Source: Urechidicola croceus
GTDB taxonomy: Bacteria > Bacteroidota > Bacteroidia > Flavobacteriales > Flavobacteriaceae
Direction: 5' to 3'
DNA: 64,000 nt
NCBI GenBank assembly: GCA_905181865.1
Contig: CAJIZG010000001.1
Location: 682,001 to 746,000 of the forward strand
Shown here: one piece after another, positions 1-64,000 of the stretch
How positions within the stretch are numbered: position 1 is the first letter of the stretch
How the letters are laid out: every line of letters starts with the position of its first letter
Notes under the pieces: generated by a model
Database searches by the model: none
What the model saw: only the letters and a program-made list of their open reading frames with translations
What the model was told of the DNA's origin: nothing
Position numbers and translations under genes: made by a program

Positions 1-10540: not shown

Positions 10541-11326
10541 TTACCTCAATTTCTTTATAAACTCCGTACAAGAAAATCCTGGATTCTCAGTTTTCATAAA
10601 ATTTTCTCCTATTAAAAAGCCTTGAAAACCGTATTCTTTCAACCCAATAATCGTTCTAGGATCGCTAATTCCGCTTTCTGACACTTTTATACAGGTATCA
10701 GGAATTTGTGCCGCTAATGCAATAGAATGTTCTAAATCAACTTCAAAATTTTTCAAATTTCGATTATTGATTCCGATTATTTTATTGTCTAAATCTATCT
10801 TATCTAATTCTTCTTGACTATGTACCTCATACAAAACATCCAATCCTAAATCTTCGGCCAAATTACCAAATTGCTTTAACTCTTGCTTTGATAAATAAGC
10901 CGCGATTAACAAAATTACATCCGCACCAATAGCTTTGGCTTCTACAATTTGAAACCCATCTACAATAAAATCCTTTCTTAAAATTGGTTTTGAATTGTTG
11001 ATTTCTCTTGCTTGAACTAAATCTAATAAAGTACCTCCAAAAAATTCTTTGTCTGTTAAAATTGATTGAGCAGAAACTCCTGCTCCCAAGTAACCTTCTG
11101 TAACTTCTTGAATGGTCGCGGTATCATTAATAATTCCTTTAGATGGAGATTGACGCTTAAATTCAGCAATAATTCCGGATCCTTTCGGATCTAATAATTC
11201 TCTCTTTAAAGAAATCGGAGTCCTCTTAAAACCTGGACTTTTAACCAAAGTGCTTACTTCAATCTCTGTTTTCAACTGAGCAACCTCTTGCTTTTTGTGT
11301 GCAACTATTTTCTCTAAAATATTCAT
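10541..11326 (-). CDS. trpC: Indole-3-glycerol phosphate synthase
   Basis: IIAEFKRQSPSKG, ILRKDFIVD, GINNRNL, SESGI. Confidence 0.97.
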   Translation of the reverse strand: MNILEKIVAHKKQEVAQLKTEIEVSTLVKSPGFKRTPISLKRELLDPKGSGIIAEFKRQSPSKGIINDTATIQEVTEGYLGAGVSAQSILTDKEFFGGTLLDLVQAREINNSKPILRKDFIVDGFQIVEAKAIGADVILLIAAYLSKQELKQFGNLAEDLGLDVLYEVHSQEELDKIDLDNKIIGINNRNLKNFEVDLEHSIALAAQIPDTCIKVSESGISDPRTIIGLKEYGFQGFLIGENFMKTENPGFSCTEFIKKLR

Positions 11327-11343
11327 TCTTTCAATCTAATTTC

Positions 11344-11411
11344 GTCAAACTGAACTTATTTCAGTTTCTCATTATAATTATGATGCCATGCTGAAATAAA
11401 TTCAGAATGAC
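11344..11411. repeat. Palindromic repeat in trpD-trpC gap
   Basis: GTCAAACTGAACTTATTTCAG...ATGCTGAAATAAATTCAGAATGAC. Confidence 0.65.
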
Positions 11412-11414
11412 GCT

Positions 11415-12401
11415 TTAATTTGTTAATCTATTCAAACACGCTTTCGCTTTCAATCCAAATAATGAATTCTTCGCAGATTCAAATGCACCTTCAAATGATA
11501 TTGATTCATCAACTATCTGGAGTGCAATGGCGGCATTTGTCAACACTATATTATTCTGAGCATCCGTTCCTTTTCCGTTAATTATGGTTTCAAATATTTT
11601 AGCGGCTTCCTCGACAGAACTTCCTCCATAGACTTCATTTTGTTGCACTGTTTTTTGTCCTAAATCTTCTGGCATGATTAATTGTTCACCATTTCTTGTA
11701 AACAACTTAAAGCCTCCAGTCAATGAAATCTCGTCATATCCATCTAAGGCATGAACCACACCATAATTTGTATCCTCTTCTTGTAAAATATAATTATACA
11801 ATCGCGCTATTTCTAAATTAAACGTTCCTAACAATTGATTTTTAGGTGAACTTGGATTTACCAAAGGTCCCAACATATTAAAGAACGTTTTTAATGCCAA
11901 CGCTTTTCGCGTTGGTCCAACAGCTTTCATTGCTGGATGAAAAAATGGCGCATGTAAAAAACAAATATTCGCTTTGTCTAAATGTCTTTTTAAAGTGGCT
12001 TCATCATTTGTAAATTCATATCCAAAATGTTGCAACATATCAGAAGAACCTGATTGAGAAGAAACACTGTAGTTTCCATGTTTCGCAACTTTCTGCCCTG
12101 TGCCGGCAACAACAAAAGATGTCATTGTTGAAATGTTAAACGTATCTTTTCCATCACCACCAGTCCCAACAATATCAACCGTATTAAAGTCCGATAAATC
12201 AACTTTTAAAGACAATTCATTCAGTGCATTTCTAAAGCCGCCTAATTCATCTGCCGTAATGGGACGCATCATAAAAACAGTCATAAAGGATGCTAAATGC
12301 ACATCATTATACTGTTCTTTTGAGATATTTATTAAAATCTCTTTAGCCTCCGATCGACTTAATCGTTTGTGCTGATATAATTCGTTTAATATTTGTTTCA
12401 T
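11415..12401 (-). CDS. trpD: Anthranilate phosphoribosyltransferase
   Basis: VDIVGTGGDGKDTFNIST, KHGNYSVSSQSGSSD. Confidence 0.97.
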   Translation of the reverse strand: MKQILNELYQHKRLSRSEAKEILINISKEQYNDVHLASFMTVFMMRPITADELGGFRNALNELSLKVDLSDFNTVDIVGTGGDGKDTFNISTMTSFVVAGTGQKVAKHGNYSVSSQSGSSDMLQHFGYEFTNDEATLKRHLDKANICFLHAPFFHPAMKAVGPTRKALALKTFFNMLGPLVNPSSPKNQLLGTFNLEIARLYNYILQEEDTNYGVVHALDGYDEISLTGGFKLFTRNGEQLIMPEDLGQKTVQQNEVYGGSSVEEAAKIFETIINGKGTDAQNNIVLTNAAIALQIVDESISFEGAFESAKNSLFGLKAKACLNRLTN

Positions 12402-12443
12402 TAATCCAGTATTACCGTCATATAAACTTCAGAAGTATCTTAA

Positions 12444-12530
12444 AGATTCTTTGCTCCGTTCAGAATGACACTTTTTTAATATTTACTTCTACTCACTTCG
12501 ACTCTACGCATTGAACACCGCACAGAATGA
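12444..12530. repeat. Degenerate repeat fragments in trpG-trpD gap
   Basis: GATTCTTTGCTCCGTTCAGAATGAC and ACTCACTTCGACTC...CAGAATGA. Confidence 0.45.
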
Positions 12531-12547
12531 AACTATTCATTCTTAAT

Positions 12548-13123
12548 TTATTGATTCGCTTCAATAAAATTACGAACCATATCTTCACCTAGATCCGTTA
12601 AAATCGATTCTGGATGGAATTGAACCGCACTAATATTGAATGCTGTATGCTGAATTGCCATAATCCCACCATCTTCATCCTCTGCTGTTATTTTTAGCAC
12701 ACTTGGGAAATCTTCTTTCGAAGCAATCCAAGAATGATATCTTGCTGCAGGAAATTTAGATGGCAAGTTTTGAAACAATACATTTTCTTGATCGATAACA
12801 GTCATTTCTGTTGCTACACCATGAAATACCTCGTCCATATTAATAATGCTTCCTCCGAACACTTCAGTAATAGCTTGCAACCCTAAACAAACTCCAAAAA
12901 TTGGTTTCTTACCAGCATATTCCTTAACGACTGCTTTTAAAATTCCTGCTTCATCTGGAATACCAGGTCCAGGAGACAACATGATGATATCATAGTTTCC
13001 AACATCGGCAATCGAAATTTCGTCATTTCTAAATACAGTTGGAAAAATACCTGTGATTTTCTCAACCATGTGTACCAAATTGTAAGTAAACGAATCGTAA
13101 TTATCTAAAATTAATATCTTCAT
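12548..13123 (-). CDS. trpG: Anthranilate synthase glutamine amidotransferase component
   Basis: DNYDSFTYNLV, LSPGPGIP, GVCLGLQ, FHPES. Confidence 0.96.
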   Translation of the reverse strand: MKILILDNYDSFTYNLVHMVEKITGIFPTVFRNDEISIADVGNYDIIMLSPGPGIPDEAGILKAVVKEYAGKKPIFGVCLGLQAITEVFGGSIINMDEVFHGVATEMTVIDQENVLFQNLPSKFPAARYHSWIASKEDFPSVLKITAEDEDGGIMAIQHTAFNISAVQFHPESILTDLGEDMVRNFIEANQ

Positions 13124-13125
13124 CT

Positions 13126-14517
13126 TTATATGTTTTCAGCTAAAAGCAATGCTTTTTTCAAGGCTGCTAGTTTATTATTTACTTCCTGTAATTCCTTTTG
13201 TTCCTCACTATGAAAAACAATTCCTGCTCCTGCTTGATAATACAAGGTATTATTTTTACTTACAAATGATCGGATCGCAATGGCCAAATTTATAGAACCA
13301 TCTAGTCCTATAATTCCAACAGCTCCTCCGTAAAACCCCCGAGATTGATTCTCATATTTATCGATTAACTGCATGGCTTTGTATTTTGGAGCACCACTCA
13401 AAGTTCCTGCTGGAAATGTATCCCCAACAATGGAGATTGGATTTCCTTTTATGGTTCCTTTTACGGTGGAAACCAAATGAATAACATGACTAAAATATTG
13501 TACTTCTTTAAACACCTCTACATTCACATGATCGGCGTGTTTACTCAAATCATTTCTAGCCAAATCAACCAACATTACATGCTCCGCCGTTTCTTTTTTA
13601 TCTTCAGATAATTTCTTACCCAGTTTGATGTCTTCAGCCATATCACCCGTTCTTCTAAAAGTACCCGCAATAGGATTTATGGTTGCTTTTCCTGCTGAAA
13701 TTTTAATTTGTGCCTCTGGAGAAGACCCCATCAACTTAAAACTTCCATAGTCGAAATAAAACAAATATGGCGAAGGATTGATTGATCGTAACGCTCTATA
13801 CACGTTAAATTCATCTCCTTTAAATGATTGCTGAAATTGTCTTGACAACACCAATTGAAATACATCTCCACGCTTACAGTGCGCTTTTGCTTTTCGAACA
13901 TACTCCACAAAATCTTCATTTGTACAGTTAGAAGTTTCATCTCCATCTATTTCAAAATCTTGTGTATTGAAGGCCTGAGCATCAATAATTGTCTCGATTT
14001 CATTAATTCTTGCTTCAGTTCCTTCTTCAATATTTTCAAGCAATGTCATTTCATCATTAAAATGATTGATGGCAATAATGAAACGATAAAAACTATATTG
14101 TAATAACGGAATAGATGAAGGTGACGTGGTGTTTTCAAAAACTATATTTTCAAAATACTGCACACTATCATAGGTCGAATAACCATATAATCCATTAAAC
14201 GACTTAAGAGCAGGATCACACTCTAAATCTATAGAACTTGAATATTTTTGAAACAATTTATTAAAATCCTTATCGATCTTTTGCTCATCAACCTTCACTC
14301 CTTTTTGGTGTAAAGATAATTTATGATCTTGAGTTTTAATGGTCACAACAGGCTCCATACATATAAAAGAGAAGCTCTCTTCCTTACTATGATAATTTGA
14401 ACTCTCCAGTAAAAGCGTATTTGCATATTTATCACGCAGCCTTAAATATAATCCGACTGGTGTAACAGTATCTGCAATTTTCTTTTTAGAGGCAGTATTA
14501 AATGTTAGTTTTTTCAT
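13126..14517 (-). CDS. trpE: Anthranilate synthase component I
   Basis: GDVFQLVLSRQF, GSSPE, PIAGTFRRT, AGAGIVFHSE; first gene of trp operon. Confidence 0.96.
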   Translation of the reverse strand: MKKLTFNTASKKKIADTVTPVGLYLRLRDKYANTLLLESSNYHSKEESFSFICMEPVVTIKTQDHKLSLHQKGVKVDEQKIDKDFNKLFQKYSSSIDLECDPALKSFNGLYGYSTYDSVQYFENIVFENTTSPSSIPLLQYSFYRFIIAINHFNDEMTLLENIEEGTEARINEIETIIDAQAFNTQDFEIDGDETSNCTNEDFVEYVRKAKAHCKRGDVFQLVLSRQFQQSFKGDEFNVYRALRSINPSPYLFYFDYGSFKLMGSSPEAQIKISAGKATINPIAGTFRRTGDMAEDIKLGKKLSEDKKETAEHVMLVDLARNDLSKHADHVNVEVFKEVQYFSHVIHLVSTVKGTIKGNPISIVGDTFPAGTLSGAPKYKAMQLIDKYENQSRGFYGGAVGIIGLDGSINLAIAIRSFVSKNNTLYYQAGAGIVFHSEEQKELQEVNNKLAALKKALLLAENI

Positions 14518-14530
14518 ATCTTTTAATAAA

Positions 14531-14558
14531 AAAAGGCTTATCGTGAGATAAGCCTTTT
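14531..14558 (-). terminator. trp attenuator terminator hairpin between leader peptide and trpE
   Basis: Perfect 12-bp stem AAAAGGCTTATC/GATAAGCCTTTT, 4-nt loop, followed on minus strand by a run of T. Confidence 0.88.
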
Positions 14559-14599
14559 TGATTTTATGTTTTAAATATCATATAGTCGTTATTCCCCAC

Positions 14600-14647
14600 T
14601 TATTGTTTAAGAGAATTCCACCAATTGATATTTTGAGTCGTTGCCAT
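14600..14647 (-). CDS. trp operon leader peptide MATTQNINWWNSLKQ
   Basis: ATG GCA ACG ACT CAA AAT ATC AAT TGG TGG AAT TCT CTT AAA CAA TAA on minus strand; tandem Trp codons; between promoter and terminator upstream of trpE. Confidence 0.85.
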   Translation of the reverse strand: MATTQNINWWNSLKQ

Positions 14648-14666
14648 TTTTTGTTCTAATATGATA

Positions 14667-14696
14667 CAAATGTATGATAGTTTTTAAATATATCAA
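14667..14696 (-). promoter_or_regulatory. Bacteroidetes-type promoter of trp operon leader
   Basis: TTG-N19-TACATTTG on minus strand (CAA at 14694-14696, CAAATGTA at 14667-14674). Confidence 0.75.
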
Positions 14697-14760
14697 ATAA
14701 ATAAGCTCTTATTTATTAAATAATATTTATTTAAAACCTACGCATAAGATTTAGCACAAA

Positions 14761-17700
14761 CTATCTCATAATTCTCACATTCATCTCTTCCACTTTTTTA
14801 TCAGATAATTGAGATGGTGATCCAAATAATAAATCTTCACTTGTTCCTGTTTTTGGGAAAGCCATCACTTCTCTAATTGAGGCTTTTTTCTCCAAAATCA
14901 TCATTAAACGATCTACACCCCAAGCTATCCCTCCGTGTGGCGGTGCTCCATAATGGAATGCTTTGTACATGGTTCCCACACTTTTCATCATTGCCTCTTT
15001 ATCGTAACCCATATTTTTATAGGTCGCCTCCAATATTTCCGGCTTATGGGCTCTCACAGATCCACCACCAATTTCATAACCATTCAATATCAAATCATAT
15101 TGCTGGGCAGTGATAGTGCCTATTTCATCCTCCTTACCATTCATATGTTTGTCCAAATCGTAAATCGCAGGCATAGAAAACGGATTGTGCGTAAACGTCC
15201 ATCTACCCTCATCTGTTTTTTCAAACATTGGAAAATCTACCACCCAAGCAGGATGTAGTTCCTTTGGATTTATCAATTTCAACATCGCTCCCATTTCCTG
15301 ACGAACAGCGTCCAACGCTTTATTTGCAGTCGCATAATTTGCCGCTGAGAAGAATACAATATCTCCAACCTCAGCATTCGCAGCTGCTATTATTCCAGCA
15401 GCGATTTCTTCACCCAAGAATTTAATAATTGGAGACTGTAAATCATTTTCATTTACAATAATATATGCTAATCCACCTAAGCCATGATCCTGTGCAATTG
15501 ATGTCAATTTCTCAATCTGACCTTTTGACATTCTCTTTTTTCCTTGTTCTTCAGAAGACACTTTAATGCACTTCACAATACCTCCGTCTTCAATAGGTTT
15601 ACTAAAAACCTGGAAGGTTGTATCTTTTACAATTTCTGTAATGTCTTGCATTTGTAATCCAAAGCGCAAATCTGGACGGTCACATCCATACTTATCCATC
15701 GCTTCTTTGTAGGTAATTACTTCGAATGGTTTTAAGATCCATTTCTTACCATATATTTTTCGAACAATTTCATTGAACATATTCGTGTTCAAATCAATAA
15801 TCTGTTGCATACTTGCGTATGCCATTTCGATATCTAACTGTGTGAATTCTGGCTGACGATCTCCACGAGAATCTTCATCTCTAAAACAGCGTGCAATCTG
15901 AAAATACTTTTCAAAACCACCTACCATCAACATTTGTTTAAATTGCTGCGGTGCCTGTGGTAACGTATAAAATGAACCCGCTTGTTTGCGTGTTGGAACA
16001 ATAAACTCTCTTGCTCCTTCATCTGTTCCTGCAGTTAAAATTGGCGTTTCAATCTCTAGAAATTCTTGTGTGTCTAAAATATCTCGCATCAACTTAATTA
16101 CCTTATGACGATTTACAACTGCTCTGCGCACATCATCATTTCTGTGATCTAAATATTTGTATTGAAAACGTATATTCTCATTGGTTCTCGTCGCTCTTTT
16201 AATTTCAAAAGGCAGTGTTTTAGACAAGTTTAAAATCTCTAATTCTGAAGTTTCTAACTCAATTTTTCCAGAACGTAATCCTGAATTGTAATCATCTTTT
16301 TTACGTTGGACAACCACTCCTGTTACAGAAATTACAGATTCTGGCTTTAACTTCACTAATTCATCTAAATTCGGAAATGACTCGCGACTTAACCGTACCT
16401 GAAAAATTTCATTGCTGGAATCACGTAAATCAATAAAAATTAATTCTCCATGATCTCGAACACTCGACACCCAACCCGATAAACTTACTGTTTCAGCTAT
16501 AGTATCTTCACGTAATTGAGAAATTACATGGGTTCTATATTCATCTTTTATAATGATAGGAATTTCAGGTAGCGTTTCCTCCTCATTAATTGCTGGTTGT
16601 TTACTGTTCGTTGTTTGTTGTCCTTCAACTTTTATTGAACTTTCAACTTTTAACTCAGAACTTTGAACCCCACTTAAAATTCCTTCTCTAATCACTTTTC
16701 CTGAAGCACCTTTACCAATAATAGCAATAACTTTACCTACGAGAATTCCTGCTTTCCCTTGATTTCCCGCCTTGATTTCGTTTGCTACAACTTCATTCTC
16801 TAAAATCACCTTTTGAATAGCGTCCTTAATCTGATCTTCAGAAATCGTATGATCTGCAAAGTATTTTTTATAATCGAAAGTAGGATCAGTTAGTAACGAT
16901 TTGATTCCATTTTGAACCAATACTACTGTTACCTTTTCTTCTTTAAACATTGAAAATATTTCAACAAAATCATCAATATTCACAATACGGCTATAGTCTT
17001 CTGGCTTTATATTATTCGATAAAGCTTTGGCAACAAACAAGGGATCTTTTACAACTTTATTAATGGCCGTAAATGTAGTAGAGCGCAATGAATCTGCTGT
17101 AAAGAATTTTGCGTCTTGTGGCAAAACACCTCCATTAATTAAAATAGATTCAACTGCATAAGGAAGTAAACTCACATCTACTTTTATAGTATCTACTACT
17201 TCTTTAATATTTACAAAAGGTAAATCTGGTTCAGAAATAAAACGATAATCTGCTTCGAATTCCTTTTTACGCATGGTTTTGGTTTGCTTTAAATCAGCAT
17301 CCCAAAGCACGGTCGTTTGATCTGGTCTAAACTCTTTGTGTTCTATATAATAATTGAACTGTTTCTCTATTTCTTCTTTTAAAGCCTCTACCATAAACTT
17401 GAATGAGTTCAAGTTTTTAATCTCTGTACGAGGATTTAATTCGCATGTGTTTTTTTTACGCAGTGACACCGAAACATCTGACTTGAACTCACCCTTTTCT
17501 AGGTTCGCCTCTGATATTTTTAGATTCTGAACAATACGTTGAATATACTGCGCATACGTTGAAGCATCTTCTATATGACGAATACAAGGTTCTGTAACAA
17601 TTTCAATCAACGGAACACCTGCCTTATTAAAATCAACCAATGAAACTTTCTTTTCATGCATCAATTTTGCAGCATCTTCTTCAATATGAACTTGTGTCAA

Positions 17701-18093
17701 GTTCACTGTAAATTGCGAACCATCATTGCGATAACAAGATACTTGTCCGTCTGGAATTATCGGATTATGAAATTGTGTGATCTGAATATTCTTTGGATTG
17801 TCAGGATATTCATAATGTTTTCTATCCCAAGAGATTAACTCGTTTTTAAAAGTAGATGCTACCGCTTTTCCAAAATAAATTGCCTTGATAATCGCCTCTT
17901 TATTAAGAGATGGCAATACGCCCATTTGTCCTGTACATACAGAACATATATTCTCATTCGGTTTTTCTATTTCTTGATTTGGACAAGAACAAAACAACTT
18001 GGTTTTAGTATTTAATCGAACATGTGTTTCTAGTCCAATAACCAATTCTAATTCGTGGGCTTTTAAGGCCGCGTCTAATTGTTCCAGTTCCAT
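14761..18093 (-). CDS. gatB/aspS: Fused aspartyl/glutamyl-tRNA amidotransferase subunit B and aspartyl-tRNA synthetase
   Basis: N-terminal half: VIGLETHVRLNTKTKLFC, GVPLIEIVTEP, C-terminal YqeY-like tail. C-terminal half: SGWVSSVRDHG, FLEIETPILTAGTDEGAREF, GIAWGVDRLMM. A single uninterrupted 1110-codon frame. Confidence 0.95.
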   Translation of the reverse strand: MELEQLDAALKAHELELVIGLETHVRLNTKTKLFCSCPNQEIEKPNENICSVCTGQMGVLPSLNKEAIIKAIYFGKAVASTFKNELISWDRKHYEYPDNPKNIQITQFHNPIIPDGQVSCYRNDGSQFTVNLTQVHIEEDAAKLMHEKKVSLVDFNKAGVPLIEIVTEPCIRHIEDASTYAQYIQRIVQNLKISEANLEKGEFKSDVSVSLRKKNTCELNPRTEIKNLNSFKFMVEALKEEIEKQFNYYIEHKEFRPDQTTVLWDADLKQTKTMRKKEFEADYRFISEPDLPFVNIKEVVDTIKVDVSLLPYAVESILINGGVLPQDAKFFTADSLRSTTFTAINKVVKDPLFVAKALSNNIKPEDYSRIVNIDDFVEIFSMFKEEKVTVVLVQNGIKSLLTDPTFDYKKYFADHTISEDQIKDAIQKVILENEVVANEIKAGNQGKAGILVGKVIAIIGKGASGKVIREGILSGVQSSELKVESSIKVEGQQTTNSKQPAINEEETLPEIPIIIKDEYRTHVISQLREDTIAETVSLSGWVSSVRDHGELIFIDLRDSSNEIFQVRLSRESFPNLDELVKLKPESVISVTGVVVQRKKDDYNSGLRSGKIELETSELEILNLSKTLPFEIKRATRTNENIRFQYKYLDHRNDDVRRAVVNRHKVIKLMRDILDTQEFLEIETPILTAGTDEGAREFIVPTRKQAGSFYTLPQAPQQFKQMLMVGGFEKYFQIARCFRDEDSRGDRQPEFTQLDIEMAYASMQQIIDLNTNMFNEIVRKIYGKKWILKPFEVITYKEAMDKYGCDRPDLRFGLQMQDITEIVKDTTFQVFSKPIEDGGIVKCIKVSSEEQGKKRMSKGQIEKLTSIAQDHGLGGLAYIIVNENDLQSPIIKFLGEEIAAGIIAAANAEVGDIVFFSAANYATANKALDAVRQEMGAMLKLINPKELHPAWVVDFPMFEKTDEGRWTFTHNPFSMPAIYDLDKHMNGKEDEIGTITAQQYDLILNGYEIGGGSVRAHKPEILEATYKNMGYDKEAMMKSVGTMYKAFHYGAPPHGGIAWGVDRLMMILEKKASIREVMAFPKTGTSEDLLFGSPSQLSDKKVEEMNVRIMR

Positions 18094-19493
18094 TATATCG
18101 TATCTTTTAAGAAGTTAGCAAACTTCAAAACGAGTTCCTCATTGTTTTTTGCTGCAGTAACCTGCAATCCTGTAACGGTTCCTTGAGGAACTGTCAAGGT
18201 TGGTAATTGTCCTAAACTAAATCCTACAGTATAGGCATCAGACAAATACATGGCATGCGGATCTTTTAAACTCTCTCCTATTTTTGGAGGAGGACTTGGT
18301 GTAACAGGTGATAAAATAATATCTACCTCCTTAAAATCTGTATCAAAATTTGTAGAAATTTGATCTCTTAGTGTTAAGCCCTTCAAATAAATATCATCAG
18401 AAAAACCTTGAGATAACACTTGATTTCCACCAACTATTCTGCGCTTTGACTCTTCTGAAAAACTTTCAGATCGCGTGGTCGCATAGGTATCAATTAAATT
18501 CTCCCCTTCAATACGATTTCCATAGTTTGAACCATCTAACCTAGATAAGTTGGATGCTGTTTCTGCCATTGCCAAGGTGTAATAAGTAGAAACTAACGTA
18601 TCTCCTTTAAAAAAATCCAATTCCTTTACTTCTATTCCTTGTGCCTTTATCTTTTCTATCGACGCAAAGAAATCAGCCTTAACTGCAGCATCAATTGCAT
18701 CCCCTTCTATAAAATTTTTAAAATACCCTACCTTCGTTCCACTTGCGTCCTTTGCAATTTCTTGCTCACTAATTTCTGTAGATAAAATAGTTGTTTGATC
18801 TTTACTATCTTTTCCACTCATCGCATTCAACACAATGCGAATATCTTCAACAGACTTCGCCAATGGTCCTACACAATCTGTAGAAGAAGCGTATGCCATT
18901 AATCCGAAACGTGAAATACGTCCGTACGTTGGTTTAAATCCGTAAATTTTATTGTATCCTGCTGGCTGACGAATAGATCCTCCTGTATCACCTCCAATAG
19001 AAAACACCGTATAATCTTTGGCTACATTCACCGCTGATCCTCCACTAGAACCGCCACTAACGAATGCTGGATTGATTGCATTTTTAACAGGGCCAAAAAT
19101 AGTATTCTCACTAGACGAACCATGTCCAAAACTATCACAATTTTCTTTTACTAAGGGAATAGCACCTACATCCAATAATTTTTGAATGGCCGTTGCGGTA
19201 TAAGGCGACTTGTAATTTTTTAACATATCAGAAGAGGCAGTCGTATACGTGCCTTGCACCATATACACATCTTTAATTCCAAATGGAATTCCTTCTAATA
19301 ATCCGATTTTCTCACCATTGTTTATTTTGGCATCTACCTTTGCCGCTAAATCTATTGCTGTTTCCTCTAATAAAGAGTTTACAGAATTATAGGCATTCGC
19401 TTTTAGTAATTCTAATCGTTCTTGCACTAGTGAAGTACAAGTAATTTGTTTAGACACGAGTTGCTCGTGTATCTTTTTTATCTGTGACTCCAT
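18093..19493 (-). CDS. gatA: Asp-tRNA(Asn)/Glu-tRNA(Gln) amidotransferase subunit A
   Basis: Amidase signature GIPFGIKD, SGGSSGGSAV, GGDTGGSIRQPA. Confidence 0.96.
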   Translation of the reverse strand: MESQIKKIHEQLVSKQITCTSLVQERLELLKANAYNSVNSLLEETAIDLAAKVDAKINNGEKIGLLEGIPFGIKDVYMVQGTYTTASSDMLKNYKSPYTATAIQKLLDVGAIPLVKENCDSFGHGSSSENTIFGPVKNAINPAFVSGGSSGGSAVNVAKDYTVFSIGGDTGGSIRQPAGYNKIYGFKPTYGRISRFGLMAYASSTDCVGPLAKSVEDIRIVLNAMSGKDSKDQTTILSTEISEQEIAKDASGTKVGYFKNFIEGDAIDAAVKADFFASIEKIKAQGIEVKELDFFKGDTLVSTYYTLAMAETASNLSRLDGSNYGNRIEGENLIDTYATTRSESFSEESKRRIVGGNQVLSQGFSDDIYLKGLTLRDQISTNFDTDFKEVDIILSPVTPSPPPKIGESLKDPHAMYLSDAYTVGFSLGQLPTLTVPQGTVTGLQVTAAKNNEELVLKFANFLKDTI

Positions 19494-19494
19494 C

Positions 19495-19764
19495 TTAGTT
19501 TTCTATAACTTTAGCAACTACTAAATACCCCTCTTTCTCTATTGGAAAGTTTTCTTTGATGATTTGCCTTTCAACAACAGAACTTTCAACAACAACATCT
19601 TCTCTCAAATCATTAATTGACACCGCATTATGATTGACATTATTTAAAGAATTATTAGTTGTTGGATTTGCATTTTTAATTTCCTCGAACAATTTGTTCA
19701 CAGCCTCAGAAGGTTGCGCTCCTTTAATACTCGACAATATGTCGACAGTCATTATCTTACTCAT
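19495..19764 (-). CDS. Divergent GatC-like subunit
   Basis: 1 nt upstream of gatA; C-terminus LREDVV...KENFPIEKEGYLVVAKVIEN resembles the GatC LRED...NAP...YF.VPKV ending; the canonical N-terminal LARL region is not recognisable. Confidence 0.6.
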   Translation of the reverse strand: MSKIMTVDILSSIKGAQPSEAVNKLFEEIKNANPTTNNSLNNVNHNAVSINDLREDVVVESSVVERQIIKENFPIEKEGYLVVAKVIEN

Positions 19765-19932
19765 GTCTTTTTATTTAATTAATGATCCCAATTAAGCATC
19801 CTTTTTTTATTTGATATATGCCAAACTTTTCAGCCTGCAAAATTACGAAAGTTTATGGCGAATGTAACTAAATATACCGATTTTCGGCTTCTTTAAAGCC
19901 CCTTAAACAAAACTTCAAACTACTAAAAACAC

Positions 19933-19957
19933 AAAAACCCGCAATATGCGAGTTTTT
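19933..19957 (-). terminator. trxB terminator
   Basis: AAAAACTCGCATATTGCGGGTTTTT hairpin directly downstream of trxB. Confidence 0.65.
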
Positions 19958-19979
19958 ATAATAGTAAAAAGACACTATT

Positions 19980-20927
19980 CTAGAGCAGTCCCCCCAAATA
20001 CCTTTCGGCATCTAACGCCGCCATACATCCAGTTCCAGCAGCAGTAACCGCTTGTCGATACTCATGATCCTGCACATCACCTGCAGCAAATACACCTGGT
20101 AAATTTGTTTTTGTAGATTTTCCTTTTGTGATTAGATATCCAATTTCATTCATATCTAATATTCCCGTAAACAAATCAGTATTAGGCTTATGCCCAATAG
20201 CTATAAATACTCCAGTAACAGGAATAGTTGTTTTTTCTTGCGTCTGATTGTTCACAGCAATAACACCTTCCACAACGCTTTCGCCTAAAACTTCCTCCAT
20301 TTCAGTATTATACAACACTTTTATATTCTCCGTTTTATCAACTCTGTGCTGCATTGCTTTTGAAGCTCTCATATAATCTTTACGAACCAACAAAGTAACT
20401 GTCTTACATATATTTGATAAATACGTTGCTTCTTCAGCAGCAGTATCACCCGCTCCAATGACTACAACATCTTGTCCTTTATAAAAGAATCCGTCGCATG
20501 TAGCACAGGCAGAAACTCCACCACCAATTAAGCGTTGTTCACTTTCTAAACCTAAATATTTAGCTGTTGCTCCCGTAGAGATAATAATTGTCTCCGCTTC
20601 TATCTCTTTATCCTCGTCTACAACTACCTTGTGAATACCTCCAACTTCTTTACTTAATTCAACCTTTGAAACATATCCAAAACGAATTTCTGTTCCAAAA
20701 CGCTCCGCTTGATTCTTAAAATCTTCCATCATCTTAGTTCCATCGGTACCTTTTGGATATCCTGGGTAATTATCAACTTCCGTCGTTGTGGTTAATTGTC
20801 CACCCATTTGCATACCTGTATACATGATTGGTTTTAAATCAGCACGTGCTGCATAGATCGCAGCAGCATAGCCCGCAGGACCCGATCCAATTATTAAACA
20901 CTTTATTCTTTCAATAGTATCTGACAT
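19980..20927 (-). CDS. trxB: Thioredoxin reductase
   Basis: GSGPAGYAAAIYAARA, CATCDG active site, GVFAAGDVQD. Confidence 0.97.
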   Translation of the reverse strand: MSDTIERIKCLIIGSGPAGYAAAIYAARADLKPIMYTGMQMGGQLTTTTEVDNYPGYPKGTDGTKMMEDFKNQAERFGTEIRFGYVSKVELSKEVGGIHKVVVDEDKEIEAETIIISTGATAKYLGLESEQRLIGGGVSACATCDGFFYKGQDVVVIGAGDTAAEEATYLSNICKTVTLLVRKDYMRASKAMQHRVDKTENIKVLYNTEMEEVLGESVVEGVIAVNNQTQEKTTIPVTGVFIAIGHKPNTDLFTGILDMNEIGYLITKGKSTKTNLPGVFAAGDVQDHEYRQAVTAAGTGCMAALDAERYLGGLL

Positions 20928-21089
20928 AAGTTTATTTTTTAAAAGAGGAACAAAAGTAAAATAATTAGCATTTTATACTTCCAAATGTTTATAAGTTTTT
21001 ACAATGCTCTTATTTAGATATTCAATAGCTTTATCAGTCTTAAAAATGCCGTTTTAATTACATGTTGTCTTTTTATTATTTTAATCTTG

Positions 21090-21116
21090 TTGAATTGATA
21101 ATATATTCTATATTTG
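21090..21116 (+). promoter_or_regulatory. Bacteroidetes-type promoter for tRNA-Pro
   Basis: TTG-N16-TATATTTG. Confidence 0.5.
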
Positions 21117-21208
21117 CAACCCAAAATTCGATGGAAGTTCCATCATAATTTTTGGTAAGAATCAAATAGAATTTAGATGTCAAACAAATTCTTTTTTTCT
21201 CTTAATTC

Positions 21209-21282
21209 GGGGTGTAGCGTAGCCCGGTTATCGCGCCTCGTTTGGGACGAGGAGGTCGCAGGTTCGAATCCTGCCACCCCGA
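21209..21282 (+). tRNA. tRNA-Pro(TGG)
   Basis: CGGGGTG/CACCCCG acceptor, anticodon stem-loop CCTCG-TTTGGGA-CGAGG, GGTTCGAATCC T-arm. Confidence 0.97.
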
Positions 21283-21307
21283 CAAATTATAGTATCAATC
21301 TATACTA

Positions 21308-21339
21308 AAAACCTGTTAATCGTATGATTAACAGGTTTT
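21308..21339 (+). terminator. Terminator after tRNA-Pro
   Basis: AAAACCTGTTAATC-GTAT-GATTAACAGGTTTT perfect 14-bp stem. Confidence 0.75.
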
Positions 21340-21474
21340 CTGTTTTTATGAATATCATATGAATTGATATCATCTAAATAAAAAAGATTGGCAAACGCAT
21401 TTACCAAAAATATATACATTTTGAATACCCGCATATTTGCAAAGAAATCGTATTTTTGTTACTCGTTTAAAGCA

Positions 21475-21639
21475 AATATTCCTTTCCCTGTAAATAAAGA
21501 ACATTTTGATAGATGGATTGCGCTGTTTGAAAAAAACATTGACTATTTATTTTAAAGGGAAATAGCCGAACATACTAAAATCAGGGCTAGGTCAATAGTT
21601 CACACGTTTCAAATAAAATTAGAACATATTAAAAATTAA
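21475..21639 (+). pseudogene. Group III truncated hemoglobin, 3' remnant
   Basis: FPVNKEHFDRWIALFEKNIDYLF*REIAEHTKIRARSIVHTFQIKLEHIKN*; in-frame TAA at 21553-21555, 5' part missing or unrecognisable. Confidence 0.6.
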
Positions 21640-21657
21640 ACTATAAAACACAAATAA

Positions 21658-22164
21658 ATGAAAAAAGTAATATTATTAGTATCCGTAGCGTTAATTGCAA
21701 TAAGTTGTGGCAACGATAAAAAAATAAAACAAGAAGCCAAACCGGCAGTAAAACAAGAAGTTGTAGAGGAACCGAAAAAAGAAACTTCCTTGAAAGAAGT
21801 AACAATTTTATTGTCTTCAAGCGACCAAATGCAATACGACAAAAATGAGCTAAAGGTAGAAGCAGGACAAAAGGTAACCCTTACCTTAAAACATACAGGT
21901 AAAATGGCAAAAAGCGCAATGGGGCATAATTTTGTACTGCTTAAAAAAGGGGTAGATATTCCCAAATTTGCTGAAAAAGCAATGGTTGCAGCAGATACTG
22001 AATACATTCCTAAAGGAGATGACATTATTGTAAATACAAAACTTATTGGAGGAGGAGAAAGTATTACCATAACCTTTAATGCACCTGCCAAAGGTAGTTA
22101 TGACTACATCTGTACCTTCCCTGGTCATTATACAATTATGAAAGGAAAATTTATAGTAGAATAA
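21658..22164 (+). CDS. Azurin-like cupredoxin lipoprotein
   Basis: Lipobox (AISCG); GHNFVLL and CTFPGHYTIMKG supply the type 1 copper His-Cys-His-Met ligands. Confidence 0.9.
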   Translation: MKKVILLVSVALIAISCGNDKKIKQEAKPAVKQEVVEEPKKETSLKEVTILLSSSDQMQYDKNELKVEAGQKVTLTLKHTGKMAKSAMGHNFVLLKKGVDIPKFAEKAMVAADTEYIPKGDDIIVNTKLIGGGESITITFNAPAKGSYDYICTFPGHYTIMKGKFIVE

Positions 22165-22175
22165 AAACAGTGAAA

Positions 22176-22831
22176 ATGAGCAATAAAAACTAAATACGGC
22201 ACAAGGGCATTGGCTATTAGTTAAAATGGGGGAGAAAGTCTTACGCCCTAGAGGAAAAGAACTGACCTTGTAATTAATTGACGGACTTCATATTGGCAAT
22301 ATGGATAAGGCATTAGAGTTTGCCCCGGGCTTGGGTTTTACCGCTTCAATTGCCTTAAAAAACAACCAAAAAAATTATACGGGTGTTGAATTAAATGAAG
22401 AAGTTGCCCAGATTTTACGAAAAAACATCCATGGCGAAGATAGAGAAATTATAATTGGAAATGCTTCAAAATCGACCTTACCAGATCGTTTGTCAGATAA
22501 AGTTTATGGAGAAGCCATGTTAACGATGTAGGCGGATCATAAAAAATCTGAAATTATAAAAGAGGCCAGTAGAATTTTAAAAAAAGGAGGTCTTTACGGT
22601 ATTCATAAACTGGGCTTAACTCCAAATGAATTGGAGAAGATAACCAAAGCCAAGATTCAGCAAGAACTGGCAGAAATGATTAAGGTCAACGCCCGCCCCT
22701 TAACCGAGAAAAAATGGAAAAATCTATTGGAAAAAGAGGGCTTTAAAATTATTGAAGTATATAAAAACCCCATGCATTTGTTAGAACCGAAAAGAGTTAT
22801 ACAAGACGAAGGTTTTAATGTTACTAAATAA
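22176..22831 (+). pseudogene. SAM-dependent methyltransferase, interrupted by stops and a frameshift
   Basis: HWLLVKMGEKVLRPRGKELTL*LIDGLHIGNMDKALEFAPGLGFTA...GEAMLTM*ADHKKSEIIKEASRILKKGGLYGIH; TAA at 22271 and TAG at 22529. Confidence 0.75.
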
Positions 22832-22833
22832 AA

Positions 22834-22988
22834 CTTTCTTGAGCTGATACACCAGTCTGACACGGGCTTAGGAATTCTTAGTTTATTGAATTATTTTAAA
22901 ACATACACTGTAAAAAATATAATTCCTAACGAACGCTATAAAGTTAATTTTACACGACAAGAAATGGCAAACCTAACTGGTTTGGGAT
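22834..22988 (+). pseudogene. Crp/Fnr-family regulator, C-terminal HTH fragment
   Basis: NIIPNERYKVNFTRQEMANLTGLG matches Crp-type HTH; no N-terminal cNMP domain, end abuts IS remnant. Confidence 0.5.
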
Positions 22989-23052
22989 CAAGTAATATTC
23001 TAGGGGGATATTTGTAAAAGCGTTATTTTTGCAAATCTAAAAAGCATGTTTT

Positions 23053-23394
23053 TTGAATATAGATTTAGCCAAGTATTTATTACCAGAAGGGGTTTTAGAT
23101 TATTTTGATATTGTAGATGATAACACTCAAGATGATCGGATACATTTTTATTTAGAAGAGAAAAATATACGACTGAAAGAACACCGATCACAAATAGCAC
23201 AATCCAGAGGTTTCTCCCCAGAAATGACAATTGAAGACTTCCCATTAAGAGGTAAACCAGTATTACTTTACATAAAGCGCAGACGCTGGACACTTCTTAG
23301 TTCCGGGAGGATTGTAAAAAGAGATTGGAAATTAGTGGCAAAAGGTATTCGTATAACTAGCGAGTTTGCCTCTTTTTTAAAAGGTACCACTTGA
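23053..23394 (+). mobile_element. ISAon1-like transposase N-terminal ORF, IS remnant
   Basis: LAKYLLPEGVLDYFDIV...FYLEEKN...DFPLRGKPVLLYIKRRRW...DWKLVAKGIRITSEFASFLK. Confidence 0.75.
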
Positions 23395-23632
23395 CACCCA
23401 TGCTTTGAGTGCCAAACGTTTTTGAGATCATTACAAAACCAATGGTAACTCTCTTCAATATCAATACAAAAACCATCTTAGCCGTTTTAAAGATTGGACA
23501 CAAAAGAACATACTCAGGATTGGTTGCTCTATCAAAAAAATATCGGTAAGTATTTAAGTTTAGATGAAACTTCTTTATCTAATCGTGACCTTTACACAAT
23601 CTTAACCAACAAGAATGCTGAACACCAATAAA
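23395..23632 (+). pseudogene. Degraded transposase fragment of the same IS
   Basis: Translated remnants EHTQDWLLYQKNIGKYLSLDETSLSNRDLYTILTNK. Confidence 0.6.
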
Positions 23633-23848
23633 TTAGTAAATTGTGTGAAATACAATCGCCTATTTGTCAAATCCAATAATGAAATTTTTGTTTTTGTATT
23701 AGGTAAATATGGTTTTATGAAAAAATTAGTGATTGAGGAGGTAGACTAGCAGGTACCATGAAACTTTAAACCGCTTTATAAAAAGGCGTTTTTTTAAATC
23801 ATAATCGCCCTCTTTTTTTTGTAAATTTGCTGTGATAAAAATTGAAGT

Positions 23849-24457
23849 ATGCTTATTATAGGAATTGCTGGAGGGACTGGAAGTGGTAAAACTACGATAG
23901 TTGAAAATATTTTAAAGGTAGTACCTCAAAAGAATATAAGTGTGATTACGCAAGACTCTTATTATAACGACACAAGCCATCTAAATTCGAAAGAAAGGAC
24001 TCAGATAAACTTTGACCATCCTAATTCTATTAATTTTTCACTACTAGTTGATCATATTAATCAATTAAAAAGTGGCCAATCGATAGCGCAACCTATTTAC
24101 TCATTTACAAGTCATAATAGAACGAATCAAACTAAAACAATCATACCTCCAAAAGTTTTAATTATAGAAGGTATTTTAATATTTAACCATAAACACCTAC
24201 GAGATTTGTGTACTATTAAAATATTTGTACAGGCAGAAGCTGATGAAAGATTAATACGTAGAGTAAAAAGAGATATTCAAGAACGAGGACGCGATTTAAA
24301 TGAAGTATTTAGCAGATACCAAAACACGCTAAAACCAATGCACAATCAATTTATTGAACCTACAAAAGAATTTGCTGATATCATTATACCTAACGATCGT
24401 TTAAATACCGTAGCCATTGACATACTCAAAACCATAATTAATGATAAACTTACTTAA
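23849..24457 (+). CDS. udk: Uridine kinase
   Basis: GIAGGTGSGKTT P-loop, DSYYND, FDHPNSI. Confidence 0.95.
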   Translation: MLIIGIAGGTGSGKTTIVENILKVVPQKNISVITQDSYYNDTSHLNSKERTQINFDHPNSINFSLLVDHINQLKSGQSIAQPIYSFTSHNRTNQTKTIIPPKVLIIEGILIFNHKHLRDLCTIKIFVQAEADERLIRRVKRDIQERGRDLNEVFSRYQNTLKPMHNQFIEPTKEFADIIIPNDRLNTVAIDILKTIINDKLT

Positions 24458-24772
24458 ATGAAATTTAATAAAATTAAGGATAATAAAGTATTTAAAATTG
24501 TAAGCAATCGCTATTTTATCATATTTATTAGTTTTGTAATTTGGATGGTGTTCTTTGATGAGAATTCTTTTTTTGTGGATAGAAAATTTAACAAAACAAT
24601 CGATAAATTAGAAGCAGATAAGGACTACTATCTTAAAGAAATTGAAAAAGATACTAACAAAATTAATGAATTAGAAGATCCTGACAAATTAGATGAATTC
24701 GCAAGGCAGAAATACAATATGAAGAAAGAAAATGAGGATATATTTATCATTGAGTATGATACGCTAAAATAA
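24458..24772 (+). CDS. Septum formation initiator family protein (FtsB/DivIC-like)
   Basis: Single TM followed by coiled coil and DPDKLDEFARQKYNMKKENEDIFII. Confidence 0.85.
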   Translation: MKFNKIKDNKVFKIVSNRYFIIFISFVIWMVFFDENSFFVDRKFNKTIDKLEADKDYYLKEIEKDTNKINELEDPDKLDEFARQKYNMKKENEDIFIIEYDTLK

Positions 24773-24784
24773 TCCACATAATAA

Positions 24785-24829
24785 ATAGGCTCGAGTCATA
24801 AATTGTATAACTCGACCCTATATTTTTTT
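24785..24829 (+). terminator. Terminator after divIC-like gene
   Basis: ATAGGCTCGAGT...ACTCGACCCTAT followed by T-tract. Confidence 0.6.
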
Positions 24830-24832
24830 AAG

Positions 24833-26037
24833 TTAATCTGGCAAACCGAAAATGTCTAATACATAATCAAAGTCTTTATACCCAAGTCCTCTTAAATTTA
24901 TCAAAATAGATTTTTTTTAGTGTTTTTTAGCCGATTTTAAGGCATATACAATGGCATGCGCACTCTCCAACGCTGGAATAATTCCCTCCAATCTACTCAG
25001 TTCAAAAAAAGCATCTATACACTCTGTATCAGTTATACTATCATACTTGACTTTTTCTAAATCCTTTAGAATACTGTGCTCTGGACCTATACAAGGATAA
25101 TCTAAACCACTGGCAACAGAATGTACCGGTGCAGAATTCCCTCCCCTATCTTGAGACATATAATATTTAAAACCATGAATAATACCTGAAGATCTAAGCT
25201 TCATTGTAGCAGCATGTTCATCAATTTCAAAGGATTTACCTGCAGGCCCAACGCCGTATAATTTACACTCCTCATCTCCTAAGAAAGCCGAAAAAATTCC
25301 CATGGCATTACTTCCTCACCCTATACACGCGACTACAAGATCTGGTAATTCACTGGTCATAACCATAAATTGATCTTTCGCTTCTATTCGCATTACTTGC
25401 TAAAATCACGAACCATCATAGGAAATGGATATTGCCCAACAACAGAGCCAATAGAGTAAATTGTATTTATTGGATCTTTTAAATAGGCCTGAAAAGCACT
25501 ATCAATTAACTCCTTAGTATTTTTAATCCATGAGTAACTGGAATCACAGTAGCACCCAATTTTTTCATTCACTGAATATTTGGATGTTCCTTGTCCATAT
25601 CAAGTTCACCTGTCTGAATTTCACATTCGAAACCAAAATAGGCTGCCGCTATAGTCAAGGCCACACCATCCTTTCTTGCACTAGTTTCAGCAATTAATTT
25701 CTTTTTGCCTAAATATTTTGCCATCAAAGTTTCACCCATACGGTGATTCAGTTTATGCGCACTGGTATGATTTAAATCTTCCCTCTTCAAATAAATCTGC
25801 CCACCATACTTACTAGAGAGTCGGTTCTAATCATAAATAGGAGTAGGCCTTCCTTGGTACTATTTTCGAATGCTTCTCAATTCAGAAATAAACTTATGAG
25901 ATGTAATGATAGCAAAATACGCATCATTTATTTTACTCATTTCAGACTCCAATTGTAGCGGTATAAAGGCACCACCATATTCATTAAAGAAACCTTCGCA
26001 ATTCGGATATTTTTTAAAATAATTTTCAGAAATCAAA
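24833..26037 (-). pseudogene. Second tryptophan synthase beta-like gene, full-length pseudogene
   Basis: Minus strand fragments NEYGGAFIPLQLES..., [38 protein letters not shown]..., [13 protein letters not shown]...[37 protein letters not shown] with several stops. Confidence 0.85.
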
Positions 26038-26228
26038 TTTATATATTTTTTGAATTATTCAGCTACTTGCTAGAGAGTTATTACCTGCCGAGTAAAATTA
26101 AGATTAATATCAAATTCATCTAATAAAAATTCTCATGTCTGACTTAAAAATGGTGAAATAACTTATAAATTTTTTCATGTTAATAGCCTCAAAATTCAAA
26201 GAATACATATCTTTGATAAAATCAAGAA

Positions 26229-27587
26229 TTGACAAAAATGAGTGATAATTTGTTTGATGGTTTTCCAGAAGTTTCCGAAAAACAGTGGAAGCAAAAACTT
26301 CAATATGAATTGAATGGAGCATCTTATAGTGACATAATGCTTACGCACTCCAGCGATGATATTATTGTAAAACCCTTTTACCATTTAGATTCTTACAAAC
26401 AAATACCTCATTCAAATAAAGAAATAATATATAACATTTGTCAAGCTGTTTTTATTGATCAATCTAACATTGCCAATAAAATTGCACTCACGGCTATAAC
26501 CAATGGAGCAGACAGTATTCTCTTCAAAGCCTCTAAACCATTCGATATTAATGCCGTATTAAAGAATATTAAAAATGATATTCAGTTGCATTTTGAACTT
26601 CAATTTTTATCCGAAAATTTCATTTCCGACCTACAACAACAGACAAGAAACTATAGAACTTTTTTAAATATCGATATTATTGGAAACCTTTGCAAAAATG
26701 GAAACTGGTACCATTCACTCCAAAAGGATATTAATATTTTTACTAGGCTGCATGTAAGTTCCTCACCAAGCGCAACTTTTTCAGGGGTTCATGCAGCTCT
26801 TTATCAAAACGCTGGTGCCACAATTGTTCAACAAGTCGCATTTGCTCTTGCTCATGCCAACGAATATTTAAATTTTAATTCAGATGTATTAAATTTAAAT
26901 GTACAATTTTCAATAGGTAGTAATTATTTCTTTGAAATAGCCAAATTAAGAGCATTTCGCTATTTGTGGAAACTCATAACCGATGACGCTAAAGTCAAAA
27001 GCGACTTACATATTATAGCAACACCGAGCAATCGAAACAAAACGTTGTACGATTTTAACACAAATTTGGTTCGTACTACTTCAGAATGCATGAGTGCTAT
27101 CGCTGGCGGTGCAGATACAATATGTAATATTTCGCACGACTCAATATTTCGAAAAAGAAATGAAACTGGAGAGCGACTCGCGAGAAATCAAAACCTTATT
27201 TTAAAATACGAAAGTAATTTTAATACCAGTAATCAAGCAGTAAATGGCAGTTACTACATTGAAGCACTCACCAAAGAAATTAGTACGAAGTCGCTAGAAC
27301 TATTTAAAGATATTGAGAAAAATGGTGGTTTCTTAGCTCAATTAACACAAGGTACTATTCAAAAAAGAATTCGAGATGCTGCACAAAAAGAACAGCAGTT
27401 ATTTGATTTAAAAAAAATAACGCTAACAGGAATAAACAAGCATCAAAATAGTAATGACGTCATAAAAGGAAAAATAGAAATTTATCCTTTTATGAAAACC
27501 GACCCTCGAAAAACTTTAATTCAACCAATCATACCAAAAAGATTAGCAGAAAAATTGGAACAACAACGATTGAAAAATGAAACGTAG
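26229..27587 (+). CDS. mutA: Methylmalonyl-CoA mutase small subunit
   Basis: 452 aa, MutA-like layout; overlaps the mutB start by 11 nt. Confidence 0.9.
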   Translation: MTKMSDNLFDGFPEVSEKQWKQKLQYELNGASYSDIMLTHSSDDIIVKPFYHLDSYKQIPHSNKEIIYNICQAVFIDQSNIANKIALTAITNGADSILFKASKPFDINAVLKNIKNDIQLHFELQFLSENFISDLQQQTRNYRTFLNIDIIGNLCKNGNWYHSLQKDINIFTRLHVSSSPSATFSGVHAALYQNAGATIVQQVAFALAHANEYLNFNSDVLNLNVQFSIGSNYFFEIAKLRAFRYLWKLITDDAKVKSDLHIIATPSNRNKTLYDFNTNLVRTTSECMSAIAGGADTICNISHDSIFRKRNETGERLARNQNLILKYESNFNTSNQAVNGSYYIEALTKEISTKSLELFKDIEKNGGFLAQLTQGTIQKRIRDAAQKEQQLFDLKKITLTGINKHQNSNDVIKGKIEIYPFMKTDPRKTLIQPIIPKRLAEKLEQQRLKNET

Positions 27588-29646
27588 AAGTGTACAACAT
27601 CTAAAATTAGATTTTCAAGGTTCGAAGGAAAGAGAAATGCACTTTGAACATGAAAATTTTGCAGCAGGTATCTCTCCATTTCTTAGAGGCCCCTATTCTT
27701 CTATGTACGTTCAAAAACCTTGGACTATTAGACAATATGCTGGATTTTCTACTGCTGAAGAAAGTAATGACTTCTATCTAAAAAATCTAAAAGCGGGTCA
27801 AAAAGGATTATCAGTTGCCTTTGATTTGGCCACACATAGAGGATATGATTCCGATCACGAACGAGTTCAAGGAGACGTAGGAAAAGCGGGTGTTGCTATT
27901 GATTCAGTTGAAGATATGACATTACTTTTTGAGAATATTCCTCTCGATAAAATATCAGTTTCTATGACCATGAATGGTGCTGTTTTACCCATTATGGCCT
28001 TTTATATACTTGCTGCGGAAGAGCAAGGCGTCAACCTTCAAGACCTTTCTGGAACTATCCAAAATGATATTTTAAAGGAGTTTATGGTAAGAAACACGTA
28101 TATCTATCCTCCAACAAAATCTATGAAAATCGTTTCAGATATTATTGAGTACACCACTAAAAAAATGCCAAAATATAATAGTATATCTATTTCTGGCTAT
28201 CATATGCATGAGGCAGGAGCCACTCCAGAAATTGAATTAGCCTATACGCTCGCAGATGGATTAGAATATATAAGAACAGGGCTTAGGGCCGGGCTAAATA
28301 TTGACGACTTTGCTCCTCGCCTTTCTTTTTTCTGGGGTATTGGAATGGATCATTATAAAGAAATTGCCAAATTAAGAGCTGCACGCATTTTATGGTCCAA
28401 AATTGTAAAGCAATTCAATCCGAAAAATTCAAATTCATTGAGATTAAGAACACATTGTCAGACAAGTGGTTGGAGTCTAACGGCTCAAGCCCCCTTTAAT
28501 AATGTTGCCAGAACAACTATTGAAGCCATGTCTGCGATTTTTGGTGGCACTCAAAGTTTACACACAAATGCGTTGGATGAGGCTTTGTCCTTACCTACAG
28601 ATTTTTCTGCAAGAATAGCGCGCAATACACAAATATATTTGCAAGATGAAACGCAGATTACGAATACAGTAGATCCATGGGCAGGAAGTTACCACGTAGA
28701 GACCTTAACCGAGGATATGGCAAAAAATGCTTGGAAATTGATTCAAGAAATTGAAAATTTAGGCGGAATGACGAAGGCGCTAGAAATGGGGATTCCAAAA
28801 TTAAAAATTGAAGAAGCCGCATTAAAAAAGCAAGCTAGAATTGACGGTAATCAAGATTTAATAATTGGAATGAACGCTTTTAAACAAAAAAATACTCGTG
28901 GAATAGATTCTTTGGAGGTTGATAACAGTTTTGTTAGAAAAACACAAATCGAAAGATTACAAAAACTGAAAAAATATCGCAATAAACAACGCGTTCAACA
29001 ATCTTTATTAGAACTAACTAATTGTGCGATTTCTGGCAAAGGAAACTTATTGGAATTTGCCATAAATGCGGGAAGACATCAAGCAACCTTAGGAGAAATA
29101 TCCCTAGCTTTAGAAAAAAAATTCGATAGATATGAAGCGATTCCAAACGTTCTAAAAGGAATCTATCACAAAGAAATTAGTGATGACCCAAACTATCAAT
29201 CTGCCTCAGCATTGGTAACTGAATATAGAAATTCACAAGGAGAACCTCCAAAAATATTTCTTTCAAAATTAGGACAAGATGGACATGATCGTGGGCTCAA
29301 AATTATAGCTTCCAGCTTTGCGGATCTTGGATTTGAAGTACACCTTGGTACCTTATTTAAAACTCCGAAAGAAGTTGTACAAGAATCCCTTCAAAAAAAC
29401 GTTGCTCTGATAGGATTATCTTCTTTGGCTGCTGGACATAAAACGCTAATCCCTGAAATAATTAAGGAACTTAAGCTTTTTAATCGTGAAGATATTCTTA
29501 TTATTGTAGGAGGAATACTGCCTCGTAAAGATCAATTAATCCTATTAGAAATAGGGGTTTCGTGCATTTTTGGTCCAGGAACCAAAATTTCGCAAGCTGC
29601 TAAAGAAATTTTATTGAAATTAATTCAAAAAAAAGATCGACTATAA
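27577..29646 (+). CDS. mutB: Methylmalonyl-CoA mutase large subunit
   Basis: RGPYSSMY..RPWTIRQYAGFSTAEESN-like region, B12-binding KLGQDGHDRG. Confidence 0.97.
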   Translation: MKRRSVQHLKLDFQGSKEREMHFEHENFAAGISPFLRGPYSSMYVQKPWTIRQYAGFSTAEESNDFYLKNLKAGQKGLSVAFDLATHRGYDSDHERVQGDVGKAGVAIDSVEDMTLLFENIPLDKISVSMTMNGAVLPIMAFYILAAEEQGVNLQDLSGTIQNDILKEFMVRNTYIYPPTKSMKIVSDIIEYTTKKMPKYNSISISGYHMHEAGATPEIELAYTLADGLEYIRTGLRAGLNIDDFAPRLSFFWGIGMDHYKEIAKLRAARILWSKIVKQFNPKNSNSLRLRTHCQTSGWSLTAQAPFNNVARTTIEAMSAIFGGTQSLHTNALDEALSLPTDFSARIARNTQIYLQDETQITNTVDPWAGSYHVETLTEDMAKNAWKLIQEIENLGGMTKALEMGIPKLKIEEAALKKQARIDGNQDLIIGMNAFKQKNTRGIDSLEVDNSFVRKTQIERLQKLKKYRNKQRVQQSLLELTNCAISGKGNLLEFAINAGRHQATLGEISLALEKKFDRYEAIPNVLKGIYHKEISDDPNYQSASALVTEYRNSQGEPPKIFLSKLGQDGHDRGLKIIASSFADLGFEVHLGTLFKTPKEVVQESLQKNVALIGLSSLAAGHKTLIPEIIKELKLFNREDILIIVGGILPRKDQLILLEIGVSCIFGPGTKISQAAKEILLKLIQKKDRL

Positions 29647-29668
29647 ATTAATAGTCGACCTTATTTTA

Positions 29669-29965
29669 TTAAACGTTTAACACGCCGTTGTCTGATGATG
29701 CATAATCATTCCATTTGAAAGCATCAGCTTGTTCATCGTTGAAATAAACGCCATCTGCCAAGTATTTAAACTCGTACGATTCATCAACTGCTAAATCAAC
29801 TGTAGTTTTAAATTTTCCGTTTTTAAATTTTTTCAAAGGAGTTGCCGCTGTATTCCAATTGTTAAAGTCTCCCACTGCAACAACAGTTTCCGCTTCAACA
29901 CCTTCCAATTCAAAAGTTACTTTACAAACTGGTTTTGATTTTAAAAATTTTTTAGAAATTGCCAT
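29669..29965 (-). CDS. Isoamylase early-set/CBM48-like small protein
   Basis: VAVGDFNNWN...PLKKFKNGKF...YEFKYLADGVYFNDEQAD. Confidence 0.8.
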   Translation of the reverse strand: MAISKKFLKSKPVCKVTFELEGVEAETVVAVGDFNNWNTAATPLKKFKNGKFKTTVDLAVDESYEFKYLADGVYFNDEQADAFKWNDYASSDNGVLNV

Positions 29966-30083
29966 AATTTACAAGTTTTGTGGTACTAATTTTAACTGTA
30001 AAATTACTAGGTAACTTCTATAAAAAACCGTAGCATATTAGTAAATTTATATGCTATATTAACCTTAAACCCAGATCCAACTC

Positions 30084-31100
30084 TTATTTTAAGATAATTT
30101 CTATTTTCTCAAGTTCCTCTGTTGAAAACTCAAGAACTTCCAATGCTTTAATATTATCTAATAACTGAGATGTCTTACTCACACCCACCAAAACAGTCGT
30201 GATTTCTGGATTTCTTAGCAACCAAACAATGGCCATTTGCGCCAAACTTTGCCCCCTATTTTGTGCTATTTCATTAAGAAGGCGAACTTTACCCAATACT
30301 TTTGGTGTTATCTGAGCTGCTTTTAAATATCTATCATCTTTAACTGCTCGAGAATCCTCTGGTAGTCCATTTAAATATTTGTTTGTCAGCACTCCCTGTT
30401 GTAAGGGTGAAAAAGCTATCGAACCAATTCCTTCAGAACCCAAAACACTTAGTAAACCATCTTCTACCCATCTATCAAACATATTATATCTAGGTTGATG
30501 AATTAAGCAAGGTGTACCCAAGTCTTTTAAAATATTAGCCGCCTTCGCCGTATCTTCAGCATTGTACTGCGAGATTCCAACGTATAATGCCTTTCCTTGT
30601 CTTACCAAATGATCCAGTGCTCCCATTGTTTCTTCCAACGGTGTATCCGGATCTGGCCTGTGATGGTAAAATATATCGACATAATCTAAACCCATTCTTT
30701 TCAAACTTTGATCACAACTAGCGATTAAATATTTTCTAGAGCCAAAATTACCGTAAGGACCATTCCACATATCCCAACCTGCCTTCGAAGAAATAATTAA
30801 TTCATCTCTGTAGGATTTCAAATCCCTATTAAATATCTCACCAAAAGTTTCTTCTGACGCACCATAAGGTGGACCGTAATTATTTGCCAAATCAAAATGA
30901 GTAATTCCATTATCGAAAGCCGTTCTAACAATTTCACTTGCAGTATTAAAATTATCAGATCGCCCAAAATTATGCCATAAGCCCAAGGAAATCAAAGGTA
31001 ACATAATACCACTCTTACCACATCTTCTATATTTCATCGTATCATATCTATCGGGTGCTGCCACATAGTTTGGCAACCTCATGTTGACACTTACATTCAT
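30084..31100 (-). CDS. Aldo/keto reductase (YghZ-like)
   Basis: MKYRRCGKSGIMLPLISLGLWHNFG, DYVDIFYHHRPDPDTPLEETM. Confidence 0.92.
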   Translation of the reverse strand: MNVSVNMRLPNYVAAPDRYDTMKYRRCGKSGIMLPLISLGLWHNFGRSDNFNTASEIVRTAFDNGITHFDLANNYGPPYGASEETFGEIFNRDLKSYRDELIISSKAGWDMWNGPYGNFGSRKYLIASCDQSLKRMGLDYVDIFYHHRPDPDTPLEETMGALDHLVRQGKALYVGISQYNAEDTAKAANILKDLGTPCLIHQPRYNMFDRWVEDGLLSVLGSEGIGSIAFSPLQQGVLTNKYLNGLPEDSRAVKDDRYLKAAQITPKVLGKVRLLNEIAQNRGQSLAQMAIVWLLRNPEITTVLVGVSKTSQLLDNIKALEVLEFSTEELEKIEIILK

Positions 31101-31188
31101 ATATTTTTATTTAATTTGAATTATTTTATCAAAGTTACTTTATTCTTTATGATATAAAATGGAAATCTCTAAAAAGGTAAAGAGGCTA

Positions 31189-31677
31189 TTAATAGTACAA
31201 TCCGTTTTCAACAATAGTCTGAACTGCCTTTTTTTCATGCGCCACTCTATTGTTAAATTCCTCTAAAGGCAAGGAACTCTTTACACTGATAAATTTTATG
31301 TTATATCCTTTTAAAACTTCCTTAAAAATTAACTTAACTCTTTCTAAATGAAAATCAGAGCTAAGAACTAAGAGTTCAAATTCATTTATAACCCCGAAAA
31401 ACTCTTTAATTTTAAACGCATCCTCAACCGTATGTCCCGATAAAAGAGGCCTAAATATTACCTCTTCTGAGATCCCCTTTTCTTTTAAATATTCAATAGC
31501 ATAATGCGCATGAGATTTTGTAGTAGTATTAAAATGTTTTCCAAAACCGCCAGTACAGGCAATAACATAACTATCAGAAAAAATATCCAAACATTTATTT
31601 AACCGATCCTTTGCGATCCTTCCCAGTTCTCCACTCGGTGAGTTTTCAGAACCCAACACAACTATTACTTTTTGCAT
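31189..31677 (-). CDS. YdcF/ElyC (DUF218)-like protein
   Basis: VLGSENSPSGELG, ACTGGFGKHF, SDFHLERVKLIF. Confidence 0.7.
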   Translation of the reverse strand: MQKVIVVLGSENSPSGELGRIAKDRLNKCLDIFSDSYVIACTGGFGKHFNTTTKSHAHYAIEYLKEKGISEEVIFRPLLSGHTVEDAFKIKEFFGVINEFELLVLSSDFHLERVKLIFKEVLKGYNIKFISVKSSLPLEEFNNRVAHEKKAVQTIVENGLYY

Positions 31678-31949
31678 TTATATGTAATTCATTTAGAGAT
31701 AAAAAGAACAAATAATTGCACTTTCTTTGAGATTTTTGGTTGTTTTTTTATCAAAAATAAAGATAATTATTACAATAGTCAAGAAGAAGAAGAAGAAGAA
31801 TAGTATCAAAAATAGAACCTTATTAAGGAAAACTAACGAGCCTAAATAATTTTTATATTTAACATTATATATCGTAATTATTAACAAATTCAAAAAGGTT
31901 TTAAGGTCAATTATCCGTATTTTTGTGAAAACTTTTCGACACTTTCAAA

Positions 31950-34900
31950 ATGAATAAATTATTATCGCTTTTATATTCAACCAGACTTACGGGAATTTTA
32001 TTTTTATCATTCGCCGCATCTATGGGGATTGCAACTTTTATAGAAAATGATTACGGTACCCAAACTGCAAAGGCTCTCGTTTATAATGCCTGGTGGTTTG
32101 AGGCTATTATGGTCTTTTTTATGATCAATTTTTTTGGTAATATTTTCAAATATCGTTTATACAAAAAAGAAAAGTGGCCTGTTTTATTTTTCCACCTAGC
32201 CTTTGTGTTTATTATTATTGGCGCAGGAATTACAAGATACGTCAGCTTCGAAGGGATTATGCCAATCATTGAGGGAGAATCTAACAACATCATGTATTCT
32301 GAGGCTATTTACTTTGAAGTAACAACTCATGACAATGAGCAACAACGGATATCAGATCCAAAAAAAGTTTTATTATCTGCCAAAGGAAGTCCAAACTTTA
32401 TCTTTAAGGGAGATTTTAAGGATCAAGACTTTGAATTTGACCTCGTAGAATATATTCCGAACGCCAAAGAGGTGTTTGATGAAAACGAAAATGGAACTGA
32501 ATATTTGCATTTTGTAGAATCAACTTCAGGTTCGAGACATGATCATTATATAAAAAAAGGTACCAGTGAATTAATCCATAATGTATTGGTTGGTTTTGAC
32601 AATGTAGCCAATAATTCTATAGACGTTATAAGTAGTAATGGCGAATTAAAATTAAAATCGGCTTATGATGGAACTTACCTCAGAATGGCTGATCAATTCA
32701 ACGGAACTATTAAAAAAGATTCTGTTCAAGAATTAACATTTTTAGCACTGCACCAATTGGCAGGTTTAAGTTTTGTAATTCCAACCCCTGGGGTTAAAGG
32801 CACTTATAAAACAGTAAAAGGTGTCCGCGAAGAAAACCCATTAGATCGATTGGTTTTTGATGTTACCGTGGGTGATGAGACAAAGCAGGTAATCATTAAT
32901 GGCGGTCAATACAATATTGAAAACCCTACAAAAATTAAGGTTGGTGGGTTAAACTTTCGCGTGAGTTATGGATCAAAAGAGATTACAATTCCCTTTCATA
33001 TAAAATTGCGTGATTTTCAATTGGAAAATTATCCTGGATCTGAAAATCCAATGTCCTACGCTAGTGAAGTAACTGTAATTGATCCCAAAGAAACCTATGA
33101 TTTCAGAATTTATATGAATCACATATTATATCATGGTGGTTATAAATTCTTTCAATCTAGTTACAATATAACTCCAGATTATGAAGAAACACGCCTTTCG
33201 GTAAATTATGATTTCTGGGGTACTACAATCACCTATATTGGATATACTATGCTATTTATAGGACTTCTCCTCATATTATTTGTTAGAAACACGCGTTTTG
33301 ATGCCTTAAGAAAAAATTTAGAGAAAATTAAAAATAAAAAAGCAGCCCTCAGTGTTGCGCTATTACTGAGTTGTACTATTGGTTTTTCTCAGCATAATTT
33401 ACATGAATTAAATGAAACGCAAATCGATTCTATCCTACAGGCCGATGCTGTTAGCATAGAACATGCGGATAAGTTCAGTAAAATAATTATTCAAGATGCT
33501 GGAGGTCGAATGAAACCTGTTCATACTTTCTCTTCTCAATTACTGAGAAAAGTAAGTAAGGGTGATAGTTTTATGGGATTGAATTCAAGTCAGGCTCTAA
33601 TTTCAATGCTACAAAACCCTCGCTTATGGTTTAATACCCCAATCATTTATATCAAAAAGGACAATACCAAATTGCGCGATATCATTGGAATTCCACATGA
33701 TCAAAAATACGCACGTTTATCTGATTTTTTTACAACAGACAAGGGGGATTATAAAATTGGTGATATTCAAGAAAAAGCCTTTAAAAAGAAAAAGAAAAAT
33801 AAATTTGAGCAGAGTGTACTTAGCGTTGGAATGCGCGTAAACCTGCTATATGATGGTATTTTTGGAAATCTATTAGCAATGTTTCCAAGACCTAATGACC
33901 CTACAAATAAATGGGTTTCACAAAATCAATTGGCTACAGTAAAATATGCAGGAGTAGATTCTGTATTTGTAAAGCAAATTTTACCGGCATACCTTCAGAC
34001 GCTAGCAGAAGCTAAACAAAAAAACGACTATACCAAGGCTGATGAAATTTTAGTTGGGATTCAAAAATTTCAACAAAAATTTGGATCAGAAGTATATCCA
34101 GCTCAAAAGAAAATAGACTTAGAGGTATTCTATAATAAAAATGATATTTTCAAAAACTTATTTTGGCAGTATATGCTGGGGGGTGTTTTACTTTTTATTT
34201 TAATCATTGTAAATATTTTCAATGATTCTAAACCAATTAAAGTTCTTGTTAAGATTAGTACATATATTATTGCGGGGCTCTTTATATACCATACCGTTGG
34301 TCTAGGAATACGTTGGTATATTTCTGGACACGTACCATGGAGTAATGGCTATGAATCTATGATTTATATTGCTTGGGCAACGATGCTCTTCGGGTTAATC
34401 TTTGGAAGAAAATCTACTTTAACAGTTGCGGCTACAGCTTTCGTAACTTCTATGATTTTGATGTTTGCACATATGAACTGGATGGATCCAGAAATAGCAA
34501 ATTTAGTACCCGTACTCGATTCTTACTGGGTAATGATTCACGTATCCATTATTGTAGCCAGTTATGGTCCCTTTACTCTTAGTATGATATTAGGATTGAT
34601 TGCTTTATTTCTGATAGTCATTACTACAAAGAAAAACAAGAAAAAAATTAAACTAATCGTAAATGAAATAACCACGATAAGTGAAATGTCTATGACCCTA
34701 GGGCTCATATTACTTTCCATCGGAAACTTTTTAGGTGCGATTTGGGCCAACGAGAGTTGGGGACGTTATTGGGGTTGGGATCCAAAGGAAACTTGGGCCT
34801 TAATAAGTATCATGATATATGCTTTTGTATTACATACCCGTTTAATTCCTGGTTTAAGAGGACGTTATGTCTTTAACCTATTAGGCGTATTTTCTTTTAC

Positions 34901-35066
34901 TTCTATATTAATGACATATTTAGGGGTGAATCACTTATTATCAGGCTTGCACTCCTACGCCCAAGGTGAATCTGCAGAAGTACCTATTCAAATATGGTCG
35001 TGGCTTCTTTTTTCTGCAGTACTGAGTGTCGCAGCATTCTTTAAATACAAAAAACATTATAAATAA
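31950..35066 (+). CDS. CcsBA-type cytochrome c biogenesis protein (ResB + CcsA fusion)
   Basis: N-terminal ResB-like TM region; C-terminal WGWDPKETWALISIMIYAFVLHTR heme-handling WWD-type motif. Confidence 0.92.
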   Translation: MNKLLSLLYSTRLTGILFLSFAASMGIATFIENDYGTQTAKALVYNAWWFEAIMVFFMINFFGNIFKYRLYKKEKWPVLFFHLAFVFIIIGAGITRYVSFEGIMPIIEGESNNIMYSEAIYFEVTTHDNEQQRISDPKKVLLSAKGSPNFIFKGDFKDQDFEFDLVEYIPNAKEVFDENENGTEYLHFVESTSGSRHDHYIKKGTSELIHNVLVGFDNVANNSIDVISSNGELKLKSAYDGTYLRMADQFNGTIKKDSVQELTFLALHQLAGLSFVIPTPGVKGTYKTVKGVREENPLDRLVFDVTVGDETKQVIINGGQYNIENPTKIKVGGLNFRVSYGSKEITIPFHIKLRDFQLENYPGSENPMSYASEVTVIDPKETYDFRIYMNHILYHGGYKFFQSSYNITPDYEETRLSVNYDFWGTTITYIGYTMLFIGLLLILFVRNTRFDALRKNLEKIKNKKAALSVALLLSCTIGFSQHNLHELNETQIDSILQADAVSIEHADKFSKIIIQDAGGRMKPVHTFSSQLLRKVSKGDSFMGLNSSQALISMLQNPRLWFNTPIIYIKKDNTKLRDIIGIPHDQKYARLSDFFTTDKGDYKIGDIQEKAFKKKKKNKFEQSVLSVGMRVNLLYDGIFGNLLAMFPRPNDPTNKWVSQNQLATVKYAGVDSVFVKQILPAYLQTLAEAKQKNDYTKADEILVGIQKFQQKFGSEVYPAQKKIDLEVFYNKNDIFKNLFWQYMLGGVLLFILIIVNIFNDSKPIKVLVKISTYIIAGLFIYHTVGLGIRWYISGHVPWSNGYESMIYIAWATMLFGLIFGRKSTLTVAATAFVTSMILMFAHMNWMDPEIANLVPVLDSYWVMIHVSIIVASYGPFTLSMILGLIALFLIVITTKKNKKKIKLIVNEITTISEMSMTLGLILLSIGNFLGAIWANESWGRYWGWDPKETWALISIMIYAFVLHTRLIPGLRGRYVFNLLGVFSFTSILMTYLGVNHLLSGLHSYAQGESAEVPIQIWSWLLFSAVLSVAAFFKYKKHYK

Positions 35067-35107
35067 TAGTTGCATTTAAGTACATTTGCAAATTCTAAAA
35101 ATTAATT

Positions 35108-35662
35108 ATGTTTAATAAATATATCAAATTAGTTATCGCAATAGGAATCGTTGTTTGGGCCATTTTTCAATTTGTTGATAGCAATATTATGAACGGGATT
35201 TCACTTGTTCTTTTAAGTGGAATTTTTGTTCTGTTCTATTTTAAAAATGAATTTATTCTATTGGCTTTTTTACAATTACGTAAACAAAACTTTGAAGGGT
35301 GTAAAAAATGGTTGAGATATATAAAAAATCCGAGTTCTGCACTGATAACAAAACAAGAAGGTTATTACAACTTTCTACAAGGAATTCTCGTTTCTCAAAC
35401 GAATCTAACACAAGCAGAGAAGTTTTTTAAAAAAGCCTTGAGTCTTGGTTTATCCATGAGTCATGATATCGCTATGGCTAAGTTACAATTAGCTGGAATT
35501 GCCATGTCTAAGAATCGTAAAAATGAGGCTGTTGCACTGATGGCAGAAGCTAAAAAATTAGACAAACAAGGCATGTTAAAAGATCAGATTAAAATGATGA
35601 AAGATCAAATGAAAAAGGCTCCGGGAATGAATCATCATCAAATGAGAGGTCGCACAAGATAA
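35108..35662 (+). CDS. Small membrane TPR-like protein
   Basis: Two N-terminal TM helices and A/E/K-rich helical repeats. Confidence 0.65.
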   Translation: MFNKYIKLVIAIGIVVWAIFQFVDSNIMNGISLVLLSGIFVLFYFKNEFILLAFLQLRKQNFEGCKKWLRYIKNPSSALITKQEGYYNFLQGILVSQTNLTQAEKFFKKALSLGLSMSHDIAMAKLQLAGIAMSKNRKNEAVALMAEAKKLDKQGMLKDQIKMMKDQMKKAPGMNHHQMRGRTR

Positions 35663-35757
35663 TAAGAATTTACTCCTATAATTTTCGAAACTCTCGATAT
35701 ATAAGCAGCGATGGTTTTTTTATGCCTTTAAACAAAATTATCCCATGATCAAAATAA

Positions 35758-35796
35758 GTGAGGATTTACCTTACTTATTGTATGGTAAATCCTCAC
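35758..35796. repeat. Perfect 13-bp inverted repeat in intergenic region
   Basis: GTGAGGATTTACC-N13-GGTAAATCCTCAC. Confidence 0.8.
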
Positions 35797-35845
35797 CTAT
35801 TTACTTAAAACCCATTCTATATTTGTAGTCAGTTCTTAATGACTT

Positions 35846-35893
35846 CGAATATTATATGTAACTAGGAGGTTACTGATTATCCTATAATATTCG
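35846..35893 (+). other. Nested hairpin structure (possible ncRNA 3' end or terminator)
   Basis: Outer CGAATATTATA/TATAATATTCG (11 bp), inner GTAAC/GTTAC, followed by TTTTT. Confidence 0.5.
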
Positions 35894-36256
35894 TTTTTGG
35901 GGAATTTGCCTATGAAAAAAATGTTTCAAAAACTACTGTAATGCACTAGGGTTGCTATCCAACAACCCTTTTGCCTTACAAGTATTCTTCCGCTTCTTGA
36001 AGAACAAATACATTAAAACACTACTATATTTGCTGCGATTCTAAAGGAACTAACATTTGATTTAATTTTCTTGCAGAATTATGTGAAAAGAACTCAACAA
36101 GCTATAAGTTTTACTTGTCTCTTTTTAATTTATTATGGCAAAAATAATTCCTACAACACAGAATATAGTAATTAAATACTGACACACATCAATAAAGTAA
36201 GGTCTCTACTTTTAAAAATTTCTTTTCACTTTTAGTGGTGATTTGTAAACCGATTA

Positions 36257-37957
36257 TCAATCAATAGCCAGCAATTCTAAACTATCTTGATATTGAATTA
36301 TAAATACTCCTTTATTCTCAGAACTTCCAAAAGGCCGTTTTTCATAGTCAAACTTTCTTATAATTCGTTGAGAAACCCCTTGTGAAGCTCCTTCATTAAA
36401 ATCGGAAGCATTTGAAAGCCTTAGTAAAGTATCATACATCACATCAAATCCTCTTATTGCATATTCAGAAGGACGCACATAGTTCTTTACCTTGTATCTT
36501 TTTTGAAAATATTGCGATTCTAAACTACTAATATCTGTAAACTCAGACGCAGCAAATGTGAATTTTAATCGCGCTAATTGATTACTACTCACATCTCTAA
36601 AATTATCACCCTTATTAAATGCAAATAGTCGAATAGCTCTTTTTTCTAGTGGCATTACTCCCAAGTTATTTACAACAGTGGTAGTTACAATATTATCGTC
36701 ACTAGCTAAAATAACCCAATTCCTCTTATGAATGGTATCTATTACCTCCATAAATCGATCGTTTGCAATGTATCCACTACTAGGTTTTAATACCGTAATA
36801 TCACCTATTGAATTTTTTCTAAATATGGATGATAATCTACCTATAGCTGCAGCAGAATTAGCACTATTGTCTCCAATTATAATTACTTTTTCATCCTCAT
36901 AATTATCCAATAAATAATTCGCCATTTTCTCATATAATAAACTTTTATCCGGTGCCGTCTTAATGAGATTATTTACTGAAATTTTATTCTGAGTATTAGA
37001 AAATATAGGAGCGACTACAGGCACATTGGATACCCCTCTAGAAACTTGTTTTGCCAAATTCATAAACAATGGGCCAACAATTACATCCACTTTCTCAAAG
37101 TTATAATTTTCAATTATCTTACTTGTTTTACTCGAACTTTCTTCAGTATCTATCACATCTAATTTAATCTGCATTCCCTGCTGCCGCAATGAATCAATAG
37201 CTATTAAAGCTCCCGCATGAAAATCAGACGTAATATTTAGCAGTTTATTATTCCAAATAAACGCTTCATTGTCAACGTCTATTGAATTTAGTTTGTAAGG
37301 CAGCATCAAAACAACATTCAACAATTTATTTGTAATACTATCTCTAAAAAGATTTAACTCACTCTCAACTTCAATTGACTTCTCCCCTATTTTAATATGC
37401 ATCCCCAATTTAAGTCCATCTTTCAATGTTGGATTCATAGCATAGAGTTCATCTTCGGTAATCTCATACTTTTTTGTTAAGTTGTATACCGTATCATCCT
37501 TTACAACTTCATGCATGATTGCATTTGAGTCTACGACCTCTTCAATCACCTCTGGTCCTTCTTTTTTTACAGGTATCTGAATGACTCTACCAATACTTAA
37601 AGCATCTCCAAACAAATTATTAATTTGCTTGATACCATCGACAGTTACCCCATATTTTTGCGCAATACTAAATAATGTCTCTTTCTTTAATACTGTATGA
37701 AAACCTTCATTTACAATAACTTTTGAAGTGTTTATATTTTTATTTGGCACAATTATAACAGCATTCTCTCCTGGATTTCTGGAAACATCTGGGTTTAACT
37801 GCATCAATTCTTTCGACTTAATGCCATAATCTTTGGCAATACTTTTAATAGTTTCACCTTGTTTTACCGTATGAGAAATATATCTTCGCTGCTGTCCACA
37901 GGCCGATAATATTATTAAAAATAAAAAATACAGTTTTAATCCTTTCATAAACTTCAA
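36257..37957 (-). CDS. LysM-repeat lipoprotein with periplasmic-binding-like domain
   Basis: Lipobox SACG; LysM repeats HTVKQGETIKSIAKDYGI, HTVLKKETLFSIAQKYGV; C-terminal ligand-binding-like fold. Confidence 0.85.
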   Translation of the reverse strand: MKFMKGLKLYFLFLIILSACGQQRRYISHTVKQGETIKSIAKDYGIKSKELMQLNPDVSRNPGENAVIIVPNKNINTSKVIVNEGFHTVLKKETLFSIAQKYGVTVDGIKQINNLFGDALSIGRVIQIPVKKEGPEVIEEVVDSNAIMHEVVKDDTVYNLTKKYEITEDELYAMNPTLKDGLKLGMHIKIGEKSIEVESELNLFRDSITNKLLNVVLMLPYKLNSIDVDNEAFIWNNKLLNITSDFHAGALIAIDSLRQQGMQIKLDVIDTEESSSKTSKIIENYNFEKVDVIVGPLFMNLAKQVSRGVSNVPVVAPIFSNTQNKISVNNLIKTAPDKSLLYEKMANYLLDNYEDEKVIIIGDNSANSAAAIGRLSSIFRKNSIGDITVLKPSSGYIANDRFMEVIDTIHKRNWVILASDDNIVTTTVVNNLGVMPLEKRAIRLFAFNKGDNFRDVSSNQLARLKFTFAASEFTDISSLESQYFQKRYKVKNYVRPSEYAIRGFDVMYDTLLRLSNASDFNEGASQGVSQRIIRKFDYEKRPFGSSENKGVFIIQYQDSLELLAID

Positions 37958-38000
37958 ATGTTATTGTCGATTACACTTTTTAAAATATAGGCCTTACTTC

Positions 38001-39533
38001 CTATTCCCACTCAATAGTTGCCGGGGGCTTAGAACTAATGTCGTACACTACTCTATTAACGCCTTTTACTCCGTTTATTATCTTATTCGATGTTTCTTGT
38101 AAAAATTTATATGGTAAATCTACCCAATCCGCTGTCATTCCATCAACAGACTCTACAGCTCTTAGTGCAACGCATTTTTCATACGTGCGCTCATCTCCCA
38201 TTACTCCAACAGAGTTTACGGGTAGTAACATAGCACCCGCTTGCCACACCTTATCATATAAACCCCATTTTTTTAGGCCATTTATAAAAATAGCATCTAC
38301 TTCCTGTAACATTCTAACTTTATCAGCAGTAATATCTCCTAATATTCTTATTCCCAAACCTGGTCCTGGAAAAGGGTGTCTTCCTAACAATTCTGGATCT
38401 ATTCCCATTGATTTTCCAACTCTACGAACTTCATCTTTAAAAATCATTCGCAATGGTTCTACCACTTTTAATTTCATAAAATCTGGCAGACCTCCAACAT
38501 TATGGTGACTTTTTATAGTGGCACTTGGCCCTCCAGTTGCAGAAACAGACTCTATAACATCTGGATAAATAGTTCCTTGTGCTAAAAACTTCACATCTTC
38601 TAACAAATGTGATTCATCATCAAACACTTCAATAAACACACGACCTATAATTTTACGCTTTCCTTCAGGATCGCTTTCTCCAGTAAGTTCAGACAAAAAT
38701 CGTTCCGAAGCATCTACTCCTTTTACATTCAACCCCATTCCTTCATACTGCTCCAAAACACTTTCAAATTCACCTTTCCGCAATAAACCGTTATTCACAA
38801 AAATACAATAGAGTTGATCACCGATAGCTCTGTCTAACAAAACAGCTGCAACCGTAGAATCTACTCCTCCAGAAAGTCCTAAAACAACTTTATCCTTCCC
38901 TATTTTTTCTTTTAATGCGGCTACTGTAGTTTCAACAAATGAATCTGGCGTCCAATCTTGGTTTAATCCTGCAATTTTCACTAAAAAATTCTCTAATAAT
39001 TGAGCACCATCGGTGGAATGATATACTTCTGGATGAAATTGTATTGCATATGTATCCTCTCCTTCAATCTTAAAGGCAGCATTGCTAACATCTTCTGTAC
39101 TGGCAATCATCTTATAATTTGACGGTAGAGAACTAATAGTATCACTATGACTCATCCAAACCTGGCTACCTTCGTTTATTCCTTCGAACAATAATTCCTT
39201 ATGATTTAAATAAGTTAAATGAGCCCTGCCATATTCACGTGAATTAGAAGCACCTACTTCACCTCCAAAATTATATGCTAAATATTGCGCTCCATAACAA
39301 ACACCTAATAAAGGTATCTTCCCTTTTATTTCTGATAAATCAGGATGTGGTGCATCTTTACTTCTTACAGAATGAGGGCTACCCGATAAAATAACCGCTT
39401 TGTAATCTGAAACGTTAAACTTTTTACTGTTGTATGGGTGTATTTCGCTGTATATGTTGAGCTCTCGAACTCTACGTGCAATTAATTGCGTGAACTGCGA
39501 ACCGAAATCTAAAATAAGTACTTTATGTTGCAT
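38001..39533 (-). CDS. guaA: GMP synthase (start at [13 protein letters not shown])
   Basis: [42 protein letters not shown]-terminus. Confidence 0.97.
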
Positions 39534-39757
39534 GTGCAAAAATAGTATTAAAATCAAAAACACCCTACGAGGGTGCCTATAATTTTTCTAAAATTACTAA
39601 TTGCTGTTTATATCAAATTTTAAAACAATATTACCTTCGATTTAGCGCAAAAAACAAAGCACACAGACAGGTCATAAACCATTATCAAAAATACAATGAA
39701 TAGCGTACGCTAAAAAAGCAATAGTTTCGCATTTAAAGTGGTTTTACGCCCTTTTAA

Positions 39758-41824
<2,067 letters not shown>

Positions 41825-41841
41825 TACTCTAAGGTTTATAT

Positions 41842-41878
41842 AAAAAAACACACTTCTAAATAGGAGTGTGTTTTTTTT
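41842..41878 (+). terminator. gyrB terminator
   Basis: AAACACACTTCTAAATAGGAGTGTGTTTTTTTT hairpin. Confidence 0.75.
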
Positions 41879-42932
41879 ATATATGAACTTCAATAGAATC
41901 GCTAAAATCAACCAAATACTAAGTTTATTAAAAATGAAAATATATATTTTAATTTTTATCGGGGTATTCACCTTAATACTTAATGCAAAAGCTCAAGATG
42001 GCTTTGAAGGATACCTTCTAGCAGACAAAAATGATCGAGATCAGTTAATTGATGCTTATACTAACCCTGCAATGAAAGGTTTAATTTATAGCATGAATAA
42101 CGGTTGGTATCATACCGCAAAAGTGCATCACCCTTTTGGCTTTGATATTTCAATTGGCTTAAATGTATCTTCAGTGCCAGGAGAAGATGAAATGTTTAAT
42201 CTTTCAGGTTTAACGTCTATAAACACAGGTTCAATCGCAGCTGCCACTATTGCTGGTTCAGAAGATGCTACGCCACTTACAACTATTAATTTTACAGAGA
42301 ATAATATTACTTATGCTGCCACCTTTAATGCTCCAGGTGGTATAAAAGAGAGTTTGCCATTAAACGCGGTACCTGCCCCTGCAGTTCAATTAAATTTAGG
42401 GTTACCTGCGAAATTTGAAGTAAGCTTGCGCTTAGTTCCAAAAGTTGGTTCTGATAATGTAAAAGGAAATTTATTTGGTTTTGGCGCAAAGAAAGAAATA
42501 ACAGATTGGTTTGGACCTGTAGGTAAAACACCTCTTCACGTTTCTTTACTTGCAGCATATACAACTATGAATGTAGACTATACTATTACAAACAGTGGAG
42601 CCATAAATGTTATCAATGGTATTGCTAAATTTAGTTTAAACTCATACACAATTCAAGCGATCACTTCTTTAAATTTCCCTATAATAAACGTATATGGAGG
42701 TGTAGGATATGGTGCTGGAAATTCAACGCTTAAAATGTTAGGAGATTATACGTTAACATACGTAACTCAATCTAGAACTATCTCAAATCCGATAGATTCA
42801 AAGTTTGATGCAAGCGGGTTTAGAACGACCCTTGGAGCGCGACTAAGTTTAGGTGTTTTTAAGGTTTTTGGAAGCTATACATTAAAAGAATACAACGCTG
42901 CAAATTTAGGTGTAGCAATTAGTATTAGATAA
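41868..42932 (+). CDS. DUF6588-like outer membrane/secreted protein (true start probably MKIYILIFIG at 41934)
   Basis: Signal peptide; beta-rich protein; the upstream part of the ORF overlaps the gyrB terminator. Confidence 0.7.
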   Translation: MFFLYMNFNRIAKINQILSLLKMKIYILIFIGVFTLILNAKAQDGFEGYLLADKNDRDQLIDAYTNPAMKGLIYSMNNGWYHTAKVHHPFGFDISIGLNVSSVPGEDEMFNLSGLTSINTGSIAAATIAGSEDATPLTTINFTENNITYAATFNAPGGIKESLPLNAVPAPAVQLNLGLPAKFEVSLRLVPKVGSDNVKGNLFGFGAKKEITDWFGPVGKTPLHVSLLAAYTTMNVDYTITNSGAINVINGIAKFSLNSYTIQAITSLNFPIINVYGGVGYGAGNSTLKMLGDYTLTYVTQSRTISNPIDSKFDASGFRTTLGARLSLGVFKVFGSYTLKEYNAANLGVAISIR

Positions 42933-43061
42933 TACTATCAAAATATAACAAAAAACGACCGCTAGTTTAGGTGCTTTTTTTTGCTTTAAATTAACTAAAA
43001 CCTTGGCTAAGAATTGTATTTTAGCGCCGTAAATATTCAAAAATAATTAAAAAATAAAAAT

Positions 43062-43985
43062 ATGAAAGTTACAGTTGTTGGTGCAGGTGCAGTAGGTGCG
43101 AGTTGTGCTGAGTATATTGCAATAAAAGATTTCGCTTCTGAAGTCGTAATATTAGATATCAAAGAAGGATTTGCAGAAGGGAAAGCAATGGATTTAATGC
43201 AAACGGCCTCTTTAAATGGATTTGATTCTAAAATCATTGGAACAACAGGTGATTATTCTAAAACAGCAGGAAGTGACGTTGCTGTTATTACAAGTGGTAT
43301 TCCACGTAAGCCAGGAATGACACGTGAAGAGTTGATCGGAATTAATGCAGGAATTGTAAAGACTGTTGCTACTAGTTTAATTGAGCATTCACCAAACGTG
43401 ATTATCATTGTAGTTAGTAATCCAATGGACACCATGACTTACTTAGCTCATAAAGCAACGGGATTACCTAGAAACCAAATTATTGGAATGGGTGGTGCAC
43501 TAGACTCTGCACGTTTTAAATATAGATTGGCTGAAGCACTAGAAGCTCCTATTTCTGATGTTGACGGAATGGTTATTGGTGGCCACAGTGATACCGGAAT
43601 GATTCCTTTAATAAGATTAGCGGTACGAAATAGCGTAAATGTCTCTGAATTTTTATCAGAAGAAAGATTAGAGCAAGTTGCTGCTGACACGAAAGTTGGT
43701 GGTGCTACTTTAACTGGATTATTAGGAACAAGTGCTTGGTATGCTCCTGGAGCTGCTGTCTCTGAAATGGTAAAAGCAATTGCCTTAGATACTAAAAAAA
43801 TATTTCCATGTTCTACCCTACTTGAAGGAGAATATGGAATGAGCGATATCTGTATCGGAGTTCCTGTTGTATTAGGGAAAAACGGAATTGAAAAAATTAT
43901 TTCTATCGAATTAAACGACGCTGAAAAAGAAAAACTTACTGAAAGTGCCGAAGGTGTTAGAAAAACAAATGGATTATTAGGGTAA
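43062..43985 (+). CDS. mdh: Malate dehydrogenase
   Basis: VVGAGAVGASCAEYIA, SGIPRKPGMTREEL, MGGALDSARF, GGHSDTGMIPL. Confidence 0.97.
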   Translation: MKVTVVGAGAVGASCAEYIAIKDFASEVVILDIKEGFAEGKAMDLMQTASLNGFDSKIIGTTGDYSKTAGSDVAVITSGIPRKPGMTREELIGINAGIVKTVATSLIEHSPNVIIIVVSNPMDTMTYLAHKATGLPRNQIIGMGGALDSARFKYRLAEALEAPISDVDGMVIGGHSDTGMIPLIRLAVRNSVNVSEFLSEERLEQVAADTKVGGATLTGLLGTSAWYAPGAAVSEMVKAIALDTKKIFPCSTLLEGEYGMSDICIGVPVVLGKNGIEKIISIELNDAEKEKLTESAEGVRKTNGLLG

Positions 43986-44006
43986 TTAACCATTTAAAAC
44001 AATGCT

Positions 44007-44040
44007 AAAAACCTCATCAAATCAATTTGTTGAGGTTTTT
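44007..44040 (+). terminator. mdh terminator
   Basis: AAAACCTCATCAAA...TTTGTTGAGGTTTT. Confidence 0.75.
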
Positions 44041-44165
44041 TATTTCAACAAAAACGTCACCTCTTTATTTACCGTTCAATTTATCTCAAAATATAGTAGC
44101 AATTCCTAATGGAAATTATATATTTGCTCGTTTATTAAAAAATAGAAGATTTAAATCAATTAACA

Positions 44166-47129
44166 ATGCAAAACAAAGGACTTATTAAGTTATTTGCTAT
44201 CCTTTTCGGATTAGTAAGTTTGTACCAACTATCATTTACTTGGTTCGCAAAAAATGTAACAGATGATGCAAAAGAATTTGCCATTGTAAAGGCTGACGGT
44301 GATGTTTCCAAAATAGCACAGTTTGAGAGAACTTATTTGGATTCTGTCTCAAATGACACTATTCTTTTAGGTAAATTCACCTACAACGATATTAAAGATA
44401 AGGCTATGAATTTAGGCTTAGATTTAAAAGGTGGAATCAATGCCATTTTAGAAATATCCGTAAAAGATATTCTTGTTGGCTTATCAAACAACTCTAAAAA
44501 CGCGGTATTTAATGAAGCTTTAGCGGCTGCATCGATTACTCAAAAAAATAGTAACGACACGTTTTTAAGTATTTTCTTTGACGAATTTGAAAAAGCAAGT
44601 AACGGAACAGTTAACTTAAGTGATCCAAGTATCTTTGGAAACAAATCTTTAAGTGATAAAATTAATTTCAAATTGAACAATGATGAGGTTAAGCCTATTA
44701 TTGAAGATGAAATTAATGCATCTATCTCTACTGCTTTTCAAGTATTAAGAAATAGAATTGACAAGTTTGGTGTTACACAACCAAACATTCAACGTATTGG
44801 TTCTTCTGGTAGAATCTTAATTGAATTGCCTGGAGCAAAAGATATTGATCGTGTTGAAAAATTATTACAGAGTACGGCTGAATTACAATTTTGGGAAGTT
44901 TACCCAAATACTGAAATTCAAAGTTTCTTATATGCTGCTGATACTAAGACTGGAGAATTATTTGCAAATACTTCAGAAGAAGTAAAAGATTCTACAGCAA
45001 CTGACAATCTTGATGATTTATTGGGAGAAGTTTCTGATTCTATTACAGCACCAAAAAAAGAAAATAGATTATTTGCATATTTATATCCAAACGTTGCTCA
45101 AAGTGCCAATCAAGCAAGTTCATTAATCGGACAATCTGCTATTATTGACACCGCTCGTGTAAATTCTTTCTTAGGGATGAAAGAGGTACGTGCTTTATTA
45201 CCGTCAGAATTGCGTTATGTGAAATTCTTATGGGATTCTAAAGCAAACGGAGAAGTTTTAGGATTGTATGCTATTAAATCTAACCGTGAAGATATCGCTC
45301 CTATTGAAGGTGACGTAATCGATGATGCACGTCAAGAATTTGACCCTTATACTTCTGAACCACAAGTGAGCATGTCTATGAACTCTATTGGTACAAAATT
45401 GTGGGCTACAATGACAACTAAAAATGCTAACGGAGGATTCGTAGCAGTTGTCTTAGATAACGAAGTTCATTCTGCACCTAGAGTAAATGATCCAATTTTA
45501 GCAGGAAATACTTCTATTTCTGGCGGTACAATGAGTATTATAGAAGCAGAGGATTTAGCAAACGTATTAAAGGCGGGTAAACTTCCTGCAGCAGCACATA
45601 TTGTGCAAAAAGCAGTGGTTGGTCCATCTTTAGGTAAAGAAGCAATTGATAGTAGTTTTAGATCTTTCGGTTTAGCGCTTATCCTTGTTTTACTTTGGAT
45701 GGTATTCTATTATGGTAAAGCAGGTTTATTTGCAAATATTGCCTTGGCTGTAAATATCTTATTCTTGTTTGGTTGGTTGGCTTCATTCGGAGCGGTATTG
45801 ACCTTACCTGGAATTGCAGGTATTATCTTAACCATTGGTATGTCTGTTGATGCGAACGTAATTATATTTGAGCGGATCAAAGAAGAATTATCGGGAGGCA
45901 AAGGATTGAAAGAAGCCATTGCTGGTGGGTTCAGTTTTAAAGGAGCCTTGTCTGCAATCTTAGATGCGAACGTAACTACATTCTTAACGGGTGTAATCTT
46001 ATTTATATTCGGTACAGGTCCAATTAAAGGATTTGCTTACACATTAATGCTAGGTATTGTTACTTCTTTCTTTACTGCGGTATTTATTACTAGAATCATC
46101 TTAAACTGGTACACAAACAAAAACAGTGCACTAACATTCAATACAACAACTACCAAATCTTGGTTCCAAAATATCAATGTTGACTTCTTAAAAAAACGTA
46201 AACTAGCATACGTTATATCAGCAGCCGTTATTTTAATTGGTTTAGGTTCTTTGTTTACTAATAGTTTAAATTACGGTGTTGATTTTGTCGGAGGACGTTC
46301 TTATGAGGTTCAATTCGACAAACCTTTAAGTCCTACTGAAGTTAGAGAAACGTTAAAAGGAGTATTTAAAGATCCGCCAGAAGTCAAAACATATGGTAAC
46401 GACTCTAAGTTAAAAATTACTACAAAATACAGAATCGAAGAAGAAGGAAATGAAGTTGATGATGAAGTAACTGCTTTATTATTTGGTGGATTACAGTCAT
46501 TCTTGCCAGACGGAACTTCTTTAGAAACGTTTAAAGGTGGTTTTGAAGGTCAAACAATTGGTATCTTCAGTGAAATCAAAGTAGAGCCAACTATTGCCGA
46601 TGATATTAAAACCGCAGCGAAATGGGCGATCTTCGGATCTCTATTAGTGGTGTTCTTATATATCTTAGTAAGATTTAGAAAATGGCAATATAGTTTAGGT
46701 GCAGTTGTAGCCGTTTTCCATGATGTATTAATTGTATTAGCTATCTTCTCATTGTTATACAAATACCTACCATTTGATATGGAAATTGGACAATCATTTA
46801 TTGCTGCAATCCTGACAGTAGTTGGATATTCCTTGAATGATACGGTGGTAATTTTTGATAGAATTAGAGAATATACAAGCCAACACAGTTCTTGGAAATA
46901 TTCAAAAATTGTAAACAGTGCCTTAAGTAATACATTAGGAAGAACCATTAATACTTCAATTACAACATTAGTCGTATTATTATCAATCTTCTTATTTGGT
47001 GGAGACTCTATTAGAGGGTTTATGTTTGCCTTGATTGTTGGGGTGATTGTGGGTACATACTCATCGTTATTCATTGCATCACCAATTATGTATGATACAT
47101 CTAAAAAATTAGATAGTAAGAACAAATAA
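44166..47129 (+). CDS. secDF: Protein translocase SecDF fusion
   Basis: LGLDLKGGINAILE, GMSVDANVIIFERIKEE, VVGYSLNDTVVIFDRIRE. Confidence 0.97.
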   Translation: MQNKGLIKLFAILFGLVSLYQLSFTWFAKNVTDDAKEFAIVKADGDVSKIAQFERTYLDSVSNDTILLGKFTYNDIKDKAMNLGLDLKGGINAILEISVKDILVGLSNNSKNAVFNEALAAASITQKNSNDTFLSIFFDEFEKASNGTVNLSDPSIFGNKSLSDKINFKLNNDEVKPIIEDEINASISTAFQVLRNRIDKFGVTQPNIQRIGSSGRILIELPGAKDIDRVEKLLQSTAELQFWEVYPNTEIQSFLYAADTKTGELFANTSEEVKDSTATDNLDDLLGEVSDSITAPKKENRLFAYLYPNVAQSANQASSLIGQSAIIDTARVNSFLGMKEVRALLPSELRYVKFLWDSKANGEVLGLYAIKSNREDIAPIEGDVIDDARQEFDPYTSEPQVSMSMNSIGTKLWATMTTKNANGGFVAVVLDNEVHSAPRVNDPILAGNTSISGGTMSIIEAEDLANVLKAGKLPAAAHIVQKAVVGPSLGKEAIDSSFRSFGLALILVLLWMVFYYGKAGLFANIALAVNILFLFGWLASFGAVLTLPGIAGIILTIGMSVDANVIIFERIKEELSGGKGLKEAIAGGFSFKGALSAILDANVTTFLTGVILFIFGTGPIKGFAYTLMLGIVTSFFTAVFITRIILNWYTNKNSALTFNTTTTKSWFQNINVDFLKKRKLAYVISAAVILIGLGSLFTNSLNYGVDFVGGRSYEVQFDKPLSPTEVRETLKGVFKDPPEVKTYGNDSKLKITTKYRIEEEGNEVDDEVTALLFGGLQSFLPDGTSLETFKGGFEGQTIGIFSEIKVEPTIADDIKTAAKWAIFGSLLVVFLYILVRFRKWQYSLGAVVAVFHDVLIVLAIFSLLYKYLPFDMEIGQSFIAAILTVVGYSLNDTVVIFDRIREYTSQHSSWKYSKIVNSALSNTLGRTINTSITTLVVLLSIFLFGGDSIRGFMFALIVGVIVGTYSSLFIASPIMYDTSKKLDSKNK

Positions 47130-47153
47130 TCTCTTCTTACAAATAACCTATAG

Positions 47154-47180
47154 AACCGTCTCACTTTGAGGCGGTTTTTT
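47154..47180 (+). terminator. secDF terminator
   Basis: AACCGTCTCACTTTGAGGCGGTTTTTT. Confidence 0.75.
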
Positions 47181-47211
47181 GTTATTTTTGCATTCTCTTA
47201 ATCAAAATAAT

Positions 47212-48324
47212 ATGAGTACCGTTAAATTACACAACAAGTATTTCGCGCCCTATTTATCTAAAGAAAAGATTGACAATATTACACAAACTTTGGTAAATCA
47301 AATTGCAAAAGATTGTGGTAATGAAATACCAATTTTTATTGGAATCCTTAATGGTTCATTCATGTTTGCAGCAGACTTCATTCGAAAATACCCGCGAGCT
47401 TGTGAAATATCGTTTGTAAAGTTAGCGTCTTATGTGGGTACAAGTTCAACCGGTACAGTTTCTCAACTTGTTGGAATTAATGAAGATTTAACAGGTCGTA
47501 CAGTCATCATTCTTGAAGACATCATTGACACGGGGAGCACATTGCAAAAAATCTATGAAATTTTTAAAGACAAAAATGTAGGAACACTAAAAATAGCAAC
47601 CTTATTTTTTAAACCCACTGTTTTCAAAAAGGAATTACCTATTGATTATATTGGCCTCTCTATTCCTGATGAATTTATTGTCGGATACGGCTTAGACTAC
47701 AATAATTTAGGAAGAAACATCGATAGTATTTATAAAATAACTACACCAAAAATGACAAACATCGTATTATTCGGTCCTCCAGGAGCAGGGAAAGGAACTC
47801 AGGCAGATTTATTAAAAGACAACTATAATTTAGTTCATATCTCTACAGGGGATGTTTTTAGATACAATATCAAAAACGAAACTGAACTCGGGTTATTGGC
47901 AAAGTCTTATATCAACGCTGGTAATTTAGTGCCAGATGAAGTAACTATAAACATGTTACAAGCAGAAGTTGAAAAAAATGCGGATGTTAAAGGATTTATT
48001 TTTGATGGATTTCCAAGAACCTCTTCTCAAGCTGAAGCGTTAGATGCTTTTTTAGCGACTAAAGGAGAAACAATAAACGGTATGATTGCTTTAGAAGTTT
48101 CTGAAGATTTATTGGTAGATCGTTTATTAGAAAGAGGTAAAACAAGTGGACGCCCAGACGACCAAGACGAATCTAAAATTCGCAATCGTTTTAACGAATA
48201 CAATACTAAAACTGCCATACTTAAAGATTACTACGCGAAACAAAATAAATATTTTGGCGTTGACGGCGTGGGATCTATTGAAGATATTACTGATAGATTG
48301 AGTACTATTATTGATACTTTATAG
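47212..48324 (+). CDS. hpt-adk: Fused hypoxanthine phosphoribosyltransferase and adenylate kinase
   Basis: VIILEDIIDTGSTL PRPP motif, then in the same frame MTNIVLFGPPGAGKGTQA, GFPRTSSQAEALD. Confidence 0.93.
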   Translation: MSTVKLHNKYFAPYLSKEKIDNITQTLVNQIAKDCGNEIPIFIGILNGSFMFAADFIRKYPRACEISFVKLASYVGTSSTGTVSQLVGINEDLTGRTVIILEDIIDTGSTLQKIYEIFKDKNVGTLKIATLFFKPTVFKKELPIDYIGLSIPDEFIVGYGLDYNNLGRNIDSIYKITTPKMTNIVLFGPPGAGKGTQADLLKDNYNLVHISTGDVFRYNIKNETELGLLAKSYINAGNLVPDEVTINMLQAEVEKNADVKGFIFDGFPRTSSQAEALDAFLATKGETINGMIALEVSEDLLVDRLLERGKTSGRPDDQDESKIRNRFNEYNTKTAILKDYYAKQNKYFGVDGVGSIEDITDRLSTIIDTL

Positions 48325-48381
48325 CATGTAATGCTTGCTTTAATGTAAGAATTACATACTATTATTTATTTGCAAAATAAA

Positions 48382-48405
48382 GATTCTTGCCAAGGCAGGA
48401 ATGAC
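48382..48405. repeat. Palindromic repeat copy
   Basis: GATTCTTGCCAAGGCAGGAATGAC. Confidence 0.6.
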
Positions 48406-48421
48406 ATAAAGGTTTAAAAGC

Positions 48422-49414
48422 ATGACTGAAGGAAATTTTGTTGACTACGTAAAAATTCACGCTGCTTCTGGTAAAGGAGGTAAAGGTTCAGTGCATTTAC
48501 ATCGTGAAAAGTTTATAACCAAAGGAGGTCCCGACGGCGGTGATGGTGGTCGTGGAGGGCATATCATTATAAGAGCAAATAAAGGAATGTGGACACTCAT
48601 TCACTTAAAGTATAGAAAACACTTTAAAGCAGATCATGGTGGGCATGGCAGTAAGAGCAGAAGTACTGGTAAAGATGGTGGCGACGTTTATATAGATGTA
48701 CCCTTAGGAACTATTGTTCGTGATACAGAAACCGATGAAATATTGTTCGAAATCACCTACGACGGTGAAGAACGAATCATGGTTGAAGGCGGAATGGGAG
48801 GTCGCGGAAACTGGCATTTTAAATCTTCTACCAATCAAACGCCACGTTATGCGCAACCTGGTGTTGACGGACAAGAACATTGGTTTCAATTGGAACTAAA
48901 AGTATTGGCAGATGTAGGACTCGTAGGTTTCCCTAATGCGGGAAAATCTACGCTACTATCTGTATTAACTTCTGCGAAACCTAAAATTGCTGACTACGCG
49001 TTTACAACGTTAAAACCAAATTTAGGAATTGTAGAATACAGAGATTACAAATCATTTGTAATGGCAGATATTCCAGGAATTATCGAAGGCGCACATGAAG
49101 GAAAAGGACTAGGACATCGATTTTTAAGACATATAGAAAGAAATTCTACGTTGTTATTTTTAATCCCTGCAGATAGTGATGATATTGAGAGGGAATACGG
49201 TATTTTGTTAAATGAACTGAAACAACATAATCCGGATTTATTGGATAAAGAACGACTTTTAGTAATTTCAAAATCAGATATGCTCGATGAAGAATTACAA
49301 GAAGAAATTGAAAAATCTTTGCCTGCAGAAATTCCACATCTCTTTATTTCATCAATTGCTCAAAAAGGATTGGTAGCATTGAAAGATACGCTTTGGGAAA
49401 TGTTAAATGTATAA
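48422..49414 (+). CDS. obgE: GTPase ObgE
   Basis: Gly-rich Obg N-terminus; [34 protein letters not shown]. Confidence 0.97.
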
Positions 49415-49437
49415 CGTCTATATTTCCTCGAAAGATC

Positions 49438-49499
49438 ACTGAGCCGTGGTCACTGAGCGGAGTCGAAGTGAGTCTTAGTGAGTCTTAGTGCGTCGAAAT
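49438..49499. repeat. TGAGCGGAGTCGAA repeat copy with a short tandem duplication
   Basis: CACTGAGCGGAGTCGAAGTGAGTCTTAGTGAGTCTTAGTGCGTCGAA. Confidence 0.65.
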
Positions 49500-49559
49500 A
49501 CAGACTAGAATCTCTTGAATAAAAATTGAAAGCAATTCCTGTTTTCTCAGAAATAACCG

Positions 49560-50030
49560 CTAATTCATAATAATTATTGGTAAAATAAATGCAGTCGTAA
49601 CTGGGATCCCTCTTTTTATGGCTGGTCTTAACTTGGGTAAGTTTAACACTCCATTCTGCAACAAACTATCCAATTCAGGAATCTGTTTATGCAGATAATC
49701 CGACGCTTTAAAGTTTGTTAGGATAACTTCGCCTTTACTGTCAATCTTCAAATTCAAATACAGGGTATCATTTAGTTTACGCAGTGTCGTAATCTCAGCA
49801 GAAGCCAAAGATGCGTAGATACTTTCAGACAATTTTATTTGAGAACAAATCTGCTGTTTTTTTAGAGAAGGAATACTCTTACAAGCGGGAAATAAGGGAA
49901 AACGATCAACCGATTTATAATCTATAATAGTATCCATAACTTCATCTGAATTCAATTCTTTCTTTTGAAAAAATTCACAGGAAACCAACACTAGACTCGT
50001 AAAAATAAAAAATATAATTCGTTGCGACAT
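49560..50030 (-). CDS. Hypothetical lipoprotein, TonB-C-like
   Basis: Signal peptide with VSCEF lipobox; LYLNLKIDSKGEVILTNFKASD. Confidence 0.6.
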   Translation of the reverse strand: MSQRIIFFIFTSLVLVSCEFFQKKELNSDEVMDTIIDYKSVDRFPLFPACKSIPSLKKQQICSQIKLSESIYASLASAEITTLRKLNDTLYLNLKIDSKGEVILTNFKASDYLHKQIPELDSLLQNGVLNLPKLRPAIKRGIPVTTAFILPIIIMN

Positions 50031-50539
50031 TGACTAAAAATAGTACGTGAAAATACAATTTTAATTTGAAATAAAACAGCCAATAGATTGGTTCCAATTC
50101 TTGCTCGTTTTCTTCTACGATTTCTCCTTGTAAAAATAATTTTTTACAATCACGTTGCTTCTACTTTGAGCAAATGCCGACATTTCTGAATCTTTGATTT
50201 TATATTTATTTATATAATTCTGATAGTGATTTAGCGCAATACATATCTCTTTATACTACGCATCTGAAGCCATTGCCAATTGAAAAAGGGCTTCGTAATT
50301 TGTATGATTACTTTTGTATGCGGTATCAAAAATATGTATGGCCTTTTTACATTCGCCATTTTCCTTTTGAATAATCTCCTTGTAACAACAAACTATCTAC
50401 AACGCTAAAAACCGAAGTCTGAGTTTCGGTTTTTAAGGCAACAATAATTAGGAGTAGTATAACTACATTCTTCCTCATAGCAATTATTTTTATTAATCTT
50501 TCCTTTTCATTTATTATAGTTTTGTAATTGTTCTACTGT

Positions 50540-50604
50540 GATTCCCGCGAAGGCAGGAATCCAATATAATCTGTGGTTTAGATTCCTGCGTTCGCAGGAA
50601 TGAC
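50540..50604. repeat. Paired palindromic repeats
   Basis: GATTCCCGCGAAGGCAGGAATC ... GATTCCTGCGTTCGCAGGAATGAC. Confidence 0.8.
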
Positions 50605-50671
50605 AATTCATTAATTGATTTTTTTAGTAGTAATCGTTGGAGTTTCCTTTTCTTTCGTATATGTTTCGGAT

Positions 50672-52210
50672 TTAGTTAGTTACTTCACCTTCCACATTAA
50701 ATGAAAGAGGGAGCATATAGGTTAAATTCACTGACTTACCTCCTTGTTTTCCGGGAGTCATCTTTGGTATCAAATTTACTACACGCCTAGCCTCCGTTTC
50801 CAAATCAGGATGCGGAGCTCGTGCTCCAACAATTTTAACAGTTCCATCGTTTAAAATTTTGAATTGGATATAGATTTTCTTTTTGCCTGGCTCCAGACCT
50901 AACGTACCTGCTAAATCAGCGTTGAACTTTCTTACAATATGTATTTGTAAACTTTTATTCAAACAAGCTTTCAACTCTTCTTTTGAACCTGCGCAACCTG
51001 GGTAAACTGGTGGCTCCTCAATTAATCTAAATGGTATATCTTCTTTCCCATTAAATTGCTCTCTATCTGAAATTTCTTTAATTTCTGGTTTTAAATTAAT
51101 AAATGCAATCTTTCGGCCTCCTTTAATTTGAAATAAAGAAATTTTACTTCTTGACATATATAATATTTTATCATATTCTGCTTTTTCTTTTGGTAATAAA
51201 ACATCTTCACTAATAAGTTCTGCTTCTAACTTAATTTCAGTTTGATCAAAAGATCTGTAACGATCTAGATAAGATTCTGAGCCATCTTTTTCTGAAGTTA
51301 GTTTACCTTCTTTAAATGTGTACCACGTCTGTTTTTCCAATCTTGCATCATTCTCGTTTACTTGTTTATTCGTTTCACAAGAAGAATACAACAACATACT
51401 TCCCAAAAGAGGTATCAGCACTAAATACTTTAACTTTTTTAACTTTTTCGATTTGTTTTTGGTAATCATAGCAATACGTTTTTTAAGTAATGACGGTTTA
51501 TAAAATTGATTTACGAAAGAAATATCTTCTACGTTAAAGGTTTGTGAAAGCAACTTGTTGAAATACGCTTTTTTATCTGTTCCTTGCACTACTTTTTCGT
51601 CAGAAATATATTCATGTAACAAAGTAATTCTATTTTGATAGAGGTATACCAGCGGATTGAACCACATCACTATTTTAAGTAATTCAAAAAATAGCAAGTC
51701 CAGCGTATGGTATTGTTTACAATGCACCAACTCATGCTGAATGATGTGTAATTCTTCTTTTTTAGATACTGTTTTATCTAAAAAAATAAAATTGAAAAAC
51801 GAAAAGGCAGCTTGTTTATTCTCTAGCAGAACCAAATAGTAATCTTTCTTCTCAATCCTTTTACTAGACATAATGAGTCTAATAATACTGTTCAGTTTAA
51901 AAAGGAATAATAGAAATATCAAACCAGCGACTATATAAAAAAACAGACTTACATAATTGAAGGTCTCAACTACATGCATCGCAGCAGCTTCACGGTTTAA
52001 CATCACCTCTGGTAACAGTAATATATATTCTTCTGGCACAGCATTTTTAAAACTTTCAAATTTTAATAGCGGCACTATAAAGGAAATTATTGGCGTTGCG
52101 AGTAAATACAATCGATTCCATTTAAAGAACGTTTCTTTTTGCAAAAACAAATCATAAACGGCCAAAAACACCACTTGAAATAAAACTACTTGTACAATAT
52201 AATGTATCAT
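50672..52210 (-). CDS. M56/BlaR1-family peptidase with TonB-like C-terminus
   Basis: IIQHELVHCKQYHTLDLLFFELLKIVMWFNPLVYLY (HExxH variant HELVH); paired with BlaI. Confidence 0.9.
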   Translation of the reverse strand: MIHYIVQVVLFQVVFLAVYDLFLQKETFFKWNRLYLLATPIISFIVPLLKFESFKNAVPEEYILLLPEVMLNREAAAMHVVETFNYVSLFFYIVAGLIFLLFLFKLNSIIRLIMSSKRIEKKDYYLVLLENKQAAFSFFNFIFLDKTVSKKEELHIIQHELVHCKQYHTLDLLFFELLKIVMWFNPLVYLYQNRITLLHEYISDEKVVQGTDKKAYFNKLLSQTFNVEDISFVNQFYKPSLLKKRIAMITKNKSKKLKKLKYLVLIPLLGSMLLYSSCETNKQVNENDARLEKQTWYTFKEGKLTSEKDGSESYLDRYRSFDQTEIKLEAELISEDVLLPKEKAEYDKILYMSRSKISLFQIKGGRKIAFINLKPEIKEISDREQFNGKEDIPFRLIEEPPVYPGCAGSKEELKACLNKSLQIHIVRKFNADLAGTLGLEPGKKKIYIQFKILNDGTVKIVGARAPHPDLETEARRVVNLIPKMTPGKQGGKSVNLTYMLPLSFNVEGEVTN

Positions 52211-52599
52211 TTCTCTTCTTCTTTTTCATTAATATTTTTCAAAATAGCTTCTAAATCTTTAATATCCACATCGTTCTTTTTCATAAAAAACGACACCATA
52301 CTTTTAAACGAACCCTCAAAATACCCGTCAACCAATTTGTGTAAACTCTGATTGGTATACTCTGGTTTTTCAATAATCGGATAATAAATATACCCCCTAC
52401 CTTGCGGTTTATGAGATACAAAACCTTTCGTCTCCAAAATTCGAATAATGGTAGATACCGTATTATATGCAGGTTTTGGTATGGGTAATTGCGCTATAAT
52501 CTCTTTTACAGATGCCTCCTCTAGCGTCCATAAGACTTGCATCAATTGTTCTTCTGCTTTTGTTAATTGTTTTGCCATCATGCTACTTTTATTAATCAC
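52207..52599 (-). CDS. BlaI/MecI/CopY family repressor
   Basis: LTKAEEQLMQVLWTLEEASVKEII...AYNTVSTIIRILETKGFVSH. Confidence 0.93.
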   Translation of the reverse strand: MINKSSMMAKQLTKAEEQLMQVLWTLEEASVKEIIAQLPIPKPAYNTVSTIIRILETKGFVSHKPQGRGYIYYPIIEKPEYTNQSLHKLVDGYFEGSFKSMVSFFMKKNDVDIKDLEAILKNINEKEEEK

Positions 52600-52730
52600 T
52601 TTTTAACTAAACTGTTAGTTCAACATGACAAATATAACTAAAAAATTAGTTTAAACTAATTTTTTAGGTGAAAGTTTTATAAAAGACGAATGCTTATATT
52701 GCACATACATTATAATCGCGATCATTATGG

Positions 52731-52825
52731 GTGTCCATTGCGCGGAGTCGAAATGAAAACAAAGAAGTCGCTTAATTACAGCACGAGTGTTCATTGAGCG
52801 GAGTCGAAATGAAAACAAAGAAATC
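52731..52825. repeat. Two direct copies of a 39-40 bp repeat
   Basis: GTGTCCATTGCGCGGAGTCGAAATGAAAACAAAGAAGTC and GTGTTCATTGAGCGGAGTCGAAATGAAAACAAAGAAATC. Confidence 0.85.
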
Positions 52826-52848
52826 ACAAAGACAAAAAATAAAATCAA

Positions 52849-53349
52849 ATGGACATCTTTTTACTCATACTCGGATTCTTACTTACACTCCTCGGAATTA
52901 TTGGTTCTTTTTTACCTGTATTACCCGGTCCCGTTACAGGTTGGGCTGGATTACTGCTACTACACCTCACAACTATTGTACCGAAAGACTGGACGTTTTT
53001 AGGAATTACGTTGGCGGTTTCAATCTTTATTTGGGGTATCGATTATATCATTCCCGCTTGGGGAACAAAAAAATTTGGCGGAAGTAAAGCTGGAGTACGT
53101 GGATCGGTACTCGGTTTAATCATAGGGATACTATTCTTAGGTCCCTTGGGACTCATCATTGGCCCTTTCTTAGGTGCCTTTGTTGGAGAACTTATTAACG
53201 ATCACAAAAATACGCGCAAAGCACTTAAAGCCGCGGTTGGTTCTTTTATTGGCTTTTTGCTTTCTACAGGTTTAAAATTAGGTGTAAGTATTTTTTTTGT
53301 AGGGCTCTTTCTAGATCTATTTTGGAAATACAAGGATTCTTTCTTTTAA
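52849..53349 (+). CDS. DUF456 family membrane protein
   Basis: LLGIIGSFLPVLPGPVTGWAGLLLLH, GPFLGAFVGEL. Confidence 0.88.
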   Translation: MDIFLLILGFLLTLLGIIGSFLPVLPGPVTGWAGLLLLHLTTIVPKDWTFLGITLAVSIFIWGIDYIIPAWGTKKFGGSKAGVRGSVLGLIIGILFLGPLGLIIGPFLGAFVGELINDHKNTRKALKAAVGSFIGFLLSTGLKLGVSIFFVGLFLDLFWKYKDSFF

Positions 53350-53497
53350 ATCTCAGTGATTTCGGCAGCAGGAGCAATCGCATTCCTAAAGTCCGCTCAT
53401 ATCAAGTACATACCAGATCTATTAAATAGAGAAAATGTTAAAAAGATACCTGCCTACACAGGCATGAAAATTCCCATAGAAACACCCACAAACAAAA

Positions 53498-53524
53498 AAA
53501 GCGTCCCGAAGTACGGGAAGCTTT
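53498..53524 (-). terminator. Terminator oriented to the minus strand without a called upstream gene
   Basis: AAAGCTTCCCGTACTTCGGGACGCTTTTTTT on minus strand. Confidence 0.6.
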
Positions 53525-53662
53525 CCATTGGTTTTAATAAACCTATTGACGCTTTTCAACATCAATCAACACAACATCCGTATCTTTCAATACAGATCAC
53601 AAATATAATTTAATTTTGGTCACGCGATCCTTTTATGAATCATATTTTACAAAATCTATTAT

Positions 53663-53691
53663 TTGTAATTACTTAATAGGTTGTATCTTTG
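53663..53691 (+). promoter_or_regulatory. Bacteroidetes-type promoter for lysS
   Basis: TTG-N18-TATCTTTG upstream of lysS start. Confidence 0.65.
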
Positions 53692-53730
53692 CAAATCGAA
53701 TATTTGAATCACACTATAAACACACTCACA

Positions 53731-64000: not shown

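Follow-up and report, generated by a model that had tools for sequence, protein, structure and literature searches.

Immediately upstream of trpE on the minus strand, the window (the whole 64,000-nucleotide stretch of Urechidicola croceus DNA analyzed here) carries what is very probably a ribosome-mediated transcription attenuator of the trp operon. We put the probability of this reading, which draws on the sequence, its conservation, covarying base pairs, and spacing, at roughly nine in ten. An earlier note on this DNA had proposed the same interpretation, and it is now supported by conserved Trp codons, a competing hairpin, an antiterminator, a terminator, and covarying pairs across the phylum. 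Apparently new are the base pairing by which the trp genes would be switched on and its fixed 18-base distance from the Trp codons.

Anatomy of the trpE leader

Read directly on the minus strand, the elements follow one another in the order given by the earlier note, i.e., a promoter, a 15-amino-acid leader with tandem Trp codons, a 40-nt spacer, a terminator, and trpE:

14667-14696, minus strand: promoter of the Bacteroidota type, TTG-N19-TACATTTG (sequence; TAnnTTTG in relatives; -7 register per PMC6847099)
14600-14647, minus strand: leader peptide ORF MATTQNINWWNSLKQ, ATG at 14647, TAA at 14602-14600 (sequence; WW/WWW ORF conserved before trpE)
14618-14623, minus strand: tandem Trp codons TGGTGG, presumed stall site, three codons in most relatives (sequence)
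14573-14633, minus strand: competing leader hairpin (regions 1:2), with the Trp codons in one arm and the antiterminator strand sequestered (MFE fold; RF01692 structure; z -10.7)
14594-14599, minus strand: putative antiterminator 5' strand GUGGGG, 18 nt past the last Trp codon and immediately 3' of the leader stop (comparative pairing)
14543-14548, minus strand: putative antiterminator 3' strand UCUCAC, made up of all 4 nt of the terminator loop and 2 nt of the 5' arm (comparative pairing)
14528-14559, minus strand: intrinsic terminator, 13-bp stem, TCAC loop, U-run (sequence, folding)
13126-14517, minus strand: trpE, ATG at 14517, first gene of trpEGDCFBA (7716-14517; gene calls)
14547-14670, minus strand: match to Rfam RF01692 Bacteroid-trp, model 1-131, 45.2 bits, cut-off 49 (Rfam covariance model)

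Within the promoter, TTG lies at 14696-14694 and is followed, after a 19-nt spacer, by TACATTTG at 14674-14667; a TAnnTTTG element is present at most 75 nt upstream in 77 of 114 leaders. The promoter register of F. johnsoniae, which gives the position of the -7 element (PMC6847099), would place the transcription start near 14662. In agreement with the earlier note, no Shine-Dalgarno-like sequence precedes the leader ORF on the minus strand upstream of the ATG at 14647. An A is found at -3 of this ATG, a base that favors initiation in Bacteroidota (PMC6847099). The terminator hairpin, AAAAAGGCTTATC(TCAC)GATAAGCCTTTTT, occupies 14559-14530, and its T-run reaches 14528; hairpin and T-run had been correctly recognized, the stem being 13 bp long rather than the 12 bp given. 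After trpE come trpG, trpD, trpC, trpF, trpB, and trpA, the last ending at 7716.

The hairpin sits between an upstream gene and trpE, all in the same direction, and could in principle be a mere terminator of the upstream gatA-gatB::aspS genes, with the trpE promoter behind the hairpin and the WW ORF arising by chance. This we regard as highly improbable, since both a promoter and the WW ORF lie between the end of the upstream gene and the hairpin, the T-run ends only about 10 nt before the trpE ATG, and leader and terminator are conserved beside trpE in relatives without the gene fusion upstream.

The upstream gene (14761-18093, minus strand) encodes a 1,110-amino-acid fusion of GatB amidotransferase domains with a complete aspartyl-tRNA synthetase, and a GatA-like amidase gene adjoins it (18093-19493, minus strand). 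Full-length GatB-AspRS fusions occur in some relatives only (G006, G015, and G019; split over contigs in G005), usually near trp. An additional, stand-alone AspRS (39% identical) is encoded on contig C5 of the window's genome. Together, the fusion and the GatA-like gene look like an accessory tRNA-dependent amidation module.

Relationship to known trp leaders

At Rfam's own cut-offs, the scan gave no match at the window's leader. When hits were instead selected by E-value, the sequence aligned to the full length of RF01692 Bacteroid-trp, the "Bacteroidete tryptophan peptide leader RNA" (14670-14547; 45.2 bits, E 2.6e-4), including the leader hairpin, which minimum-free-energy folding placed independently at 14633-14573; the score does not reach the gathering cut-off of 49 bits. 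The setting is that of the family, upstream of Bacteroidota tryptophan biosynthesis genes and with Trp codons. Of 14 genomes of the genus, 10 give a match at E <= 1e-3 and four exceed the cut-off, the orthologous leaders in four congeners scoring 49.7 to 55.7 bits. The window's leader is a sub-threshold relative of RF01692 members, and its kind and clade are already known. This answers a question left by the earlier note, i.e., whether the leader had been described for this clade: it has, as Bacteroid-trp (PMC2864571, PMC6414381).

The Bacteroid-trp motif comes from Weinberg et al. 2010 (PMC2864571). For Flavobacterium psychrophilum, passages in the main text of two reports place it upstream of the trp operon (PMC6414381) and present clues of leader-peptide attenuation at amino acid operons, with structured 5' elements at pheA and hisG (PMC9723704); these passages give neither an antiterminator nor a spacing. 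RF01692 and the window's leader share the phylum, the place before trp genes, the Trp-codon leader, and the leader hairpin. They differ in that the Rfam model ends in the terminator 5' arm, without the terminator and without the antiterminator pairing found here. No description of the antiterminator or its spacing was found in the accessible literature, most subscription papers and all supplements being beyond reach, and both are apparently undescribed.

The leader also has the features of trpL-type attenuators. A short ORF with tandem Trp codons precedes an intrinsic terminator and a biosynthetic operon, and a leader hairpin (1:2) competes with the antiterminator. Comparatively, an antiterminator that excludes the terminator lies just beyond the position of a stalled ribosome (z -10.5, +18 nt), the window taken alone being not above chance. 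Escherichia coli trpL (RF00513) likewise has tandem Trp codons, 1:2, 2:3, and 3:4 pairings, and an antiterminator strand near the Trp codons (+14 versus +18 here). In contrast to trpL, the window's leader has a Bacteroidota promoter and no Shine-Dalgarno sequence, and the Flavobacteriaceae antiterminator would capture the terminator loop, not a long 5' arm. The enterobacterial model RF00513 Trp_leader gave no match in 14400-14800 even at E <= 10, and no T-box riboswitch was matched in the window at Rfam cut-offs or in 14400-14800 at E <= 10.

Conservation of the Trp leader across Bacteroidota

ATG-initiated ORFs of at most 45 amino acids with WW were present in 109 of 118 Bacteroidota trpE upstream regions versus 24 of 2,360 dinucleotide shuffles (1%), so that a WW ORF upstream of trpE occurs more often than by chance. 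A WW or WWW leader precedes all 41 trpE genes from the window's genome and its Flavobacteriales relatives, and a comparison of relatives' trpE upstream regions, a check of the kind proposed in the earlier note, bore out the conservation of the WW codons and, by the test of own against mismatched strands described below, the covariation of the hairpin pairs. In the wider sample, 80 named genomes and MAGs were drawn by TrpE profile; among named relatives, Tenacibaculum soleae has the closest TrpE (82%). WW-type leaders were found in Flavobacteriia, Bacteroidia, Chitinophagia, Sphingobacteriia, Cytophagia, and Saprospiria, with the first Trp mostly at codon 9 and a leader length of mostly 16 to 20 codons. 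The distance from terminator to trpE is not conserved (10 to 211 nt across leaders), which rules out translational control by occlusion of the trpE start.

Some trpE genes are preceded by more than one leader. Two trp attenuators in tandem, each comprising a WWW leader and a terminator, lie upstream of trpE in L018 (positions 100-387) and L019; the L018 leaders are MQKINTIWWWQSKL followed by MLNNKINNWWWPVLTQYAGQSCYNII. In L054, L061, L063, and L074 (Mariniphaga, Draconibacterium, and Prolixibacteraceae), a second, different type of leader containing INTIWLPWWGLL is found 240 to 390 nt upstream of trpE, about 150 to 200 nt before the usual WWW leader, with its own candidate terminator and antiterminator.

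The window's own genome has comparable leaders on contig C4, i.e., a His-run leader, MNFNRRHHHHFTLTFQVS, with a terminator before hisG (L124:1186-1310) and a Phe-run leader, MKLQYTWFFNYFFFYFFSEK, with a terminator before pheA (L125:1351-1485). The 23 hisG leaders found have HHH or longer runs, with the antiterminator at +13 (quartiles 12 and 13), and share the design of the trp leaders. The pheA leaders do so less sharply; their Phe/Tyr runs are diffuse and the spacing is uninformative.

Antiterminator pairing and competing hairpin

Judged from comparative pairing, the conserved antiterminator strand is GUGAGA (14599-14594, where the window has GUGGGG), and its partner is UCUCAC of the terminator loop (14548-14543). 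Within the window's genus, the predicted pairing is GUGAGA::UCUCAC; Flavobacterium and others have UCGUGA(A)::(U)UCACGA, L016 has GCGAG::CUCGC, L018 has UGCGGGA::UUCCGCA, and L038 has GAGAAGCG::UGCUUCUC. Of the 39 leaders of the CGTGA type, 36 show full pairing of CGTGA to the loop region of the terminator, and in Chitinophagaceae and Sphingobacterium CGGGG-type strands pair with the terminator 5' arm.

The evidence for the pairing comes from 57 nonredundant leaders (<75% alike) in which the post-Trp segment and the terminator top were picked independently of each other. Duplexes between a leader's own strands averaged -13.8 kcal/mol versus -10.1 kcal/mol for mismatched strands (z -10.5; 0 of 20,000 permutations). 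The leader hairpin (regions 1:2), competitor for the antiterminator strand, gave z -10.7 in the same comparison of own and mismatched strands; neither z value is an exact probability because the sampled leaders are related. This test was used instead of column-based pair counts because the MAFFT alignment A2 places the GUGAGA and CGUGA cores out of register by 2 nt. The automatic choice of terminator was wrong in a few leaders (e.g., L017 and L115), and L115 was left out.

A different antiterminator had been put forward as a weak candidate, ATAAGT pairing with GCTTAT. Its six pairs can form in the window, yet the candidate was rejected: 6 of 18 close leaders lose pairs with no compensating change, and none of the 39 CGTGA-type leaders pairs fully.

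In the window, GUGGGG::UCUCAC forms all six standard pairs, two of them G-U. The duplex alone (-6.7 kcal/mol) is weaker than those of the congeners and not above shuffles (P = 0.41), so that the case for it rests on the relatives. The strand reads GUGAGA in 13 of the 17 relatives compared and GUGAGG in two others, and where the window has WW, the sampled congeners carry WWW. These differences, the duplex no better than shuffles, and the Rfam score below the cut-off would fit a decayed attenuator, i.e., an ancestral switch intact in the relatives that here lost one Trp codon, had GUGAGA weakened to GUGGGG, and became a mostly constitutive partial terminator. We consider such decay unlikely: both changes in GUGGGG keep standard (G-U) pairs, WW is enough in E. 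coli and is also the run length in 13 of the 57 nonredundant leaders, and the terminator, spacing, and trp genes are intact.

A fixed distance from the Trp codons

The best antiterminator helix begins at +18 from the end of the last Trp codon (quartiles 17 and 19; MAD 1 nt; nonredundant set), compared with an MAD of 8 nt when its start is measured from the stop codon. It starts within +12 to +21 for 81% of own strands versus 43% of mismatched and 19% of shuffled strands. The window's strand is at exactly +18; E. coli trpL, whose sequence was checked, gave +14 by the same method. As far as the sequences can tell, the position of the antiterminator is thus fixed relative to the last Trp codon and independent of the stop codon.

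A ribosome covers about 10 nt beyond its A-site codon. With this footprint, a ribosome stalled at the Trp codons would leave the antiterminator strand free, and one at least three codons further on would cover it. Counting against the model, the leader stop lies >40 nt past the Trp codons in some families, and a ribosome at so distant a stop would already have moved clear of the antiterminator strand.

Part of the conservation could stem from a second role, with the leader transcript (as a small RNA) or the leader peptide acting in trans. A precedent is peTrpL, the leader peptide of the trp genes in Sinorhizobium meliloti (PMC7298713), and termination in the leader would release a distinct RNA about 135 nt long. 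Such an additional function appears improbable here, because outside the Trp run the peptide varies freely between clades while the pairs and spacing are kept, as expected of a switch acting in cis.

Folding states and proposed switch

Folded without a ribosome, the RNA forms the leader hairpin plus the terminator. With a ribosome mask on the Trp codons, GUGGG::CUCAC forms ahead of synthesis of the 3' arm (-5.1 kcal/mol); with the mask at the stop codon, there is no competitor (-0.7 kcal/mol) and the terminator forms. The finished terminator, at about -16 kcal/mol, is far stabler than the antiterminator, so antitermination must be kinetic, decided during RNA synthesis.

The attenuator we propose would work as follows. 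RNA polymerase would start near 14662 and a ribosome would initiate at the leader ORF. With ample Trp-tRNA, the ribosome would clear both Trp codons and cover GUGGGG just past the stop codon, leaving UCUCAC free; the hairpin at 14559-14530 would then form and transcription would end before trpE. With Trp-tRNA in short supply, the ribosome would stall on TGGTGG and open the leader hairpin (14633-14573), exposing GUGGGG 18 nt downstream. The exposed strand would capture nascent UCUCAC before the 3' arm exists, and polymerase would continue into trpEGDCFBA. If no ribosome were present, GUGGGG would stay hidden in the leader hairpin and termination would result. The transcription start, leader translation, stalling, response to Trp, and kinetic order of folding are all inferred.

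More tentatively, and with slightly more doubt than confidence, we suggest that attenuators lacking Shine-Dalgarno sequences (trp, his, and phe) operate phylum-wide in Bacteroidota on a fixed ruler (18 nt for Trp, 13 for His, any stop position), and that in Flavobacteriaceae the switch is a purely kinetic capture of the loop of a far stabler terminator before its 3' arm is made, which would need a ribosome closely coupled to RNA polymerase.

Significance

These results settle the leader as real and as a member of a catalogued family that Rfam detects incompletely, as the genus illustrates. The pairing and spacing amount to a specific model, open to experiment, of how ribosomes would mediate attenuation in a phylum that initiates translation without Shine-Dalgarno sequences. 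Since the proposed switch would work only if the ribosome closely trails RNA polymerase, the leader would allow transcription-translation coupling in Bacteroidota to be tested directly.

Follow-up and report, generated by a model that had tools for sequence, protein, structure and literature searches.

A predicted ribosome-mediated trp attenuator of the Bacteroid-trp family upstream of trpE in Urechidicola croceus

In Escherichia coli, the trp leader carries tandem Trp codons, can form three helices that exclude one another, and has a terminator located before trpE. In the Bacteroidetes, a distinct family of leaders, Bacteroid-trp, was published by Weinberg et al. in 2010 (Table 1; PMC2864571) and appears in Rfam as RF01692, "Bacteroidete tryptophan peptide leader RNA". 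The Bacteroid-trp RNA that precedes the trp operon of F. psychrophilum was discussed as a Trp-peptide attenuator in a report that also names the TAnnTTTG promoter consensus (PMC6414381). For the same species, transcriptome data led to the inference that amino-acid operons are attenuated through leader peptides (PMC9723704).

We analyzed a 64,000-nucleotide stretch of the U. croceus genome (the window), in which a first-pass annotation had described a trp attenuator on the minus strand. Direct reading of the sequence confirmed the promoter, the leader ORF with its tandem Trp codons, the 40-nt spacer and their order before trpE. The perfect terminator hairpin with its T-run was also found, but its stem comprises 13 bp rather than the 12 bp initially proposed. 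The observed arrangement is thus confirmed as real: a TAnnTTTG promoter is followed by a 15-residue leader peptide with a Trp-Trp pair, the spacer, the terminator hairpin and trpE (Table 1). The 145-nt leader folds far better than shuffled sequences (z = -5.55). The bases of the terminator were also listed on the plus strand because the hairpin is symmetrical; that assignment was rejected, as on the minus strand the A-rich 5′ arm and the T-run are those expected of a terminator ahead of trpE. The trp operon is intact in the window, with trpG, D, C, F, B and A downstream of trpE. These genes were named from their translations, and trpE was also identified by Pfam.

Table 1. Features of the trp leader region, in window coordinates.
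Feature	Position	Strand	Basis
Bacteroidetes-type promoter, TTG-N19-TACATTTG	14667..14696	-	Sequence; motif conservation; consensus in PMC6414381
Promoter sub-elements TTG, N19 and TACATTTG	TTG 14696-14694; TACATTTG 14674-14667	-	Sequence
Match to RF01692 Bacteroid-trp, 45.2 bits (cut-off 49)	14547..14670	-	Permissive Rfam scan
trp leader peptide ORF MATTQNINWWNSLKQ, without Shine-Dalgarno sequence (ATG at 14647; TAA stop ends at 14600)	14600..14647	-	Sequence; conservation in relatives
Tandem Trp codons TGGTGG	14618..14623	-	Sequence; comparison with relatives
Strand 1, AATTCTCT, in the NSL codons	14610..14617	-	Folds without ribosome; swap test, 27 lineages
Spacer, 40 nt	14599-14560	-	Sequence
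Strand 2, GTGGGGAATAA, directly after the leader stop	14589..14599	-	Duplex and masked folds
Intrinsic terminator, 13-bp stem, TCAC loop, 7-T run (14534-14528)	14528..14559	-	Sequence and fold
Terminator stem arms AAAAAGGCTTATC / GATAAGCCTTTTT, perfect pairing	14559-14530	-	
Strand 3, TTATCTCAC, top of the terminator 5′ arm and loop	14543..14551	-	Covariation; swap test
trpE, first gene of trpE-G-D-C-F-B-A	13126..14517	-	ORFs; Pfam Anth_synt_I_N and Chorismate_bind

An Rfam scan of the window at default cut-offs returned only a tRNA and no RF01692. The permissive scan detected the leader as RF01692, the only match to this model in the whole genome (E = 5.3e-4). At 45.2 bits, the window copy falls about 4 bits short of the gathering cut-off of 49 bits, which is why the default scan misses it. 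The prediction that standard annotation would overlook the leader therefore holds for the default cut-off but not for a permissive search. As the score is below the cut-off, the relation to the family was argued from orthology. The window leader aligns with the orthologous leaders of its genus, and it shares its position before trpE with recognized members of the family. Four genomes of the same genus (G001, G004, G006 and G010) have RF01692 matches of 49.7 to 55.7 bits just upstream of trpE. The Trp-codon ORF lies inside the model match. The relatives are Flavobacteriaceae and the leader is followed by trpE, in agreement with a family that occurs upstream of trp genes in Bacteroidetes. The window copy has in common with RF01692 its location before trp genes in the same clade, the Trp-codon leader, the long leader hairpin and a GGCUU-type terminator start; it differs by its score and by the presence of two rather than three Trp codons. 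On these comparisons the window element is taken to be a divergent copy of the trpE leader RF01692. It thus represents a kind of element already described (PMC2864571; in F. psychrophilum, PMC6414381), which answers a question left open by the first-pass annotation.

We collected the regions upstream of trpE from 60 related genomes and 80 named Flavobacteriaceae loci; the best hits would place the genome of the window in or close to Urechidicola. A short ORF encoding WW or WWW was present in 110/110 regions from relatives, a set that includes the region of the window itself and some genomes twice. The usual leader ends in WWWNSL, as seen in Polaribacter, Tenacibaculum, Lutibacter, Flavicella and relatives of Urechidicola. 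WWW occurs in 131 and WW, as in the window, in 15 of the 154 related leaders, those of close relatives not being independent. The absence of a Shine-Dalgarno sequence and the TAnnTTTG promoter, both pointed out from the window alone, recur among relatives: an SD-like motif precedes only 4/154 leaders, and TAnnTTTG is found upstream of 139/151 (15.8 expected). In many relatives (L004, L005, L038 and others), an extra stretch of approximately 100 nt separates the terminator from trpE, which places the leader stop 150 to 200 nt upstream of the gene rather than 70 to 100. In a second, wider set of 69 loci, made up of a class-wide sample and more distant relatives, a W-rich short ORF was found upstream of trpE in 52, with terminators. 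In some loci of that set, a leader precedes trpB in place of trpE, and an additional leader lies before trpD in one genome. WW or WWW leaders also precede trpD or trpB rather than trpE at L183 (G234), L185 (G166) and L187 (G131); G234 has in addition a W.W leader before trpE.

When the sequences of relatives were set side by side, GTGAG was seen at the leader stop, either overlapping it or immediately downstream, and CTCAC in the loop and upper arm of the terminator. Among 99 unique related leaders with GGCTT-type terminators, the 5-bp apical core of a helix between strands 2 and 3 is possible in 95, with 8% expected. Its base pairs covary, as GUGAG:CUCAC, CGUGA:UCACG, GUGAA:UUCAC and CGCGA:UCGCG. 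In a swap test with 27 lineages that have distinct terminator tops, the strand 2:3 duplex had a mean energy of -13.2 kcal/mol for native pairs versus -9.6 kcal/mol for swapped pairs, and none of 20000 permutations reached the native mean. The same test was passed by the strand 1:2 hairpin (native, -15.6; swapped, -11.7 kcal/mol), which forms in ribosome-free folds and is extended by an outer stem, AAATATCA / TGATATTT. The comparison supports GTGGGGAATAA (14599-14589) paired with TTATCTCAC (14551-14543) as the putative antiterminator. The alignment of relatives proposed initially showed that the promoter, Trp codons and terminator, as well as the two alternative helices, are conserved across the clade.

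We then represented the ribosome by masking its footprint, assumed to extend 15 nt to each side of the first nucleotide of the P-site codon, in folds of RNA cut off at the terminator loop. In the window leader, 8.2 strand 2:3 pairs were expected when the ribosome stood at the Trp codons, 0.27 when it stood at the stop codon and 0.39 without ribosome, a difference between states that was matched by 0/300 spacer shuffles. In the stalled fold, GTGGG and ATAA of strand 2 are paired with strand 3. The corresponding means for 142 unique leaders were 7.3, 2.2 and 3.6. In these computations, antiterminator and terminator are mutually exclusive and switched by the position of the ribosome. In equilibrium folds of the full leader the terminator wins in every ribosome state, and the states are told apart only when the folded RNA stops at the terminator loop. 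The switch must therefore be kinetic. Enterobacterial trp attenuation is likewise kinetic.

With a probability that we estimate at roughly 93%, the element is a ribosome-mediated attenuator that controls transcription of the trpEGDCFBA operon and is an orthologue of the RF01692 leaders (Bacteroid-trp), a reading well supported by the conservation described above. Transcription would start just after TACATTTG, and the leader peptide would be translated without a Shine-Dalgarno sequence. With ample charged tRNA-Trp, the ribosome would reach the stop codon and cover strand 2, so that formation of the terminator would stop transcription ahead of trpE. With scarce charged tRNA-Trp, the ribosome would wait at TGGTGG and cover strand 1. 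Strand 2, left free, would then pair with the emerging terminator at its loop and upper 5′ arm, which would hold back terminator formation long enough for RNA polymerase to move past. In the absence of translation, strand 1 would pair with strand 2 and the terminator would form. We infer from these features that the leader responds to tryptophan by kinetic competition, which would provide the trp operon of the window with a complete, ordinary regulatory annotation, namely a putative tryptophan-sensing on/off switch.

The attenuator might be partly degenerate in this genome, the leader and terminator persisting while the operon has become weakly responsive to tryptophan. The window has WW instead of WWW and GUGGG where relatives have GUGAG. 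Its strand 2:3 duplex is weaker (-6.7 kcal/mol, versus about -9 to -12 kcal/mol in relatives), and in the swap test 19/26 foreign strands pair equally well. However, its substitutions preserve pairing through G-U in both helices, its masked folds still switch strongly, WW leaders occur in other lineages and the trp operon is intact. We thus regard degeneration as unlikely, although regulation could be weaker at this locus given the weaker antiterminator and two rather than three Trp codons.

The antiterminator initially proposed for the attenuator was a different helix, ATAAGT over the stop codon paired with GCTTAT in the 5′ arm of the terminator. This helix is possible in 62/99 related leaders, with 13% expected by shuffling, but the apical helix is possible in far more of them. 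Furthermore, ATAAGT:GCTTAT is lost in the lineages with CGTGA:TCACG, which retain the apical helix, and the ATAAG segment is better accounted for by the competing strand 1:2 hairpin, in which it would pair with the NSL codons. We therefore ranked this candidate second after the apical helix; it is probably not the main antiterminator, and we give it little credence.

It is highly improbable that the leader serves translational coupling or reinitiation, or that the hairpin is merely the terminator of the upstream gatA-gatB/aspS operon with an incidental ORF, since even though the hairpin also lies downstream of the end of that operon at 14761, the Trp codons and strand pairing are kept across lineages, also before trpB or trpD, about 80 nt separate the leader stop from trpE, and the promoter motif is found between the upstream operon and the hairpin.

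The attenuator of the window resembles that of E. coli by its tandem Trp codons, three exclusive helices and terminator before trpE. It differs by the absence of a Shine-Dalgarno sequence, its TAnnTTTG promoter and a strand 2 that is aimed at the terminator loop and the top of the arm. The enterobacterial trp leader family of Rfam gave no match in the window, even at a permissive E-value. The leader would thus work like its enterobacterial counterpart but shows no sign of common descent with it. The leader-peptide candidates of F. psychrophilum (PMC9723704, PMC6414381) are likewise located before amino-acid operons in a member of the Flavobacteriaceae, with a Bacteroid-trp RNA before the trp operon; they differ in that transcript maps are available there, whereas the attenuator of the window is predicted from sequence.

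Beyond the known family, the analysis adds a putative loop-aimed antiterminator, the low recall of the RF01692 model and predicted serial attenuators in a sister family. The RF01692 consensus stops inside the terminator and models neither the strand 2:3 pairing nor the terminator stem, so that the candidate helix described here, which is testable, is missing from the present model. RF01692 exceeded its cut-off in 18/60 relatives and 8/198 class genomes, in searches that used stricter filters and that included class genomes lacking a trpE operon. One match, in G035, adjoins genes predicted from their sequences to be lysA- and aspartokinase-like, and looks like chance. As nearly all examined trpE loci of relatives have a leader, the Bacteroid-trp leader appears to be far commoner than default Rfam scans suggest. 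We propose tentatively, with somewhat less than even confidence, that a loop-first antiterminator, which the Rfam model lacks, is common to the trp leaders of Bacteroidia, the strand released by the stalled ribosome nucleating on the loop and upper arm of the terminator, that with this element the family extends to most Bacteroidia trp operons, including copies missed by the model, and that one lineage has two serial attenuators.

In the sister family, two WWW leader ORFs are found in series before a single trpE (L018 and L186 in G039; L019 in G054). Each of the serial leaders of G039 has its own terminator hairpin, and both score against RF01692. The arrangement in G039 and G054 is, by its sequence features, one of serial trp attenuators.

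A gene for a LytTR DNA-binding-domain protein (6851-7660, plus strand) is convergent to trpA. The operon upstream of the leader (14761-19493, minus strand) consists of gatA (18093-19493), named from its sequence, followed by a gene whose 1110-residue product is a natural GatB/aspartyl-tRNA synthetase fusion (Pfam GatB_N, GatB_Yqey, tRNA-synt_2 and GAD). A separate aspartyl-tRNA synthetase, with 39% identity, is encoded elsewhere in the genome. Among 40 relatives, the full-length fusion was found only in G006, G015 and G019, with 80 to 88% identity, and it is split between contigs in G005. With so few occurrences, the fusion has the appearance of a sporadic one-piece transamidosome that may have been transferred.
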